From the IMG/VR virus record IMGVR_UViG_3300034064_000912, positions 1 to 64,000 of that record: DNA of 64,000 nt. One strand, given 5' to 3'. Source of the DNA: a virus. Of the stretch, positions 1-64,000 are shown in pieces; the stretch's first letter is position 1; every line of letters begins with the position of its first letter. Both the position numbers and the translations under genes were made by a program. The notes under the pieces were generated by a model. That model was not told the origin of the DNA. It made no database searches and saw only the letters and a program-made list of their open reading frames with translations.

Positions 1-529
1 CTGGTGTTAAGGCAACGGCTGAATATGTTGTATTGGGATTAGCAAAATATACCGTAGCACTTCCACTTGATGTAGCATTCTGTGACAGAACAATAGCTGA
101 AGAATTTACTGATGAAACAGTAATATTATTGCCAACGGCAACACCAGTAGTATTTGATTGAGATATATACATTCCAGCAACAATACCAGCAGTTTGGGGG
201 TTTGTTGCACCAACTAAAACGTTATTAGATGATAGTGTAGTAAAGACTAAACTTGGTGTATCTCCAGAAGTATTAGCAGTACGAGCAACAATTAACTGAT
301 TTGAATAACCTAAAAAGTTAGATGCCGTAAACCATGTTTCTGCATTTAAATTGGTAGGTTTACCAAATCGATTAATTAAAATTGTTTCACGATCTATAAC
401 AACTCTCTGTCCTACTGGTCCCCATCCAAAGACACCCGCGATTGCACCAACAGAGGTCGATACGGCTGGAACTACTGTTGTTAGGTCAATTTCGCTAACG
501 TTAACGCCAGCACTTAACTGGAATGGCAT
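1..529 (-). CDS. 18: Tail sheath protein gp18, N-terminal part
   Basis: Contractile tail sheath subunit; it polymerises around the tail tube and contracts at infection. The protein begins MPFQLSAGVNVSEIDL and continues with VGAIAGVFGWGPVG and a NRFGKP segment, which is the typical N-terminus of T4-like sheath proteins. The gene runs off the left edge, so only about 176 residues are visible. The ATG at 529 has a strong AAGGAG ribosome binding site and a TATAAATA late promoter about 45 bases upstream. It follows gp17 as in T4. The opposite-strand open frame over this region is a shadow. Confidence 0.93.
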   Translation of the reverse strand, partial: MPFQLSAGVNVSEIDLTTVVPAVSTSVGAIAGVFGWGPVGQRVVIDRETILINRFGKPTNLNAETWFTASNFLGYSNQLIVARTANTSGDTPSLVFTTLSSNNVLVGATNPQTAGIVAGMYISQSNTTGVAVGNNITVSSVNSSAIVLSQNATSSGSATVYFANPNTTYSAVALTP

Positions 530-574
530 ATGTTTATTCTCCTTGATCAGAAATTCTCATCTTAATTCTTTCAT

Positions 575-582
575 TATTTATA
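575..582 (-). promoter_or_regulatory. T4-type late promoter for gp18
   Basis: Exact TATAAATA on the minus strand. In T4 this octamer is the whole late promoter, read by host RNA polymerase with gp55 and gp33. The predicted start is near 569, leaving a leader of about 40 bases before the sheath ATG. The box overlaps the last codons of gp17. Confidence 0.7.
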
Positions 583-2209
583 GGTTATTATTTTCTACAA
601 TGATCCAGCGTTCGCCATCTGATGTAATAATTTCGGAATCTTCGCGACCATTGTTGATAAATCCAAATGGCAGTATGTCATCACTGACTTCATCTTTGGT
701 TTTTTCTCGCATTTCTATAAGAGTATTTATGTTATTTAAATCTTTAAAATATTGCTGGCCAGTCATCCATCCAAATAATACTAGTCCCATGACTAGATCA
801 TCATTTGCACCAGATTCAGCTTCATAACTATTATTCTTTTTAGAAAATGTAGTTAATTCTGATATAGTATCAGCATCATTTATTATAAGTTGATTCTGTT
901 CTATTAACATTTTAAGCATTGAACAACCAACCGATTTAACAACTTTAGTAGTTCTAATACCTAAATCTTTACTAGATGTTCCAAATCCAGAAGTCAGCTT
1001 TTTACCACGAGGACCTCCGGCTTCTGTGCAGAATAAATTCTCATATTCAAATTCATTTTGAAGTGTCCACGCTGCTTGTTCACCTATATCATTTATTTCT
1101 ACTAAAATATATGCAGAGTTATATAGTGTAGCTGTTTGTAAAATAACTTCAGCATAATCTGCTACTAATATATTATTACTTTTAAATGTACATACTTGTT
1201 CATATGGCATCGAAGTAATATCAATAATAGAAAATGCTGAGTAATCTAAACCTTTACCTCTTGCAACATCAACAATAACAACATATTGTCTATCTTTTAT
1301 TGGTGTTTTGTATTGCTTAAGACCGTCATCATTTTTCATGATAGGTTTTTGATCAACTAATTCTTGTAGTTTCCAACCAGAAATAAGAGTGCCAGAAGAT
1401 CCAAGAAATTGAATATTAAATTCTTGATCAAATTTTTCTGTATCACCATTGAGAGCTTCAAGAGTTTTTTGTTTCCAGTTATCATCGCGTCCTGGTACTC
1501 TATGCCATGGCACTTCAATAACGTTAAAACCATTTTTACCTTCTTTAGCAAGCTTAACAGTTTTATAAAAATGATTAAGACCTCGGGGTGTAGAAGTCAT
1601 AATAATTTTCGTTTCAGATCCAGATGAAATAGTCGGAAATACTGATGCAAAGAATTCATCATAATTATCGATGAATGCGCACTCATCGAGATAACATATA
1701 GAAATAGAATGTCCACGAACGTTATCTGATGTAGTTGCTGTAGCAATAATCTTTGAACCATTTTCTAATTCAAAAGAACCTTTATTCCAAACAGTAGTTC
1801 CTTGCTGCAACCATTTAGGCAGATACTGATATGCTAATTGAATTCTTGATAAAATTTCACGAGCAGTATCGCCTTTATTTGCAAGAATAGCTACTTCTTT
1901 AGATTCATTAAATATGATATACCAAAGAAGGAAAGCGCACACAGTAATAGACTTACCACTTTGTCGTGAAAGATTAAATGCACAATAGCGATTATCTTTC
2001 ATTGATCTAATCATATCTTTTTGATAGTCACGAAGATCAAAATTAATAAGACCTTCATCAAGTGATACTATCTTCATATATGTTTCAGCAAAATAGACAG
2101 GATCATTTGAGCATTTTATCAGTTCTTTAACTGTATGCTCATCCCATTCTATTTTTTGATCAGCTCTTTTTAAATTAGGATTGCCTTGGTATGTCTTTAA
2201 TTCTGTCAT
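578..2209 (-). CDS. 17: Terminase large subunit gp17
   Basis: DNA-packaging motor ATPase and headful nuclease acting at the prohead portal. At 543 residues it is slightly shorter than T4 gp17 (610). Visible motifs are Walker A SRQSGKS (residues 81-87), Walker B ICYLDE (about 171-176), a coupling motif TSTP (about 205) and the RNase H-fold nuclease beginning VIVDVARG (acidic residue near 314), with a late acidic NDDL motif. Its start overlaps the end of gp16 by 35 bases, suggesting coupled translation. Neighbours 15-16-17-18 are in T4 order. Confidence 0.96.
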   Translation of the reverse strand: MTELKTYQGNPNLKRADQKIEWDEHTVKELIKCSNDPVYFAETYMKIVSLDEGLINFDLRDYQKDMIRSMKDNRYCAFNLSRQSGKSITVCAFLLWYIIFNESKEVAILANKGDTAREILSRIQLAYQYLPKWLQQGTTVWNKGSFELENGSKIIATATTSDNVRGHSISICYLDECAFIDNYDEFFASVFPTISSGSETKIIMTSTPRGLNHFYKTVKLAKEGKNGFNVIEVPWHRVPGRDDNWKQKTLEALNGDTEKFDQEFNIQFLGSSGTLISGWKLQELVDQKPIMKNDDGLKQYKTPIKDRQYVVIVDVARGKGLDYSAFSIIDITSMPYEQVCTFKSNNILVADYAEVILQTATLYNSAYILVEINDIGEQAAWTLQNEFEYENLFCTEAGGPRGKKLTSGFGTSSKDLGIRTTKVVKSVGCSMLKMLIEQNQLIINDADTISELTTFSKKNNSYEAESGANDDLVMGLVLFGWMTGQQYFKDLNNINTLIEMREKTKDEVSDDILPFGFINNGREDSEIITSDGERWIIVENNNL

Positions 2210-2630
2210 TATTACTCAATGTTTTCAACATTCTTTGAAGTTCATGTGTTGAGCCAACAAATAGATTATTATTAATAATCTTATTATCAGTATTATGTGG
2301 CGTATCTGAATTATGTATTTCTCTAATTTTACTTTGTATTTCTAAAAGATCTTTATTAGCATCTACAAGAGTCTTAATTAAACCAGCTAATACTTCATAC
2401 ATACGTGGATGCTGTGCTTGAGAAGCTAGATTTACAAGATTATCTAAAGATATTTTTCCAGCATTTATAAGTTCTAAAATATTATTTCTAGCAGTGGTAA
2501 AATCTGTTTTAGCAGAATCATCAAAAATATCACCCATCAATTTCATTACTTGATTAGGTTGATCACCAGGAATCATTGGTGTCATATTCATGGCAGCAGA
2601 TATGGGATCATTATTTGCATTATCAGTCAT
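2175..2630 (-). CDS. 16: Terminase small subunit gp16
   Basis: Small terminase subunit, which recognises DNA and stimulates gp17. The 151-residue length fits T4 gp16 (164). The central helical part (about residues 40-105), with ILELINAGKISLDNL followed by SQAQHPRMYEVLAGLIK, matches the conserved gp16 oligomerisation core; the ends are low in complexity and Asn-rich. The start codon overlaps the stop of gp15 (TAATG), and the 3' end overlaps gp17. Identification rests on the core pattern plus position. Confidence 0.85.
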   Translation of the reverse strand: MTDNANNDPISAAMNMTPMIPGDQPNQVMKLMGDIFDDSAKTDFTTARNNILELINAGKISLDNLVNLASQAQHPRMYEVLAGLIKTLVDANKDLLEIQSKIREIHNSDTPHNTDNKIINNNLFVGSTHELQRMLKTLSNNDRIKDIPRQS

Positions 2631-3481
2631 TATGTAACATCTTCTTCGCTAGTTAAGTTAGTAATTACTTGTACAAATCCATAGTCATCATCGGCTTGAA
2701 TATCAGCATATGGTACAGTAAGAGAAATAGTTGAAGTTGGTTCTCCATCAACTGTTAACCCAGGTTGAATTGTAAGACGTTCAGCTGGATCAGTTATTCC
2801 TACACCCTGTGCAGCAGTATTAGTAGTTGGTATATAGAAATTTGTATTTGCAAATTTAATAACAGCGCTTTTGCGAACTGGACCATAGAAATAGCCTTTT
2901 ATCGTAAAGTCAAGCGTCCATATAATGGCTCTTCTTTCTTTAAAATCACCATCATATGTATCATCAAAACTTATATTATTTAAGACAATAGGAATATCCG
3001 GTTTAATATTTAATTCTGGTACTAGGTTTGCAGTAACTGTCCAATCTGGAGTAAAGAATGGTAGAATTTGCTCAATGATTTTTGTACCATCTTCATTATT
3101 CTTTACATATACATATAATTTCATATCTAGATTATATGGAACTGGATTATATTGATATTGTAATTTATTTTTATCAGTTGTATCTATAACAGCATATCTA
3201 TTGACGGTTGGAAGTTTTCTATTTCCATCATACTTTAATCCAGTCATTTCAAAAGACATTACTGGAAGTACTATAGCTGCTTGGCGATCGATATTTGGAT
3301 CAGAGATTACTCGAGTAAGCATTTTTTCTTTGGCAGCATATGTCAATGGTACTGTAATAAGCTGAGTTCTATTATTAGATAATGTTCTAGTAATTTGTAT
3401 ATGCGAAAATATACGACCAAACATAGTAATGTATTTTCTAGTAGTAGAAAAATACCATGGAGGATTACCTAATATACTCAT
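2630..3481 (-). CDS. 15: Tail completion / sheath terminator gp15
   Basis: Caps the finished tail and connects it to the neck. It is 283 residues long (T4 gp15 is 272) and starts MSILGNPPWYFSTTRKYI, with an early FGRIFSHIQI segment typical of gp15 in T4-like phages. It lies between gp14 and gp16 as in T4. The C-terminal 40 residues are acidic (DIQADDDYGFVQVI). Translation is coupled to gp16 through a TAATG junction. Confidence 0.88.
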   Translation of the reverse strand: MSILGNPPWYFSTTRKYITMFGRIFSHIQITRTLSNNRTQLITVPLTYAAKEKMLTRVISDPNIDRQAAIVLPVMSFEMTGLKYDGNRKLPTVNRYAVIDTTDKNKLQYQYNPVPYNLDMKLYVYVKNNEDGTKIIEQILPFFTPDWTVTANLVPELNIKPDIPIVLNNISFDDTYDGDFKERRAIIWTLDFTIKGYFYGPVRKSAVIKFANTNFYIPTTNTAAQGVGITDPAERLTIQPGLTVDGEPTSTISLTVPYADIQADDDYGFVQVITNLTSEEDVT

Positions 3482-3511
3482 TGATTATTGCCTATTAGAA
3501 AAGTGTATTTT

Positions 3512-4237
3512 TCAGAGTCCATCGCCTTCTGAGAATGGATCACTCTCAGAAAAGTCAATGAATTCATCTGATTCATCTTGTATAGTCTTATTCTCTGTGG
3601 TAGGATCTATTACTTCAAGATCATATTTTTCAGACACAATATAGTCGCTATCTTCAGTAAGAAGCGCTTCGTCAGTTTCTGTAAGAACTGACCAACTAAT
3701 AATATTAGTATCAAAATTAACTTGTATAGCATCAATTTCTGCTATACCAGTATTAAAGATTTCATTTGAATATTCAAATAATTCGCATGTCATTTCCCAT
3801 GTTTGCAGTGCGCCAAGTTGATAAAACATTTCATGTTTATTAACATACTTAATCTGAAAACACTTTTTATTTAATGGGAAATATATAAGATCTCCTTCAT
3901 TAGGTCTAATATCAGCAGTATATGCGGAAACTTCTTCATTAAATACACGCTGCGCAACTGAAAATATTACTTGATCTCTTATTTCAAGACCAAACTTAGA
4001 CATAAAATTACCATCACCAGCAAAACCATCAATTGACTTAATATACATTTCAATAAGTACTGCGCGGTCATATGATGATTGATCATCTGTATAATAAAGC
4101 TTATCTAAATTATTGATATTACGTGGAATATAATATACATCTTCACCATAAATTTTAATGGCTTCAATAATCAAATTCTCAATGAGAAGTTGCTCTTGAC
4201 TAGATTGAAAATTATTGAAGAAAAAAGACGAGGCCAC
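3512..4237 (-). CDS. 14: Neck protein gp14
   Basis: Head-completion neck protein that with gp13 forms the gate to which the tail attaches. It has 241 residues (T4 gp14, 256). Diagnostic stretches are the N-terminal FFFNNFQSSQEQLLIENL and EDVYYIPR, followed by KFGLEIRDQVIFSV. The start is GTG at 4237 with AAGGA about 8 bases upstream; no suitable ATG exists (an upstream ATG is followed at once by TAG). The C-terminal 40 residues are strongly acidic. A GIY-YIG gene separates it from gp13. Confidence 0.9.
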   Translation of the reverse strand: MASSFFFNNFQSSQEQLLIENLIIEAIKIYGEDVYYIPRNINNLDKLYYTDDQSSYDRAVLIEMYIKSIDGFAGDGNFMSKFGLEIRDQVIFSVAQRVFNEEVSAYTADIRPNEGDLIYFPLNKKCFQIKYVNKHEMFYQLGALQTWEMTCELFEYSNEIFNTGIAEIDAIQVNFDTNIISWSVLTETDEALLTEDSDYIVSEKYDLEVIDPTTENKTIQDESDEFIDFSESDPFSEGDGL

Positions 4238-4287
4238 TACATATTCCTTTTTGTCTATTTATTCATTCAAAAATATGATAATATATA

Positions 4288-4359
4288 TAGTGTGCTGTCA
4301 TGCTCTTGAAGCGTTTAATGATAGAGCCTGTGGGTTTTAATACCGCGACAGGCACTATC
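4288..4359. other. Folded tRNA-like intergenic element
   Basis: About 70 bases between gp14 and the endonuclease gene form an imperfect long-range stem (TAGTGTGCTGTC against GACAGGCACTA) enclosing a GCTCT/AGAGC hairpin and a second arm TGTGG-GTTTTAATA-CCGCG. On the plus strand this looks like the acceptor, D and T arms of a tRNA with no anticodon arm, ending GACAGGCACTA. It could be a decayed tRNA, a processing hairpin, or part of the endonuclease insertion site. I do not call it a functional tRNA. Confidence 0.3.
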
Positions 4360-4362
4360 TAT

Positions 4363-5028
4363 TTATTTAGACTTACATTTGTCATTATGATATCTTCCAA
4401 TGTTACCTGGATTTCCTATAAATCCACAATATTTGCATTCTATTTTCTTTTTATTTAATGAAGAAAATATACCAGCTGCAGCGATATTAGCTCTATGTTC
4501 TTCAGATAAAGGAATACCGCGTCGCATTTCAGCCGATATATTAATAGCCTTTGCCCAGTTACCTTTATTCTTTCCCATCATAGACTTAGAGCGTTTGGCT
4601 CTTACTTCTAAATCTGATGAGCGAGTATCTCTATTTTTTAGACTTTCTAGATAATTTTGTCTGACATCAGACCGTATCATTGCTTCTTTGGTCTTTACTG
4701 AGATCTTTTGTGATATAGTCTTAATATTTTCATCATATTTGTGCCAAGTTTCATTTTGCGTAATTTTTAAGTTATAATATCTAATTTTTATCTCATCTAG
4801 TTTTATCATATTTAGATAACGTTGCTCTTCAGTATATGTTTGACGCCGATTTTCTATCTTAGTTTTAAGAATTTTCCTTTTAAAGTCTTTTGGACGTATT
4901 TTGTACGCCTGCATCATCCATGTTGATGAACATATATAGCCGTCATCTTCAGTTCCCCAGTGACATCCAACATAATATCGCTTATGCTTACGATCAAACC
5001 AAATATAAACAAATCCATATTTTTCCAT
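4363..5028 (-). CDS. GIY-YIG homing endonuclease
   Basis: Free-standing homing endonuclease of the GIY-YIG family, expected to cut phage genomes lacking it and spread by repair. The 221 residues start with GFVYIW (about 5-10) and YYVGCHWG (about 18-25), the two strands of the catalytic fold. A basic middle region with NUMOD-like repeats (RRGIPLSEEHRANIAAA) follows, and the C-terminus has a C2HC zinc-finger-like CKYCGF...H...C. It sits between gp13 and gp14, a pair normally adjacent, so it is an insertion. Its start codon is inside a hairpin (separate entry). Confidence 0.88.
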   Translation of the reverse strand: MEKYGFVYIWFDRKHKRYYVGCHWGTEDDGYICSSTWMMQAYKIRPKDFKRKILKTKIENRRQTYTEEQRYLNMIKLDEIKIRYYNLKITQNETWHKYDENIKTISQKISVKTKEAMIRSDVRQNYLESLKNRDTRSSDLEVRAKRSKSMMGKNKGNWAKAINISAEMRRGIPLSEEHRANIAAAGIFSSLNKKKIECKYCGFIGNPGNIGRYHNDKCKSK

Positions 5029-5057
5029 AGAAATCTCCTTTTCTATGGTTATTTATA
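5025..5057 (-). promoter_or_regulatory. Late promoter overlapping a start-codon hairpin of the GIY-YIG gene
   Basis: TATAAATA (5057-5050) is followed by CCATAGAAA (5048-5040), loop AGGAGA (5039-5034) and TTTCTATGG (5033-5025): a perfect 9-bp stem with the ribosome binding site in the loop and the ATG in the 3' arm. T4 late promoters start about 6 bases past the octamer, near 5044, so late RNA would lose four outer bases of the 5' arm. Read-through RNA would keep the full hairpin. The layout parallels the known control of T4 I-TevI. Confidence 0.65.
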
Positions 5058-5070
5058 CAAAGTATATATT

Positions 5071-6054
5071 CTAGCCGATCATATCCGTAACTGGAAGTGA
5101 ATATGAATAAATCATTTCTTTTTCTAGAGCTTCTCGTTCTGCAGTTGCATCATCTAAAATTTTAGCACCATTGAACATGACACCGCCGGGTAACTGCATA
5201 CCGGAGAATTTGGTGAGATTCCATCCCCACTGCTGCTTCATTAAACATGCAGCATAGCGCTGAAGCCAGCGATCTGACCATACCTTTGAATAAGTAGTTG
5301 GATCCACTATTTGATATGCTTCTAAAATAACAAAATCTCCGGGACTAACAATACCCCAGTCCATATCAACATAACATGCATTTTTATGTCGATTATATCT
5401 GATAGGTTGTTGTCCTACTAACATTTGTTCTAAAAATTGAACATGTTGCAATGCCATATAATATGGAACCATTGAAACAGATGTTAAAGTATATAAATCA
5501 TTAAGAGCAATTTGATATCTAATATTGAATAGGTTATTAGTATTCAACGCTTGACCAACGGGAAACATTGAAACAACACCAATAATATTATCTGGAATGG
5601 GAATAAATCCGCCTTTACGCGGCTGAAGAACTGCACCCGAACCAGTAGAAGTAGTTATAGTATAACTTGGATCAGTTGATAGATGATAGGTATTACCATT
5701 TGTATATAGACTATCAACCGGAACAGAAAGAATAGTACCAGTTGTACTTGTAATTGGATTTAAATTAATTACATCTGAACCTTGTGTAATTACAATAGTA
5801 TCTGAATTAGAATATCCAGTACCGCCATTTCCAACTACAACATCTGCTAAATTATATGGGTAGTTTTTAGCTTGAATTTGATACTTATAATATTGCTTGT
5901 CTGAACCATCAAAATGATAATCGAAAAAATAACGAAGAGCTTCATCAATGCGATCATCAATTTGATCATCATCTATATTGATTTCAATAACGGGTTTGCC
6001 AAGTCTGCGTAGGCAATACTCTTTAAATGATGCTCTATCAGTTGCAATTGCCAT
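5071..6054 (-). CDS. 13: Neck protein gp13
   Basis: Neck/head-completion protein that binds the portal after packaging. It has 327 residues (T4 gp13, 309). The N-terminus FKEYCLRRLGKPVIEINID followed by IDDRIDEALRYFFDYHFDG and the later MDWGIVSPGDFVILEAY and WLQRYAACLMKQQWG are hallmarks of the family. Residues about 70-145 form a Ser/Thr/Gly-rich insert not typical of the core. A GATAAATA box about 20 bases upstream is a one-mismatch late promoter candidate. Confidence 0.92.
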   Translation of the reverse strand: MAIATDRASFKEYCLRRLGKPVIEINIDDDQIDDRIDEALRYFFDYHFDGSDKQYYKYQIQAKNYPYNLADVVVGNGGTGYSNSDTIVITQGSDVINLNPITSTTGTILSVPVDSLYTNGNTYHLSTDPSYTITTSTGSGAVLQPRKGGFIPIPDNIIGVVSMFPVGQALNTNNLFNIRYQIALNDLYTLTSVSMVPYYMALQHVQFLEQMLVGQQPIRYNRHKNACYVDMDWGIVSPGDFVILEAYQIVDPTTYSKVWSDRWLQRYAACLMKQQWGWNLTKFSGMQLPGGVMFNGAKILDDATAEREALEKEMIYSYSLPVTDMIG

Positions 6055-6136
6055 TTATACTCTCTTTTTCTATTATTTATCGTAAGTTTATGTTACCATA
6101 ACGAGTACGAGCTATCTCTTTTTTGATATATTTATT

Positions 6137-6838
6137 TTATTTCCATCGCGGACCGCAAAACCAATACACAAGTGTTTTTCTTGTGCCAGTTTCAACCGGT
6201 AAAACCCTGTGTGATAGAAATGATGGAAATAAAATCATAGATCCCGCATCCATTCGAATAGTATTAATGCAATTATTAGGATGATTCGGTAATATTATTT
6301 GAAAATCACCACCGGTATATTTGTCCTGTGGTGTTAAACATAGAACAGCAGATAACTTTCTCCAACTAAGATCTCTTGGTATGCAGTTTAAACCACGACT
6401 ATCTAATACACCAAATGGTCCATCTGGATGCCAATCAAAATACATTTCTTCTTTATAAATTGTATATTGAGGAGCCATATAGTTTGAGAGTTCAAAATTA
6501 AAGATATTCTTATTAACTTCTTCTACAGTATTTACTATTCTATCTTCATATGTCTTAATAATATTTGAATCTTTAACAAAAAAAACATTTGAATTTCTGT
6601 AATTTTGACCTATTGATTCTTTTTCATTTTTACCAACCACTGTTCCTTTTTCAGTTATATGATCATAATTTTGTAAGATATCATTTAGTTCAATAATTTC
6701 TGATTTATTGAAAACATTTTCAATGATATAATAATAAGCATAAGTCAGATATCCACGTCTATTTTCATTAGATAATTTAATCTCATAATCTGTATAAAAT
6801 TTTACATCTATAAGGTCGCGATCAATTCTTTCAATCAT
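6137..6838 (-). CDS. 2-oxoglutarate/Fe(II) oxygenase, prolyl-4-hydroxylase-like
   Basis: Predicted iron- and 2-oxoglutarate-dependent hydroxylase of the P4Hc superfamily, 233 residues. The HxD iron motif is His137-Asp139 (in FDWHPDG), the distal His is His210 (in FLSHRVLP), and the 2-oxoglutarate-binding residue is probably Arg220 (in TGTRKTLV). The GGDFQI strand is also typical. It lies directly upstream of three collagen-like genes, whose Gly-X-Y repeats hold many Y-position prolines and threonines, so hydroxylation of these fibres is a natural guess. Other substrates, including host proteins or nucleotides, are possible. Confidence 0.8.
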   Translation of the reverse strand: MIERIDRDLIDVKFYTDYEIKLSNENRRGYLTYAYYYIIENVFNKSEIIELNDILQNYDHITEKGTVVGKNEKESIGQNYRNSNVFFVKDSNIIKTYEDRIVNTVEEVNKNIFNFELSNYMAPQYTIYKEEMYFDWHPDGPFGVLDSRGLNCIPRDLSWRKLSAVLCLTPQDKYTGGDFQIILPNHPNNCINTIRMDAGSMILFPSFLSHRVLPVETGTRKTLVYWFCGPRWK

Positions 6839-6852
6839 AATTAAAGCTTTCT

Positions 6853-7092
6853 TTATTTTGTCGGAGGCGTAGGAGGCGACACCGGCGGCGCTTCACCATA
6901 TACATACCCATTAGAGCCTGGCGCTCCAGTTGGGCCTGGCGCTCCAGTTGGGCCTGGCGCTCCAGTCAGGCCTTGAGGTCCTTGATCCCCGACTAGTCCT
7001 CTAGTACCAGTTGGACCAGTTGGTATACTTGCAGATGTTTGCACAGTTGCGTCAGGAAATACTATTCCTGTAGAAGTAACCTTAGTAGGCAT
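6853..7092 (-). CDS. Short collagen-like tail protein A
   Basis: The 79-residue protein has an N-terminal [15 protein letters not shown] motif, a common phage fibre attachment sequence, then about eleven Gly-X-Y triplets ([20 protein letters not shown]) and a C-terminal proline-rich tail ending PPTPPTK. Collagen-like repeats in phage tails form trimeric triple-helix rods. The same ending occurs in the next gene upstream, showing recent duplication. Several prolines are in the Y position, the site hydroxylated in collagen, next to an oxygenase gene. Confidence 0.75.
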
Positions 7093-7098
7093 GAAATA

Positions 7099-7344
7099 TT
7101 ACTTTGTTGGAGGAGTAGGAGGAGGAGGTGGAGGAGCACCAGGAGGTGCAATTGCAGGAGCTCCTTGCGGGCCAGATAAGCCACGTAGACCGGTTGGACC
7201 GCGTGGACCAGTTGGACCTGTGAGACCCACAGAACCGGTATAGCCGGTTAGACCTATTGGACCGGTAGCACCTCTTATTTGAGCAGTTATTGCAGTAGTA
7301 GCATCTGGATATAATATACCAGTGGTCTTAACAACAGTTGTCAT
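7099..7344 (-). CDS. Short collagen-like tail protein B
   Basis: An 81-residue paralogue of its downstream neighbour: N-terminal [16 protein letters not shown], then about thirteen Gly-X-Y triplets ([13 protein letters not shown]) and a polyproline segment ending PPTPPTK. Only seven bases separate the two genes. It probably forms a thin trimeric fibre or a fibre-tip accessory in the virion. The precise location cannot be told from sequence. Confidence 0.75.
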
Positions 7345-7359
7345 TTTATAACTCTTTTA

Positions 7360-7587
7360 TTATGGACACGGCGTATATGTAAATGTAGCTAAATTAAAAC
7401 AAAATCCTTGTGAACCAGTATATCCAATAGAACCAGTATATCCCGTTGGTCCTGCTGCACCCCGCGAACCAGTATATCCAATAGAACCGGTATATCCAGC
7501 AGAACCAGTATAACCTACTACAGCCGCAGTAGTTTGTATTGAATTATCTGGAAATGTAATTCCAGTAAAAGTAATTTTAGTTGACAT
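7360..7587 (-). CDS. Short collagen-like tail protein C (GYTGS repeats)
   Basis: The 75-residue protein opens with the same fibre motif (FTGITFPDNSIQTTAA) and has a Gly-Tyr-Thr-Gly-Ser repeat tract (GYTGSAGYTGSIGYTGS) rather than proline-rich triplets. The short C-terminus is FCFNLATFTYTPCP with two cysteines that could cross-link chains. The GYTGS unit is shared with the genes at 14234 and 14602, linking the two ends of this fibre cluster. The start overlaps the end of the upstream gene. Confidence 0.72.
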   Translation of the reverse strand: MSTKITFTGITFPDNSIQTTAAVVGYTGSAGYTGSIGYTGSRGAAGPTGYTGSIGYTGSQGFCFNLATFTYTPCP

Positions 7588-8164
7588 CTGTGCAAATATA
7601 TTTTCTTATATACATTGGAACGTCATATGGTCTACGTAAAAGATATTTACGAAACAATTCATTCTTTGGAATCTCACCTGGATTAATTGTTTCAATTTCA
7701 ATTACTTTATATTGAGAAACGCGCGCATTTGGATTTGTATGTCGTGGCTTTAATTTAGTTTTTGTTGGATGAAAATGAGTTACTTGATATTCTGACTTAT
7801 ATCCAATAGATTCAAGATCTGTATAATGAAAGTTTATTAATTTAATTGAATCAGCAGGATGACCAAAATTATCTTTTATAATATTTCTTGGCCTGGTGAA
7901 TATAGCACTCGACCAAGTTGCAATATCCACAGGAAGTTCTGCCCATAGATGAATACATGAATAACAATTTAATACGCCATCATTAAAAAAACCATAATGT
8001 CTTGTATGTGTCAAATCATATGCTGCATCTGTATTTAACCAATCAGTATAGTCCGGTATTTTTACCGTTGAATTAGACATTGTAGATCTGCTTTTCATTA
8101 GATCTATAATATCATTTGCATCAGTTTTAGTTAATAGTCTAATTTCTTCCATATTATTTCTCAT
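7577..8164 (-). CDS. Fibre-cluster protein of unknown function, possibly acyltransferase-like
   Basis: A soluble-looking protein of 195 residues (191 if the second Met, MEEIRLL, is the start). The beginning (EEIRLLTKTDANDIIDLMKSR) and the strand-rich middle (HYGFFNDGVLNCYSCIHLW) resemble the start of GNAT acetyltransferase folds, but I see no clear acetyl-CoA motif, so this is weak. The gene overlaps the stop of the S74 fibre gene and the start of a collagen-like gene, suggesting a role in fibre assembly or modification. Confidence 0.55.
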   Translation of the reverse strand: MRNNMEEIRLLTKTDANDIIDLMKSRSTMSNSTVKIPDYTDWLNTDAAYDLTHTRHYGFFNDGVLNCYSCIHLWAELPVDIATWSSAIFTRPRNIIKDNFGHPADSIKLINFHYTDLESIGYKSEYQVTHFHPTKTKLKPRHTNPNARVSQYKVIEIETINPGEIPKNELFRKYLLRRPYDVPMYIRKYICTDVN

Positions 8165-10586
8165 TCTTTTTTAATTCATCAATTTCAATACTTAATTCTT
8201 TAATGGCCTCAATTAAAAGTCCTATCATATTGCCATATGTTACAGATAAATAACCATCATCATTTATTCGAACAGCTTCTGGTAAAACTTTTATAACATC
8301 TTGTGCTATAACTCCAATTGATCTACCATCAATACCTATTTTATTAAATGATACACCTCTTAAATCTTTAACTATAGCTAATGCATTTACAATAGTAATT
8401 ACATCTTTTTTTAATCTATAATCAGATGTCGAAGTTATATCACCGGCAACAGATAATGATGTAGAATTCATGAAAGTATTAACAGTTGTATTACCAATAC
8501 TTATGCTGCTTGTACTAATATTAACATTAGCACCAACATTTAAAGCTGTAGTTAAATTAGCTGTTGCTGGAAGTCTAGCTGTATTTAATGTACCTGAAGT
8601 AATAGTCGTGGCATTAGCTGAAATAGTAATTGCATTAGAATAAGCTGTAGCTGCTACAGTATCTGAATATGCTCTTAGAGTAGTTGCAGTATTACCACCA
8701 ACAGTGCTAGCATTAACACTAGTAATATTAACACCATTAGCTGTTATAACATTTGATACTAAATTGCCTGTTGTGCTTATAAGAGTAGAATTAACTGTCG
8801 TATTACCAGAAGTAATTAAAGATGCATTTACAACATTAAATACAGCATTAGCACCACCTACTATTGAAGTAGAATTAGCTATTAAATTAACTGTGGTATT
8901 ACCAATACTTATGCTGCTTGTACTAATATTAACATTAGCACCAACATTTAAAGCTGTAGTTAAATTAGCTGTAGCTGGAAGTCTAGCAGTATTCAATGTA
9001 CCTGAAGTAATAGTCGTGGCATTAGCTGAAATGGCTACTGCATTAGAATAAGCTGTAGCTGCTAAATTAGTTGCATTAGCAACTGCATTAGCAACCGCAT
9101 TTGCGAAAGCTGTAGCTGCAACAGTATCTGAATATGCTCTTAAAGTAGTTGCAGTATTGCCGCCGACTGTAGCAGAATTAACACTCGTGATTGCTGATCC
9201 AACACCAGAAAAAGATCCAGCAGTAATAAGACCTGTAAATGTTGCAGTATTACCAATTATGGTTGTGGAATTAACTGTTACATTACCTATTTTAATACTA
9301 GTTGTATTGGCAGTAACAACAGAACCAACATTTAATGCTGTAGTTAAATTAGCCGTCGCCGGAAGTCTGGCTGTATCAAGAGTGCCTGAAGAAATACTTG
9401 TGGCATTAATTGAAGTTATTCCAGCGCCACTTCCAGAAATTGTAGTTGTAGTTAGTGCACCAATGGCTGCTGTATTTACAGAAATATTAGTAGAATTAGC
9501 TATTAAATTAACTGTGGTATTACCAATAGACAATTGAATAGTGTTAAGACTTACATTAGAACCAATGTTTAATGCCGTAGTTAAATTAGCTGTTGCTGGA
9601 AGTCTAGCTGTATCAAGAGTACCTGAAGTAATAGTCGTGGCATTAGCTGAAATGGCTACTGCATTAGAATAAGCTGTAGCTGCTAAATTAGTTGCATTAG
9701 CAACTGCATTAGCTACTGCATTAGAATAAGCTGTAGCTGCTACAGTATCTGAATATGCTCTAAGAGTAGTTGATGTATTACCACCAACTGTGCTGGCATT
9801 AACACTAGTGATTGCTGATCCAACACCAGAAAAAGATCCTGCAGTAATAGCGCCAGTAAATATAGCAGTATTACCAATTATAGATGTTGAATTAACTGTT
9901 ACATTACCTATTTTAATACTAGTTGTATTGACAGTAGCATTAGCACCAACATTTAATGCCGTAGTTAAATTAGCTGTTGCTGGGAGTCTAGCTGTATCAA
10001 GAGTACCGGAAGAAATGCTTGTAGCGTTTATTCCAGTTATGCTTCCGCCACTTCCAGAAATTGTAGTTGTAGTCAATGTGCCAATTGTTGCACTAGATAC
10101 AGAAATGTTAGTAGAATTAGCTAGTAAATTAACAGTTGTATTACCAATAGAAAACTGAGTAGTACTAAGATTTACATTGTCTCCAATATTTAATGCTGTA
10201 GTTAAATTAGCTGTTGCTGGAAGTCTAGCTGTATCAAGAGTACCTGAAGTAATAGTCGTGGCATTAGCTGAAATGGCTACTGCATTAGAATAAGCTGTAG
10301 AAGCATTGGCAGTAACTGATGAGTTTAATGCAAATGATGAAGCAGCAGTACCGCCTAAGTTAAGAGAATTATTTGCTGTACCCTGTAAAGTTGAATATAT
10401 ATTACCAGCAACAGTAAGATTTGCACTCATGGTAACATTACCAGAGACATTAGCAGTACCAACTACTTTAAAGCTAGCATCCGGCGTATTAGTGTTTATA
10501 CCAACTAATCCAGAAGTAGAATTTACTACTAATACTGATCCATTTACAGATATGCCATTTTTTACAACAAAATCTTTATCAGCCAT
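8154..10586 (-). CDS. Tail fibre with C-terminal S74 intramolecular chaperone
   Basis: An 810-residue fibre. The N-terminus has a fibre-attachment motif (FVVKNGISVNGSVLVVN). Residues about 80-700 are a set of long near-identical repeats (units such as SGTLDTARLPATANLTTALNV and SIGNTTVN) that probably form a beta-helical shaft. The last 90 residues are an S74 chaperone domain: SDYRLKKDV (Ser near 721, Lys near 726), IGVIAQDV and a final coiled coil. S74 domains trimerise the fibre and then cut themselves off. A late promoter lies just upstream. Confidence 0.88.
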   Translation of the reverse strand: MADKDFVVKNGISVNGSVLVVNSTSGLVGINTNTPDASFKVVGTANVSGNVTMSANLTVAGNIYSTLQGTANNSLNLGGTAASSFALNSSVTANASTAYSNAVAISANATTITSGTLDTARLPATANLTTALNIGDNVNLSTTQFSIGNTTVNLLANSTNISVSSATIGTLTTTTISGSGGSITGINATSISSGTLDTARLPATANLTTALNVGANATVNTTSIKIGNVTVNSTSIIGNTAIFTGAITAGSFSGVGSAITSVNASTVGGNTSTTLRAYSDTVAATAYSNAVANAVANATNLAATAYSNAVAISANATTITSGTLDTARLPATANLTTALNIGSNVSLNTIQLSIGNTTVNLIANSTNISVNTAAIGALTTTTISGSGAGITSINATSISSGTLDTARLPATANLTTALNVGSVVTANTTSIKIGNVTVNSTTIIGNTATFTGLITAGSFSGVGSAITSVNSATVGGNTATTLRAYSDTVAATAFANAVANAVANATNLAATAYSNAVAISANATTITSGTLNTARLPATANLTTALNVGANVNISTSSISIGNTTVNLIANSTSIVGGANAVFNVVNASLITSGNTTVNSTLISTTGNLVSNVITANGVNITSVNASTVGGNTATTLRAYSDTVAATAYSNAITISANATTITSGTLNTARLPATANLTTALNVGANVNISTSSISIGNTTVNTFMNSTSLSVAGDITSTSDYRLKKDVITIVNALAIVKDLRGVSFNKIGIDGRSIGVIAQDVIKVLPEAVRINDDGYLSVTYGNMIGLLIEAIKELSIEIDELKKNEK

Positions 10587-10617
10587 TTATCGAGTTCCCT
10601 TTCCCTCGTTTTTCTAT

Positions 10618-10625
10618 TATTTATA
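10618..10625 (-). promoter_or_regulatory. T4-type late promoter for the S74 fibre gene
   Basis: Exact TATAAATA on the minus strand, 31 bases before the ATG at 10586, with a purine-rich ribosome binding region (AGGGAAAGGGAA) in between. It overlaps the last codons region of the upstream spike gene, which ends at 10628. Confidence 0.65.
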
Positions 10626-10627
10626 AA

Positions 10628-12535
10628 TTATGTTATAACTGCATTCTGGTCAATATAATAAATATTAGATGTTTTAGCAGCATGTACTTTTAAGAATATA
10701 GATCCAACCTGTCCGGCATTAAATGTAGTAGACATCTTAAATCTTGTACCGGCTGTAAATGTAGCTGTTCCATCAGTTATAACTGATCCATCTACTGCTG
10801 TAGTGTATCCAGCCGGCTCTGCCGTATTACTTGTTCCAGCTGTAGTGCAAAAGAATATTCTACCTGGATTAGACGCAGTTTTTATAATATCATTTAAAAC
10901 GTAAATAGTAGAATTAGCTCTACTAGTAACACTACTATCCCAACTAGTTGTATCAGCAGTAAGAGTAGTATTAGCAGTTATTGGATTGGCAATAGTACTA
11001 GTAACTATAATTCCTTCTGGATTAGTGGCTGAATTAAGATAATCAGCACTAATCCAGATTTCATCATTATTTGGTCTTGATGTAGAATTAAATATTCCAT
11101 AAACTGTTATTGTATTAGAAGTACCAGTTGATGTATTCCAGACTGTCCATGGTAATGTTTCAAATGGATCAAACCATGATGAAAAAGCAGTTGTAGTTAT
11201 TTTTTTACTTACAAGACCAATATTATCCCGTGATCCACCAGTACGTACTACAGATCTGTCTTGTACTGAATAGCCTTTTCTATCATATTTTTCATTTCTT
11301 GGTATGCCAGATGCAACTCCAGAATTTACTAAAATAGTAGTCATATTAGTATTTGATGTAGAAGATGCATCAACTGTAACTGATGATCCAAGACGTACTC
11401 TTTTCATTACTAAACGCGCACTTAAAACACTATCACCAACAATCGTTGTTCCTGATGTAAGTGCCGATAAATCTACATTTTCAAGTAAAATATCGCCATT
11501 TATACCCGATGAACTAGTAGAAGCAATAGATCTAAATAATGTTGTTGGAAATACAGTTCCTGTTATAGCAGATGGCGTATTTTTCCAAATTAATCTTGTA
11601 CCACGCGAACGTATTAGTGCTGATTGTGAAGTAGAATTAAATTGCATCGATGTATTAGAAAGCACAATTCTGGCACTAGTTATTGTTGGGCTAGTAGTAA
11701 TAAAATTTATAGCTGATGTTACGGCTGTACTTCCAACTTGCAACTTACAAGACTCAAGAATATTTAAACTATTAAATGATGTAGTACTTCCTACATTGAG
11801 GAACGCACTACCAGCCCCAGTACCAGTTGAAAAAGTAATACCATAGTAGTATGCAGATCCATAAAGTACTAAATTGCTAGTACCAGTTGCATTAATAGTA
11901 GCTGTAGTAGCAGCAACTCCCGAAGTTCTATTTATACATATTACACGTACTAAACTAGACGGAGTACCAGGCGATGTTAATGATATACTAGAAATTTCAG
12001 CTTGTGCATAATCATGTGCTACATAAATAGTATCACCAGCGGCCACTCCACCATTTACACCATATGCATATGTTAATGTTGTATATGCATTAGTCCAACT
12101 TGTTCCTACCGTTGAAATTGGATCAGCTGTAAATACAGCAGTACCATCAGTTATTACACTGCCATCAGTGGCAGTGGCATATGTAGTAGGTAAGGCAGTA
12201 TTACTAGTACCAGCAGTAGTACATGTAAAAGTTCTACTATTAGTGCCTGCTCCGACTAATATAACGGATACTGCGCCAGTTGTATTGCTGTATGCTGTAG
12301 AATTGACACGGGTTAATAATATAATATCAGCTGTAAAAACTGCTGTACCGTCAGTTATAGTATTGCCATAAACTGCAGTTGCATATCCGGCTGGTTGTGA
12401 ACTAGCAGTAGTGCCAGCTGTAGTACAAATAAAACGTCTTCCGGTAGTTCCACCCGTAACTGTAATTACAGAATTCAATTGATAAGATGTAGAATTAGCT
12501 CTTGCTGTCGGTGCATATACATATTTAATGGCCAT
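10628..12535 (-). CDS. Tail-spike-like protein, beta-helix with repeated small domains (paralogue 1)
   Basis: Adsorption protein of 635 residues. Two N-terminal modules (about 5-70 and 73-140) and one near the C-terminus share the pattern CTTAGTS...P...DGSVITDGTAVFTA, resembling small carbohydrate-binding or stem modules common in phage tails. The middle (about 150-420) starts WTNAYTTLTYAYG...GDTIYVAHD, a pectate-lyase-like beta-helix opening. The C-terminal 230 residues are nearly the same as in the downstream-numbered paralogue (12547-14046). No catalytic residues can be assigned. Confidence 0.72.
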   Translation of the reverse strand: MAIKYVYAPTARANSTSYQLNSVITVTGGTTGRRFICTTAGTTASSQPAGYATAVYGNTITDGTAVFTADIILLTRVNSTAYSNTTGAVSVILVGAGTNSRTFTCTTAGTSNTALPTTYATATDGSVITDGTAVFTADPISTVGTSWTNAYTTLTYAYGVNGGVAAGDTIYVAHDYAQAEISSISLTSPGTPSSLVRVICINRTSGVAATTATINATGTSNLVLYGSAYYYGITFSTGTGAGSAFLNVGSTTSFNSLNILESCKLQVGSTAVTSAINFITTSPTITSARIVLSNTSMQFNSTSQSALIRSRGTRLIWKNTPSAITGTVFPTTLFRSIASTSSSGINGDILLENVDLSALTSGTTIVGDSVLSARLVMKRVRLGSSVTVDASSTSNTNMTTILVNSGVASGIPRNEKYDRKGYSVQDRSVVRTGGSRDNIGLVSKKITTTAFSSWFDPFETLPWTVWNTSTGTSNTITVYGIFNSTSRPNNDEIWISADYLNSATNPEGIIVTSTIANPITANTTLTADTTSWDSSVTSRANSTIYVLNDIIKTASNPGRIFFCTTAGTSNTAEPAGYTTAVDGSVITDGTATFTAGTRFKMSTTFNAGQVGSIFLKVHAAKTSNIYYIDQNAVIT

Positions 12536-12546
12536 TATAATTATTC

Positions 12547-14046
12547 CTACGTTATAACTGCATTCTGGTCAATATAATACGTATTAGATGCTTTAGCAGC
12601 ATGTACTTTTAAGAATATAGATCCAACCTGTCCGGCATTAAATGTAGTAGACATCTTAAACCGCATGCCAGCAGTAAATGTAGCTGTTCCATCAGTTATT
12701 ACTGATCCGTCTACTGCTGTAGTGTATCCAGCTGGTTCTGCCGTATTACTTGTTCCAGCTGTAGTGCAAAAGAATATTCTACCAGAATTATTTGATGTTT
12801 TTACAATGTCATTTAAAGCATAAACTGTTGAGTTAATTCTTGCAGTAATAGCGTTGTCCCATGATGAAGTATCAGCTAAAAGAGTAGTATTAGATGTTAA
12901 TAGATCTGCAGCAATAGTACCAGAAGACATTACTCCATTTGGATTAGTGGCTGAATTGAGATAATCAGCACTAATCCAGATTTCATCATTATTTGGACGT
13001 ACGGTAGAATTAAATATTCCATAAACTGTTATTGTATTAGAAGTACCAGTTGATGTATTCCAGACTGTCCATGGCAGCGTCTCATGTGGATTAAACCACT
13101 CAGGAAAAGCAGTTGTAGTTATTTTTTTACTTACAAGACCAATATTGTCACGTGATCCACCAGTACGTACTACAGATCTGTCTTGAACAGATGTTCCCAT
13201 TTTATCATATTTTTCGTGTCGCGGTATACCGCTAGTCGTACTGCATCCAAGTAAAAATATTCGTTGAGTACTATTTGCCTGTACACCCGAAGTAATAGTA
13301 ACTGATGATCCAAGACGCGCTCTTTTTAATACAATTTTATTAGCAAGTGATGCTACATCTTGAAATAAAGTAGTAGATGATCCCATAGCTGAAAGATCAA
13401 CATCTTCTATCAAAAATGTTGCAGCAATTGTAGATACACTTATTGGCTTAATAAATGTTGTAGGTATATTATTAGCAATAGCCGATGGTGTATTTTTCCA
13501 AATTACATCAGCACCACGTAATGCAATTCCTTGTCCAGCATTTCCAAATAAAAGTTGAGTATTACTAAGAGTTACTGTTAAACTAGTTCGGTCAAGTGCA
13601 TAAAATTGTAAAACTGAAGTAGCTAAAGTAGAATTAATACTAAGTTTGCATGATTCGAATATTTGTATTGCACTTATATCAGTAGTCGCAGTTGCTGATT
13701 GAATAGTAGTAGATCCGCCAGATGTTCCTTGTCTAAAAGAAATTCCATAATAATACGCAGATCCAAGTAAAGTTAAACCTGCGTTGCCAGTTACAGTAAT
13801 AGTAGCTGTAGTAGCAGCAACTCCCGAAGTTCTATTTATACATATTACACGTACTAAACTAGACGGAGTACCAGGCGATGTTAATGTTAAAGCACCAGCT
13901 GAAGTTTGTGCATGATCATGCGCTACATAAATAGTATCACCAGCAACTACTCCTGCATATGCTAATGTTAATGTTGTATAAGCATTAGTCCAATCATCAC
14001 CTGTTCCAGTACCGACTGCTCCTGAATATAAGTATTTAATGGCCAT
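12547..14046 (-). CDS. Tail-spike-like protein, beta-helix (paralogue 2)
   Basis: A 499-residue paralogue of the gene at 10628-12535. It lacks the two N-terminal CTTAGTS modules and begins directly with WTNAYTTLTLAYAG...GDTIYVAHD. The first beta-helix turns (TSPGTPSSLVRVICINR) and the whole C-terminal part (LPWTVWNTSTGTSNTITVYG) are almost identical to the paralogue, while the central region (residues about 100-270) has diverged. That pattern suggests duplication followed by diversification of the receptor-facing part. Confidence 0.72.
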   Translation of the reverse strand: MAIKYLYSGAVGTGTGDDWTNAYTTLTLAYAGVVAGDTIYVAHDHAQTSAGALTLTSPGTPSSLVRVICINRTSGVAATTATITVTGNAGLTLLGSAYYYGISFRQGTSGGSTTIQSATATTDISAIQIFESCKLSINSTLATSVLQFYALDRTSLTVTLSNTQLLFGNAGQGIALRGADVIWKNTPSAIANNIPTTFIKPISVSTIAATFLIEDVDLSAMGSSTTLFQDVASLANKIVLKRARLGSSVTITSGVQANSTQRIFLLGCSTTSGIPRHEKYDKMGTSVQDRSVVRTGGSRDNIGLVSKKITTTAFPEWFNPHETLPWTVWNTSTGTSNTITVYGIFNSTVRPNNDEIWISADYLNSATNPNGVMSSGTIAADLLTSNTTLLADTSSWDNAITARINSTVYALNDIVKTSNNSGRIFFCTTAGTSNTAEPAGYTTAVDGSVITDGTATFTAGMRFKMSTTFNAGQVGSIFLKVHAAKASNTYYIDQNAVIT

Positions 14047-14234
14047 TATTCATTTTCTCTACAAAGATCAGCAGATCTGATAGCAATAATATTTGGTAAA
14101 TCTATATCTGAATTTATTAATGTATCATATGTAAATACTATATCATCAGATCTTGTGTAAATTTGTTTTAACCAATATGATCCATCTGGTTGCTTATCAT
14201 GCACAATTGTTTCTATGTTTACTATTGAAAGCAT
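14046..14234 (-). CDS. Small protein of unknown function in the fibre operon
   Basis: A 62-residue acidic protein, not recognised. It has no membrane segment and no repeats; it contains WLKQIYTRSDD and ends ADLCRENE. Start and stop codons touch both neighbours, so it is translated as part of the fibre operon and may be a small structural or chaperone protein. Confidence 0.5.
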   Translation of the reverse strand: MLSIVNIETIVHDKQPDGSYWLKQIYTRSDDIVFTYDTLINSDIDLPNIIAIRSADLCRENE

Positions 14235-14563
14235 TATATGATAAACTCAGTATTTAGATTATATGGATAAGATCCGGTGTAACCAATTACACCCTGTGAT
14301 CCAACAAAGCCAACTGAACCTGTAAAGCCAACTGAACCTGTAAAGCCAACTGAACCAACAAAACCAACTGAACCAGTATAACCAGTTGAACCGGTAAAGC
14401 CAACTGAACCAGTGTAACCGCGTGATCCAGTATAACCAACTGCGGCATAAGCTCCTGAAGATCCAGTATAGCCGGTAGATCCTGTATAACCAAGTGATCC
14501 GGTATAGCCGCGCGAACCAGTATAGCCCGGTTCACCCTGTCTAAGTGAAGATTTTATTAGCAT
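14234..14563 (-). CDS. Collagen-like GYTGS-repeat protein
   Basis: The 109-residue protein starts MLIKSSLRQGEPGYTGSRG, followed by about seventeen Gly-[YF]-[TV]-Gly-Ser type units (GYTGS, GFTGS, GFVGS) and a short C-terminal cap (YPYNLNTEFII). It probably forms a trimeric collagen-like rod. It shares its N-terminus (SLRQG) and an interruption sequence (GAYAAVG) with the frameshifted gene at 14602-14989, a duplicate. A TATAAATA late promoter lies 25 bases upstream. Confidence 0.72.
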   Translation of the reverse strand: MLIKSSLRQGEPGYTGSRGYTGSLGYTGSTGYTGSSGAYAAVGYTGSRGYTGSVGFTGSTGYTGSVGFVGSVGFTGSVGFTGSVGFVGSQGVIGYTGSYPYNLNTEFII

Positions 14564-14587
14564 TAGTGCTCCAATATACTGTTATTA

Positions 14588-14595
14588 TATTTATA
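14588..14595 (-). promoter_or_regulatory. T4-type late promoter
   Basis: Exact TATAAATA on the minus strand upstream of the collagen-like gene starting at 14563. It would drive that gene and the spike genes downstream. Confidence 0.6.
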
Positions 14596-14601
14596 TTATT
14601 T

Positions 14602-14989
14602 TTACATAAGCATAAAGAAGTTACCAGCAGAAGCGCCTGGTACTGGTGGAGCAGTAAATATCCAACCAGTATTATTACCGCCATCTGTGCTGTTTGCACC
14701 AGCATACCATCCTGCACCAACTGAACCTGTATAACCTGTTGATCCAACCGAACCAGTGAATCCAGTAGTACCAGCAGAACCTGTAAAGCCAGCACCAACT
14801 GAACCGGTGAATCCTATATCACCAACCGAACCAGTGAATCCAGTAGTACCAGCAGAACCAGTGAAGCCAATTGCTGCATGCGCCAATAGAACCAGTATAA
14901 CCACGCGAACCAGTATAACCAATACCACCTTGTCTAAGTGTTGATTTAATAACAGATCCAGTATAACTGCCAGTAGATCGCGTAAGCAT
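14602..14989 (-). pseudogene. Collagen-like gene interrupted by a 2-base deletion
   Basis: From ATG 14989 the frame reads MLTRSTGSYTGSVIKSTLRQGG then GYTGSRGYTGSIG, and then leaves the repeat frame at about 14876-14881. The collagen frame resumes at once in the +1 frame (AAIGFTGSAGTTGFTGS...) and runs to 14602, ending with a C-terminal domain (WYAGANSTDGGNNTGW). The intact paralogue has GGAGCTTATGCCGCAG where this copy has GGCGCATGCAGCAA: two bases are missing. It is a broken gene, a slippage product, or a sequencing error. A GTG-initiated frame from 14928 is not a convincing gene. Confidence 0.7.
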
Positions 14990-15030
14990 TAATGCTCCAG
15001 TATATTATTATATGCATATACAAAGAATTA

Positions 15031-15052
15031 TATTTATATTTATATATAAATA
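15031..15052. promoter_or_regulatory. Divergent pair of late promoters
   Basis: TATAAATA occurs on the minus strand at 15038-15031, serving the fibre operon beginning at 14989, and on the plus strand at 15045-15052, serving the glycosyltransferase gene. The two boxes are six bases apart, so both transcription units would switch on late. The region between the genes is over 80% A+T. Confidence 0.65.
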
Positions 15053-15097
15053 AATGATCAATATTAAATTATGCATTATTTTATAGGATTATATATT

Positions 15098-18000
15098 ATG
15101 ATATCTATAGCAATTATTGACACAATAGGTTTAGTATATGATGGTTCTACATTATCTAAAAGAGGTTTAGGTGGTTCAGAATCAGCAGTAATTCTTATGT
15201 CAAGAGAGTTAACAAAACTCGGATTTGATGTAACTGTTTATAATAATTGTGAAGACTCAATAACTAAACCTGGTATATATGATGGTGTTAAATATAAACC
15301 ATTTAAAGAATGTAAAAACTATACTCATGATGTTGTCATATCATCCAGAACAGTTTTACCATTATGTCCAGAACAATATTACAAAAATTTTACAAATACA
15401 CCAGCAACTTTTGAAACATTTCAAAATGTTCATAAAGCAAAACTTAAAATTCTATGGCTACATGATACTTTTTGCGTTGGTGATCAACTTATTGAAGAGT
15501 TAGTACTCAGTGGTTATATTGATGAACTTTTTACTCTTTCTGATTTTCATACTTCATATGTAACAAACTGTGATCATGGAAATAAAAGAAATTTTGAAGT
15601 ATTGAAAAACAAAATATTTATGACACGTAATGGTGTTATGAATCATCACAAATGGGTAGATATTAAAGCTAAAGATCCAAATTTATTTGTATATAATGCA
15701 TCAGTTACTAAAGGTATGATTCCATTAGTAACAAAAATTTGGCCAGAATTAAAAAAGAAAATACCAAATGGGCGTCTTATTATAATTGGTGGATTTTATA
15801 GATTCAGGGATACTGCACCACCAGATAAACAAGAAGAAGATTGGCATATTCTAAGAAAAGAATATGAAAGTATGAATATAGGTATTAGCTTTACTGGAAT
15901 TATTCCGCAACATGAAATAGCTGACATATTATCAAGAGCAGCATATTTTCTATATCCTGGAGCATTTCCAGAAACGTTTGGAATATCGATGCTAGAATCA
16001 ATGGTTTATAATACTCCTCTCATTACTTGCAGATTCGGTGCTACTGAAGAAACGGCAATAGAACAAGCAAATTATCTTATTGATTATGCTATTGAACCAA
16101 ATAGCTTATTTCCAAATATTAATACAGATTCACAATGTGCTAAATTTATTGATATTACTTATCAAGCTTATAATAATACGTATTTGCATCAACAGAAAAT
16201 GTATGCTTGTAATTTAGTAAAAGACATAGCTGAATGGAATACTGTAGCTTTACAGTGGAAACAACATATATTTAAAAAGCTTGGCGTCTATATGGATATT
16301 AATGAATATAGATCTGTACAAGTTATTAATGATAGAGTTCATAAAGTATTTGGCAGAAAATTTTCTAATAGTGAAGAATGGCGAATTAGAAAAACTAAAG
16401 AACAAGAAATTGTAGTAATAACACCTTTTTATAATGCTAGAAATTATATTGAAGAATGCATAGATTCCATAGCAGCACAAGACTATGATAATTGGAAACT
16501 AATTCTTATTGATGATGCTTCAACTGATGATTCATTTGATGTTGCTAAAAACTATATTGCAACTTTTCCAAAAAATATTCAAAATAAAATTAATATACAT
16601 CAAAATGCTAGAAATGTTGGCGCGGTGTGTAATCAAGTTACTACTCTTAAAAGTATTGATACCAGCATAACTGCTGATTCTATAATAATGTTTGTAGATG
16701 GTGATGATTGTTTAGCTAATGATCCACATATATTTGATATGTATAATAATATGTTTCATGATGGAATTGAGTTTTCATATGGATCATGTTGGTCAATGGC
16801 TGATAATATTCCACTTATAGCTCAACCATATCCACCAGAAGTCAAGAAAAATAAGTCTTATAGACAATACAAATTTAATTGGGGAATGCCATATACTCAT
16901 CTTCGTGTATTTAAAAAATATCTAATTGACCAAATTCCATATTCTTCTTTTCAGGATGCTGATGGTAATTGGTTTAAAGCAGGTGGAGATAATTCTACTT
17001 TCTATAATATTCTTGAAAAAGCTGATCCTAATAAAGTAAAAGCAGTATCAGATATAGTATATCTTTATAATGACAAAAATCCAATAAATGATTATAAGGT
17101 GAATTCAGAGGAGCAAACTAAAAATATGGAACAAGTGACTAATTCTAAAGCATATGTCTATAATCCAAAAAAGATTTTAATTGCTATTCCAACCGCCAAG
17201 TACATAGAATCAGAAACATTCAAATCAATATATGATCTTGAAGTACCCATGGGTTATGAAACAGATTTTCAATTTTTCTATGGTTATAATATAGATCAAA
17301 TTAGAAATTTAATTGCAGATTGGGCACAAAAATACGATTATCTTTTTTCTGTTGATTCTGATATAGTAATGTCATCAGATACTCTTAAAAAGTTAATAGA
17401 GCATAATAAAGATATAGTAACTGGAATGTATATACAACGAATACCTGGAACACATGCTTTAGAATTATATGATAAAAATGGTAGAATTCCATATAATTTA
17501 ATTAAAGGTAAAGGGCTTTTAGAAATTGATGCATGTGGATTTGGTTGCGTTCTTGTAAAAAGCGAAGTATTTAAAGTTGTTGGTTATCCACAGTTTGAAT
17601 ATCATTCAGCATTAAATCATAGAGATACTATTTCAGAAGATACTGATTTCTGTTTAAAGGCTAAAAATAAAGGCTTTAAGATATGGGTTGATACTAGTAT
17701 TAAATGCAATCATATAGGAAATGTGTGGTTTAACGTAGAAGATAATCAAGAAACCGAAACAGAAGAAAAGACTAAATTAAGAAATCTTGGTAATGAAAAT
17801 TTGCTGCCATTTGATCATATTATGTATCTTGCTTCAATGAAAAAAACAAATATAATTCCAGAAGTTATATATGATATAGGCGCGTGTGTATTACATTGGC
17901 ATAAAGAAGCTGCAAAAATCTGGAATAATTCAAAATACTTTATATTTGAAGCAATGCATGAATCATCTTTCTTATATGAAGAAAAACAACTTCCATACCA

Positions 18001-18433
18001 CTGTGGTGTTTTAACTGACTATGATAATAAAATAGTAGATTTTTATCAAAATACAGAGCATCCTGGTGGAAATTCATATTATTTAGAAAATCCAGATGTA
18101 AATCCAGAAGCGCATGATTATTTCAATGAATCACATCGTAGAAAAAAAGTAGGTATGAAGCTAGATACTATAGTAAAACAGAAGTCTTGGCCATTGCCTA
18201 ATATGATTAAAATGGATATTCAAGGAGCTGAATTAGATGTATTAAAAGGAGCTGATATGTGTCTTAATCATGCCACAGATCTTATTCTTGAATTACAACA
18301 TACAGAATATAATAAAAACGCGCCATCTGCTAAAGAAGTAATTGAGTACTTAAAAGAAAAAGGGTTTCAGTTAATTACTAAATTCACTGAAACCCCGTAT
18401 GATGGCGACTATCATTTTAGGAAAGTTATCTAG
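15098..18433 (+). CDS. Four-domain glycosyltransferase / FkbM methyltransferase
   Basis: About 1111 residues. Domain 1 (about 1-390) is a GT4-type glycosyltransferase: GGSESAVILMSREL near the start and the E-x7-E motif PETFGISMLES. Domain 2 (about 420-650) is GT2: VVITPFYNARNYIEECI, LIDDAS, and FVDGDD as the DxD. Domain 3 (about 690-900) is GT2-like with VDSDIVMS. Domain 4 (about 930-1105) is an FkbM-type methyltransferase: VIYDIGACVLHW and MIKMDIQGAELDVLKG. I chose ATG 15098 (AGGA nine bases upstream) over 15071. It lies alone on the plus strand within fibre genes with its own late promoter, so it may build a methylated glycan on virion fibres or alter host surface sugars. Confidence 0.85.
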   Translation: MISIAIIDTIGLVYDGSTLSKRGLGGSESAVILMSRELTKLGFDVTVYNNCEDSITKPGIYDGVKYKPFKECKNYTHDVVISSRTVLPLCPEQYYKNFTNTPATFETFQNVHKAKLKILWLHDTFCVGDQLIEELVLSGYIDELFTLSDFHTSYVTNCDHGNKRNFEVLKNKIFMTRNGVMNHHKWVDIKAKDPNLFVYNASVTKGMIPLVTKIWPELKKKIPNGRLIIIGGFYRFRDTAPPDKQEEDWHILRKEYESMNIGISFTGIIPQHEIADILSRAAYFLYPGAFPETFGISMLESMVYNTPLITCRFGATEETAIEQANYLIDYAIEPNSLFPNINTDSQCAKFIDITYQAYNNTYLHQQKMYACNLVKDIAEWNTVALQWKQHIFKKLGVYMDINEYRSVQVINDRVHKVFGRKFSNSEEWRIRKTKEQEIVVITPFYNARNYIEECIDSIAAQDYDNWKLILIDDASTDDSFDVAKNYIATFPKNIQNKINIHQNARNVGAVCNQVTTLKSIDTSITADSIIMFVDGDDCLANDPHIFDMYNNMFHDGIEFSYGSCWSMADNIPLIAQPYPPEVKKNKSYRQYKFNWGMPYTHLRVFKKYLIDQIPYSSFQDADGNWFKAGGDNSTFYNILEKADPNKVKAVSDIVYLYNDKNPINDYKVNSEEQTKNMEQVTNSKAYVYNPKKILIAIPTAKYIESETFKSIYDLEVPMGYETDFQFFYGYNIDQIRNLIADWAQKYDYLFSVDSDIVMSSDTLKKLIEHNKDIVTGMYIQRIPGTHALELYDKNGRIPYNLIKGKGLLEIDACGFGCVLVKSEVFKVVGYPQFEYHSALNHRDTISEDTDFCLKAKNKGFKIWVDTSIKCNHIGNVWFNVEDNQETETEEKTKLRNLGNENLLPFDHIMYLASMKKTNIIPEVIYDIGACVLHWHKEAAKIWNNSKYFIFEAMHESSFLYEEKQLPYHCGVLTDYDNKIVDFYQNTEHPGGNSYYLENPDVNPEAHDYFNESHRRKKVGMKLDTIVKQKSWPLPNMIKMDIQGAELDVLKGADMCLNHATDLILELQHTEYNKNAPSAKEVIEYLKEKGFQLITKFTETPYDGDYHFRKVI

Positions 18434-18764
18434 TAACTCTCGGTGTTACTGTAACTATTCCTTCTAATACACGCGTAATAATATTTTCATTATTAATTAT
18501 TGTTACATCATATACATATCTGCCATAATCTAAATTTGCTGTTTGCTCAGCAGTTAATGATAATCTAATAACACCATTAGATGGTTCTATAGCAGTATTA
18601 GTAGCAAATACTGCTGAAGGATTAACTGAGCTATACCATTTTCTCATCTGAGCATTAGCAACATAAGGTGACACATCAATGGGATCACCATTTTCATCAG
18701 TTAAATCAATATATAAATCAAATGTAGTTCCTTGATCTATTACAAGATTGCTTTTATTAGACAT
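18426..18764 (-). CDS. Small beta-sandwich tail protein
   Basis: 112 residues with a predicted all-beta layout (LVIDQGTTFDLYIDLTDENGDPIDVS...). The pattern of a ligand-free Ig-like or BppU-type N-terminal sandwich is common in small proteins encoded beside phage fibres. It follows the repeat-rich fibre gene with a TAATG-type junction and its end overlaps the glycosyltransferase stop by eight bases (convergent). The function is probably structural in the baseplate or fibre; this is an inference from position and fold pattern. Confidence 0.6.
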   Translation of the reverse strand: MSNKSNLVIDQGTTFDLYIDLTDENGDPIDVSPYVANAQMRKWYSSVNPSAVFATNTAIEPSNGVIRLSLTAEQTANLDYGRYVYDVTIINNENIITRVLEGIVTVTPRVTR

Positions 18765-21433
18765 TAGACTGTAATCGCACTTCTAAAGATTTTAGCTGTT
18801 ATGGTATTTGAAGTAGGTGTTAACTGTAAATTAAAACTACCAGCTGAAATACTTGCAGAAAATACACCAGTTGAAGTACCATTATTAATTATGCCATATT
18901 CCGTAATATATGCATTAGTGCCATCATGTATTCCTAAAATTTTACTAACTTGAAAAGTTGTTGTATTAGACGTTTGTACCAAGTATTCAACTGATCTATA
19001 TGTAGCAATTGCAAAAGCATCTACAGTTTGTATAGCCGCGGTTGGTCCCGTAAATGTATAAGAATTAGAACTACTCTGTATTGATCCAATTATAAGTGTA
19101 TTTGCAACATTAGTATTAGCAGAAAATAATGTAAATCGATTTGTAGTATTACCAAGAGTATAGATACTATCAACTGATGGAATTATACTACCTAAAGCAG
19201 TTGTATTACCAGAAGAAATAGTAGTACCTGAAACAGTAAGATTTCCAGATACAGTTAAATCTCTTTGTACTAATACTAAAAGTGCTGATGTATCAAATGT
19301 AGTATTACCACTAAATGTAGAAGTATTAGATACAGCTAATTTACCGGTAATATTCACATTTGATGAAAGAGTAGTTACACCAGTTACATTTAAAGTATTA
19401 GAAAATGTAACTGCGCCAGTAGCTGATACAGTGTTAGATAGTGTTACTGCTCCAGTTAATGTGGTATTGCCAGTTACCGCTAATGTATTAGAAAATGTAG
19501 CAGAGCCTGTTAATGCTAATGTATTAGATAATGTAGTATTACCGGTAACTGTTACTGTGTTAGAGAAAGTAGCTGCACCTACGTATGATGTAGTATTAGA
19601 AAATGTAGCAGTACCGGTAATTGTTACTGTATTAGATAATGTAGTATTACCAGTTACTGCTAGTGTATTTGATAATGTAGTATTGCCAGTTACTGATAAA
19701 GTATTAGAAAATGTAGCAGAGCCTGTTAATGCTAATGTATTAGATAATGTAGTATTACCGGTAACTGTTACTGTGTTAGAAAATGTAGCTGCACCAACAT
19801 GTGATGTAGTATTAGAAAATGTAGCAGAGCCGGTAACTGCTAATGTATTAGATAATGTAGTATTGCCAGTTACTATTACTGTGTTAGAAAATGTAGCAGA
19901 TCCCGTTACTGACATGACAGATAATGTAGTATTGCCTGTTACTGTTACTGTGTTAGAAAAAGTAGCAGAGCCGGTTAATGCTAATGTATTAGATAATGTA
20001 GTATTACCTGTTATAGTAACAGTATTAGAAAATGTAGCTGCGCCTATGTGTGATGTAGTATTAGAGAAAGTAGCTGCACCAGTTAATGCTAATGTATTAG
20101 ATAATGTAGTATTACCAGTTACTGTTACTGTATTAGAAAATGTAGCTGCACCTACATGAGATGTAGTATTAGAGAAAGTAGCTGCACCAGTTAATGCTAA
20201 TGTATTAGAGAAAGTAGCAGTACCAGTGACCAATGTAGTATTAGAAAATGTAGCTGCACCAACATGTGATGTAGTATTAGAGAAAGTAGCAGCACCAGTT
20301 AATGTAGTATTGCCAGTTACTGTTACTGTATTAGAAAATGTAGCTGCACCTACATGAGATGTAGTATTAGAAAATGTAGCAGAGCCGGTAACTGTTACTG
20401 TATTTGATAATGTAGCTGCACCAGTTAATGTAGTATTACCAGTTACTGATAAAGTATTAGATAATGTGGTAGTTCCAGTAACAGCTAATGTATTAGATAA
20501 TGTAGTATTACCAGTTACTGTTACTGTATTAGAAAATGTAGCTGCACCTACATGAGATGTAGTATTAGAAAATGTAGCAATACCAGTAGCTGTTACTGTA
20601 TTTGATAATGTAGCAGCACCGGTAACTGTTACTGTATTTGATAATGTAGTATTACCAGTTACTGATAAAGTATTAGATAATGTAGTATTACCGGTAACTG
20701 TTACTGTATTAGAAAATGTAGCTGCACCAACATGTGATGTAGTATTAGAAAAAGTAGTATTACCAGTTACAGATAAAGTATTAGATAATGTAGTATTACC
20801 TGTTACTGTTACTGTATTAGAAAAACTGCCTGTGCCTACGTGTGTTGTAGTATTAGAGAAAGTAGCAGCACCAGTTAATGTAGTATTGCCGGTTACAGTA
20901 ACAGTATTAGAAAATGTAGCTGCACCAACATGTGATGTAGTATTAGAAAATGTAGCTACACCAGTAGCTGTTACTGTATTTGATAATGTAGCTGCACCGG
21001 TAACTGTTACTGTATTTGATAATGTAGTATTACCAGTTACTGTTAATGTATTAGAGAAAGAAACTGTGTCTGTTACATTTAATTTGCCGGTAATAGAAAC
21101 ATTAGCAGAAAATAAAGCATTACTTCCTATTACAACATTAGTTGATGTAGAATTAGCATATATCTGTAATGATCCATTTACAAATACTGCATTCGATGAA
21201 ATATTAATAACTGCTGGTGTTGATACTGTTCCGCCTCTAAGAGAACCATTTATTGCTAAAGTATTGGCGGAAAAGAAACCATTTACTACAACATTACCGG
21301 TAGTTACAGATCCAGAAGATGTAGAATCTGCTGTTAATGCATTCGATGAAATTATTTGAGCTATTTGATTGGTTCTTTCGAGCCATGTTCCAAACGACTG
21401 TGTGTTTGTTGTATTACTAACCGCAATAGTCAT
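18764..21433 (-). CDS. Highly repetitive tail fibre protein
   Basis: 889 residues. The N-terminus (TQSFGTWLERTNQIAQIISSNALT) is a typical attachment segment. Residues about 85-670 consist of roughly fifty tandem units of 10-14 residues of the form [VA]TGNTTLSNT or HVGAATFSNT, which probably stack as a triple beta-helix shaft. The C-terminal 170 residues (from SGTTISSGNTTALGSI) form a unique head ending in a beta-rich domain. The repeats are in frame and imperfect. Long opposite-strand open frames here are shadows of the repeat composition. Confidence 0.82.
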   Translation of the reverse strand: MTIAVSNTTNTQSFGTWLERTNQIAQIISSNALTADSTSSGSVTTGNVVVNGFFSANTLAINGSLRGGTVSTPAVINISSNAVFVNGSLQIYANSTSTNVVIGSNALFSANVSITGKLNVTDTVSFSNTLTVTGNTTLSNTVTVTGAATLSNTVTATGVATFSNTTSHVGAATFSNTVTVTGNTTLTGAATFSNTTTHVGTGSFSNTVTVTGNTTLSNTLSVTGNTTFSNTTSHVGAATFSNTVTVTGNTTLSNTLSVTGNTTLSNTVTVTGAATLSNTVTATGIATFSNTTSHVGAATFSNTVTVTGNTTLSNTLAVTGTTTLSNTLSVTGNTTLTGAATLSNTVTVTGSATFSNTTSHVGAATFSNTVTVTGNTTLTGAATFSNTTSHVGAATFSNTTLVTGTATFSNTLALTGAATFSNTTSHVGAATFSNTVTVTGNTTLSNTLALTGAATFSNTTSHIGAATFSNTVTITGNTTLSNTLALTGSATFSNTVTVTGNTTLSVMSVTGSATFSNTVIVTGNTTLSNTLAVTGSATFSNTTSHVGAATFSNTVTVTGNTTLSNTLALTGSATFSNTLSVTGNTTLSNTLAVTGNTTLSNTVTITGTATFSNTTSYVGAATFSNTVTVTGNTTLSNTLALTGSATFSNTLAVTGNTTLTGAVTLSNTVSATGAVTFSNTLNVTGVTTLSSNVNITGKLAVSNTSTFSGNTTFDTSALLVLVQRDLTVSGNLTVSGTTISSGNTTALGSIIPSVDSIYTLGNTTNRFTLFSANTNVANTLIIGSIQSSSNSYTFTGPTAAIQTVDAFAIATYRSVEYLVQTSNTTTFQVSKILGIHDGTNAYITEYGIINNGTSTGVFSASISAGSFNLQLTPTSNTITAKIFRSAITV

Positions 21434-21654
21434 TATTGTTTATTCCCTAATAGCTGTCTTAGCATATTTTTTATCTCTGCTACATCTTCTTTAAGCTTAT
21501 CAGTATCTTCTACAACTTTTGAAAGCTTTATCAATTTATCTCTTTCTTCACGATATTTATTCAAACTTTTTGAATCTGTATTAAGAATAGCTTTTGTATT
21601 AGCATTCTTTATTAAATGATCATTATCTCTTATTTTTAAAAAATCAGGTTTCAT
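21433..21654 (-). CDS. Short coiled-coil protein
   Basis: 73 residues, highly charged, with a predicted long helix (LNKYREERDKLIKLSKVVEDTDKLKEDVAEIKNMLRQLL) showing heptad-like spacing of hydrophobic residues. It sits tightly between two tail structural genes and may be a fibre chaperone or connector. No family was recognised. Confidence 0.55.
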   Translation of the reverse strand: MKPDFLKIRDNDHLIKNANTKAILNTDSKSLNKYREERDKLIKLSKVVEDTDKLKEDVAEIKNMLRQLLGNKQ

Positions 21655-21655
21655 A

Positions 21656-23869
21656 TTATATCTGTAAAGCTATACAACGCATATTTTTCATTATTGGAAC
21701 AAGAATAGAATTATTAGTAACGGGCACAATTTTAACAGCAAATGTCTTGTATGAATCATATACACCATCTGTAGAAGTTGTATATCTTAAAATACCATTA
21801 TTGTTTGCATATAAAAATGCACCAAATCTAGACTGAAGCCCAGGTATATTACCAACCGTAGCATTAGCAGTTGAAAATGTAGTATTAGATGATACAATCA
21901 TAGTTGAATTATTCACAATAGAACTTACTTTTCTTACATTAAAATGAGTAGTAGTATTGGCTATGTAAATATATGTATTAACAGTATAAAATGAAGTATC
22001 AGCAACTTTTACTGTTGTATTGCTAAATGTATTAGCACCAGATGAGTCTACTGGTACACTAGAAGGAAGACCAAACTGAAGTTCTACTGTATCATCTCTA
22101 TTAATAGCTGAACTATATACTGCTGATGTTTGATCAAATTCAGCCATTACTGACCAATCTTTAGAATTAAATGTATCAGTATCAGCTCCATTTAGAAATT
22201 TACCATACACATTAAATTGTGTTCCGGCTGGTCTATATACAGTCAAATAACAATTTAAATCTTCAGCATCTTGCTTATCTGCTAATACTACATTTTTAGA
22301 AATATATCTAGAAGCACCGTAATAACCATTTTCAAGTGTTTCATCAAAATATGTTACTGTAGTAACATTTGCTGAAGCTGTAGAAGTTGCACCAACTATA
22401 TTAGTATTAAGTACAAATTCCGAATTTGCTGAAATAATTCGAACATAGCTATTATTAGCTTCATCAATAATGCCGCCGACAGCTCCCTGAGTTACTGTTT
22501 CTCCTATCTGGAATTTACCGGTAGTATTAGCAATATTTAAATGATAACCAGTAAGTTGTGTTTGTGCAGTTGCTTGATTATATGCAATAGTTACAGATGT
22601 ACCAAGTCTATCAATGAAAGGCGCAGTTAGATTATTTGATGTGCTTAAATCAGCTTTTACAATTAGAGTATTGTTAGTACCAATAGTAGCATTTGCTAAA
22701 GAATTACTTCGTGATAATAAAAGTCTTTCTGTATCAGTAAACTCATTTGGCAATCCTGGAAGCGCAGTTATGTCTGAATCTGCTATCATACTATTAGAGT
22801 AACCTTTAAATGATACAGTAATAGCAGTCTGAGCTGGTCTAATGAAATTAATTTGTGGTGTTATACTATCATATTGTTTATTTGCTACCGAAGCAATATT
22901 TGCTGACGCATTAGATTGAGTACCGAATATAAATTGATTAGCCGATGTTGAAAAATTAAGTGTTGTATTTGCGTTTGGACTTTCAATAATCAGTTCAAGT
23001 TCTTCTAGAGAATAGTACTGAGACTGAGCACTTAATATTCCACTAAGAGCACCATTACCAGCAATTCTACCAACTATACAGTTACTAGAAGTAAATGAAA
23101 TATTTGAAGTTACAGTAAATGCGGTAGTATTTGAAATTGCTGTATTTACTTGTCTAAAATTAATCGTTGATCTATCTGTAGTAGCCACATAAATCCAGCA
23201 GTTTGCAGCAAATGTAGTTAGTGATGTATTTGGAACTCTTACAATTGTGGTATTAGCAGTTGTATTTGCTTCTGTAATAATATTATTTGATATCCAGATT
23301 TTTTCTGTATTATAAAAAGTTCCAACAACATTATTAATTTTAATAAATTCAGTAGGAGTAGGCGTTAAATATACAGATGCTGATGACGAAGTAAAATTAG
23401 CAATATACATATCATACTTCATACTTTCAGTAATTACTGGTGTCCATACTAAATCGTTTGATGATATAAAGAGATTTCCAAGCTGATTATTAGTATATAT
23501 CGGAGCTTGTGTATTTACATCAACACCACCTAATTCACCAGTCCACACTTGATATTCATCAGTACCACCATCTGGAATAAGTACCATTGCATATTGCACA
23601 TTAGACTGAAGAAATGGTGGTGATACAAATGTAAATGTAGAGGCAGCAGTAGCTGAGTCTGATGCTGTTACATTAGCAGCATCTAATCTAGATATACCAC
23701 CACTAAGTCTATTAGGTGTAGGAAATCCATTATCTACTGTTCTAATCTCTAATGTGATACCATATAAAGATGATACAGATTTAAAATAGACATTTATCTT
23801 AGTTAAAAAAACGCCATCTATTCCAGTATTAGGCTGGGATACTAAGAAAGTTTGAGCTATTGGTTTCAT
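21656..23869 (-). CDS. Tail structural protein matching the C-terminal part of DUF4815-type baseplate proteins
   Basis: 737 residues. It begins KPIAQTFLVSQPNTGIDGVFLTKINVYF and TLEIRTVDNGFPTPN. In many T4-like marine phages this 'AQTF...GVFLTKIDIFF' segment lies inside one long structural protein after the DUF4815 region; here it is a separate gene just after the DUF4815 gene. The rest is beta-rich with ANTTxF repeats. It is probably a baseplate-periphery or fibre-base protein. The split is inferred from remembered family layout. Confidence 0.65.
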   Translation of the reverse strand: MKPIAQTFLVSQPNTGIDGVFLTKINVYFKSVSSLYGITLEIRTVDNGFPTPNRLSGGISRLDAANVTASDSATAASTFTFVSPPFLQSNVQYAMVLIPDGGTDEYQVWTGELGGVDVNTQAPIYTNNQLGNLFISSNDLVWTPVITESMKYDMYIANFTSSSASVYLTPTPTEFIKINNVVGTFYNTEKIWISNNIITEANTTANTTIVRVPNTSLTTFAANCWIYVATTDRSTINFRQVNTAISNTTAFTVTSNISFTSSNCIVGRIAGNGALSGILSAQSQYYSLEELELIIESPNANTTLNFSTSANQFIFGTQSNASANIASVANKQYDSITPQINFIRPAQTAITVSFKGYSNSMIADSDITALPGLPNEFTDTERLLLSRSNSLANATIGTNNTLIVKADLSTSNNLTAPFIDRLGTSVTIAYNQATAQTQLTGYHLNIANTTGKFQIGETVTQGAVGGIIDEANNSYVRIISANSEFVLNTNIVGATSTASANVTTVTYFDETLENGYYGASRYISKNVVLADKQDAEDLNCYLTVYRPAGTQFNVYGKFLNGADTDTFNSKDWSVMAEFDQTSAVYSSAINRDDTVELQFGLPSSVPVDSSGANTFSNTTVKVADTSFYTVNTYIYIANTTTHFNVRKVSSIVNNSTMIVSSNTTFSTANATVGNIPGLQSRFGAFLYANNNGILRYTTSTDGVYDSYKTFAVKIVPVTNNSILVPIMKNMRCIALQI

Positions 23870-23936
23870 TTAATTAATATCTTTTTAAAGGATTAAAATT
23901 CAAAGTATTACCAGTCATAGACTACTTTATCCATCA

Positions 23937-26900
23937 TTACAAGCCACCACCATTATCATATGAATTATAATAATATGGCGTATACCATATATATTCTTCA
24001 ATGGGTGCTGGCGGAGGCGGTGGATAAGTAATAATTACCGGTGGACCCGATACAACGCTATTTGTTTGAATAGTTTGATTTTGTGTAACTTCATTAATTG
24101 CTACGGTTGCATTTCTTGTATTTAGTATAGAACTTCCATATGATATCGATAATCCGCTTCCTGCATAAGTAGCTACTGCTTCAGTAGTTATAGCACTTTG
24201 TCCCTGAGTTAGATCTGATATATCTGTAAGTCTAAACTGAATATCTCCAGCTTTAAATGTTTCTGGTGGTATAGAAAATAATCCACGCACTGTTCCATCA
24301 GATTGTACAATTAAATTACTTGACCATGTATTGTTATTTAGTGTATAATATGAATATACAATACTGCCTGTAGCATCAACAGTTTTAAGAGTATATAATA
24401 CACTACCATCGGCAGCTTTATTAATATTATTTACATTTGTTACTACACCAGTATAAACAAATAGCGGCATACAGAAACTACTAACTGGAGTATCGCCAAA
24501 GTATGGATATACTCTAGTATTTGGTCTTAGTCCTTTAGCAGAAAAGAATACTACTTTGGGCATAATATACGGCTTAATACTTATGTCAGTAACATAAGTG
24601 CCTAGATTTAAAGCACTGCTAGATTCTGTAAGACCAAGTTGTGCACCAGTCTTTGTTTGATTGGCAGTAGTTGTAGTATTTATCTGTGTCTGATATGCTG
24701 TTGTTGTCGAGCCATCAGCATTAGTTACAGAAGAAGAAATTCCACCAGTTTGATAGGCACTTCCATATGCAGTACTTGAGCTAGTAGTTACCCAATTCCC
24801 CCAAGAAGTTCCCCAGCCCTGTTGTGCTCTAAGATTAATCCAATTGGATGCTAAATCAAGATTATTGACTATAGCTGGAGAAACTGTAGTATCAGGCTGT
24901 GTATCACCAGAAGGAAATAGTGATATGCTACCCCTAAAGTTATAGATATTACCCTCAATACAGTTATGATACTTAGATGCATATGGTTGTTGCTGAAGTA
25001 ATGTATCATCAGTATGATTTAAAGTAATTAGATGTCCACGTTGTTTATATCCAGTACTAAGTGCTGTATCTACACTTAGATTTAAATTCAACTGTCTAAA
25101 AAATGGTCTAGCTTCCTGCCTATTTGGATCTATTGCAATTGAATATTGCGGATGTAGAGTATTACCAATATCATGACCTCTAAATGGATCTACAAGAATA
25201 CCATTCTTAAATCTATTTTGTCCTGATGTGCCACTTCTTACAAGAAGATTAGTTGCTGATTGCTCAAGAAGAGAAAGTGAAGTATAATATTCTAGATTAT
25301 CTATTCTATTTGAAAGTGTACCAATATCTGCCATTGTATAGCGCTTAATCTGAGATAGATTAATTGTAGTGGCATAATCATATCTGCCATAAGTCTTAGC
25401 ACTTACTGCGGATAGTGTAGGATATGGAGGCACATCGATAATACCAAGAGACATTGTTCCAGGAATTTCAGATGGTGCTCTTGGTGACGGATCTGATAAT
25501 CCTTCTGTTACTAATAATTGTCCGCCTGTAGTTAAAGAAATTCTATCTCTACGTGGCAAATAATGTGTTATGTTAGTTTTAAATGTTTGATTAGGCGCAA
25601 TGATATATGCCCCAGCTGCACCTGTAGGTATGCTTGAATCTGTAGCACCAGAAAAAGTAAGAGTAGTGCTTGGATTAACTGTAGCAGATGCAAGTACCGG
25701 TGTAATTACGGTTGTATTAGCGCCAAATGGGCGGAAATCAACACAATCTCTTAAATCAAATGTTGAACCTTTAGACGGTGAGAAAAATAAAGGTATTTCA
25801 GCTGTATTAATTCCATCAGTATTAGCAGTATTAACATCATCTATTGGATATGAATTAGCAGTAAAGAATCCAACACCTTGAGATTGTGTATGTGTAAAAT
25901 GATCAACTGATACTAAGATTGTACTATTTACCGGTAATGATGTAATTTTAGACTTAAGATATGCTAATCCATAATGAGAATCACGCTGGCCATTATCAAG
26001 CACAAATGAACCTACTGAATTAGTTACAGTATTTGAATAACTGCCACTTGAAATCCATACACCATTAACTCTAAAAGCATCTGTAACACCTAAACACCAA
26101 GGACCTGTAGTACTACCTATATTAGTGTTTGTTGCAATTTTTACAAGAGTATTTCTTGTAATTGCTTTTTTCATGGGTACTGTATTATATCTTTCAATAT
26201 CATGATATACATTTGCTGCAAATGTTGCGCTAGTAGTATTACCCAGACTTAATGTTGCAGTTGTAGAACCTGTAATAGTTATTGATCTTTTTGGTCTATT
26301 TACAAACGGAATAGGTATACCAGCTGGAAAAGCTTCTCTATGAGTGGCTGTAGTATTTGCTACAGCAAACGCACTATACGCTGTCATATATGTACTATTT
26401 ACAATAGATGTAAGTGTTTTTAAATCAGTACCAACATTAATTATATCGCCAACAACATATTCATTGGTAAATGATGTACTAGTGCCTGTAATTATATTAG
26501 AAGTAGTGTTTACTGATACAGTACCAGTATTATTTGAACTATAACCATTTACAGCTGGTATTACAGTAAATGTAGAAGCTTGAATCTGACTAAGTGTTCC
26601 AATACCATATGTAAAACGTTCAGCGCCAGTACCAACTGCAGCTGATAAAGTTATATTAAGATTACCATTAGTGCCAAAAGTAGAATTAGCTCTATTTCTG
26701 TATATGAATGATGTAGTATTACCAAATCCATCATTCTTAACAGCTTTCTGACCAAATGAATATATCATTGTATTATTAACAATTTCTTCTAGTTCTGCAG
26801 TATAAGAACTAGTTCTACTATCATATGTTAATACGATATCAGCCACAGCTGTATATACGCCTGATGGCGCATATATTATGCTACGTGCGGAATTAAAATT

Positions 26901-28295
26901 AAAGCCTGGATTCATTTCTATATTAAATAGATACATAATATATTTTGCATCATATACGCCGGGTGTTCCAGAAAAATATTCTATACCTCTGATATAAGCA
27001 GTACCAATTTTAGTAGCAGAATTATATGCTGGTGTTAAAAATGTACCGGTACTAATAGCAGTTTTTGCCACAGAATGAAGTTCTACTTGTGTAATATTAT
27101 CTGTATTAAAATCACCAATAAATTCTTTACCATAAACATAATAACCAAAGTTTGCTGATATAATCTGATTAGTAAAACTTTCAGTATCAAGACCTTTTCT
27201 TAAATCGACCGCATTTCTATTAAGAAATTCTACTCTATATCCTTTGGCATATGCCAAACCAGGTGATGATATTAAACTCAAATAATTAGAATTAGCTGTA
27301 GTATTAGATGAATCTGTATTGGCTTTTTTGTTTTCAGTTGTAAGTAAAAATGGATTAACTACAAAATCACCATTAGTTTCAAATGTTCTTCTTGCAAGTT
27401 CAGTTCCAAGTGCAGCATATTGTGGATCATTTTTAATAGTAACTGGACGGCCTGAATTAAAATCGCAGATAGAAAAGAATGTTTCAGTATTTGAAATATC
27501 AGAAGTTGTCTTAACAATTAAATTGGGTGTTAACTTCAAACGATGTGCACCAGGAGCGCCATAATTTGGCGTATCAGCAGCATTATCATATAGAGCTGTA
27601 TTAGAAGCTGGTGTTTCAATTGTTTCTTCTACACCAAAACCAACTGAATAATTATTAGGAGTATTCGAATATTTCGAAACAACTACTGACTGAGCTGGAA
27701 CTCTTACAAAATAACCTTTTTTGAATATAATGCCATCAGTTACAGACATGGAATAGCCATAACCAACAGCATTACCAAAACTGCCACCAGAATTTGCTAC
27801 AGTAACATTGCCAATGGCTACATTGGCCGTAGTAGAAATTACTAGATTTTCAGTTGAATCAAATGTTGATTGTATTGCACCATTTGTATAAGTACCAGAA
27901 TTTATGTATTTGATATACAGTGTATTTAATTCAGGTGCTTGAGAAATGTATCCTTGAACACTATCTACAATAATTGCAGTAAGATTGCTGCTGGATTTTA
28001 TAATCCTACCATTAAAGTCTTCAATAGTAAAAGCAGAACCATTTGCATAATTATCATTAATTTTTACATATGAATATTGATTATCAAATGTAAAAGCACA
28101 ACCTTCTAAAACTGATCCTTCTTTATATATGCTTTTACCGAATTTGTTAAGTTGATCTTGCAGTATACTTTGAGCAGCATTCATTTCGCGTGCTTGAACA
28201 GGCACACCAGGTCTAAACAATACGGCATACTGGTTTGAATTAGAATTATAGTCGTCGAAGTATGGACTGCGTGATAGATCCGTGTCTAAAGTCAT
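23937..28295 (-). CDS. Large baseplate/tail structural protein, DUF4815-like (gp10 position)
   Basis: 1452 residues. The N-terminus (SPYFDDYNSNSNQYAVLFRPGVPVQAREMNAAQSILQDQLNKFG) is diagnostic of DUF4815-type proteins found after gp8 in marine T4-like phages, in the position of T4 gp10. The body is beta-rich with conserved FSPSKGSTFDLRDCVDFRPFG. The C-terminus is proline-rich (YPPPPPAPIEEYIWY). It probably links the baseplate rim to fibres. Confidence 0.75.
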   Translation of the reverse strand: MTLDTDLSRSPYFDDYNSNSNQYAVLFRPGVPVQAREMNAAQSILQDQLNKFGKSIYKEGSVLEGCAFTFDNQYSYVKINDNYANGSAFTIEDFNGRIIKSSSNLTAIIVDSVQGYISQAPELNTLYIKYINSGTYTNGAIQSTFDSTENLVISTTANVAIGNVTVANSGGSFGNAVGYGYSMSVTDGIIFKKGYFVRVPAQSVVVSKYSNTPNNYSVGFGVEETIETPASNTALYDNAADTPNYGAPGAHRLKLTPNLIVKTTSDISNTETFFSICDFNSGRPVTIKNDPQYAALGTELARRTFETNGDFVVNPFLLTTENKKANTDSSNTTANSNYLSLISSPGLAYAKGYRVEFLNRNAVDLRKGLDTESFTNQIISANFGYYVYGKEFIGDFNTDNITQVELHSVAKTAISTGTFLTPAYNSATKIGTAYIRGIEYFSGTPGVYDAKYIMYLFNIEMNPGFNFNSARSIIYAPSGVYTAVADIVLTYDSRTSSYTAELEEIVNNTMIYSFGQKAVKNDGFGNTTSFIYRNRANSTFGTNGNLNITLSAAVGTGAERFTYGIGTLSQIQASTFTVIPAVNGYSSNNTGTVSVNTTSNIITGTSTSFTNEYVVGDIINVGTDLKTLTSIVNSTYMTAYSAFAVANTTATHREAFPAGIPIPFVNRPKRSITITGSTTATLSLGNTTSATFAANVYHDIERYNTVPMKKAITRNTLVKIATNTNIGSTTGPWCLGVTDAFRVNGVWISSGSYSNTVTNSVGSFVLDNGQRDSHYGLAYLKSKITSLPVNSTILVSVDHFTHTQSQGVGFFTANSYPIDDVNTANTDGINTAEIPLFFSPSKGSTFDLRDCVDFRPFGANTTVITPVLASATVNPSTTLTFSGATDSSIPTGAAGAYIIAPNQTFKTNITHYLPRRDRISLTTGGQLLVTEGLSDPSPRAPSEIPGTMSLGIIDVPPYPTLSAVSAKTYGRYDYATTINLSQIKRYTMADIGTLSNRIDNLEYYTSLSLLEQSATNLLVRSGTSGQNRFKNGILVDPFRGHDIGNTLHPQYSIAIDPNRQEARPFFRQLNLNLSVDTALSTGYKQRGHLITLNHTDDTLLQQQPYASKYHNCIEGNIYNFRGSISLFPSGDTQPDTTVSPAIVNNLDLASNWINLRAQQGWGTSWGNWVTTSSSTAYGSAYQTGGISSSVTNADGSTTTAYQTQINTTTTANQTKTGAQLGLTESSSALNLGTYVTDISIKPYIMPKVVFFSAKGLRPNTRVYPYFGDTPVSSFCMPLFVYTGVVTNVNNINKAADGSVLYTLKTVDATGSIVYSYYTLNNNTWSSNLIVQSDGTVRGLFSIPPETFKAGDIQFRLTDISDLTQGQSAITTEAVATYAGSGLSISYGSSILNTRNATVAINEVTQNQTIQTNSVVSGPPVIITYPPPPPAPIEEYIWYTPYYYNSYDNGGGL

Positions 28296-28303
28296 TATTT
28301 CCT

Positions 28304-31300
28304 CTAAAACTTGATAACTATATTTATTTTCTCAGTTGATGTATTAGATCTTGTAAATGGAACAACATTTTCAATATAAGAAGTTGTTCCAGATCCTCTT
28401 ACAAGTTCTGGATATAATATAGTATCTGATAATGTTGCAATTCCAGTTGCGCCAGAAGTAGCACCAGTTATAATATTAGTACCAGTATTAAATGTATTAT
28501 ACACATTATATAATACTAATGCTGGATATATATTAGTTATCTGTGCTTGTGTTGATAATTGATTTATCACTATTTCATTAGATGCAAAAGTGCCATTCGT
28601 ATCAGTACATCTGACATAAGAATTATTTGCCCATAAAACAATAGCAGATGCACCAGTAGTATTACCCGTTAATTTATCACCATTTATAAATGTGCCAGTA
28701 GGTGCAGTTAATGTAAAATCAATATCTTTATTATATGTAAGTACAGTGCCAGTTCCATTAGAATACTGCTGTGTTACTTTTTCAAACTGAGAAAATACGC
28801 CAGTATTTGAAGTAAGAGGTATTCTGCAAGTCTGATTAAATGTATGACCAAAATTGGTTGTAGCATCTATATTACCATTTGCTATTGATATAGAAACAAT
28901 ATTAGCATAAGCATTTGTTTGTGAATCATATAATATATCATTAGCATTAAAATGACCGCTTATATCTGATAGTCTAACAATAGTATTATTTGGTGTTTGT
29001 ATTATTCTACCGGTTGCACCGGTTTTTATTTGTGATACAGACTGCACATTGGAATAAACAGAAAAATAAGAAACACTAGAATTGACCATGCCATTTGCAG
29101 CAGTAGTTACTACATTGGCTCTAGCACCAGAAGCTAATCCAACTACACTGGTATTTACTGACTCTGTACCTGGAGTGCCATAAGTATAAAATGGCAAACT
29201 TGTTGCTGTATTAGAAACATTTTTTAATTCAAGATAAGAAGAATTAGCAAATACCATAACACCAGCTTTACCGGTATTAGCTTGATATACTATTTCATCA
29301 TTAACAAAACTTGTACCATTATTACTGCCAAGATATAATTTTACTCTGTCAAATGTGTTTAATGTAAGTGTAGCATCATTAATTGTCGGATCTTCTAAAA
29401 TACCTATTCTTCTATAATTTCCAGTTACTGGAAACTTATAACTTTCATTATCACCATTTGCAAATGTTACTGATATGCCAGCATATTTTGCAGCAAGTTC
29501 CATATATGTATTTGATCCATGACCATTTTCTGGACTTATTACCGTCTCTGCAGTAGCGCCAGAACCCCATACATTATTAGATGTTATAGTTACATTTGCT
29601 GTAGTATAATTTTGACCAGTGTTAATCATATATACTTCAGATATAGATCTATTTGGATTAACTGAGTCATCAGTATTAACGTACGCATATGCTAATGCAC
29701 CATTTCCATCACCTGTAATAGATACTTTAGGTGATATAACATATTCTGTTAATTGATTTGGTGTTATACTGGTAAATAATACTTGAGCATTTCCAGTAGT
29801 ATTACCAGAAGAGTTTGCTACAAAAATAGGCTGAGAACTATTAAAATCACCTATTGGCTGTTCTATTGTTATATTTGGATAACTTGTTACAGAATATATT
29901 TGTGCTTTTACATTTGAAGATTTGCCAATAACAAATAAATTGGCAGTCATTGTTCCACTTACAGATGTCAATTGTAATACTGAGTCATTTGCAAATGATA
30001 CTATGCCATTTGCGCCTTGATTAATATCATATTCATTTATCTGTGTTACTTGCTCACCGGGTATGAATAACTTCCCAATTGGCTGTGTATTAGTAATACT
30101 AATATTAATTCCATTTAAATTTGTATAACTTATAGTTCCATATGCACTATATGTACTTGTAGATACTGGGATAGCAGCAGAAGGAATTAGATAATGCACA
30201 TTTGAAATATAAGTTTGTGAAAATGGTGTATTAGCATCACAGATTATTACAGTAGAATTTACTGAAATAATTCTTCTAATCTGTGTATTAGATGTAGTAT
30301 TTCCAATTTTAATATAATTACCAGAAGCATAGTTAGAAGTAAATCCAGTACCAGTATTTGCTATTACAAAATTATTTCCAGCTATAACAGTAACGTTACC
30401 AGATTTAAGAGTACCGGTTGAAGCAGAATTATAGAAAGGTAAATCTAAACTAAAATTATTAGATGAATTATTTTTTGTAACTATAAAATTAGATGAATTA
30501 GCTACTGCTATCGTGCCGGTAGCGCCTGTATCAGTCTGAATAATATTATTTCCAACAGAAAAATTACCAGTACTATATAGATATGATACATAAACTGAAT
30601 TTTGTGTTACTCTATTACCAACTGATATTGTGCCTTGAACATTGGCAAGATTTAAATTTACATATACTGTAAATGGCGGATTTACTGAAAGACGTCTATC
30701 TAATCCAGAGTATTCAGTAACGTCTCTAATTTGACCAGCACCAGCACCTGCTTTTAAATATATGGTTGAACCAACATATAATCCATTTATTTGTGATGCT
30801 GTATTTGGAAGAATTACTTGATAGCCGCCTAAAAGTGTATTACGCAAAAATCCTTCATCATAAACTTGATAATTTGTACCTGAAGATGTAATATTAATAT
30901 AATCTATAGTTCCAGCCACCGCTGATGATTCAACATTAGAGTTAATTGTAACTGGAATATATGAACTAGTAGAAAATTTATTATTAGCACTAGTTTCAAC
31001 AGTATACATATATTTCCAAATATATCCATCAGAAGTTCTAAATGTGCCAGTAGGTGTATTTAATGATGGTTTAATAGTAGAAACTGAATTTTGATTATTG
31101 TATATACACTTATATACTTCACCTAGATCTGTTAATACATAAAAATCTTTATCAACTAAATCTGGATCATTTTTTGAATACTGCGCATAGATTGTATTAT
31201 TAGTCCATGAATTCTTGCGAATCATATATGAAACATCAGTATTAGCTATAAGTTTGCCGTATACTAAATCTCTATACAGAGAGAGTTCAGTTTGTTCTAT

Positions 31301-31447
31301 AGAAGCATTTGCTATAGGAGGATTAGCGTCATCACTCCATGGATCCGGCTTACCGACAAATATATAATATGATTTGCTAAGCTTTTTAATATTATTAATA
31401 AAGCTATCAATATTGTCAATTATTTGATTTACTGTCAGAATAGCCAT
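28304..31447 (-). CDS. 8: Baseplate wedge protein gp8, enlarged
   Basis: The N-terminal 170 residues match T4 gp8 features: YYIFVGKPDPWSDD, LVYGKLI, and DGYIWKYMYTVE. T4 gp8 has 334 residues; this one has 1047. The extra length (about 190-900) is a series of beta-rich repeats such as TGATGTIAVANSSNFIV and TGASAIVLWANNSYVRC. The baseplate wedge role is inferred from the N-terminus and the order 6-7-8. A CATAAATA variant late box lies about 30 bases upstream. Confidence 0.8.
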   Translation of the reverse strand: MAILTVNQIIDNIDSFINNIKKLSKSYYIFVGKPDPWSDDANPPIANASIEQTELSLYRDLVYGKLIANTDVSYMIRKNSWTNNTIYAQYSKNDPDLVDKDFYVLTDLGEVYKCIYNNQNSVSTIKPSLNTPTGTFRTSDGYIWKYMYTVETSANNKFSTSSYIPVTINSNVESSAVAGTIDYINITSSGTNYQVYDEGFLRNTLLGGYQVILPNTASQINGLYVGSTIYLKAGAGAGQIRDVTEYSGLDRRLSVNPPFTVYVNLNLANVQGTISVGNRVTQNSVYVSYLYSTGNFSVGNNIIQTDTGATGTIAVANSSNFIVTKNNSSNNFSLDLPFYNSASTGTLKSGNVTVIAGNNFVIANTGTGFTSNYASGNYIKIGNTTSNTQIRRIISVNSTVIICDANTPFSQTYISNVHYLIPSAAIPVSTSTYSAYGTISYTNLNGINISITNTQPIGKLFIPGEQVTQINEYDINQGANGIVSFANDSVLQLTSVSGTMTANLFVIGKSSNVKAQIYSVTSYPNITIEQPIGDFNSSQPIFVANSSGNTTGNAQVLFTSITPNQLTEYVISPKVSITGDGNGALAYAYVNTDDSVNPNRSISEVYMINTGQNYTTANVTITSNNVWGSGATAETVISPENGHGSNTYMELAAKYAGISVTFANGDNESYKFPVTGNYRRIGILEDPTINDATLTLNTFDRVKLYLGSNNGTSFVNDEIVYQANTGKAGVMVFANSSYLELKNVSNTATSLPFYTYGTPGTESVNTSVVGLASGARANVVTTAANGMVNSSVSYFSVYSNVQSVSQIKTGATGRIIQTPNNTIVRLSDISGHFNANDILYDSQTNAYANIVSISIANGNIDATTNFGHTFNQTCRIPLTSNTGVFSQFEKVTQQYSNGTGTVLTYNKDIDFTLTAPTGTFINGDKLTGNTTGASAIVLWANNSYVRCTDTNGTFASNEIVINQLSTQAQITNIYPALVLYNVYNTFNTGTNIITGATSGATGIATLSDTILYPELVRGSGTTSYIENVVPFTRSNTSTEKINIVIKF

Positions 31448-31525
31448 TGTTTTTTCCAGATATCTTTATATATTCTATTTATGGTAATAATTCTAATTAA
31501 GCTAGAATTTCTAAATGATTTTTAA

Positions 31526-34402
31526 CTATACTGATGCTCCTACAGAAACCATATATGATTCAACCGCGCTATCTAGAGTAAAGTGCTGAGTATCAGTAAG
31601 CGAACCACCCACTGACGCAAAAGCAATATTGGAACTATTTTTTGCAGATAGGGTAATGTCAAAAGAATTAAGTCCGACAATATATAAGCTATATTGCACT
31701 GGCGATATATTGTAATATGTAGAAGGCACCGTTACTGAAAGTGAAGTACCGCGCTTAAATATCCCAACAGTATTGTTACTACGATTAATTGATGTTAGAC
31801 CTAAATTTGTATTTGCTACAGCTGTAAAACCAGAAGTGTTTAAATATGCAAGAACTGTGTTTCCCGTAGTTCTGGAATTAAAATACATTTGTCTATCTGC
31901 ATTAACATCATCTTGAGCGCCCATGTCATATCTACTAGTAGAATTATTAAATCTATTATATACAGACATATGCATACTATTACTATTAAGAGTTATCGCA
32001 TGAACAGACGGTATAAAATTAGTATTATACATAATGTTTGTTCCGTGAAAACCTCTATCTATAGTAAACGATGGGTTGTTTAAAAGTGTGGCAGTACGCA
32101 GCTGTTTCAAAGAAGTAGTAGCTTGAATAACATTTTCACATGCCGTTAGCCATAAATCATCTATATTATAAAAAGTATTATTAACTAATAAATTTTCAAA
32201 TAATGTTGATACTAATGCAAGACGTGATGCTGATACACTTCCACCACGTGCAACTACAGTTGATGCCCATCTAGATGCTAAATCGTAACCTATACTTCCA
32301 ATTGTAAAACTTTCTGGTATTGCTACTTCATTTTGTATTTCATTTACTATTCTAAATGAACCATATAATGCTATACCAGCTGGATGCACAAGATCTCTAA
32401 CAAATTTTTCATAGCTACTAAGCATTTTAGTAGCTATAATATCATATGATTGTGTTTGCCAATATTGACTATCAATCACACGCTGTGTATCAGATAAAAA
32501 TCCACTTCTATTAGCAAAAAAACCTGTTCCTATTCCATGCTTATCAACTACTGTAGTTCCAGTAACAACAGTTTGATTTTGTGTATTAGAAGAACTTAAA
32601 GTAACATAAGAATCAGGTGAATATGCAAAACCAGAATCATATATATCTGCGGCTATAGCTATACCGACAGCACTTCCAGTATCGCCTGTAACCGTAGCAT
32701 TATAACCTTTAAACCCAGTTCCATCTTGTATTTTTAAGTCATAAATTTCTGGTTGTTGAATTGTTACAATTGGATCAGATGAATAACCACTTCCAGGATT
32801 AATTTCAGATAAGTATGCTATAGTTCCAACTTCTATATCATAAGAATTTAAAGCTAATCCAATTTGTATATCTAAATTTTTATTTGCAATAGTCGGTTTT
32901 GTAAACTCTGGCCAATTTGTATTTCTAGTAAATGAGCTAACAGTGGCAGTTGCAGTAGTATTAATATTAGTTATACTTGATCCTGGCACAAAATAGCCAA
33001 AATTTGCACCAGTTATAGTAAGAACACCACCAAGATAACTACTAATAATGCCATTTCCATATGCATTTTGTACTGGCAAAATTGTATTAATACTCATTAT
33101 TGAACTGGTAGTATTACTAATTAAAGTAATACCTGATACAAGATTTGCATTAGTTATATCAGTACCATTTACATATATTAAAGTTCCATCTGATCTATAT
33201 ACAGTAAGATTAGTTATATTGAGACTGGAATTAGATAAATTTTCTCCATTTGCTAAAGAATTATCTACTAATAAATTAATGTCCATTGGCACTACATTAA
33301 CACTAGATGTACTTCTAACTGTATCACCATTATTCCAAGTACCAGTAGCGCCTGTTATAGCTACATTACATCCAACAGCTATATTATCCATTGTAGTATT
33401 ATTAGAGTTACCGATAATATCTGTTGTTATATTAAATATTTCTTTATCTACAAGATCTCCTATTTTAAATGTAGCACCAGCCCCACCACCGCCTGTTACA
33501 CTAATAGCAGGATTAATTGAAAATCCAGAACCACCATTTATTAAATTAAAAGTAACTTTTCCATTTTCATCTCTAACTGCGGAAATACGTGCTATACCAC
33601 CAGTGCCATCACCATTAACATTTAAAAATTCTCCAACAGAAAAACCAGCACCGCCATTTATAATACCAATTGAAGAAAGTGAACCAATAATAAGTGGTGC
33701 ATTATCTATGGAAATTGCTAAATTATAATCAGATTTTTCTATTTCAGTTAACTGATTATACTCAAAATTACTTATTTTATTACCAAATGCATTAACATAA
33801 AGATCATTACAAATAATTTTATAACCATATCTAAAAGATCCAGTAACTGCTGAAAGTGTTAATATATTAATAGTTTCATTATTTACTATTTTTGTAGAAT
33901 AGTTTTCAACTACAGCAGATGACTGTAATGAACTATCATATATGATTTTTCCAACTATATCACTTAAATATTTGTTACTAGATATTTCAATATAAATTGG
34001 CCTGGTATATTGATTATTTGAAAGTCTAAATAAATCATTGCCAGGTATATATACTTGTATATCTTCATTGAAAAGTATTCTGAATAGCAATTCATAAGAT
34101 CTAAGGGATCCCTTTGATCTATATAAATCTAATATATGCTTAGAAAGAAGACGCTTATCAGCCACAATGCTTTCTGGTATAGAAAGCATATACTTATTTT
34201 TAAAATACTTAATAAAAGTATCAAGAGTATTATCAATATCAGAATACTCATATAGGCTTCTAGATTGCTCTAAAGGATTACCTACTGATTCTAGCCATTC
34301 GTAATAAGCTCGAGTAAACGCAATAAAATTTGATCCATATTCTTTATAGAATTCTGGAAAATGCGTCTGAATAAATGGCGATATATATTTTTCTACAGAC
34401 AT
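31526..34402 (-). CDS. 7: Baseplate wedge protein, probable gp7
   Basis: 958 residues, near T4 gp7 (1032), and located between gp6 and gp8 as in T4. The N-terminal 120 residues (ISPFIQTHFPEFYKEYGSNFIAFTRAYYEWLE; LLSKHILDLYRSKGSLRSYELLFRILF) form a helical domain widely seen in marine T4-like baseplate proteins. The middle is Gly/Asn-rich beta repeats and a helical region near residue 640 (YEKFVRDLVHPAGIALYG). The gene assignment rests on order and length rather than direct similarity. Confidence 0.7.
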   Translation of the reverse strand: MSVEKYISPFIQTHFPEFYKEYGSNFIAFTRAYYEWLESVGNPLEQSRSLYEYSDIDNTLDTFIKYFKNKYMLSIPESIVADKRLLSKHILDLYRSKGSLRSYELLFRILFNEDIQVYIPGNDLFRLSNNQYTRPIYIEISSNKYLSDIVGKIIYDSSLQSSAVVENYSTKIVNNETINILTLSAVTGSFRYGYKIICNDLYVNAFGNKISNFEYNQLTEIEKSDYNLAISIDNAPLIIGSLSSIGIINGGAGFSVGEFLNVNGDGTGGIARISAVRDENGKVTFNLINGGSGFSINPAISVTGGGGAGATFKIGDLVDKEIFNITTDIIGNSNNTTMDNIAVGCNVAITGATGTWNNGDTVRSTSSVNVVPMDINLLVDNSLANGENLSNSSLNITNLTVYRSDGTLIYVNGTDITNANLVSGITLISNTTSSIMSINTILPVQNAYGNGIISSYLGGVLTITGANFGYFVPGSSITNINTTATATVSSFTRNTNWPEFTKPTIANKNLDIQIGLALNSYDIEVGTIAYLSEINPGSGYSSDPIVTIQQPEIYDLKIQDGTGFKGYNATVTGDTGSAVGIAIAADIYDSGFAYSPDSYVTLSSSNTQNQTVVTGTTVVDKHGIGTGFFANRSGFLSDTQRVIDSQYWQTQSYDIIATKMLSSYEKFVRDLVHPAGIALYGSFRIVNEIQNEVAIPESFTIGSIGYDLASRWASTVVARGGSVSASRLALVSTLFENLLVNNTFYNIDDLWLTACENVIQATTSLKQLRTATLLNNPSFTIDRGFHGTNIMYNTNFIPSVHAITLNSNSMHMSVYNRFNNSTSRYDMGAQDDVNADRQMYFNSRTTGNTVLAYLNTSGFTAVANTNLGLTSINRSNNTVGIFKRGTSLSVTVPSTYYNISPVQYSLYIVGLNSFDITLSAKNSSNIAFASVGGSLTDTQHFTLDSAVESYMVSVGASV

Positions 34403-36201
34403 TATCCGCTTACTACACTAACAGAAACACCAGAACCAGTATCTATCTGAAGAAGATTATTACGACTACAATATATATCTTGATTTACTGGTGCTGCAAA
34501 AATTCTAAGACCACCTGTTGGTACTGCATCATAAATATATGAATTAATATTAATTATACCATTATTATAATCAATAAATCCTGCTATACTATAATTACTC
34601 GCAGTTGTTGTTACAGTTTTTTCTAGTCTAAATAAATTGCCTGCAGTATTATTTACACCTGAAATATAATCAGTATATACGTACGTTTTACCTTCAGACA
34701 AGAATTCATTACTGATAATACTAGCTTGCTGTATTTCATTTGAATGAAAATCAACTTTTAGTGATACGGCATTTATTGGATTAAGATCAATGAATTTTTT
34801 GTATATAAATGCAGTTGTTTCATTACTTAATATACTATAATCGGTATTATCTATCGCACTAGTTAAATTAGACATACGAAAATTTCTACCAAACTGTTTT
34901 AAGTTATTATCATTAAAATCTGAAATAGTATCAATTACTACTGTTTGCATCTGATATGGTGTTAAACCGGTTTGATTATAGTCAATATGAACTTTAGATA
35001 AAAGAGTAATATATACAAATTCAGGATCAATAATAACAGGAGAAATTCCAAGAGATGATCTTGGTTGTAGAAATGCAATTAAATCTTTTTTTCTAGAATC
35101 GGTTAGTGCTGTTCCACTATATGTAGAACATGATACGTAAACTTTGCCATATTCAACATCACCAATACCTGATATAGTTTCACCACCATACGCATTAACA
35201 CTTTCTATATCTGGAAAATTTGCCAAAATAAGATCAATGTAATCTTGTGTAGTAACAACACGTTCTTGAGTTTGGAAATAACGTGGGGCATTATATCTAA
35301 TAGATTCAATACTTTCTGCATCTGCACCACTAGAAGATATTGCAACAGTAGTAGTGGTCATACCACTTTCTATTCTAGTATTATTTATTCCACTTAAATC
35401 AACTTCAATTGTAAATGTATCAATACCATTAGCAGCAGTTCCAGCGGTTGTTCTATATTCTGCTGTAATAACTGCGCCATTTAATGGTTTTCTTCCAAAT
35501 ACACCATCACCAAATACTATTTGATATCTATTATCAATATCGCATTGAAGAAAATATACTTCTGATAATCCATCTAAATCATATAAACTTTTAGTCTGCA
35601 CATATTCGCTTATATATTGTCCATCATTTTCTGAAACGACAACTACCAAACTATTAGTATCTATATTTGAATCAAGAAGTGTAAATTTTTGGCCTTCATC
35701 ATTATAATTAACTATAAATGTATCTTGAGAATATGAACCTTCATAAATAGCTAGATTATTGGCTGTAAAAGTTTGATTACCAGATAAAAGTGTTAATGTC
35801 TTGTCAGTTGTAAAAGTGTAGTTTCCAGATGAATTTTTACCGGTAAAAGATGTTCCTTTTGGAATAGTAAATGAAACAGCATTAGATGTAGGTATAATAA
35901 GATCAATTACAGCTTTAGAAGATCTATTAGATCTAGCTGTATAATTAAGCATTTTTGCATGAGATACTACAGAAGATCTTAGTTGCGCTGAATCTAAAAA
36001 CATTTCAGAAGCAGCCATATTCAAATAAAATGCATTCATGAAAGTATTATAAGAAAGCACATCTAACAGGACGTTCATATTAGACCCGTCATAGTCATAA
36101 TCTTTAAACGCAGACTGTGTGCGTAAAAAATTCTTAAGATTAGCTTTTAAAGTATCAAAATCCAGCGAGGCTAGACTAATTGATGAGTTTCCTGTTGCCA
36201 T
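34402..36201 (-). CDS. 6: Baseplate wedge protein gp6
   Basis: Core wedge protein of the baseplate inner ring (gpJ/gp6 family), 599 residues against 660 in T4. Characteristic segments are DYDYDGSNMNVLLDVLSYNTFMNAFYLNMAASEMFLDSA near the N-terminus, IRYNAPRYFQTQERVVTTQDY in the middle and PRSSLGISPVIIDPEFVYI. The start touches gp25's end, and the order 25-6-7-8 is kept. Confidence 0.93.
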   Translation of the reverse strand: MATGNSSISLASLDFDTLKANLKNFLRTQSAFKDYDYDGSNMNVLLDVLSYNTFMNAFYLNMAASEMFLDSAQLRSSVVSHAKMLNYTARSNRSSKAVIDLIIPTSNAVSFTIPKGTSFTGKNSSGNYTFTTDKTLTLLSGNQTFTANNLAIYEGSYSQDTFIVNYNDEGQKFTLLDSNIDTNSLVVVVSENDGQYISEYVQTKSLYDLDGLSEVYFLQCDIDNRYQIVFGDGVFGRKPLNGAVITAEYRTTAGTAANGIDTFTIEVDLSGINNTRIESGMTTTTVAISSSGADAESIESIRYNAPRYFQTQERVVTTQDYIDLILANFPDIESVNAYGGETISGIGDVEYGKVYVSCSTYSGTALTDSRKKDLIAFLQPRSSLGISPVIIDPEFVYITLLSKVHIDYNQTGLTPYQMQTVVIDTISDFNDNNLKQFGRNFRMSNLTSAIDNTDYSILSNETTAFIYKKFIDLNPINAVSLKVDFHSNEIQQASIISNEFLSEGKTYVYTDYISGVNNTAGNLFRLEKTVTTTASNYSIAGFIDYNNGIININSYIYDAVPTGGLRIFAAPVNQDIYCSRNNLLQIDTGSGVSVSVVSG

Positions 36202-36202
36202 C

Positions 36203-36622
36203 TTATCTTACTCGCTGAAGAACTAGTTCCAGTGACAATTGATTTGGATTATTTATGATAAAGAAAAATATATTCACTGTAAATCTATTTTGATCTTCGT
36301 TATTAATAACATTAACTGATATATCATTTGCGCGTGTTTCATTTTGTTTTATTGTATTTATTATATCTTTTTTAAGATCATCTGCAGTAAATCCAGTATA
36401 TGGCTCAAACAGCATTCTACTAACATTACCACCAATATTTGGATTAAATAATCTTTCACCAAGATTTGTAAGAACTAAGTTTCTTATTGACTGCTTTATA
36501 GAATTTTCATTAGTTATTCTAGCAATATCACTAGACAATGGACTCTTGTCAAATGATGACAAGAAATCACTGAAGTATTCTTGCTGTTTTGCAGTTGGTG
36601 TTTGATAGTCTATTCGTGCCAT
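36203..36622 (-). CDS. 25: Baseplate wedge protein gp25
   Basis: 139 residues (T4 gp25, 132); it belongs to the GPW/gp25 family that seeds sheath polymerisation. Typical residues are IKQSIRNLVLTNLGERLFNPNIGGNVSRMLFEP, including the conserved ER-F-P-GG pattern. The gene sits between the spike gene and gp6. The TATAAATA-like string at 36629-36636 is only six bases upstream of the ATG and AGGA overlaps it, so it may be chance. Confidence 0.95.
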   Translation of the reverse strand: MARIDYQTPTAKQQEYFSDFLSSFDKSPLSSDIARITNENSIKQSIRNLVLTNLGERLFNPNIGGNVSRMLFEPYTGFTADDLKKDIINTIKQNETRANDISVNVINNEDQNRFTVNIFFFIINNPNQLSLELVLQRVR

Positions 36623-36638
36623 TGATGTTATTTATATC

Positions 36639-37472
36639 CTATGGAGTAGGAACTTTAGGCGGCTGTTTTACACTAGATGTACTAGTAACACCATTTGTAT
36701 AAGTGTATATATGATTATTAGTATAAACATATCCAACACCGTAAGTATCCCATGCATTCCATGTAATTGCATGAGTAAATACTTTATCACCAGTAATATT
36801 AAATTCGCCCGATGATGTCATATTTATAGAAGCAGCAGATATGGTATAGTCTCCAGTAACTTCAACCGTCTTGCTTCCGCTTACTAATTCATAAGAATCG
36901 CCATTTACTACTGCGGTCATATTTCCAGCTACTATAGATGTTAAATCTTGACCAGCCGATGCATAGATATTTTTGCTTGCAGTAGCTGTCATATTACCAC
37001 CAGATGTTACTGTGACATCTGATCCAGCATGTATTTCTGCATTTTTATTGACTGCTGCTATCAGATCTCCACCTATAGATGTAGTAACATTGCCATTCAC
37101 TTCTATATGAGCATCTCCACCAACAACTAGACGGATATTACCACCTACTTTAATATCACCATTTTTGTCTATAGTAAGAGTAAGACCGCCCTTGATATAC
37201 TTATAATCATTTGTTTGAACTAGCTCTACTTTTCTTCCATCTTCTGATATTTCAAAATAAGTGCCAGTCTTATGAGATAATCTGATACGTTCTCTGCCAG
37301 GAGTATCATCCCAATGCATCTCGTGCCCAGCACGAGTTATAGTAGCATTATTATATGGATACTTTGGAGCAGCAGTAGAAGGCGGAAGCCGACTATCTGC
37401 TTCAGAAGAACTGTTTAAAGTTTCTGTTCCAACCAGTTGACCCGTAACTAAATCGTATGTTGAAATTTCCAT
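36639..37472 (-). CDS. Central spike needle, gp5 C-terminal beta-helix part
   Basis: 277 residues. Residues about 45-90 form a beta-domain (HEMHWDDTPGRERIRLSHKTGTYFEI) and 95-225 a VgrG/gp5-like triple beta-helix with short repeats (IKVGGNIRLVVGGDAHIEVNG). This is the membrane-piercing needle that in T4 is the C-terminal part of gp5. Here it is separate from the OB-fold part, which is encoded just upstream, and no lysozyme domain is present in either. Confidence 0.85.
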   Translation of the reverse strand: MEISTYDLVTGQLVGTETLNSSSEADSRLPPSTAAPKYPYNNATITRAGHEMHWDDTPGRERIRLSHKTGTYFEISEDGRKVELVQTNDYKYIKGGLTLTIDKNGDIKVGGNIRLVVGGDAHIEVNGNVTTSIGGDLIAAVNKNAEIHAGSDVTVTSGGNMTATASKNIYASAGQDLTSIVAGNMTAVVNGDSYELVSGSKTVEVTGDYTISAASINMTSSGEFNITGDKVFTHAITWNAWDTYGVGYVYTNNHIYTYTNGVTSTSSVKQPPKVPTP

Positions 37473-38789
37473 TTATCGCCTTCTAGCTGCGCGCGCAGCA
37501 ACAGCTTCAGCTATAACATTTCTTGATTCAGCGGCTGCAGCTTGCTGTGTTTCTTGCTGTGCGCCAATCTGTTTCATTATATTTTCATTGTCTATTGCTG
37601 CAGAATCTATTTGCGCACTACTTACTATACTAGCATCTATTTGGTTTGCTAAATTGGTATTATCTACTGCTGTATCTGTCTGAGTACTATTTACTTCACT
37701 TGCTAGAGGATCTGTCGGCGATGCATTTACTTCATTAAATTCAGCTTGTTGCTGTTCTGATATCAGATAAGGATTAGAACTGGCAATTGTTGTATTAGAA
37801 GAAGGTTTAGTCGATGCTTTAGATGACGTAGTAGCAGGAGGATCTGCCTGAAGAGGCGGATCTGGATCAGCAGCTTCAATAGCAAATTCTCTGCTTTTAT
37901 TTACAGATACCAGCACACTAGCTACTTGATTAATGCTGCTAGTAAAAGCGCTTCCAAATGAAGAAACCGTGCTTATGGCTTGATTTATTGTAGATCCAAC
38001 ATTAAGAGATAAAAATGAATTAACACTAGACAAAGATGTTGCTAAACTAAGTAAAGAAGATACTCCGCCAGGATATTGTGCTACTAAAGTTTGAAGTTGA
38101 ATAGGAAGAGATGTTAGTGCTATTTGTCCAGTCGAAACTAGTCCGAGCACACTTGTTATTGCCTGCATTCCGCCTGGATATGTTTGAGCAAAACTAGATA
38201 ACTTATTCATAACAGTATTTTTAGCAAATCCTGTAACAGAATTAACCATAGCGCCTGATAAATTATCTGGATCAACTTTACTTAATAAATTTAATATTCC
38301 CGGTGAATAAGATGTTAAATAACCTACACCTGCCGATACTGCTGGAAATACTGCACCAACTTGCGATATAGCAATAAGATTTTTTAATCCAAGAGCTGCA
38401 TTCAAATCTTGACCACGAGCAGCATTTGCCATATCATTATTTTTTTGATCTATAACATAAGAACCATCTACAGTCTGACCAGTTTTAGTCGTACCAGCAG
38501 ACTGCAAAGTTCCTGTTGTTATTAATATAGTTCTTTCGGAATCAGCAAAATAGCCATCTACTATAGTTCCAACAACAGCACCAACCGGCGAACTACCAAC
38601 ACCGAGAAGAGAAGCTCCCCATTGACTTCTTGGTATTGCCCATGGCAATTCACTATCTGGTATTAAAGATTGATTATCATGTAGACCAAATAAACGGACT
38701 TGAAGACGACCTTGTTGCTTCGGATCCATAACATTTACTACACGACCACGCCATCTTGTTCCACTATAGTCTGCTGTTCTATCTAACAT
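37473..38789 (-). CDS. 5: Baseplate hub OB-fold protein, gp5 N-terminal part
   Basis: 438 residues. The first 90 match the gp5 OB fold: TRWRGRVVNVMDPKQQGRLQVRLFG and ELPWAIPRSQWG, then VGTIVDGYFAD. The rest is an Ala/Ser-rich helical region (about 150-300) and a low-complexity C-terminus (EAVAARAARRR). T4 gp5 carries a lysozyme between OB fold and needle; here that domain is missing and the needle is the next gene, so gp5 is split. Confidence 0.85.
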   Translation of the reverse strand: MLDRTADYSGTRWRGRVVNVMDPKQQGRLQVRLFGLHDNQSLIPDSELPWAIPRSQWGASLLGVGSSPVGAVVGTIVDGYFADSERTILITTGTLQSAGTTKTGQTVDGSYVIDQKNNDMANAARGQDLNAALGLKNLIAISQVGAVFPAVSAGVGYLTSYSPGILNLLSKVDPDNLSGAMVNSVTGFAKNTVMNKLSSFAQTYPGGMQAITSVLGLVSTGQIALTSLPIQLQTLVAQYPGGVSSLLSLATSLSSVNSFLSLNVGSTINQAISTVSSFGSAFTSSINQVASVLVSVNKSREFAIEAADPDPPLQADPPATTSSKASTKPSSNTTIASSNPYLISEQQQAEFNEVNASPTDPLASEVNSTQTDTAVDNTNLANQIDASIVSSAQIDSAAIDNENIMKQIGAQQETQQAAAAESRNVIAEAVAARAARRR

Positions 38790-38802
38790 AATATGTTATC
38801 CT

Positions 38803-40008
38803 TTAATTCAAGCATTCAAGTACGCACGAATAACGTGGTCTTTCACCCTCTGGATTAATCATATGACGAAGAGAAGAAATTATAAAATTGCCAGACACAT
38901 TATCTTTTTTAGGGTTACCACTTAAAGCACTCTGTTGTTGAATATTAATATTGATTAGATCACCTGCTTTAAGTTTTGTATCTCCGAAAACTCTTAATCT
39001 TACTATATTTTGCATAAGCATACCTGAATATGCTAATCTATTAGGTGTTGATTCTGGTATATTAGTAATTGGTAATCTATTATCATATGGAATTGTAGAA
39101 GTGCTGCCAGGATATTTTCCAAACTTTGATATAAATGAAGGCTTATTCCAATTATTAGGATCACCATACTTATCATTTTTAGCAGGAAAATCAATAGACT
39201 TAGATATATACTCGTTAGTTTCAAAATTAAAAGTATTATAACGAGATTTCATCGTTCCTCTATCTATTCTATCTATTGCATTAAAATTATATGGTAATTC
39301 ATATCCAAATATATTATTATCAGTAAGTTTAGTAATATCTGAACTAACTGCACTATCTTGTATAAAATTCTTTATGACACTTCCTTTAAACATACTTTCA
39401 ATAGTTATAAAGTTGAACCCAGTTTGATTTTCAAAAAATACATAGCTTGAAGATTGGTTCTGAGCCGATACTGCTCTGTTGCGAATTCTATCTATGAATG
39501 GCCAAACTTTTTCGTTTTGTGCCAAAATATCTTGAATTCCTTTAGTCTCTTCAATATTAATCTTCTTTTTAGTTTTTAAGTAGTTTTTCAAAACATCTTG
39601 AATATTATGAGATATTAATTTTCCTTTATAACTCTTTTGTATATAGCCATATGTATCAACACCGCCAGATGCATAAAAAGCTTCCTCGGAAGTGCAAAGA
39701 AGAGTCATAGTTCTAGATTTATATTGCGCACTAGGCTCAAGATTCATTGGTTTGTTTATAAGAAACTTATATGTTATTTTATTACCGCCGGGTGTTTGAA
39801 ATGTTATATCAAATGGTTCGCCACCTGATAATTTAAGAGCTGAAAACAATACATCATCATTATCTCTTACATTAATTTCGGCAACAATACATGGTACAAA
39901 TATACTTTCATATATTGAACATGATATAAAACCAGTAGAAATATTTCTACCAGCTAATGTCATGCTATTAATAATAAGATCACCTGGTTGATATGAGTTT
40001 AATGCCAT
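38803..40008 (-). CDS. Baseplate hub protein gp27-like
   Basis: 401 residues, near T4 gp27 (391). It forms the trimeric hub cup that holds the gp5 spike. Features include FISCSIYESIFVPCIVAEINVRDNDD and FDITFQTPGG near the N-terminus (tube-like beta-domain) and RYSCVLECLN at the end. Its place between gp53 and gp5 supports the hub role. It is assigned by position, length and beta-domain pattern. Confidence 0.75.
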   Translation of the reverse strand: MALNSYQPGDLIINSMTLAGRNISTGFISCSIYESIFVPCIVAEINVRDNDDVLFSALKLSGGEPFDITFQTPGGNKITYKFLINKPMNLEPSAQYKSRTMTLLCTSEEAFYASGGVDTYGYIQKSYKGKLISHNIQDVLKNYLKTKKKINIEETKGIQDILAQNEKVWPFIDRIRNRAVSAQNQSSSYVFFENQTGFNFITIESMFKGSVIKNFIQDSAVSSDITKLTDNNIFGYELPYNFNAIDRIDRGTMKSRYNTFNFETNEYISKSIDFPAKNDKYGDPNNWNKPSFISKFGKYPGSTSTIPYDNRLPITNIPESTPNRLAYSGMLMQNIVRLRVFGDTKLKAGDLININIQQQSALSGNPKKDNVSGNFIISSLRHMINPEGERPRYSCVLECLN

Positions 40009-40012
40009 ATGA

Positions 40013-40957
40013 TTAAAGTAAATTAGCTAATGTATCAGACATCTGTGAAGATATATCTTCAGCTGCAGATGGATTAATTAATCTTATTGTTTTATTTTTT
40101 AGATTTTTTTCTAATTCATCTTCATATATTGTTACTGGACTCCAATATACAGAATCTGCAGTTGTAATATTATTAGCCAATACTGATACACTGGTTATAA
40201 TATTATTTGTAGAACTTTCCGTTCCATAGATATAACTGTTTGAAAAACTAATAGTGTAACCATCTGGTGCAGTATCGACATAACCACTGGTATGCTGAAT
40301 AGTAACAACTGTTGTATTTGTTGTTAGTACTTGTCCACTGCCAGTAGTAGAATAAGAACTACTATTATAACCAAATCTTACATTAACTATTTCATTATTT
40401 ACATATAATGCATTTCCTAGTATATTATATTTTACTATTTTATTAGTTTTAATAATACTATCTAGTCTTTTTCTCTTATATCCAGTAATATTAGATCCTG
40501 TAAAAGTTGGTTCATAATAGCGTTTAGCTGTATCTAGATATGTATTTCCAAATGCATTTTGTTTAGATATATCTGGTAAACTATTATAAGTTGATATATC
40601 TATTATGATTTGATCATTATACCAATTATTTCTATAATAACTAATTTTTGCAGTAATCTTATCGATATTTCCATACTTTTTAAACAAATAATCATTAAAA
40701 ACATTATCGGGCATATACCAGTCATAGTATGGATCGGTTATCCCATTAGATAGATATACTATCCAGCTCATATATTGATCATTTAATAGACGATCAGCTA
40801 ATTGGTCAGGTCTTTCATTATTGTCAATATCATATGGATAATATAAGAAATCATTTTTAGCTGGAAAATCACGTACTACTACTCTTTCTGTTATATTAAC
40901 AGCTAAAGAATTATTATAATTAATAAGTGGAAATTTGGAAAAATAACTTTCAGACAT
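40013..40957 (-). CDS. 53: Baseplate wedge protein gp53
   Basis: 314 residues (T4 gp53, 196). The N-terminal 110 residues are typical: YFSKFPLINYNNSLAVNITERVVV, YYPYDIDNNERPDQLADRLLNDQYMSWIVYLSNGITDPYYDWYMP. The C-terminal half is a beta-rich extension absent from T4. It completes the wedge before hub docking. The gene is tightly packed between gp48 and the gp27-like gene. Confidence 0.88.
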   Translation of the reverse strand: MSESYFSKFPLINYNNSLAVNITERVVVRDFPAKNDFLYYPYDIDNNERPDQLADRLLNDQYMSWIVYLSNGITDPYYDWYMPDNVFNDYLFKKYGNIDKITAKISYYRNNWYNDQIIIDISTYNSLPDISKQNAFGNTYLDTAKRYYEPTFTGSNITGYKRKRLDSIIKTNKIVKYNILGNALYVNNEIVNVRFGYNSSSYSTTGSGQVLTTNTTVVTIQHTSGYVDTAPDGYTISFSNSYIYGTESSTNNIITSVSVLANNITTADSVYWSPVTIYEDELEKNLKNKTIRLINPSAAEDISSQMSDTLANLL

Positions 40958-40966
40958 TATTCAACC

Positions 40967-41956
40967 TTATTTTCGTGACATCATTGATGCACCAGCGACC
41001 ATATTATTTTGAAAATCTAACTTTGTCCAGTATTCAATTTCCATTAATTGAATATCTATACTTACTTCAGTTGGTACATTTTGACTACCTTTAAAGAAGG
41101 AAGGTGTAGAAGCAGGTGCATAATTAACTGACAAATCTGTAATTGCACACGGCTTGAATCTATATAGAAAATCATCATTTGAGTAAAATCCAACCTGAAC
41201 CATACTTGGATAATTTAAAAGTGTGCCGCTTGAACTTGCTGCTACATCAGGAAGCATATGCCATTTAAATTCATTTACTATAGAAGTTATTATTCTAGAC
41301 TCTTCTGGATCTCTTGCTAATAATTTCCAGTTAAAACTATGTTTTTTGAAACTTGGTTCTTTAAACATAACAGTTAAAAATGGATTGACAGCAAGTCCTA
41401 ATGGTTGTAAAAGTTGTTCTAATCTTAAATCAGCACCAGCACCCAATGTTTGATTAACACTTGATAAAGTATCTTTAAATTTTCCAATTGATGCACCTGC
41501 TGCTGCAGCTAAACCCGTTTCTCCTGCAGCTATAAGACCGGCTGTTAATTTATCTATAGTATTAGCATTGGGATCTGATTCTTTTTGAGCATGAAAAAGT
41601 ACTGATTCTAAAATTGCACCAACAATTGGATCTGATTTGTCTGTACTCCATTCAGCATGAAATTTATCTTGTATACTTTTAGCAACTGGTAATCTAATAG
41701 TGCCAGCTTTTTTCATATATGGTTGATCAAAAATTGATCTACGCTTATATTCATGAAAATCAAATGACATGCTTAGTGAAAATTTATCTAAATCTCTTGG
41801 AAATACGAGTGGCAAAGTACTTATTTTTTTCTCAAATGGTCTTTTACTGGCAAGAGCAAGACCTACTACTGCAGCTGTACCTGCAGTAGCTAGTAGATTT
41901 GATAATCCAACTCTGTTAAATAATGTTCTAGCTAAATCTATTGTAGTATTCGCCAT
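40967..41956 (-). CDS. 48: Baseplate tail-tube cap gp48
   Basis: 329 residues (T4 gp48, 364). The N-terminus has a short hydrophobic stretch (LLATAGTAAVVGLALA). The tube-like beta domain follows, with FSLSMSFDFHEYKRRSIFD and KKAGTIRLPV, and later SFNWKLLARDPEESRIITSIVNEFKWHMLPD. It closes the top of the hub and with gp54 starts tube assembly. First gene of the long leftward tail operon; a GATAAATA box lies 30 bases upstream. Confidence 0.82.
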   Translation of the reverse strand: MANTTIDLARTLFNRVGLSNLLATAGTAAVVGLALASKRPFEKKISTLPLVFPRDLDKFSLSMSFDFHEYKRRSIFDQPYMKKAGTIRLPVAKSIQDKFHAEWSTDKSDPIVGAILESVLFHAQKESDPNANTIDKLTAGLIAAGETGLAAAAGASIGKFKDTLSSVNQTLGAGADLRLEQLLQPLGLAVNPFLTVMFKEPSFKKHSFNWKLLARDPEESRIITSIVNEFKWHMLPDVAASSSGTLLNYPSMVQVGFYSNDDFLYRFKPCAITDLSVNYAPASTPSFFKGSQNVPTEVSIDIQLMEIEYWTKLDFQNNMVAGASMMSRK

Positions 41957-42008
41957 ATCTTATTATTTTTCCTCATATTGACTTATTTATCATACATAAA
42001 TAGCAATC
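41957..42008. promoter_or_regulatory. Divergent promoter region between gp48 and gp4
   Basis: The 52-base gap holds a minus-strand GATAAATA (41982-41991 region), about 20 bases before a GAGG ribosome binding site for gp48, and a plus-strand CATAAATA (41995-42002) six bases before the gp4 ATG. Both are one mismatch from TATAAATA. The gp4 side has no visible ribosome binding site, so its transcript may be nearly leaderless. Confidence 0.45.
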
Positions 42009-42443
42009 ATGAAAGGTTTATTTAAGCCACAAAATCCAGCTAAATATATGGGTGATCCAACAAAGATCGTATTCAGATCATCTTGGGAACTAAAATTTAT
42101 GTCTTATCTTGATCAACACACCGATGTTATTTATTGGCAATCTGAAGAGCTTTTCATACCATATAAATCGCCAGTAGATGGTAGATATCATAGATATTTT
42201 CCTGATTTTATTGTTAAAAAGAAAGAAAGTGATGGTAGTATAAAAACTGCCATTATAGAAATAAAGCCAGAAAAACAAACAAAACCACCAAAGCATCCTG
42301 GAAAAGTGACCAAAAGATATATTAATGAAGTATATACTTGGGGCATAAATGATTCTAAATGGAAAGCTGCAAGAGAATATTGCGCTGATAGAAAGTGGAC
42401 TTTTCACATATTTACTGAGAAAGAACTAGGCATAAAATGGTAA
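42009..42443 (+). CDS. 4: Head completion protein gp4
   Basis: 144 residues (T4 gp4, 150). The opening GLFKPQNPAKYMGDPTKIVFRSSWELKFMSYLD is diagnostic, as is HRYFPDFIVK...IIEIKP. The SWE...PDF...EIK arrangement is that of a PD-(D/E)xK-like or TnsA-like nuclease fold. The protein is needed to finish packaged heads. It overlaps the next gene by seven bases and opens the plus-strand operon. Confidence 0.93.
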   Translation: MKGLFKPQNPAKYMGDPTKIVFRSSWELKFMSYLDQHTDVIYWQSEELFIPYKSPVDGRYHRYFPDFIVKKKESDGSIKTAIIEIKPEKQTKPPKHPGKVTKRYINEVYTWGINDSKWKAAREYCADRKWTFHIFTEKELGIKW

Positions 42444-43042
42444 CCTCTATCTTTCAGACATTATCAGAAAAAGCACAAAATGCTAAGATAAATCCAAAGA
42501 ATGCAATTGTATCACGGGAATGGTATAGAAATACAGCTGCTAAGATTCAACAAATAAACAATAACCGTGTTATAGATCCTAAAAATGTTAGAAGTAATCT
42601 AAATACTCAAAATATTGGTCAAATGTTTATGTTCTTTTATGATCCTAAAAATAAACAATCTCTTCCATATTATGACAGATTTCCTTTAGTATTTCCTGTA
42701 GAACTATATTCAGATGGTTTCCTTGGAATTAATTTACATTATTTGCCACACAAATACAGAGCAAATCTAATGGATGCTTTATACTCAACTATAAATAATA
42801 ACAAGAATGATAAAACTACACATCTTAGAATAAATTACGAAATATTAAGGTCAGCATCTAAAATGAGATATTTTAAGCCATGCTTAAAGAGATATCTATC
42901 AGCACATGTACTTCAGAAATTTCTATACATAGATCCTGAAAACTGGGATAAGTGTCTAATGCTTCCTACAGAACGTTTTGCTAAAAAGAGTAAGTCATAT
43001 GTTCAAGCTGAAAGCACACGTATGGTAGCTGGAAGACTATAA
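42437..43042 (+). CDS. 2: Probable DNA end protector gp2
   Basis: 201 residues. The central pattern MFMFFYDPKNKQSLPYYDRFPLVFPVELYSDGFLGINLHYLP followed by FKPCLKRYLSAHVLQKFLYI resembles T4-like gp2, which stays on the DNA ends and blocks host RecBCD. In T4 gp2 and gp4 are also adjacent. The protein is shorter than T4 gp2 (274) and the match is from memory of the motif, so it is only moderately sure. Confidence 0.6.
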   Translation: MVTSIFQTLSEKAQNAKINPKNAIVSREWYRNTAAKIQQINNNRVIDPKNVRSNLNTQNIGQMFMFFYDPKNKQSLPYYDRFPLVFPVELYSDGFLGINLHYLPHKYRANLMDALYSTINNNKNDKTTHLRINYEILRSASKMRYFKPCLKRYLSAHVLQKFLYIDPENWDKCLMLPTERFAKKSKSYVQAESTRMVAGRL

Positions 43043-43836
43043 TGTTTAATGTAGCAGATTTCAAAAGCTATCTATCAGGAACAGGCACTCTACCTACAAA
43101 CAGATTTTCTGTAGAGATTCCTGTACCAAGAGTTTTATTTGGTGCAGAAGTAGTAGTAAATAACTGGAGAAGACCAATGCCAGGCTTTACTGAAGATTTG
43201 CAGTTTAGAGCAGAATCTATTACTGCACCTGGTGTTTCATTAGATATGACTAATGTCAATAGATATGGTATTGGTCCAATTCAGAAATTTCCATTTAATG
43301 CTAATTTTACACCAGTTTCTATAACATTTTTAGCTGATAAAGATAGTCTTGTTTGGATATTCTTTTATAACTGGCTAAACAACATTTTTTCATATAGTCA
43401 TGATGATACAAATCCAAATGCAGACTTTTTAAGATATCGTGCTAACTACATGGTAGACTATGTAGTAGATCCTAAAATAAATGTATATGATTATGATAAA
43501 GTATTGTCTACTACTATACAACTTATCGATGCTTATCCAATAAGTATGAATGATATAAATTTATCATGGAGTGATAATAATCAACTGATGCGTATAACAG
43601 TGACATTTGCTTATCGTCACTGGAGAATAACAAATGCTGTAATGGCTGATAATTCTACCAAGAGTCCTGGGGTTGCATCACTTAGTATTCCACAGAGATC
43701 AAATCCATTAAGTACTACAAAATATTCATCAAATACATTTACAAATACTCTTGGTGAAGAAGTATATACCGGCGGTGCCGGTGCATCAAGAGGCAATCGT
43801 AATAGAGCTATTAGAACAATTAATAATCCGGATTAA
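43042..43836 (+). CDS. 54: Baseplate tail-tube initiator gp54
   Basis: 264 residues (T4 gp54, 320). It has a tail-tube fold: LPTNRFSVEIPVPRV...FRAESITAPGVSLDMTNVNRYGIGPIQKFPFNANF and WSDNNQLMRITVTFAYRHWRI. It nucleates gp19 tube polymerisation on the baseplate. The start overlaps the upstream stop (TAATG). The last 45 residues are Ser/Asn/Gly-rich. Confidence 0.82.
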   Translation: MFNVADFKSYLSGTGTLPTNRFSVEIPVPRVLFGAEVVVNNWRRPMPGFTEDLQFRAESITAPGVSLDMTNVNRYGIGPIQKFPFNANFTPVSITFLADKDSLVWIFFYNWLNNIFSYSHDDTNPNADFLRYRANYMVDYVVDPKINVYDYDKVLSTTIQLIDAYPISMNDINLSWSDNNQLMRITVTFAYRHWRITNAVMADNSTKSPGVASLSIPQRSNPLSTTKYSSNTFTNTLGEEVYTGGAGASRGNRNRAIRTINNPD

Positions 43837-43855
43837 TACATTATAAGGTTTGATT

Positions 43856-44566
43856 ATGACATTACCTAAAATACAGCATCCTACATTTAAAATTGTTGTT
43901 CCATCTACTAAGAAACAATTATTATTTAGACCATTTTTGGTAAAAGAAGAAAAAATTCTTCTTATTGCTAAAGTTGGTGAAGATTCAACTGATATTTTAT
44001 CAGCAATAAAACAAGTTGTAAATAATTGCTGTGAAGAAAAGAACTTCAATATTAATAAACTAACTATTTTTGATATTGAATATATCTTTTTAAAGATTAG
44101 AGCTAATTCTGTAAGTAATAAGGTAAATCTTACTTTTAAAGATTTAGAAGATGAAAAAGAATATACTTTTGAAATTGATTTAAATACTGTAGAAGTAGAA
44201 TATCCAAAAAACGTTGATAACAGAATTATTATTGATGAAAAAGTGGGTATTATAATGAAGTATCCAAGCGCATCGATATATGATGATAAAGACTTTATGA
44301 AACTTGGTAAAGATTCATTATTTGAATTAATCATTCGATGCATAGACAAAATCTATAAAAATGATGAAATGTTTGATACTTCTAGTTACACAAGAGATGA
44401 ATTAATTGAATTCTTAGATAACTTGAATGTTAATACATTTGAAAAGATACAGCAATTTCTTACTGACTCACCTACTATGAGATATGTGATAAATTATAAA
44501 AATTCACTTGGAAATGATCGTAAAATTGAGCTAACGACTCTAACTGATTTTTTTACATTGCGCTGA
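43856..44566 (+). CDS. 26: Baseplate hub assembly protein gp26, with frameshift site
   Basis: 236 residues of the T4 baseplate gp26 family: N-terminal LPKIQHPTFKIVVPSTKKQLLFRPFLVKEEKILL and IIDEKVGIIMKYPS are typical. The start is ATG 43856 with AAGG upstream (a TTG at 43850 is unlikely). Just before the stop the mRNA reads GAT-TTT-TTT-ACA, a slippery T7 run, and an open frame continues in the -1 frame (separate entries). Placed before the tape-measure-like gene, this recalls lambda G/GT chaperones. Confidence 0.85.
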   Translation: MTLPKIQHPTFKIVVPSTKKQLLFRPFLVKEEKILLIAKVGEDSTDILSAIKQVVNNCCEEKNFNINKLTIFDIEYIFLKIRANSVSNKVNLTFKDLEDEKEYTFEIDLNTVEVEYPKNVDNRIIIDEKVGIIMKYPSASIYDDKDFMKLGKDSLFELIIRCIDKIYKNDEMFDTSSYTRDELIEFLDNLNVNTFEKIQQFLTDSPTMRYVINYKNSLGNDRKIELTTLTDFFTLR

Positions 44567-44617
44567 GTCATAATACTCTAGAAAATTATTATAAGACTTT
44601 ATTTGGTCTGGCTCAGC
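44548..44617 (+). promoter_or_regulatory. Predicted -1 ribosomal frameshift signal in gp26
   Basis: The heptamer T-TTT-TTT (44548-44554, zero frame GAT TTT TTT ACA) fits the X-XXY-YYZ slip rule. Seven bases later begins GCTGAGTC (44562-44569), which pairs with GGCTCAGC (44610-44617) in eight pairs including one G-T wobble; an inner ATAATA/TATTAT stem may stack in the loop. The zero-frame TGA stop (44564-44566) lies inside the stem. Slip site, spacer and stem all fit known programmed frameshifts. Confidence 0.7.
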
Positions 44618-44739
44618 ATCATAAATATAGTATTAACGATTTAGAGAATATTATACCATTTGAATTAGATATATATGTAAATATGTTGAAAGAATACATC
44701 CGTGAGCAAGAAGAAAAACAAAGAAACAGCGGAATGTAA
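44554..44739 (+). CDS. -1 frame extension of gp26 (gp51 position)
   Basis: After the slip at 44554 the frame reads YIALSHNTLENYYKTLFGLA and ends LKEYIREQEEKQRNSGM, 61 residues, giving a fusion of about 294. The frame has no start codon until a Met near its end (44683), so it is hard to explain except as a frameshift product. It occupies the position of T4 gene 51 but is much shorter and not clearly related. The stop overlaps the next ATG (TAATG). Its role would be a tail assembly chaperone extension, by analogy. Confidence 0.7.
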   Translation, partial: YIALSHNTLENYYKTLFGLAQHHKYSINDLENIIPFELDIYVNMLKEYIREQEEKQRNSGM

Positions 44740-47189
44740 TGAAAAAAAAACGCGGTAGGAAGTCAAAACAACAAACAGATAATTTCAACACAAAAGAAGG
44801 TGTATTGAAATTCGTTGATGATATGTTCGATAATAAAACATCAGCATCAAATTCATCTGACACGAAACAATCTGCTAAGATTATTGATATACGCAAATTT
44901 GCTCAAGAAAAAAGTAAAGGCGCAACAGGTGGAGCGCTTAAGCAATTAGATCCAATTATTCGTAAAATAAGCGGTGATTCTAAAAAAACTGACAGTGATA
45001 CTATAGCAATTAAAAAAAATATTAATGATAATGCTTCATCCATAAGACGTGTATCTTCTTCTGTAAGTATTTTAGAAACACGTGTAGGAGATTTAACCGA
45101 GCAATCTAATAAAACACTTGGTATGCTTGGAGATTTAATATCTGAATTCAATAAATTTAAAAATGAAACCAGTAAACAATTTGAAAAAATAAGTAAACAA
45201 TCAGATAGTTCAAGCGGTGGTATACTTGGCACTATAAGTGATTTAACATCTGGAATACAAAATAATAAATCCAAAGCAAATGCCGCAAAAGCTCCAGCCA
45301 AAACTGTATCTACAGCAAATAGTGCATTGAAATCGGTAAGCTCAGCCGCTAAACTTGGTCTTAAAACACTTCCTGGTGTTGGCGGCCTAGTAAGTGGTGT
45401 GGCTGAATATATGGAAGGTGGTGAATTAGGTCGTTCAATTGCAGCTGGTGCTGGCACTATTCTGGGTGGTATACTCGGCGGTGTTCTTGGATCTGCTCTT
45501 GGCCCTGTTGGTACCGCTGCTGGTGGTTTGGCTGGTTCAATGGCTGGGGAAGAATTAGCTAAATCTGGGTATGACTGGATTTTTGGTAAAAAGAAACCGG
45601 CAGAATCTGATGCTATAAAAAAATCGCGTGAAGATCGAGAAAAACCGAGTGATTCTAAGTCTGGCACATCAGTATCTTCTCCATCTCCTGGTATGACACC
45701 TGGTGTGACAACAACAACTGCTGGTAATGGATTATCTGGCGATAAATCGCAACCACAACTAAAAGGTATAGGCGAAACCGGTAATGCTACAGAAGCTATA
45801 AACTATTTTACACAAAATGGTTGGACACGCGAGCAAGCAGCTGGAATTGTAGGAAATCTACAGGCAGAGTCCGGACCAAATATGAAAACTGACTCAATAG
45901 GTGATGGTGGAAAAGCGTATGGTATAGCTCAATGGCACCCAGATCGTCAAGCAGTCTTTAAAAAAGTATATAATAAAGATATAAGAGAAGCTGGATTTAA
46001 AGAGCAATTAGCATATGTTAATTGGGAATTAAATAATACAGAAATCGCAGCTGGTCGTGCTTTAAGAGCAGCAAAAACTGCAGAAGAAGCTGCTGATTTA
46101 ATTAATAGACTATATGAAAGATCAGCAGATAAAACAGGTCAGCGCGCTGCTAATGCTATTGCTTTAATAAAAAATAATCAACAAGCAGTTTCACCAACAG
46201 CGGCGCCGGAAGGCACTTCAGCGCCAAATGCAGTGCCAGTAGAAACCGGTGTAGCTACACCTGGTGAAACTTTTGTTAAACCGGTTGCCGGTAATGCACC
46301 AGTAACTGGCAGTGATTCGTCAACAACCTCAACACAGGGTATTAACAAAGGTATTGCAGAAAAAATATCATCAATTGAATCTAGCTTTGGTAAACTTAGT
46401 GTAACAAGCGGTTATAGAGATCAAAAGAAAAATGATGCGGTGGGTGGCGCTAAAAATTCAGCGCATACAAGAGCAAATGCTGTTGATGTTACATTTAGTG
46501 GTGATGAAGTTAAGACATTAAAACTTGTAGAAATTGCATCTAAAGCTGGTATTGGTGGAATAGGTGTATACAAACCAGGTGTTGTACATCTAGATACAGA
46601 ATCACGCAGAGTATGGGGCCCAGATTTTACACAAAATTCAATTCCTAAATGGGCAGCCGGTGCATTACAGGCTCATATGACTGGGCAATGGGGTCAGTAT
46701 GATGCTACTGCTGCAGGAACAAAAGCAAATATTTCTGAAACAGGTAATACAAATACTACGAGTCCAGGCAGATCTACAACTTCTTTTGAAGGTAGTACTG
46801 CTGGTTTAAGTGGTATGAATTTCAAAGGAATGGGTGCAACTTCTCAAGGTATGTCATCGGGATCTATACAGACATCTAAAGCACAGATTCCTGGTCCACT
46901 TGGCATGGTAACTAGAACACCTGGAATAGGACAAATGGCTGGTCTAATAAGCACTGTGTCAACTGGTGGTTCATTAATACCAAAATCTCCAATGGATATG
47001 ATTGGCATGTTTGGAAGTATACTTAATGCTATAAGCAGCGGCAAAAATAATAATGTAAGAGCACCAAATCCTACATTTACACCAGATGCATATCAGAATA
47101 ATAATGTTCCGCCAGCTTTGCCTTCACAGCAAATACTAAGTGAACTATTTGATATGAAAAATGCACCAGATTATAATCCAGGTGGATAA
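44739..47189 (+). CDS. Tape-measure-like hub protein with lysozyme and M15 peptidase domains
   Basis: 816 residues. N-terminal 1-160 is basic then coiled-coil; 205-275 is a Gly/Ala-rich hydrophobic segment (GTILGGILGGVLGSALG) typical of tape measures. Residues about 350-480 form a phage tail lysozyme (GWTREQAAGIVGNLQAESG with catalytic Glu378; YGIAQWHP). Residues about 535-630 are an M15-type peptidase with ligands His576, Asp583 and His617 (SAHTRANAVDV, VVHLD). It would span the tube and open peptidoglycan at infection. The lysozyme, part of gp5 in T4, is carried here. A terminator follows. Confidence 0.8.
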   Translation: MKKKRGRKSKQQTDNFNTKEGVLKFVDDMFDNKTSASNSSDTKQSAKIIDIRKFAQEKSKGATGGALKQLDPIIRKISGDSKKTDSDTIAIKKNINDNASSIRRVSSSVSILETRVGDLTEQSNKTLGMLGDLISEFNKFKNETSKQFEKISKQSDSSSGGILGTISDLTSGIQNNKSKANAAKAPAKTVSTANSALKSVSSAAKLGLKTLPGVGGLVSGVAEYMEGGELGRSIAAGAGTILGGILGGVLGSALGPVGTAAGGLAGSMAGEELAKSGYDWIFGKKKPAESDAIKKSREDREKPSDSKSGTSVSSPSPGMTPGVTTTTAGNGLSGDKSQPQLKGIGETGNATEAINYFTQNGWTREQAAGIVGNLQAESGPNMKTDSIGDGGKAYGIAQWHPDRQAVFKKVYNKDIREAGFKEQLAYVNWELNNTEIAAGRALRAAKTAEEAADLINRLYERSADKTGQRAANAIALIKNNQQAVSPTAAPEGTSAPNAVPVETGVATPGETFVKPVAGNAPVTGSDSSTTSTQGINKGIAEKISSIESSFGKLSVTSGYRDQKKNDAVGGAKNSAHTRANAVDVTFSGDEVKTLKLVEIASKAGIGGIGVYKPGVVHLDTESRRVWGPDFTQNSIPKWAAGALQAHMTGQWGQYDATAAGTKANISETGNTNTTSPGRSTTSFEGSTAGLSGMNFKGMGATSQGMSSGSIQTSKAQIPGPLGMVTRTPGIGQMAGLISTVSTGGSLIPKSPMDMIGMFGSILNAISSGKNNNVRAPNPTFTPDAYQNNNVPPALPSQQILSELFDMKNAPDYNPGG

Positions 47190-47220
47190 AAAAAAGGACC
47201 CAACTGGGTCCTTTTTGTTT
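47188..47220. terminator. Bidirectional intrinsic terminator
   Basis: GGACCC-AACT-GGGTCC (47196-47211), flanked by an A-run on the left and TTTTTGTTTT on the right. It lies between the convergent ends of the tape-measure-like gene and gp32 and can stop transcription in both directions. Confidence 0.9.
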
Positions 47221-48110
47221 TAGGAAGCTAACTTCCGGAAGAAATTAAGATCATCATCTTTTTCGTTTGCTTCATCCATTACTGGAGATGGAGCAACACG
47301 CGATCTTGACTGTGGAGGAGCAATAGTATCTTCCTGCTCCATAACATTTGAAGTGCGTCCTTCCATAGGAGTTGAAAGTACGCGGGTTAGCTTTTCCTTA
47401 AGCTCTTCATACGTCTTAAAGTTAGATGGCTTCAAGAATTCCTGTAGTGAGTATTCCTGTGAGTGAATCATCTCTAGCTTACTATCATCCTTATGAAGTA
47501 CTGAAGGATTCATGAAAGCTGACTTATCGTAGTTGCGATATCCTTCAACATTACGAATCTTAAGTGCGAGATTTGCGCCTTCCCAGAAGTCAAATGGATT
47601 TAGCGGCTTTTCATCAGGAAACTGAGGATTCATAACCTCATTCAACTTATCAAAAATCTTCTTACCATACTTGAATAGAAAAACCTTACCATTATTCTCT
47701 GGATTTCCATGATCTTCAACAACATAGATATTAGAGATAAAGTGAAGACGTCGCTTCTGCTTACGCGCGGTATCCTTATCAGACTCTACACCAGAATTCC
47801 AGAGAGCCGAATTTACTTCACTAACTGGATCTTTCTGTCCAATTGTAGTAAGAGAGTTTTCAATATACCAAGAACCAGATGGACCCTTGAAACCATGATC
47901 AAAGATACGTACAAAGGGAACTTCTTCATCTCCTGGTGCAGGAAGAAATCTAATGACTGCATAACCATTGCCAACCTTATCTACAGTTGGTGCCCAAAAT
48001 CGCTCGTCATTCTTGCGCTCATACTTAGCATTAAGCTTCTCAAGCTCTGATGTCAAAGTCGAAAGTGACTGTTCACCGCGCATTGCCTTAAGTCGTGCAA
48101 AATCTACCAT
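47220..48110 (-). CDS. 32: Single-stranded DNA-binding protein gp32
   Basis: 296 residues from ATG 48110 (GGAGAAATAAA upstream); an in-frame ATG at 48176 would run through the promoter and leader and is rejected. The core matches T4-like gp32: GNGYAVIRFLPAP, WYIENSLTTIGQKDPVSEVNSALWNSG, NPENNGKVFLFKYGKKIFDKL, and an acidic tail (EANEKDDDLNFFRK). The protein has no cysteine, so the zinc ribbon of T4 gp32 is absent. It coats ssDNA in replication and recombination; gp59 is encoded just upstream. Confidence 0.95.
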   Translation of the reverse strand: MVDFARLKAMRGEQSLSTLTSELEKLNAKYERKNDERFWAPTVDKVGNGYAVIRFLPAPGDEEVPFVRIFDHGFKGPSGSWYIENSLTTIGQKDPVSEVNSALWNSGVESDKDTARKQKRRLHFISNIYVVEDHGNPENNGKVFLFKYGKKIFDKLNEVMNPQFPDEKPLNPFDFWEGANLALKIRNVEGYRNYDKSAFMNPSVLHKDDSKLEMIHSQEYSLQEFLKPSNFKTYEELKEKLTRVLSTPMEGRTSNVMEQEDTIAPPQSRSRVAPSPVMDEANEKDDDLNFFRKLAS

Positions 48111-48158
48111 TTTATTTCTCCGTATTAATGTGTATTGTTGTATTGAACATATTTTCTT

Positions 48159-48185
48159 AGGACAGCGTGTCCTCAATTATTTATA
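48159..48185 (-). promoter_or_regulatory. gp32 late promoter and 5'-terminal hairpin
   Basis: TATAAATA (48185-48178) predicts a start at about 48172. The RNA would begin with GGACA-CGC-UGUCC (perfect stem within 48173-48159), followed by about 45 A/U-rich bases with no structure up to the ribosome binding site. T4 gene 32 has a structured 5' leader followed by unstructured RNA where gp32 represses its own translation; this layout is similar but with a simple hairpin. Confidence 0.6.
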
Positions 48186-48187
48186 TG

Positions 48188-48769
48188 TCAATCTTGCATC
48201 TTGAATGTGTCAAGAATAATTTGTTTATATTTTGTTGTATCAATATCCATGAATGGCATATACTTTGCAATCTTATGCGATAGTTCATCCCACACAGGAT
48301 CATCAGCCATTTTCTTATTCCAATGTTTTATACACCCTGTAAGTGTACATATAATACAAAGTGTTTCAAACATAATCTCACCAGATAAGTACTGTACTAC
48401 TATTTTAGGATGTGTATTAGCCTCCACAATTAAGTTAGAATTAAAATCGGAGTTTAATTTTCTAAGATCTTGTTTAAACATATATGACATAGACTGCTTT
48501 TTCTTAAGCCAGTCTGCATACTTTATTTCTGCTTGTTTATCATATGCAAGTGTTCTAATCCATATCTTTGGATTATCTAGAATATTAACCATCAAAAAAT
48601 TAAGTGGATCATTATGCTTTGCAATTTTAGCAAAAAAGATCTTATCATTTCGTTTTTCAAATGATTCTGGTTTGAGTTTAGTTTGACCTTTATAATGAAA
48701 ATAGTTATAGTCAGAAGTAAAATGCAGTTTTAAAGCAGAATAAGTCTTATAAACTTCAAATGGGCTCAT
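48188..48769 (-). CDS. 59: Helicase loader gp59
   Basis: 193 residues (T4 gp59, 217). It loads the gp41 helicase on gp32-coated forks. Matching segments are the N-terminal SPFEVYKTYSALKLHF, KRNDKIFFAKIAKHND (T4 has KRRDKYFFQKL), ISFET-like EIMFETLCII and the DDPVWDELSHKIAKY near the end. It is followed by gp32 as in T4. The ATG overlaps the stop of a small upstream gene (ATGA). Confidence 0.88.
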   Translation of the reverse strand: MSPFEVYKTYSALKLHFTSDYNYFHYKGQTKLKPESFEKRNDKIFFAKIAKHNDPLNFLMVNILDNPKIWIRTLAYDKQAEIKYADWLKKKQSMSYMFKQDLRKLNSDFNSNLIVEANTHPKIVVQYLSGEIMFETLCIICTLTGCIKHWNKKMADDPVWDELSHKIAKYMPFMDIDTTKYKQIILDTFKMQD

Positions 48770-48933
48770 GGCTGCTTATCTAGAATATCTTTAAAAAAAT
48801 GCTTAAGTTTTTGATCAAAATCGGTGTGTGATAATGTTATTTTTGCAATATAAAGATTATGAATCTCATCCAAGAATCGGCTCGTGGTCATAGAATTCAT
48901 AGACTTTCTATCATCAAATTCAAATTTATTCAT
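48766..48933 (-). CDS. Small conserved-position protein upstream of gp59
   Basis: A 55-residue frame (MNKFEFDDRKSMNSMTTSRF... ending DILDKQP) fills the space between the metallopeptidase and gp59. Its stop overlaps the gp59 ATG (ATGA) and its start overlaps the metallopeptidase end, which supports real coupled translation. It is helical and charged, and no family was recognised. Confidence 0.6.
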   Translation of the reverse strand: MNKFEFDDRKSMNSMTTSRFLDEIHNLYIAKITLSHTDFDQKLKHFFKDILDKQP

Positions 48934-49397
48934 ATCTTACCTTTTTCTATCATATCATTTATGAATCTAATATAAAGACCAAATTCTCTACCAGCAGCAT
49001 CTATTTCCCATGGTTGATCCCAATAATCTACTTCATTTATGTCATATTTTTTGCCGTTAAATTTCACTAAATGATGCATGGTTTTTCTATTATAATGCAC
49101 ATATTGGTATGATGCATATTGATGTGCATGTACCATTTCATGCGCAAGAGTAATAAGTAGTGGTTTTTGACTCAATTTTTTATTGATAAAAATATCATAC
49201 TTGTATTTACACTGTTTTGGATTTTTATATGTGCATTCGCCAAAAAGATCCATGGACAAAGGTGCAATATGTATGGTCAATTTCATTTTTCTATATATTT
49301 TACTACCAAAAAGATGGCGACCATACCATCTAGCTGCAAACTTTATTAGTTTTTTATTTACTTTCTTGGTGGTTCTGCCCTTGATAGTAAGCTGCAT
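48930..49397 (-). CDS. SprT-like zinc metallopeptidase
   Basis: 155 residues. The HExxH motif is His86-Glu87-His90 (TLAHEMVHAHQYA), with a third ligand probably His or Glu downstream (HHLVKFNGKKYD or WEIDAAGREF). The layout is that of SprT/WSS1-like peptidases found in many T4-like phages; SPRTN relatives remove DNA-protein crosslinks. The gene sits between gp33 and gp59. The C-terminal zinc ribbon of bacterial SprT is absent. Confidence 0.75.
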   Translation of the reverse strand: MQLTIKGRTTKKVNKKLIKFAARWYGRHLFGSKIYRKMKLTIHIAPLSMDLFGECTYKNPKQCKYKYDIFINKKLSQKPLLITLAHEMVHAHQYASYQYVHYNRKTMHHLVKFNGKKYDINEVDYWDQPWEIDAAGREFGLYIRFINDMIEKGKI

Positions 49398-49436
49398 AGA
49401 ATCTCCGAGTAGTATTCATGAGTATATATACTACTT

Positions 49437-49664
49437 TTAGATTGGCAGTTTAGCGCCTTTCTTCTTCATAAAATTAAGATCTTCTGCTTCTTGTCTGATT
49501 CTAGACTTAAGAACACGATTATTTTTGACTATAGAAGATACAGTTTCAACTTCTAGTCCTTTTGCTTCACACCAATATACAACTGATTCCATGTAACTAA
49601 GATTGAGAGATTGATGAATAGTTTCAATATCAGAAATAAATTCTGTAATATTAATTACGCCCAC
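49437..49664 (-). CDS. 33: Late transcription co-activator gp33
   Basis: About 75 residues from a GTG at 49664 with GGGAG seven bases upstream; no ATG is available. The sequence ITEFISDIETIHQSLNLSYMESVVYWCEAKGLEVETVSSIV...LKSRIRQEAEDLNFM follows the conserved C-terminal core of T4 gp33 (GMSYLEATTAF...I...IIEKIQSEA). gp33 links gp55-bound polymerase to the sliding clamp at late promoters, several of which are visible here. The gp59/gp33 neighbourhood is as in T4. Confidence 0.72.
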   Translation of the reverse strand: MGVINITEFISDIETIHQSLNLSYMESVVYWCEAKGLEVETVSSIVKNNRVLKSRIRQEAEDLNFMKKKGAKLPI

Positions 49665-49694
49665 AATACAACTCCCAAAATTAAACAATTTACT

Positions 49695-50171
49695 TTATGC
49701 AATAGTAAAAATGGCATCAAATCCCTCTTCTTTATTTGGAAAATCAAAATTAGAAATCATATCATCAATAACATTTTGTGGAATATACTTCCCAGGTCTA
49801 GAAGCAAGTCGGTGCTGCCATTCATCTTTTTCAGGTGTAGGAAAATAATATGCATACTTAGAATAATGCTCAGGCACCTGAGACATTAAGCGTTTACGTG
49901 ATGCACGTGTAAGATTAGTTCTATCAATAATAATATCATTCTTGTTTTTAAGAGCAATAGCCAACTGCTTATTAAAACGTTTAGTTGCTTCATCAATAAA
50001 AAGTTTAAATCCCTGGGTATAAGTAATTCCCTGCAAGGCACACATTTTTTCTACAATAGCGTCTGTAGAAAGAACTATTGTACCTGGATTCTTATTGTTA
50101 TTGATGTAGGTAGACTTGCCAACACCCGGCAAGCCTACCAATACAATAAATGAATGAATATTCTTAGACAT
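49695..50171 (-). CDS. Polynucleotide kinase (kinase domain only)
   Basis: 158 residues from ATG 50171 (a TTG at 50183 is unlikely). P-loop kinase motifs: GLPGVGKS near the N-terminus, STDAI as the phosphate acceptor Asp, DIIIDRTNLTRASRKR as the R-loop/lid region. This matches the N-terminal kinase half of T4 PseT; the C-terminal phosphatase half (T4 total 301) is missing. It sits 5 bases after RNA ligase 1, forming an RNA-repair pair. Confidence 0.85.
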   Translation of the reverse strand: MSKNIHSFIVLVGLPGVGKSTYINNNKNPGTIVLSTDAIVEKMCALQGITYTQGFKLFIDEATKRFNKQLAIALKNKNDIIIDRTNLTRASRKRLMSQVPEHYSKYAYYFPTPEKDEWQHRLASRPGKYIPQNVIDDMISNFDFPNKEEGFDAIFTIA

Positions 50172-50176
50172 TATTA

Positions 50177-51307
50177 TTACCAATCGTGTTTAATAATAGT
50201 ATTACATTTTTGAAATGATCGATTAGATCCAAGATGTGACATTACAAAAGTAATTACTGATTCAATAGTGCATCGACTATCCCAATTAGCAAATACAAAA
50301 GTTCTCATAGTGTCATCAATATGCTTAAAGTTGAGAGCAAAATCTTTACGAGTTACTGTTTTTTTATGAAGATCTTCCAAAATATAATTAACTTCATCAC
50401 AAAATACAGTAATATCATGCATAATATCAGTTGCAAACTTTTTAAGTCGTGCCTTATCAACATCAGAAAGCAATGAATAAAGATCATCTACTTTATTATC
50501 AAGAATAAGAGCAATTACATCTTTTTCATTTTCCAAAAGAGACTTAGCACGATGAAGTGACACATACGTATCAGTTTTTAGCTTTACCATGTGTCCATCG
50601 TCAAATCTAATAACTACTCCCTCAATATCTTCTCTCTTACGCAGTTCCTGTATAAATGTATCTAGATCAGAAATAGGTTCCATGGTCTGTACCATGGGAA
50701 TTTGCAAATCATGACATAGTCGATCAAATGAAACATACTCTCCAGTTTCATTATCACGCACAGCAATAAGAACAAGGCGATCTTCAGGATAGTCAATAAC
50801 AATCTGCTGCGAACGTGAGCACCACTCAAAAATAGGAGTACAGTCTTGCTCAATTACATTCAACACAAATCGTTCATAAGGAATAGTAGATTTAGATACA
50901 AATTCTGCTGCCTGCGCACTGACATCAGTAATACCCATCTTAGTAGCCCAATTCAATTGGCTATTAATCATCAATGGAGTTATCATAGAACCATCTAGCT
51001 TTTCAAGAATTACATGATGCTTAGACAAATCAATCATGGACACGTCTTCACGTTCACCGAAATTGAAAAACTTATGAAGACGCCGTGATAGAATTTTACC
51101 ATCAGTATCAAAGATAAGCCCGCGCATTTCACGCATTACTGCAGTACGACGATCGATCACTTGTGGATGAGTGTCTTTTCCTGCAACTAGATAATTGGCA
51201 ACTACATAGCCATCACGCTCGCCAATATAAAAATTGGGATTGTCATTAACAATTGCTTGAACTTCTTCAAGCGTTATATTTTTGGGGAATTCATAATGTA
51301 AAGTCAT
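50177..51307 (-). CDS. rnlA: RNA ligase 1
   Basis: 376 residues (T4 Rnl1, 374). The nucleotidyl motif is Lys103 in EKLDGSM; further motifs are FEWCS (IIIa region), EGVVIRF (IV) and MVKLKTDTY (V). The C-terminal helical domain characteristic of Rnl1 is present (VDKARLKKFATDIMHDI). In T4 it reseals host tRNA cut by the anticodon nuclease PrrC together with PseT. Its -10-like box lies only six bases upstream of the ATG, so the transcript may be short-leadered or leaderless. Confidence 0.93.
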   Translation of the reverse strand: MTLHYEFPKNITLEEVQAIVNDNPNFYIGERDGYVVANYLVAGKDTHPQVIDRRTAVMREMRGLIFDTDGKILSRRLHKFFNFGEREDVSMIDLSKHHVILEKLDGSMITPLMINSQLNWATKMGITDVSAQAAEFVSKSTIPYERFVLNVIEQDCTPIFEWCSRSQQIVIDYPEDRLVLIAVRDNETGEYVSFDRLCHDLQIPMVQTMEPISDLDTFIQELRKREDIEGVVIRFDDGHMVKLKTDTYVSLHRAKSLLENEKDVIALILDNKVDDLYSLLSDVDKARLKKFATDIMHDITVFCDEVNYILEDLHKKTVTRKDFALNFKHIDDTMRTFVFANWDSRCTIESVITFVMSHLGSNRSFQKCNTIIKHDW

Positions 51308-51312
51308 AATTA

Positions 51313-51342
51313 ATATTACACCAATTATTAGTATAAGTACAC
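51313..51342 (-). promoter_or_regulatory. Early promoter candidate for rnlA
   Basis: GTGTAC (51342-51337), 18 bases, TAATAT (51318-51313). It shares the -35-like hexamer and exact spacing with three other sites in this region. Confidence 0.5.
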
Positions 51343-52502
51343 TACAGTTTTACTACTTTAAGAAGAATAGTATCAGAACTAATTCGCGACTTACATACAA
51401 TATTCTTACTAGTAATTTCATTCATAATATTCTTTAGAGTTACTTTACCACCAGACAAAATCTTAGAAAGTACTTGTTCCGGCTTACGCAGTTTTTTACT
51501 GAATGAAGTAGTATCAGCGAATCCAGTAATATTAACAGTCTTCACACCAAGACCGCTTTGATCTTGAGCTCTATATACACTCAAGATGCGTGTTTTAGTA
51601 TTGAAAGTCCACAATTCTTGTGCAGCAAATATTTGCTGCGGATCAATAGATACTAGCTTATATTCCTGATCATTCTTTTTATACTTGAAGTTACGAAGAA
51701 GTTTTTCAGTAGAAATAGTCTTCGGCTTACGATTAGCCTTACGAACTTTCTTAGCATTTTCGCCAAAGACAGTAGCATCATGTATAATAGACTTATACAT
51801 TTCTAGCATCTTTTTAACGCGTTGCTTGCTATACCGTGAATACGCTTCTTTGAGTTGCAGATCGGTTCCTTCCAGAACTTCTTCGAGTTCTAGAACCATT
51901 TTGATATAATAATCACAGATAAACGTAGAATATGTCGGAGGAATCATATTCTTCTGAAGATATTCATATGTAGAGAAAGTATCACCCTTATCGATAAGGG
52001 TTTCAATTCCACCAATAATATCTCTGGCACGTTCACGGATATTTGCCTGAATATCTACTGGAATCTTTTCAACTTTTTGTTTTTCTTTCTTAGTAGTCTT
52101 AAGAGGATCATCTTCTTTAATAGCAATAGCTTTCGTAATACGATCGATAAGAAACAGTTTCGAACGTTCAGTAACTGAGCCACCGAGCATAATGGTTCGA
52201 CAAATCCAGCCAGCAGTCGTGGGAACACGGCCATCAGGAATTGCTGCGCACTGGTGGGCAATCTGCTTTTTGCCAAGTTTATTCATATAATCTACAATGT
52301 AGTCGCGTGCATCGGCTGCACTACACATATAACTATACCAAGAATAAATCTTGCCAAGTTCAGTGTCAGTAAGAACATGACCATCGTGAACTGGCTCTTC
52401 ACCAATATACTTAGAGTTAATAAGAAACTCTTCAGTACTAGAAATGCGATTTTTCTTTGGTCGCTTGAAACGACGGTCTTGGATTCGTTTAGTAGCAGCC
52501 AT
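51342..52502 (-). CDS. Phage protein of unknown function
   Basis: 386 residues, basic and mostly helical, not recognised. It begins RIQDRRFKRPKKNRIS, has a helical middle with CAAIPDGRVPTTAGWICRTIML, and a C-terminal beta-rich part (EQVLSKILSGGKVTLKNIMNEI). The basic N-terminus and the KKVRKANRKPKT tract suggest nucleic acid contact, but no catalytic motif is seen. It is a single-gene unit with its own promoter, between the DUF932 gene and RNA ligase. Confidence 0.7.
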   Translation of the reverse strand: MAATKRIQDRRFKRPKKNRISSTEEFLINSKYIGEEPVHDGHVLTDTELGKIYSWYSYMCSAADARDYIVDYMNKLGKKQIAHQCAAIPDGRVPTTAGWICRTIMLGGSVTERSKLFLIDRITKAIAIKEDDPLKTTKKEKQKVEKIPVDIQANIRERARDIIGGIETLIDKGDTFSTYEYLQKNMIPPTYSTFICDYYIKMVLELEEVLEGTDLQLKEAYSRYSKQRVKKMLEMYKSIIHDATVFGENAKKVRKANRKPKTISTEKLLRNFKYKKNDQEYKLVSIDPQQIFAAQELWTFNTKTRILSVYRAQDQSGLGVKTVNITGFADTTSFSKKLRKPEQVLSKILSGGKVTLKNIMNEITSKNIVCKSRISSDTILLKVVKL

Positions 52503-52525
52503 TAATAATTCTCCATCATATGATA

Positions 52526-52555
52526 ATTATACCATATATCTAGACCAATGTACAA
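52526..52555 (-). promoter_or_regulatory. Early promoter for the 386-residue protein
   Basis: TTGTAC (52555-52550), 18 bases, TATAAT (52531-52526), a near-ideal sigma70-type promoter. The RNA would start near 52519 and includes a GGAG ribosome binding site before ATG 52502. Confidence 0.7.
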
Positions 52556-52556
52556 T

Positions 52557-52590
52557 AAAAAAAAAGGGGGAGAATTCTCCCCCTTTTTAA
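52557..52590 (-). terminator. Intrinsic terminator after the DUF932 gene
   Basis: On the minus strand a perfect GGGGGAG-AATT-CTCCCCC hairpin (52566-52583) is followed by a run of at least nine T. It starts right after the stop codon at 52591 and isolates the DUF932 unit. Confidence 0.92.
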
Positions 52591-53541
52591 CTAACCTGCC
52601 ATTTCAAGAGCCTTTTCCATTGCCTTGGTTTTAAGATTTCGATTGTATCCATACCAAGAGTTGGTAAGACGATTATCTACACTCTTACCAAGAAGATGAT
52701 CAGTCATATATGTTACAGTATTAAACAACTGCCAGAAGCTGCCCTTTGCAAACTCAGCACCAGGCTGAGTCTCGACAATGCTAAGAGCAGTATTTGCATT
52801 ACGAGAGAGCTTCAGATCACCAGTAGCATTAGCTGCCGTGGGGAAGACAAACCTAAAATAGTCCATGGCATTTTCAGCGGTAGCCTGCTTAGAGCCAAGG
52901 AACTGAGCCATATCCTTGTACTTAGCCAGTTTACCGGTAGCAATACCAAGCATGGTCTTGACGTCACCAGCATTGAACTGAGTACGATGTGAAATCTTAA
53001 TCATTCGCTCTACAGCAGAGTTAAGTGAAAGAGTAAGAGTATTATTACACACAACACGAATTGGAGTAAAACGCACATCAGTAGAAAATCCATACTTATG
53101 GAAATTACTGAAAAGCATATAGGAATCAATTCTATCACCCTTGAAGAGTTCAAAGGATTCCTTTACCTTGGCAAGACCCCAGACAATCTGGCCATTCTTA
53201 AGTGAGCCTGCAGTTTCCATATGCATATCGCCTGCCATAATATATTCATTAAAGAATTCAAAGGCTTCCTGATTCTGTACAGGATTCCAGTCTTCCGAAA
53301 CAACATCAATCATGTGATGATCAGTATTTCGGACAAGAGCAGACTTACCAATAGCTACATTCTTACCATTGATATTAGCATAAGCCGGAATCTTTTCCAC
53401 TGTCCAATCAAGATTAGCAGCCTTAAGCATCTGCTCAGGAGTCAGATCAGGAAGAACTTCCTTACCCAAGCCGTGCCAGGGCTTCTGACCAACATACGCC
53501 ATCGAAGCCTTACCATCAACCATTTCAATTTCATGTGCCAT
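52591..53541 (-). CDS. DUF932 family protein
   Basis: 316 residues from ATG 53541 (a longer frame to 53601 would run through the leader). Typical DUF932 features: WHGLGKEV near the N-terminus, SALVRNTDHHMIDVVSEDWNPVQNQEAFEFF, and VCNNTLTLSL. The family is common on phages and plasmids near replication genes; its biochemical function is not known to me. It has an own promoter, a structured leader and a strong terminator, so it is expressed as a separate, apparently regulated early unit. Confidence 0.88.
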   Translation of the reverse strand: MAHEIEMVDGKASMAYVGQKPWHGLGKEVLPDLTPEQMLKAANLDWTVEKIPAYANINGKNVAIGKSALVRNTDHHMIDVVSEDWNPVQNQEAFEFFNEYIMAGDMHMETAGSLKNGQIVWGLAKVKESFELFKGDRIDSYMLFSNFHKYGFSTDVRFTPIRVVCNNTLTLSLNSAVERMIKISHRTQFNAGDVKTMLGIATGKLAKYKDMAQFLGSKQATAENAMDYFRFVFPTAANATGDLKLSRNANTALSIVETQPGAEFAKGSFWQLFNTVTYMTDHLLGKSVDNRLTNSWYGYNRNLKTKAMEKALEMAG

Positions 53542-53548
53542 AACAAAT

Positions 53549-53590
53549 ATCCTATTCACTGTTTCACTGTATAGGATGGAATTCCCATCC
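53549..53590 (-). promoter_or_regulatory. Two mutually exclusive leader hairpins before DUF932
   Basis: On the minus strand GGATGG (53590-53585), loop GAATT, CCATCC (53579-53574) forms hairpin A. ATCCTAT (53577-53571) and ATAGGAT (53555-53549) form hairpin B with a 15-base loop containing a direct repeat (CAGTGA twice). The ATCC bases are used by both, so only one can form at a time. Hairpin B contains the AGGA ribosome binding site of the ATG at 53541. This looks like a translational on/off switch. Confidence 0.5.
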
Positions 53591-53599
53591 AATATAGTC

Positions 53600-53629
53600 A
53601 TTCTATATCATATAGATCTAAATGTACAC
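53600..53629 (-). promoter_or_regulatory. Early promoter for the DUF932 gene
   Basis: GTGTAC (53629-53624), 18 bases, TAGAAT (53605-53600). The predicted start near 53593 places hairpin A at the very 5' end of the RNA. Confidence 0.55.
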
Positions 53630-53666
53630 AACTAAATGATGTAATTTTATTATTTTTATTTGATAA

Positions 53667-54320
53667 CTATTGAAACTTATGATTTTTGAACATAGAAACA
53701 ACTTCTTGTACGTAATCCATAGTATTCTGTACAAACACCTGAGGACCATCATGTTGAGTACAGATTAGTACTACAATTTGTGGTATGTTTATGTTATGCA
53801 GCTCGCCAGTCATAAGAGCATAACATGTAGCTTGCTGAAAATAACCGCGTATATTATTAATGTCTTTTGGTTGTGATGCTGTCTTAAAATCTACAATAGA
53901 TGGAATTCCATCAAATCTAGCTATTACATCAGATCTACCTGCTGTACGAAGACGATGAGAATATAGTGGATGTTCTACTCCATATACTACATCTAGTCTC
54001 TTGTCAACAATAGGTTTCATTTCATCGAAAAGCATCTTATTGAATGGCATGATTTTATCGATATCAATATCATTCATAAGATATTTTTCAAACATCTTAT
54101 GAACAGCTGTGCCTCTGACAGCTGCTCTATTTGTAATTTCTTGAGCTTTTTCTTTACCTACTCGTTTTTGCCATTCCCAGAGCCATGTTTTATCTGAGTA
54201 TGAACCAATAACAGTAGTAACAGATGGATATTTTTTACCGTCAGGTGTTGTATAAAATCTTCCTGTATCAGTAGTTATAGATTTTAATTCTTGCTTTTCT
54301 AGCAATTCATACTTAAACAC
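53667..54320 (-). CDS. PD-(D/E)XK exonuclease, RecB/Cas4-like
   Basis: 217 residues from a GTG at 54320 that overlaps the PhoH stop by eight bases. Motifs in order: GTAVHKMFE (His74), Glu116 region, GRSDVI (Asp131), VDFKTA (Asp144-x-Lys146), and a helical QATCYAL motif as in RecB nucleases. It probably degrades or trims DNA ends in recombination or host-DNA recycling. The upstream neighbour is PhoH. Confidence 0.82.
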   Translation of the reverse strand: MFKYELLEKQELKSITTDTGRFYTTPDGKKYPSVTTVIGSYSDKTWLWEWQKRVGKEKAQEITNRAAVRGTAVHKMFEKYLMNDIDIDKIMPFNKMLFDEMKPIVDKRLDVVYGVEHPLYSHRLRTAGRSDVIARFDGIPSIVDFKTASQPKDINNIRGYFQQATCYALMTGELHNINIPQIVVLICTQHDGPQVFVQNTMDYVQEVVSMFKNHKFQ

Positions 54321-55062
54321 TTATTCCCAATCTATCCTTAGTAATAATATAATCGCGCACAAGACTTGATCTGACAATATCATCGCTATTAAAATCTACA
54401 AATTTAAACGACTTCATCTGTTTAATAATAGACATAAATTTTATAATACCGCTTTTTTCGTTTTCACGACGAAAATCAGATTGTCTAAAATCACCACACA
54501 TTAATATTTTACAATTTTTTCCAATTCTAGTAATTACAGAATCGAGTTCGCCCAAGTCCATATTCTGAATCTCATCGGCGATAATAATAGAATCATTAAA
54601 AGTAGTGCCACGTACGAAAGAAGTAGATATGAACTCCAAGTGGCCCTTATTGCATAACATCGTATAAGCATCACTTCTGCCAAAAAGCTCTGTACATATA
54701 GCTGTATATGGAGCTTCATAAACTTTTGATTTGTCTTTATTGCTTCCAGGAAGAAATCCCATGTCTCTCGTTGGAACAACGCTCCGAACAATGATGACTT
54801 TTTCATAAGGCGATTTACCATCAATAATTTGTTTAATAGATAAATATAAAGATAAAAAGCTTTTACCAGTACCAGCTACGCCATGCAATAATATATTTTC
54901 ATTATCTGAAAAATAATCAAATACTAATTTTTGATTATTTGTTAAGGGTGTTATATTTTTTATTTGAAGAGTATTCTTAGATAATCCATCTTTATTTTTA
55001 TCATTCACACCAGCATTTTGAAGTTTTCTTTTTTCTTTTCTAGTCAATCTTCTTTGCTGCAT
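54313..55062 (-). CDS. phoH: PhoH-like ATPase
   Basis: 249 residues. Walker A GVAGTGKS (61-68), Walker B SIIIADEIQNM (about 160-170), and a sensor MCGDFRQSD. The N-terminal 40 residues are basic. PhoH is frequent in marine phages and named for phosphate-starvation genes; its actual role is unsettled, with links to RNA metabolism. It overlaps the exonuclease gene, suggesting joint expression. Confidence 0.92.
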   Translation of the reverse strand: MQQRRLTRKEKRKLQNAGVNDKNKDGLSKNTLQIKNITPLTNNQKLVFDYFSDNENILLHGVAGTGKSFLSLYLSIKQIIDGKSPYEKVIIVRSVVPTRDMGFLPGSNKDKSKVYEAPYTAICTELFGRSDAYTMLCNKGHLEFISTSFVRGTTFNDSIIIADEIQNMDLGELDSVITRIGKNCKILMCGDFRQSDFRRENEKSGIIKFMSIIKQMKSFKFVDFNSDDIVRSSLVRDYIITKDRLGISV

Positions 55063-55075
55063 TTTACTCTACTGG

Positions 55076-55321
55076 TTAAAAAGTGTTTACAGTTGATTTG
55101 CTAAATCCCTTAGAATGTTGCTTCTTAATTTCTTTAAGACGATCTCTAAAAGCAGCATCAGGCTTTCTTAGGCCTAATCTAATGGAATCGCCAATTGCTG
55201 GTGCGCCAACAATAAATTCAAGATGAGAATTGTCTTTAATGAATTTATTAAGAGAAGACATTGACATAATTTCTTCCGTCTCCTCCCCTGTTTCTTTATT
55301 TCTAAAACTATAGATTGGCAT
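55076..55321 (-). CDS. Small conserved phage protein (MPIYSFRN type)
   Basis: 81 residues starting MPIYSFRNKETGEETEEIMS. This beginning resembles FmdB-type small regulatory proteins seen in T4-like phages, but it lacks the zinc-binding cysteines. The C-terminal half is basic (RLKEIKKQHSKGF). Function unknown; it lies in the PhoH/RNase H operon. Confidence 0.68.
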   Translation of the reverse strand: MPIYSFRNKETGEETEEIMSMSSLNKFIKDNSHLEFIVGAPAIGDSIRLGLRKPDAAFRDRLKEIKKQHSKGFSKSTVNTF

Positions 55322-55351
55322 TAATAATTATTTCTTTCTATATTTATCCTA

Positions 55352-55531
55352 TTATTCATTATCTTCATAATCGTCATTTTGCTGCAAAAGACTATCAATA
55401 TCTTTAATTCTCAATGCTTTCTGCATGCGCTTTTTGCGCTTCTTTTCAAGATATTCTGATCGGCGAGAATATGGATTATAAGATGCGCCGTCATTATAAT
55501 CGTCTTCGTACTTATTTCTACTTTTGCTCAT
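55352..55531 (-). CDS. Small charged protein
   Basis: A 59-residue frame: MSKSRNKYEDDYNDGASYNP then a basic helix (YLEKKRKKRMQKALRIK) and an acidic end (QQNDDYEDNE). It overlaps the end of the next upstream gene by 14 bases, as expected for a coupled operon member. Not recognised. Confidence 0.6.
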   Translation of the reverse strand: MSKSRNKYEDDYNDGASYNPYSRRSEYLEKKRKKRMQKALRIKDIDSLLQQNDDYEDNE

Positions 55532-55946
55532 TTGGCAATAAACCTGGAAATGCTTCTTTCACTAGTTGTTGAGTAATTCCCTTGTATGGCATCTTCTTGT
55601 CCTTAATGGCACATAGAAGATCAGCATCCGCGGGCGCTAATGACTCGAGAAGTTGTATAAACAACGCCTCGCGTCTAAGTGGTTTAAGACTATCATTACC
55701 ACCTTTAACAAACAGATATAATTTACGTGCTTCTGTATATAATACATTTTCAAGATCATGTAAATTATTCTTATTATAAGGTGGTACACCTTCTGGTAAG
55801 AGCCATTCAATACGTGGATCGAATGCCCCTTGCAGAATTGTTAAAAGAGTAGAATTACCAGCATGCTTTTGTAGTTCAGCAAGTTTATCTACTTTCTTGG
55901 GAATCTTAGAGATCTGTTCAAGAATCTCCGCGACACCTAATTTCAT
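55518..55946 (-). CDS. DUF6433-like conserved phage protein
   Basis: 142 residues. The pattern LLTILQGAFDPRIEWLLPEGVPPY followed by EARKLYLFVKGG and FIQLLESLAPADADLLCAIKDKKMPYKGITQQLVKEAFPGLLP is the conserved core of a small protein family common in T4-like phages (DUF6433, name from memory). It overlaps the RNase H gene by four bases. Function unknown. Confidence 0.72.
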   Translation of the reverse strand: MKLGVAEILEQISKIPKKVDKLAELQKHAGNSTLLTILQGAFDPRIEWLLPEGVPPYNKNNLHDLENVLYTEARKLYLFVKGGNDSLKPLRREALFIQLLESLAPADADLLCAIKDKKMPYKGITQQLVKEAFPGLLPNEQK

Positions 55947-56791
55947 ACAAAATCTCCCATATGTTCCATTAAATTCTTCAATCTATTAGTCATAAAATAA
56001 TTCATAAGTTTAGATCCATTCTTATTAGACTGTTCTTCATATGAATTAATAATATTTTGCTTTAGCTCATCAGGCGTTCTAGACAGATCAATAAGAATGC
56101 TATTTCTAATATAATTACGATACAATGGATGATCGAACTTGCCAGCCAACCCAAGATGCTTAAGTTCATCTATCTTTCTTTGAGTAAGTGTTTTCTGACG
56201 TTTGCCAACTACAAATGTATCAGCATCGGATAGAATATTTGGAATTCCATCACCCTTATCACCACGCAGAATATGCTCTTCTAGATATTCATCTGGAGCT
56301 GCGCAACTAATAAACTTTTTACGTGTAGGATCATATTGCTTAACACTATCATATTGCAATTGATTGAAGTCTTTATCACCTGATACAATTAGAATATTAT
56401 CAGTCTTATGAAAAGTGTTTACTAGACATGCAATTGCATCATCAGCTTCACATTCATTTAGATGAATAACACGATATGGGAAATATTCTTTTAGTTCTGT
56501 ACGAATCTTGTTCATACACTCAAAAATACTAGGCCAATTGATTTCAGATGTTTCTTGTCCCTTTTTACGATTGGCCTTATAGTAAGGGAAACTCTTTTTA
56601 CGCCAACAGTTACCACCATCAGCTGTAATTACAAACTCACCATATTCATCCCGGAACTTTATATTCAAAGAACGAATAGTGTTAAGAATCATATGTCGAA
56701 ACATATTTTCTTCAACAGCAGCATTGGTGTGATTACCAATCTGTACCATCAAATTAGAAATCATGACCTGATTAAGGTCCAAAATAATCAT
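55943..56791 (-). CDS. rnh: RNase H / 5'-3' exonuclease (FEN family)
   Basis: 282 residues (T4 Rnh, 305). Acidic metal-binding residues: Asp5 (MIILDLNQ), Asp59 region (FVITADGG), ECEADDAIA, VSGDKDFNQLQ and the later GDKGDGIPN helix-hairpin-helix. It removes RNA primers from Okazaki fragments during phage replication. It lies in an operon with a DUF6433-like gene and PhoH. Confidence 0.93.
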   Translation of the reverse strand: MIILDLNQVMISNLMVQIGNHTNAAVEENMFRHMILNTIRSLNIKFRDEYGEFVITADGGNCWRKKSFPYYKANRKKGQETSEINWPSIFECMNKIRTELKEYFPYRVIHLNECEADDAIACLVNTFHKTDNILIVSGDKDFNQLQYDSVKQYDPTRKKFISCAAPDEYLEEHILRGDKGDGIPNILSDADTFVVGKRQKTLTQRKIDELKHLGLAGKFDHPLYRNYIRNSILIDLSRTPDELKQNIINSYEEQSNKNGSKLMNYFMTNRLKNLMEHMGDFV

Positions 56792-56805
56792 AATGTATTT
56801 CTCTT

Positions 56806-57183
56806 TTACTCTGTTTTTGTATCAATAAATTTTAGATGAATTTCATCTGCTATGGTAAAGTCTTCGTCATCAGTTCTTACAAATATGTGTTCCGCTACTG
56901 TTTGAAATGGATGATAGAGATCATAATATTTAGAAAGAAGTGCATGCATAGATTCAATGAGAAATGATCCATATTTAAGTTCATTTTCATTCTTAAAATC
57001 TGAAAAGTCAAATCCAGCTGCTTGTAATCTTTCAAATAACATTGGCGAAATAGCAAGAAGTGTTTCTTGTATATGTTGGCTTTTCATAGTATCTACAGCA
57101 TGCTGCGACTCGACATCATTAGGCGGAATACGCGTATTTTTAACATTATTTTTAACAGGAAAAGAGATAATCTCAGCTGTCAT
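56806..57183 (-). CDS. Conserved phage protein of unknown function
   Basis: 125 residues, acidic, mostly helical (QHIQETLLAISPMLFERLQAAGFDFSDF; SFLIESMHALLSKYYDLYHPFQ). Similar proteins sit upstream of rnh in marine T4-like phages as I recall. It is the first gene of the operon driven by the promoter at 57210-57239. Confidence 0.68.
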   Translation of the reverse strand: MTAEIISFPVKNNVKNTRIPPNDVESQHAVDTMKSQHIQETLLAISPMLFERLQAAGFDFSDFKNENELKYGSFLIESMHALLSKYYDLYHPFQTVAEHIFVRTDDEDFTIADEIHLKFIDTKTE

Positions 57184-57209
57184 ATGATTCTATGATTGTT
57201 TATATAGTC

Positions 57210-57239
57210 ATTATATTTATAATTCATGATTATGTACAC
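57210..57239 (-). promoter_or_regulatory. Early promoter with overlapping late box for the rnh operon
   Basis: GTGTAC (57239-57234), 18 bases, TATAAT (57215-57210). An exact TATAAATA (57221-57214) overlaps the -10 region, so the operon could be read early and late from nearly the same place. Confidence 0.6.
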
Positions 57240-57246
57240 TACTAAT

Positions 57247-58269
57247 TTACACTTTATAAATGAATTTCTTTTCGTACTTCGCTGGAAGTCTGGAATCATG
57301 CGGATATTTATCGTTAAGTTCTAATAGAGCATTTTCCCACTTCTTAAGAATTAGCGCAATATCAAAGCGCTGATTAGCATAATGGCTGACAGCTTCAGCA
57401 CGATTCAAGAGCTGTTGCCTATTAGTATTATACTGTTCAATTACGTAATCTAAATTTGCTGCAAATATATTAGCATGAATAGTTTTATCAGCTGAACCAT
57501 GATACATATGAGTCAATGAGCCACTTGTATCAGGCAGTGCTCCATAATTAGGATGAACACACGCTAGTCCAGCTGACATAGATTCCATCAATACACGACA
57601 TCCCGTCTCAAGCCAGATAGATGGATATGCTAAAATATGACACTTTGCTAGATGCGATTTAACTTGATCATTGGGAGTAAAACCATGATATGTCATCTGT
57701 GGGTGCTGAGAAATGCGATTATATAGCGGCTGAAAATTCTTATCAGCATCTTCCCATCCATAAATCTTAAAACTAGAAAATACATCTAGATGAATATTAT
57801 TATACTTCTCTGCCAACTTTTCAAATACAGGAACAAGAATTTCTAAGCCGCGGTGTGGAGTAGAACAATATACAAGACGAATAGTATCATCCGCAAGCTT
57901 AGATTCCCAGTCTGGACTAATTGGAGTAACACCATTTTCAATTACAATATCTCTATCAGAATATTCCATACCAAGAACATACTGATAACGCGAATACTGC
58001 CAATTAGATACAAATATAAACTTATGAAAATTAAGTCTAAATTGTGGATCTTTAAACTTTAGCGACTCAGGATCTTCTGGAAGATCATGAACATTCATAA
58101 TTCTAATCTTATCGTTCTTTATATTGCGCACACGTGATGGAATAATTTGAAAATTTTCAAGTAAAGCTCGATCAATAGTCCCATCATAGACAGAACGGAG
58201 CATTAGCTCCGTTCCACCACTGGCATTCATTGATACTTCATTCTTTTCAAGCAAATCATAATTATTCAT
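57247..58269 (-). CDS. GT4-family glycosyltransferase
   Basis: 340 residues. GGTELMLRSVYDG near the start, KFIFVSNWQ, RLVYCSTPHRGLEILV, and the nucleotide-sugar E-x7-E motif WLETGCRVLMES indicate a GT-B retaining glycosyltransferase. There is no membrane segment. It lies among early nucleotide-metabolism genes rather than fibres, so it might glucosylate DNA bases, host envelope or proteins; the sequence does not decide. Confidence 0.85.
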   Translation of the reverse strand: MNNYDLLEKNEVSMNASGGTELMLRSVYDGTIDRALLENFQIIPSRVRNIKNDKIRIMNVHDLPEDPESLKFKDPQFRLNFHKFIFVSNWQYSRYQYVLGMEYSDRDIVIENGVTPISPDWESKLADDTIRLVYCSTPHRGLEILVPVFEKLAEKYNNIHLDVFSSFKIYGWEDADKNFQPLYNRISQHPQMTYHGFTPNDQVKSHLAKCHILAYPSIWLETGCRVLMESMSAGLACVHPNYGALPDTSGSLTHMYHGSADKTIHANIFAANLDYVIEQYNTNRQQLLNRAEAVSHYANQRFDIALILKKWENALLELNDKYPHDSRLPAKYEKKFIYKV

Positions 58270-58319
58270 TATATAAACTTTCTTATTTTTAATAGATAAA
58301 CAGTTGCAAAATATATTTA

Positions 58320-58601
58320 TTAAAAACTATTATCTAGTACTTGCGCATAATCTACTAAATCAATTCTAAAAGATCGCCAGCCACCATTCTGAAGATCCCA
58401 GACTGCAAGAGTTTCCTTATTTTCATCATGAAACTTCTTTTCAGTTTCCTGTTCATTAATATTTTCAGAATACGAAGCTGGAAGATACTTTGGCATTAAT
58501 GTACAGCGCATTGTTCTAGACTGGCCATTAACCTTAGTAAATTGTACTTCAATAATATTTTCCTTAAGATCCTTAAGTAGTTCATCACGCTTATAAATCA
58601 T
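58320..58601 (-). CDS. WYL_2-type SH3-fold small protein
   Basis: 93 residues: IIEVQFTKVNGQSRTMRCTLMPKYLP, a variable loop, then LAVWDLQNGGWRSFRIDLVDYAQ. This is the conserved pattern of the small Sm/SH3-like beta-barrel family (WYL_2/DUF2693) spread among T4-like marine phages. Function unknown; probably nucleic acid or ligand binding. Three bases separate it from the glutaredoxin gene. Confidence 0.75.
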   Translation of the reverse strand: MIYKRDELLKDLKENIIEVQFTKVNGQSRTMRCTLMPKYLPASYSENINEQETEKKFHDENKETLAVWDLQNGGWRSFRIDLVDYAQVLDNSF

Positions 58602-58604
58602 AAT

Positions 58605-58865
58605 TTATGCCTCTCTTAGATATTGTTTAGTATCTCGTGATTGCTGTTCTACAATCATTTGAAATTCGTTAAAACCACCAATATAGAAACCATCAACTAC
58701 TATTACCGGATAAGTCTTTGCAGTTGAAAATTTTTCACTAATAAAAGAACGTGTAAAGTCTATATTTAATTTATGTTCCTTGTAAACTATCCCCTTTGTA
58801 TTCATTAAATCTTTAGCTCTATCACAAAAACTACATCCAGGTCTTGTATAAATTTCCACATGCAT
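58605..58865 (-). CDS. Glutaredoxin
   Basis: 86 residues with the redox motif Cys11-Ser-Phe-Cys14 (RPGCSFCDRAK), the cis-Pro strand (AKTYPVIVVDG) and the GGFNEF glutathione/substrate motif. It likely reduces the phage ribonucleotide reductase encoded nearby, as T4 NrdC does. Confidence 0.92.
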   Translation of the reverse strand: MHVEIYTRPGCSFCDRAKDLMNTKGIVYKEHKLNIDFTRSFISEKFSTAKTYPVIVVDGFYIGGFNEFQMIVEQQSRDTKQYLREA

Positions 58866-58884
58866 TAATCAACTCCTTTAATAA

Positions 58885-59364
58885 TTAGGCTGACATTTTT
58901 GTTATACTTTTATATCTATCAGCAGCATAAGTAGCAGCAAATGCATTTGGCTTAACCATGGGTATTACATTACACATAGCGCGTATGTAACCAATTGCTT
59001 CCTGCATAACACAATGTGAACCTTGCTTTGAATCTGAATTAATATCTAGATGAATTTCAAAATGACGATCGCCGATTGAATCGGCTAATTCAAGATACAA
59101 ACCGGCAACTTTGTATACTTCATTCATAAGACGGAAACGCGGTCGATCCCGGCGCTGATCAAAATCGCGTTGAGATTGAATCTCACCAAAGATTTTACAA
59201 CCACGGCAGCCATCATAATGAATAACTGCTGCAAGAGTATAATCTGCATGCCACACTTCATTTTTAATATATCTTGCTGAGTCTGCACCCAGATATATTT
59301 TACTTGTCTGAGATGACTTAGAAATAAAGTCTCTTACATAATCTAGATTCATTTTAGAACGCAT
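58885..59364 (-). CDS. RNase H-fold protein, YkuK/DUF458-like
   Basis: 159 residues. IYLGADSARY, FEIHLDINSDSKQGSHCVMQEAIGYIRAM and the C-terminal KPNAFAATYAADRYK match the RNase H-like family of B. subtilis YkuK (DUF458). Conserved acidic residues are in GADS and HLDIN. A nuclease role is likely but untested. The promoter is not seen; a tRNA gene lies 18 bases upstream on the same strand. Confidence 0.75.
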   Translation of the reverse strand: MRSKMNLDYVRDFISKSSQTSKIYLGADSARYIKNEVWHADYTLAAVIHYDGCRGCKIFGEIQSQRDFDQRRDRPRFRLMNEVYKVAGLYLELADSIGDRHFEIHLDINSDSKQGSHCVMQEAIGYIRAMCNVIPMVKPNAFAATYAADRYKSITKMSA

Positions 59365-59382
59365 TTTATACTCTTATGATAA

Positions 59383-59458
59383 TGGAGCGGGATGCCGGTA
59401 ACGCTCCGGTCCTTTCTAGCTTGGAAGGCTAGTGCACATCTATCTATACCAATCCCGC
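59383..59458 (-). tRNA. tRNA-Gly (anticodon TCC)
   Basis: 76 bases fold as a complete cloverleaf: acceptor GCGGGAT/ATCCCGC, D arm GTAT-AGATAGAT-GTGC, anticodon arm CTAGC-CTTCCAA-GCTAG (anticodon TCC), T arm ACCGG-AGCGTTA-CCGGC, discriminator T and encoded CCA. The anticodon arm and loop are typical of tRNA-Gly(TCC). The T loop is unusual: it lacks the TT at 54-55 and A58, keeping C56 and G57, and A49-C65 is mismatched. It may score low in automated searches. Confidence 0.8.
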
Positions 59459-59479
59459 TTTATTTCTATAAATATATAT

Positions 59480-60025
59480 ATGAACACAATTGAAAACACA
59501 ATTGAAAACACAATTGAACAACTAATATGGTGGCTTGCCAATGAAAGAGGCTGTTGCTGCGAAATATGCAAAGCTGGAATATGGCTTAAGAAATTCGAGC
59601 AAACTAAAAGTCTACCATCATATCTTTCATTATACCATAAAAATGGTGATAAAGAAAACTATAATTTAAATAATGTTGCAATAAGATGTACTTATTGTGC
59701 AAAGTATAAACATATTACTCCCGCATCATTTAAATTAATGAGAAAAAAAATCAATCTAGATCATGGTCATTCAGGATCTAGATGGTATAATAATGGTCTT
59801 ATGAGTAAATTCTTAAAACAACATGAAGTAGATATTTTTGTTCAGATGGGTTGGCAAAAAGGTAGAATAGTTAAAAAAGGTCCACCATCTACCAGTGGAA
59901 AAATAAGAATTACTAATGGTGTTATGAATTCGCATATATGGCCAGATGAAAATGTTCCTGAAGGATGGTGGAAAGGAAAAGCAAATTTTATCGCGAAATA
60001 TGATTCTTCCTTACTTTACAAATAA
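59480..60025 (+). CDS. HNH homing-type endonuclease
   Basis: 181 residues from ATG 59480; a longer frame to 59432 overlaps the tRNA and is unlikely. An HNH-like core: CCEICKAGIW, then SLYHKNGDKENYNLNNVAIRCTYCAK. The C-terminus has RITNGVMNSHIWPDENVPEGWWKG, a module common in phage homing enzymes. A 12-base tandem repeat encodes NTIENTIENTIE at the N-terminus. A plus-strand TATAAATA (59467-59474) is 5 bases upstream. It is alone on the plus strand beside a tRNA, as an insertion. Confidence 0.8.
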   Translation: MNTIENTIENTIEQLIWWLANERGCCCEICKAGIWLKKFEQTKSLPSYLSLYHKNGDKENYNLNNVAIRCTYCAKYKHITPASFKLMRKKINLDHGHSGSRWYNNGLMSKFLKQHEVDIFVQMGWQKGRIVKKGPPSTSGKIRITNGVMNSHIWPDENVPEGWWKGKANFIAKYDSSLLYK

Positions 60026-60392
60026 TCCACTGGTTGTAATACTGATCAGATTCTAATACCTTATATTCAAATTGAAGTCTGGCCTCATGATAAGACGCAT
60101 CTCCTTTTGTTTTACAGAGTATTAGTATTTCGCGCTTAAACTTATCTTTTCCATATTTTACTATGTCAGCAATTAAATCTGCTGATGAACCATAATAGTC
60201 TTTCCAATCAGATTCAAGCTTAATGCGTTTAGCACGTTTCTTTCCTTTAATCTTTTTCTTTCGTAAAGACCAAAACCATTTTTTTCCAATGTATTTTTTG
60301 TCATTAACTGTATTAGTGATGATATAGACAAATCCATAATTGGATTTTATATCATCACTAGTGAATTTTTTAATACCATATGTCCATGTCAT
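59988..60392 (-). CDS. GIY-YIG endonuclease
   Basis: 134 residues. The catalytic strands are GFVYIITN and KYIGKKWFW, followed by the basic tract KIKGKKRAKR and YYGSS, FKREILILC and ARLQFEYKVL as in the GIY-YIG fold. It lies just after nrdB on the same strand and its end overlaps the HNH gene tail (convergent, 38 bases). The start codon is in a hairpin with an overlapping late promoter (separate entry). Confidence 0.85.
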   Translation of the reverse strand: MTWTYGIKKFTSDDIKSNYGFVYIITNTVNDKKYIGKKWFWSLRKKKIKGKKRAKRIKLESDWKDYYGSSADLIADIVKYGKDKFKREILILCKTKGDASYHEARLQFEYKVLESDQYYNQWIICKVRKNHISR

Positions 60393-60405
60393 GGACCTAT
60401 TTATA
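60382..60405 (-). promoter_or_regulatory. Late promoter and start-codon hairpin of the second GIY-YIG gene
   Basis: TATAAATA (60405-60398) is five bases before the ATG at 60392, so a T4-type late start falls on the ATG itself. GTCCA-TGACA-TGGAC (60396-60382) encloses the start codon in a hairpin in read-through RNA from nrdB; late RNA would lack the 5' arm GTCC. Confidence 0.55.
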
Positions 60406-60406
60406 T

Positions 60407-61504
60407 CTAAAGTGATAAACCTTTAAACGTTTCTTGATTAATATCTTGTATAACACCACCGACAATATAGGAACTAATCTGTGTTTCCTGTGGAGCCACT
60501 TGAACTTCAGAACCTGATATCCATTTAGAAGTCCATGGAAGAGGATTAGAACCTCCCTTATAAGTTGTATTCAATCCAACTGCTGTCATTCTTTTATTAG
60601 CAATCCATTCAATATAATTGATAAGAAGATTTTCATTTAAACCCACAATTGAACCATCTTTAAATAAGTATTTTGCCCATGTTTTTTCTTGCTCAACAGC
60701 TGAATTAAACATGGCAATACATTGTTTTTCAGTTTGCTTGGCAATCTTAGCAAAGTCTTTATCATCTTGAGGAAGTACTTTTATAAGCTGTTGAGTTGCT
60801 GCAAGATGCAGATTTTCATCGCGACAGATTAACTTAATAATCTTTGCATTACCTTCCATCTTTTTTACTTCAGCAAAAGCCCATGAACATGCAAATGATA
60901 CATAAAAACGAATACCTTCAAGAATATTCACGGACATAATAGCTAGCCAAAGTGCTTTCTTATGCTCATATTCATTACCAATATATGAACTTGCATCTCC
61001 AAATTTAGTATTATTAAGCGCAATAAGATTATCATAATAATGTGATATATCTTGAGCGCAATCTACAATTTCTTTAATATCCAAAATGCTATTAAATATC
61101 GAAGATGGATCTGAATACACATTTTGAATAATATATGAATATGATTTAGAATGAATAGTCTCAGAAAATGTCCAAGCTGCTAACCATAGTTCAAGTTCTG
61201 GAAGAGAACAAATTGGACCAAAAGCTGCAGAAGGTGCTCGCCCTTGAACAGAATCTAATAGAATTTGTCTTTTTAAATTAGAAGTAAAAATATGTTGTTC
61301 ATGTCGTGAAAGAGATCTAAAATCTTTAGCATCTCTAATAATATCTACTTCCTGAGGACGCCAGAAAAATCCATACTGTTTTTCAGTAAGTTTATCTAGC
61401 CATGCATATTTATGCACATCATATCTAGCAATAGCAACTGTATCATCAAAGAATAACTTAGACTTAGTTCTATCGCGTGTTGCAGTTATATTAAATACAC
61501 TCAT
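60407..61504 (-). CDS. nrdB: Ribonucleotide reductase class Ia beta subunit
   Basis: 365 residues. Radical and di-iron residues are visible at Asp84 (LLDSVQ), Glu115, His118 and radical Tyr122 (SETIHSKSY), Glu196 (LEGIRF), Glu230 and His233 (RDENLHLA), the full class Ia set. It pairs with NrdA encoded just upstream and with glutaredoxin at 58605. It makes deoxyribonucleotides for phage DNA synthesis. Its start overlaps the small gene at 61491. Confidence 0.97.
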   Translation of the reverse strand: MSVFNITATRDRTKSKLFFDDTVAIARYDVHKYAWLDKLTEKQYGFFWRPQEVDIIRDAKDFRSLSRHEQHIFTSNLKRQILLDSVQGRAPSAAFGPICSLPELELWLAAWTFSETIHSKSYSYIIQNVYSDPSSIFNSILDIKEIVDCAQDISHYYDNLIALNNTKFGDASSYIGNEYEHKKALWLAIMSVNILEGIRFYVSFACSWAFAEVKKMEGNAKIIKLICRDENLHLAATQQLIKVLPQDDKDFAKIAKQTEKQCIAMFNSAVEQEKTWAKYLFKDGSIVGLNENLLINYIEWIANKRMTAVGLNTTYKGGSNPLPWTSKWISGSEVQVAPQETQISSYIVGGVIQDINQETFKGLSL

Positions 61505-61745
61505 TTTTTTCCGACGCCCAATTTACAGTAACCCAATCATCAATACAATGTTCTCTTAAAGCTTTCATAATAGTCTGTTTTGCATTACTAGCATTTGGAC
61601 TATGATACGCTATAATCATTTTATGAAACCAATAATCCCAATATTGCTCAATAATTTGATCTTCAGTTATTTCTTTTATACTATTTACGTCAGATATATT
61701 ACTGTTATCAATATCGATATATTCGTTATAAACATATGTTTTCAT
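61491..61745 (-). CDS. Small conserved protein between nrdA and nrdB
   Basis: 84 residues: ITEDQIIEQYWDYWFHKMI and CIDDWVTVNWASEKNE are its recognisable parts, as in small proteins located between nrdA and nrdB in marine T4-like phages. It overlaps nrdB by 14 bases. Function unknown; the conserved position suggests a link with ribonucleotide reductase. Confidence 0.7.
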   Translation of the reverse strand: MKTYVYNEYIDIDNSNISDVNSIKEITEDQIIEQYWDYWFHKMIIAYHSPNASNAKQTIMKALREHCIDDWVTVNWASEKNECI

Positions 61746-61767
61746 ATTTTTATCTTTGGTTAAATTT

Positions 61768-64000
61768 CTAAATTACACATGACTCACAGGAATCATCCTC
61801 AGAAAATACTGCTTCTAACTCAGGTAATTCAATTTCTCCAGCACCATCGAATGTATTAAAATAATAAAGTTGCTTAAGACCATACTTATAGCACATTACA
61901 ATATGCTGCATAAGTTCAGACATTGGAATCTGTTCACCAGCATAATGAAGCGGATTATATGAAGTATTAACTGAAATACCCTGATCAACAAACTTCTGAA
62001 TTACAGCACAGATTTTTAGATAACCCTCTGGAGACTTTTGATCCCAAAGCAAATCATACTTATTTTTAAGTCGTCTAATATCAGGCACAACCTGCTTCAT
62101 CACACCATCTTTACTCTGTTTAATAGACACGAGAGATCGTGGTGGTTCAATGCCATTAGTAGAGTTAGAAACTTGTGCAGATGTTTCAGCCGGCATGATA
62201 GCCATAAGTGTAGAATTTCTAATTCCAGAACGAGATGCAGTTTTTCTTAACTTTTCCCAATCCATCTTATACACTGGTGGTACTAATTCATCTACTTCTT
62301 TTTTATATGTGTCAATTGGAAAAATACCCTGTGAATATTTTGTTTCACTAGTTTTTTCGCATGATCCTTTTTCTTGAGCTAATTCTACTGAGGCTTTAAT
62401 AAGATAATAAGACCATGCTTCGAGATATTCATGGAGTTTAGCCAAGCCCAAGGAATCGATTTCGCTGTAACGTAGATCATTTCGTGCAAGCCAATAAGCG
62501 AGATTAATAATCCCAATACCGAGAGGACGACGATCCATAGTCGAGATACAGGCCGCTGCCACTGGATATTCTTGATAGTCCAGCAAAGCATCAAGAGCCC
62601 GCACAACAAGAGTACAGGGCCGCTCAAAATCAGATGGTTCACGAATTTTTCCCCAGTTTATAGCAGCAAGTGTGCAAAGTGAAATCTCTCCATTAGTATC
62701 AAGAATATTATTAATAGGCTTTGTAGGTAAATCAATTTCACAGCAAAGATTGCTTTGATGTATTGGTGCCAAATGCTTAATGAATGAACCATGATCATTT
62801 GCATGATCAACATTCATTAAATAGATACGTCCAGTATCTTTACGCTCTTGTAAGAATTTCGAAAATAATTCAATTGCTGGAATTATCTTCTTACGTAGCT
62901 TTGTGTTTTTTTCAGCACGCTCATATAATTCGCGAAACTTATCTACATCAATAAAAAACGAATCATAAAGTTCTGGAACATCATTAGGAGAAAATAAAGT
63001 AATATTACCGCCAGTTAATAGACGTTCATACATAACTTTATTGAACTGGACACAATAGTCCATATGTCTAATTCTATTATCTTCAGTGCCTTTATTATTC
63101 TTTAATACTAGTAGATCTTCTACTTCCAAATGCCATGCAGGATAGTAAAGAGTCGCTGCACCGTTTCGTACGCTGCCTTGTGAGCAAGAACGTACTGCTG
63201 ACTGGAATAGCCTGAAGAATGGAATAACACCAGTATGTGAAGTATCCCCGTTCCTAATAGGAGACCCAATAGCGCGAATCCTACCGGCATTGATTCCAAT
63301 ACCAGCTTTTTGAGAAACATACTTAGTAATCGCAGAAGTTGTAGCGGTGATTGAATCCAACGAATCATCTGACTCGATAAGAACACACGAACTGAATTGC
63401 TTCTGTGGAGTACGGAGTCCAGCCATAATTGGAGTTGGGAGAGAAATTTGAAAAGTAGATACTGCATCGTAAAAATCCTTTACCCATCCCAGCCTTGTAT
63501 TAGCTGGATAGTCTTTAAATAAAATCATAGCAATAAGCATCATAGACATCTGCGGTGTCTCAAAGATCTTGCCAGTAACTCTATTTTTAACTAGATATTT
63601 ACCACGAAACTGTTCCATACCAGCATATGCAATATTAAAATCACGTTCATGATTAATATATGAACTTAATTCTGCCATATCATCGAGTGTATAGTACTTA
63701 AGAATATCTTTATCATAGTAATCATAAGATACTACTTCTAGAATATGATTACCTAGTTCCCATGGAGTATAATTACCATATACTTCTTTACGAAGATGAT
63801 AATTAATCAAACGTCCCGCGACATACTGATATCCAGGGGTTTCCTCTGAAATAAGATCAGCAGCTGCTTTAATAAGAGTTTCTTGAATATCGGAAGTCTT
63901 TATTCCATTATAGAATTGAATACTAGACTTCATTTCAATTTCAGAAGCTGATACATTGGACAAACCTTCGCATGCCCACATAGTAACTTTATGAAATTTT
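61768..64000 (-). CDS. nrdA: Ribonucleotide reductase class Ia alpha subunit, 5' end outside the window
   Basis: At least 743 residues. The frame is open through the right edge (KFHKVT precedes the internal Met at 63981), and the visible start WACEGLSNVSASEIEM belongs inside the usual ATP-cone/N-terminal domain, so the true start is beyond 64000. Active-site features: SSCVLIESDD (redox Cys), SNLCCEIDLPT (radical Cys and Glu), and the C-terminal CESCVI pair that takes electrons from glutaredoxin. Confidence 0.96.
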   Translation of the reverse strand, partial: KFHKVTMWACEGLSNVSASEIEMKSSIQFYNGIKTSDIQETLIKAAADLISEETPGYQYVAGRLINYHLRKEVYGNYTPWELGNHILEVVSYDYYDKDILKYYTLDDMAELSSYINHERDFNIAYAGMEQFRGKYLVKNRVTGKIFETPQMSMMLIAMILFKDYPANTRLGWVKDFYDAVSTFQISLPTPIMAGLRTPQKQFSSCVLIESDDSLDSITATTSAITKYVSQKAGIGINAGRIRAIGSPIRNGDTSHTGVIPFFRLFQSAVRSCSQGSVRNGAATLYYPAWHLEVEDLLVLKNNKGTEDNRIRHMDYCVQFNKVMYERLLTGGNITLFSPNDVPELYDSFFIDVDKFRELYERAEKNTKLRKKIIPAIELFSKFLQERKDTGRIYLMNVDHANDHGSFIKHLAPIHQSNLCCEIDLPTKPINNILDTNGEISLCTLAAINWGKIREPSDFERPCTLVVRALDALLDYQEYPVAAACISTMDRRPLGIGIINLAYWLARNDLRYSEIDSLGLAKLHEYLEAWSYYLIKASVELAQEKGSCEKTSETKYSQGIFPIDTYKKEVDELVPPVYKMDWEKLRKTASRSGIRNSTLMAIMPAETSAQVSNSTNGIEPPRSLVSIKQSKDGVMKQVVPDIRRLKNKYDLLWDQKSPEGYLKICAVIQKFVDQGISVNTSYNPLHYAGEQIPMSELMQHIVMCYKYGLKQLYYFNTFDGAGEIELPELEAVFSEDDSCESCVI

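Follow-up and report, generated by a model that had tools for sequence, protein, structure and literature searches.

The 3' end of a gp26 homologue in a T4-like tail module raises the question of whether a single gene at this locus is read into two proteins, as its zero frame closes shortly after a run of seven T residues and a -1 frame stays open from that run up to the next gene. The window (the whole stretch of DNA analysed, 64,000 nucleotides) comprises positions 1 to 64,000 of IMG/VR virus record IMGVR_UViG_3300034064_000912, with the locus studied situated at 43856-44739. The initial annotation, made from the sequence alone, had proposed a programmed -1 frameshift at this site giving an equivalent of the G/GT products of phage lambda.

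Gene layout and slip site in the window

The following features were identified, all on the + strand:

43042..43836, +, tail tube protein, upstream of gp26 (phrog_45, E 8.7e-35)
43856..44566, +, gp26 homologue of 236 aa, the putative zero-frame short chaperone (TAC-N like; PF12322, E 3.6e-53; phrog_150, E 6.7e-57)
44545..44547, +, TGA closing the -1 frame directly upstream of the slip site (sequence)
44548..44554, +, slippery heptamer T TTT TTT in gp26 phase (sequence; T TTT TTN in 253/253 relatives)
44555..44561, +, 7-nt spacer (sequence)
44548..44739, +, -1 frame extension, TAC-C like, a homologue of the T4 gp51 C-terminal domain (phrog_634, E 4.8e-24)
44562..44569, +, 5' arm of the putative stimulatory stem, GCTGAGTC, which includes the gp26 stop codon (folding, covariation in 54 relatives)
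44610..44617, +, 3' arm of the same stem, GGCTCAGC (folding, covariation in 54 relatives)
44739..47189, +, tape-measure-like protein (phrog_9570 (tape measure), E 9.8e-38), the start of which overlaps the stop of the extension (TAATG)

Direct reading of the sequence gave the 3' end of gp26 in the zero frame as GAT TTT TTT ACA TTG CGC TGA, with nine bases (44555-44563) between the heptamer and the TGA stop codon (44564-44566), in agreement with the phase, distance and spacer initially reported. The -1 frame opens at 44548 and ends with the TAA at 44737-44739, coding for Phe-Phe and 61 new residues (the new ones from 44554), and TAATG forms its junction with the next gene. A start further upstream is impossible for the extension, since the TGA at 44545-44547 blocks this frame immediately before the slip site. 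The first ATG/GTG/TTG within it was found to be the ATG at 44683, codon 45 of 63, which bears out the earlier description of an open frame without a start of its own.

The gp26 homologue scored 180.9 bits against PF12322 (T4_baseplate family, gp26/gp51), for which the curated cut-off is 24.5, and is thus a member of this family. It adjoins the tape measure gene on the upstream side, which is the position of a G/GT-type chaperone pair, and the match of the next gene to phrog_9570 upholds its initial naming as tape-measure-like. This protein was also found to possess Phage_lysozyme2 (PF18013, E 1.4e-27) and peptidase M15 (PF08291, E 1.1e-12) domains, suggesting a wall-cutting activity within the tape measure.

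Conservation of the slip site and selection on the -1 frame

Relatives were gathered through the extension, by scans of IMG/VR with three smaller extension alignments; the resulting 240 loci together with named phages provided 253 relatives with an intact gp26 (214 after dereplication). As one of these scans relied on an FFY pattern, the relatives it contributed were preselected for Phe-Phe, but not for codon choice. Close to the 3' end of gp26, T TTT TTN in the phase of this gene, with the extension in the -1 frame, was identified in all 253 relatives, among them phages S-PM2, Cr30, phiN3 and HTVC008M, and the comparison of gp26 3' ends that had been proposed as a check thus showed both slip site and -1 frame to be kept. 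The same arrangement was also found in phages S13, S-B68, BUCT608, OLIVR5, Astolliot, RL2RES and XG4. The dereplicated heptamers were TTTTTTC (133), TTTTTTT (78) and TTTTTTA (3), preceded in every case by a codon ending in T (GAT, AGT, AAT, TCT, GCT or ACT). Elsewhere in gp26, in-phase T TTT TTN occurred at 33 of 48,511 codons (0.07%), and only 4 of the 173 other Phe-Phe pairs within the same genes were T-TTT-TTY.

IMG/VR contig L174 (510-1213) was considered as an exception to this rule and ruled out, as its gp26 frame is broken mid-gene, upstream of a 3' end (AGT TTT TTT ATC TAG) where slip site and extension are intact; the broken frame is probably a sequencing or assembly error.

Separately, PhaxI (L268), Vibrio phage 1.255.O (L269) and Cygsa01 (L261), which represent two Ackermannviridae phages and one Pseudomonas phage, were observed to keep the -1 extension after gp26 without T TTT TTY, possessing ATT TTC or CTT TTT instead, with a TAATG overlap in Cygsa01 and Vibrio phage 1.255.O. 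Another slip site or re-initiation may be used by these phages.

The extension was found in 549 phage records (tblastn), with the best matches beginning at the slip-site Phe. Substitutions within it favour the third codon position of the -1 frame, and codons with a single change comprised 559 synonymous and 208 nonsynonymous cases, a synonymous share of 0.73 compared to the 0.19 expected if neutral. Within 58 codons, no stop was present in the -1 frame of any of the 214 relatives, while all 214 had stops in each of the other two frames. By these sequence measures, the extension evolves as a protein in the -1 frame under purifying selection. The sole point in favour of an assembly error, or of a decaying gene split by a frameshift mutation, is the split frame itself, and with 253 relatives sharing the arrangement and selection acting on the -1 frame of the extension, the chance of this explanation is negligible.

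In public records the extension is given as a separate small protein, named 'gp51' or 'baseplate hub assembly catalyst' and provided with a start that is internal or overlapping, which would require ribosomes to re-initiate close to the gp26 stop. This would be allowed by the ATG that 67 of the 214 relatives have at codon 5, and by the TAATG overlap of Cygsa01 and Vibrio phage 1.255.O, where T TTT TTY is lacking. However, the window offers no ATG/GTG/TTG before codon 45 of 63, seven of the 214 relatives have no ATG anywhere in the extension, and three have none of ATG/GTG/TTG. The heptamer is conserved where the position of a start is not, sequence conservation sets in at the slip-site Phe, ahead of any start, and T4 gp51 is a single chain. 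A separately started protein is accordingly considered very improbable, and ribosomal slippage the preferred explanation.

Putative stimulatory signals around the slip site

The stem of 8 pairs described earlier between 44562-44569 and 44610-44617 was found to be present, GCTGAGTC pairing with GGCTCAGC with one G-U. The 71 nt following the heptamer in the window gave a folding z of -3.25, with none of 200 shuffles being as good, and the 70 nt following the slip in the 214 relatives gave a mean z of -2.51, compared to -0.33 to -1.01 at four control positions. For the 54 relatives that share the geometry of the window (the window's class), the mean folding z was -3.59. In these relatives 92.8% of the cells of the named stem were paired, a value that fell to at most 36.6% when the arms were slid, and changes on both sides of the stem were seen in 16 cells compared to 5.3 in shuffled alignments, with none of 500 shuffles reaching the covariation score. 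One compensatory change is that of GAGTC/GGCTC to GAACC/GGTTC. The helix is broken in some relatives (e.g. L004), RNAalifold predicted no consensus structure on the alignment, and no match for the signal was found in Rfam; the structural support obtained from the alignment is restricted to the named 8-pair helix only.

The signal of dnaX consists of an upstream SD-like element, a heptamer and a downstream stem. A stem-loop 5-9 nt downstream, as in signals of this type, was found in the window (7-nt spacer, 8-pair stem), and the best SD pairing of the window (-1.9 kcal/mol) does not qualify as an SD-like element. Among relatives whose gp26 stops 3 nt after the heptamer (the main class), a strong SD-like element (GGAGGG) was identified upstream of the heptamer in 80%, compared to 17% at control places; in the window's class the figure was 2%, with controls at 12-17%. 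GGAGGG (e.g. L011, L008) lies some 9-10 nt ahead of the heptamer and codes for Glu-Gly, and near the main-class slip site GAG outnumbers GAA (107:38), a preference reversed in the rest of the gene (1231:3260).

The window's class formed one clade (99/92) in a tree of 82 gp26 proteins, and its nearest outside lineages possess the SD-like element, so that a single loss of this element is the simplest history. The sequences suggest that the window's clade lost its SD-like stimulator once and has a stronger downstream stem, a finding that may be new. Neither this swap of stimulators nor the covarying stem was found in the literature searched, which is weak evidence of novelty.

Slippage of the transcriptase on the T run, adding a base in part of the mRNA, would give the identical fusion frame with one inserted U, and the run is indeed homopolymeric. 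However, it consists of seven T here and six in most relatives, while the bacterial cases cited have nine A or T (PMC5009743), and both the downstream stem and the SD-like element of the other class fit ribosomal slippage better. Transcriptional slippage is thus given a very small probability, and -1 slippage by the ribosome is retained.

Probable chaperone identity, evolution and comparison with known systems

The AlphaFold model of gp26 (pLDDT 90) had as its top three PDB matches 3fgx (Z 8.4), HK97 gp13 (2ob9, Z 7.8) and YqbN (3klu, Z 6.6), with the next row at 2.8; as a Z around 8 lies in the zone that the structure tool calls middling, it is the specificity of these top rows that carries the weight. 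All three belong to the phage tail assembly chaperones according to PMC9603447, and with known TAC structures holding ranks 1-3, a TAC-N fold is indicated for gp26. Residues 1-95 of the model align over 84-86 residues of HK97 gp13, YqbN and RBSTP2171 (Z 6.6-8.4), from which gp26 differs in its length of 236 aa with a further domain and in an identity of 7-8%. Foldseek ranked 2ob9 first for this model, without significance, and returned no significant PDB match; a search for solved structures related by sequence gave none for gp26 and chance-level matches only for the extension.

Genes 26 and 51 of T4 are separate and divergent, and their products both match PF12322, with the PHROG 634 domain ('baseplate hub assembly catalyst') present in gp51 only (E 1.2e-23), and the -1 frame of the window belongs to this same PHROG (E 4.8e-24). 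The earlier suggestion that this frame takes the place of gene 51 was correct but understated, as the frame encodes a homologue of the gp51 C-terminal domain. In the alignment, the C-termini of gp26 proteins of the T4 type lie no more than a few residues from the slip position, while gp51 proteins continue past it into the extension, meaning that a natural one-chain fusion of both domains exists in T4.

It is highly probable that one gene of the window gives two tail assembly chaperones by -1 frameshifting, as a pair like lambda G/GT. The frameshift is supported by the conservation and codon choice of the slip site, purifying selection in the -1 frame and the covarying stem, and the analogy to G/GT by the tape measure neighbour, the chaperone fold and the two-domain chain of T4 gp51. 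We infer the slippage, its efficiency and the roles of both products as follows. The majority of ribosomes would terminate at the gp26 TGA, producing the short form, with a minority slipping back one base on T TTT TTT, aided by the stem-loop 7 nt downstream, to add 61 residues (fusion ...LTDFF-YIALSHN...). In lambda, the G part binds the tape measure protein and the T part the tail tube subunit, with neither found in the virion (PMC5009743). By analogy to gpG/gpGT, the gp26 part may coat the product of the tape measure gene that follows, tail tube subunits may be recruited by the extension, and both chaperones would leave before tail completion. Counting against slippage, poly-U heptamers shifted less readily than A_AAA_AAG in E. 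coli constructs (PMC5009743).

The initial annotation did not know such a frameshift as an established feature of T4 relatives. This needs amending, as citing papers credit Vladimirov, Gautam and Davidson 2022 with the chaperone identity of gp26/gp51 in T4-like phages; with reference to that work, poly-T -1 signals are stated to be known in T4-like TAC-N genes (phage Adele paper, PMC12846349), and some T4-like phages are stated to have a short gene and a fused long gene instead of frameshifting (PRFect, PMC10274946). From these credits, a frameshifted T4-like chaperone is not new as a kind.

In an unrooted tree of 29 chaperone domains, frameshifting types lay on one side of a branch (100/99) and two-gene types on the other, with gp51 copies forming one clade. 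The frameshifting type was seen in Kyanoviridae, Pootjesviridae, several unassigned genera and parts of Straboviridae, while among the genomes examined the two-gene type was confined to Straboviridae, which makes a single duplication from a frameshifting ancestor the simpler reading. On balance, we lean towards frameshifting being ancestral in the T4 superfamily, the two-gene type having arisen once by duplication inside Straboviridae, and the window's clade having rewired its signal once (SD-like element lost, stem strengthened) with slip site and products unchanged. In the pseudotevenvirus Cronobacter phage vB_CsaM_leN (L259:2501-3794), long (51) and short (26) genes were observed in tandem on one strand, possibly as a stage between one gene with a frameshift and the divergent pair of T4.

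The need of T4 for the hub 'chaperones' gp26 and gp51, whose function has long been unclear, may be explained by their being short and long chaperones that most relatives would make from one gene. The records examined for cyanophages, pelagiphages and rhizobial phages mis-annotate gp51, giving it as a short gene of its own that starts internally. Slip with SD-like element and stem, slip with stem only and two separate genes form a natural series for studies of chaperone ratio.

In the majority of the window's relatives the heptamer is flanked by an SD-like element, some 9-10 nt before it, and by a stem after it, an arrangement resembling that of E. coli dnaX, from which the window's own clade departs in lacking the SD-like element. 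The TAC genes of phage Adele (Vandenendeviridae) use a -1 frameshift at GTTTTT, a different motif in a different phage group (PMC12846349). Lambda G/GT, also situated directly ahead of the tape measure gene, gives a short product and a long one by frameshifting, whereas a poly-T heptamer with a stem is found here, the likeness being one of layout with function predicted from it. In T4 the homologous proteins are gp26, the short form, and gp51, a gp26-like domain with the same C-terminal extension, encoded by two genes with no slip where the window has one gene and a putative -1 slip.
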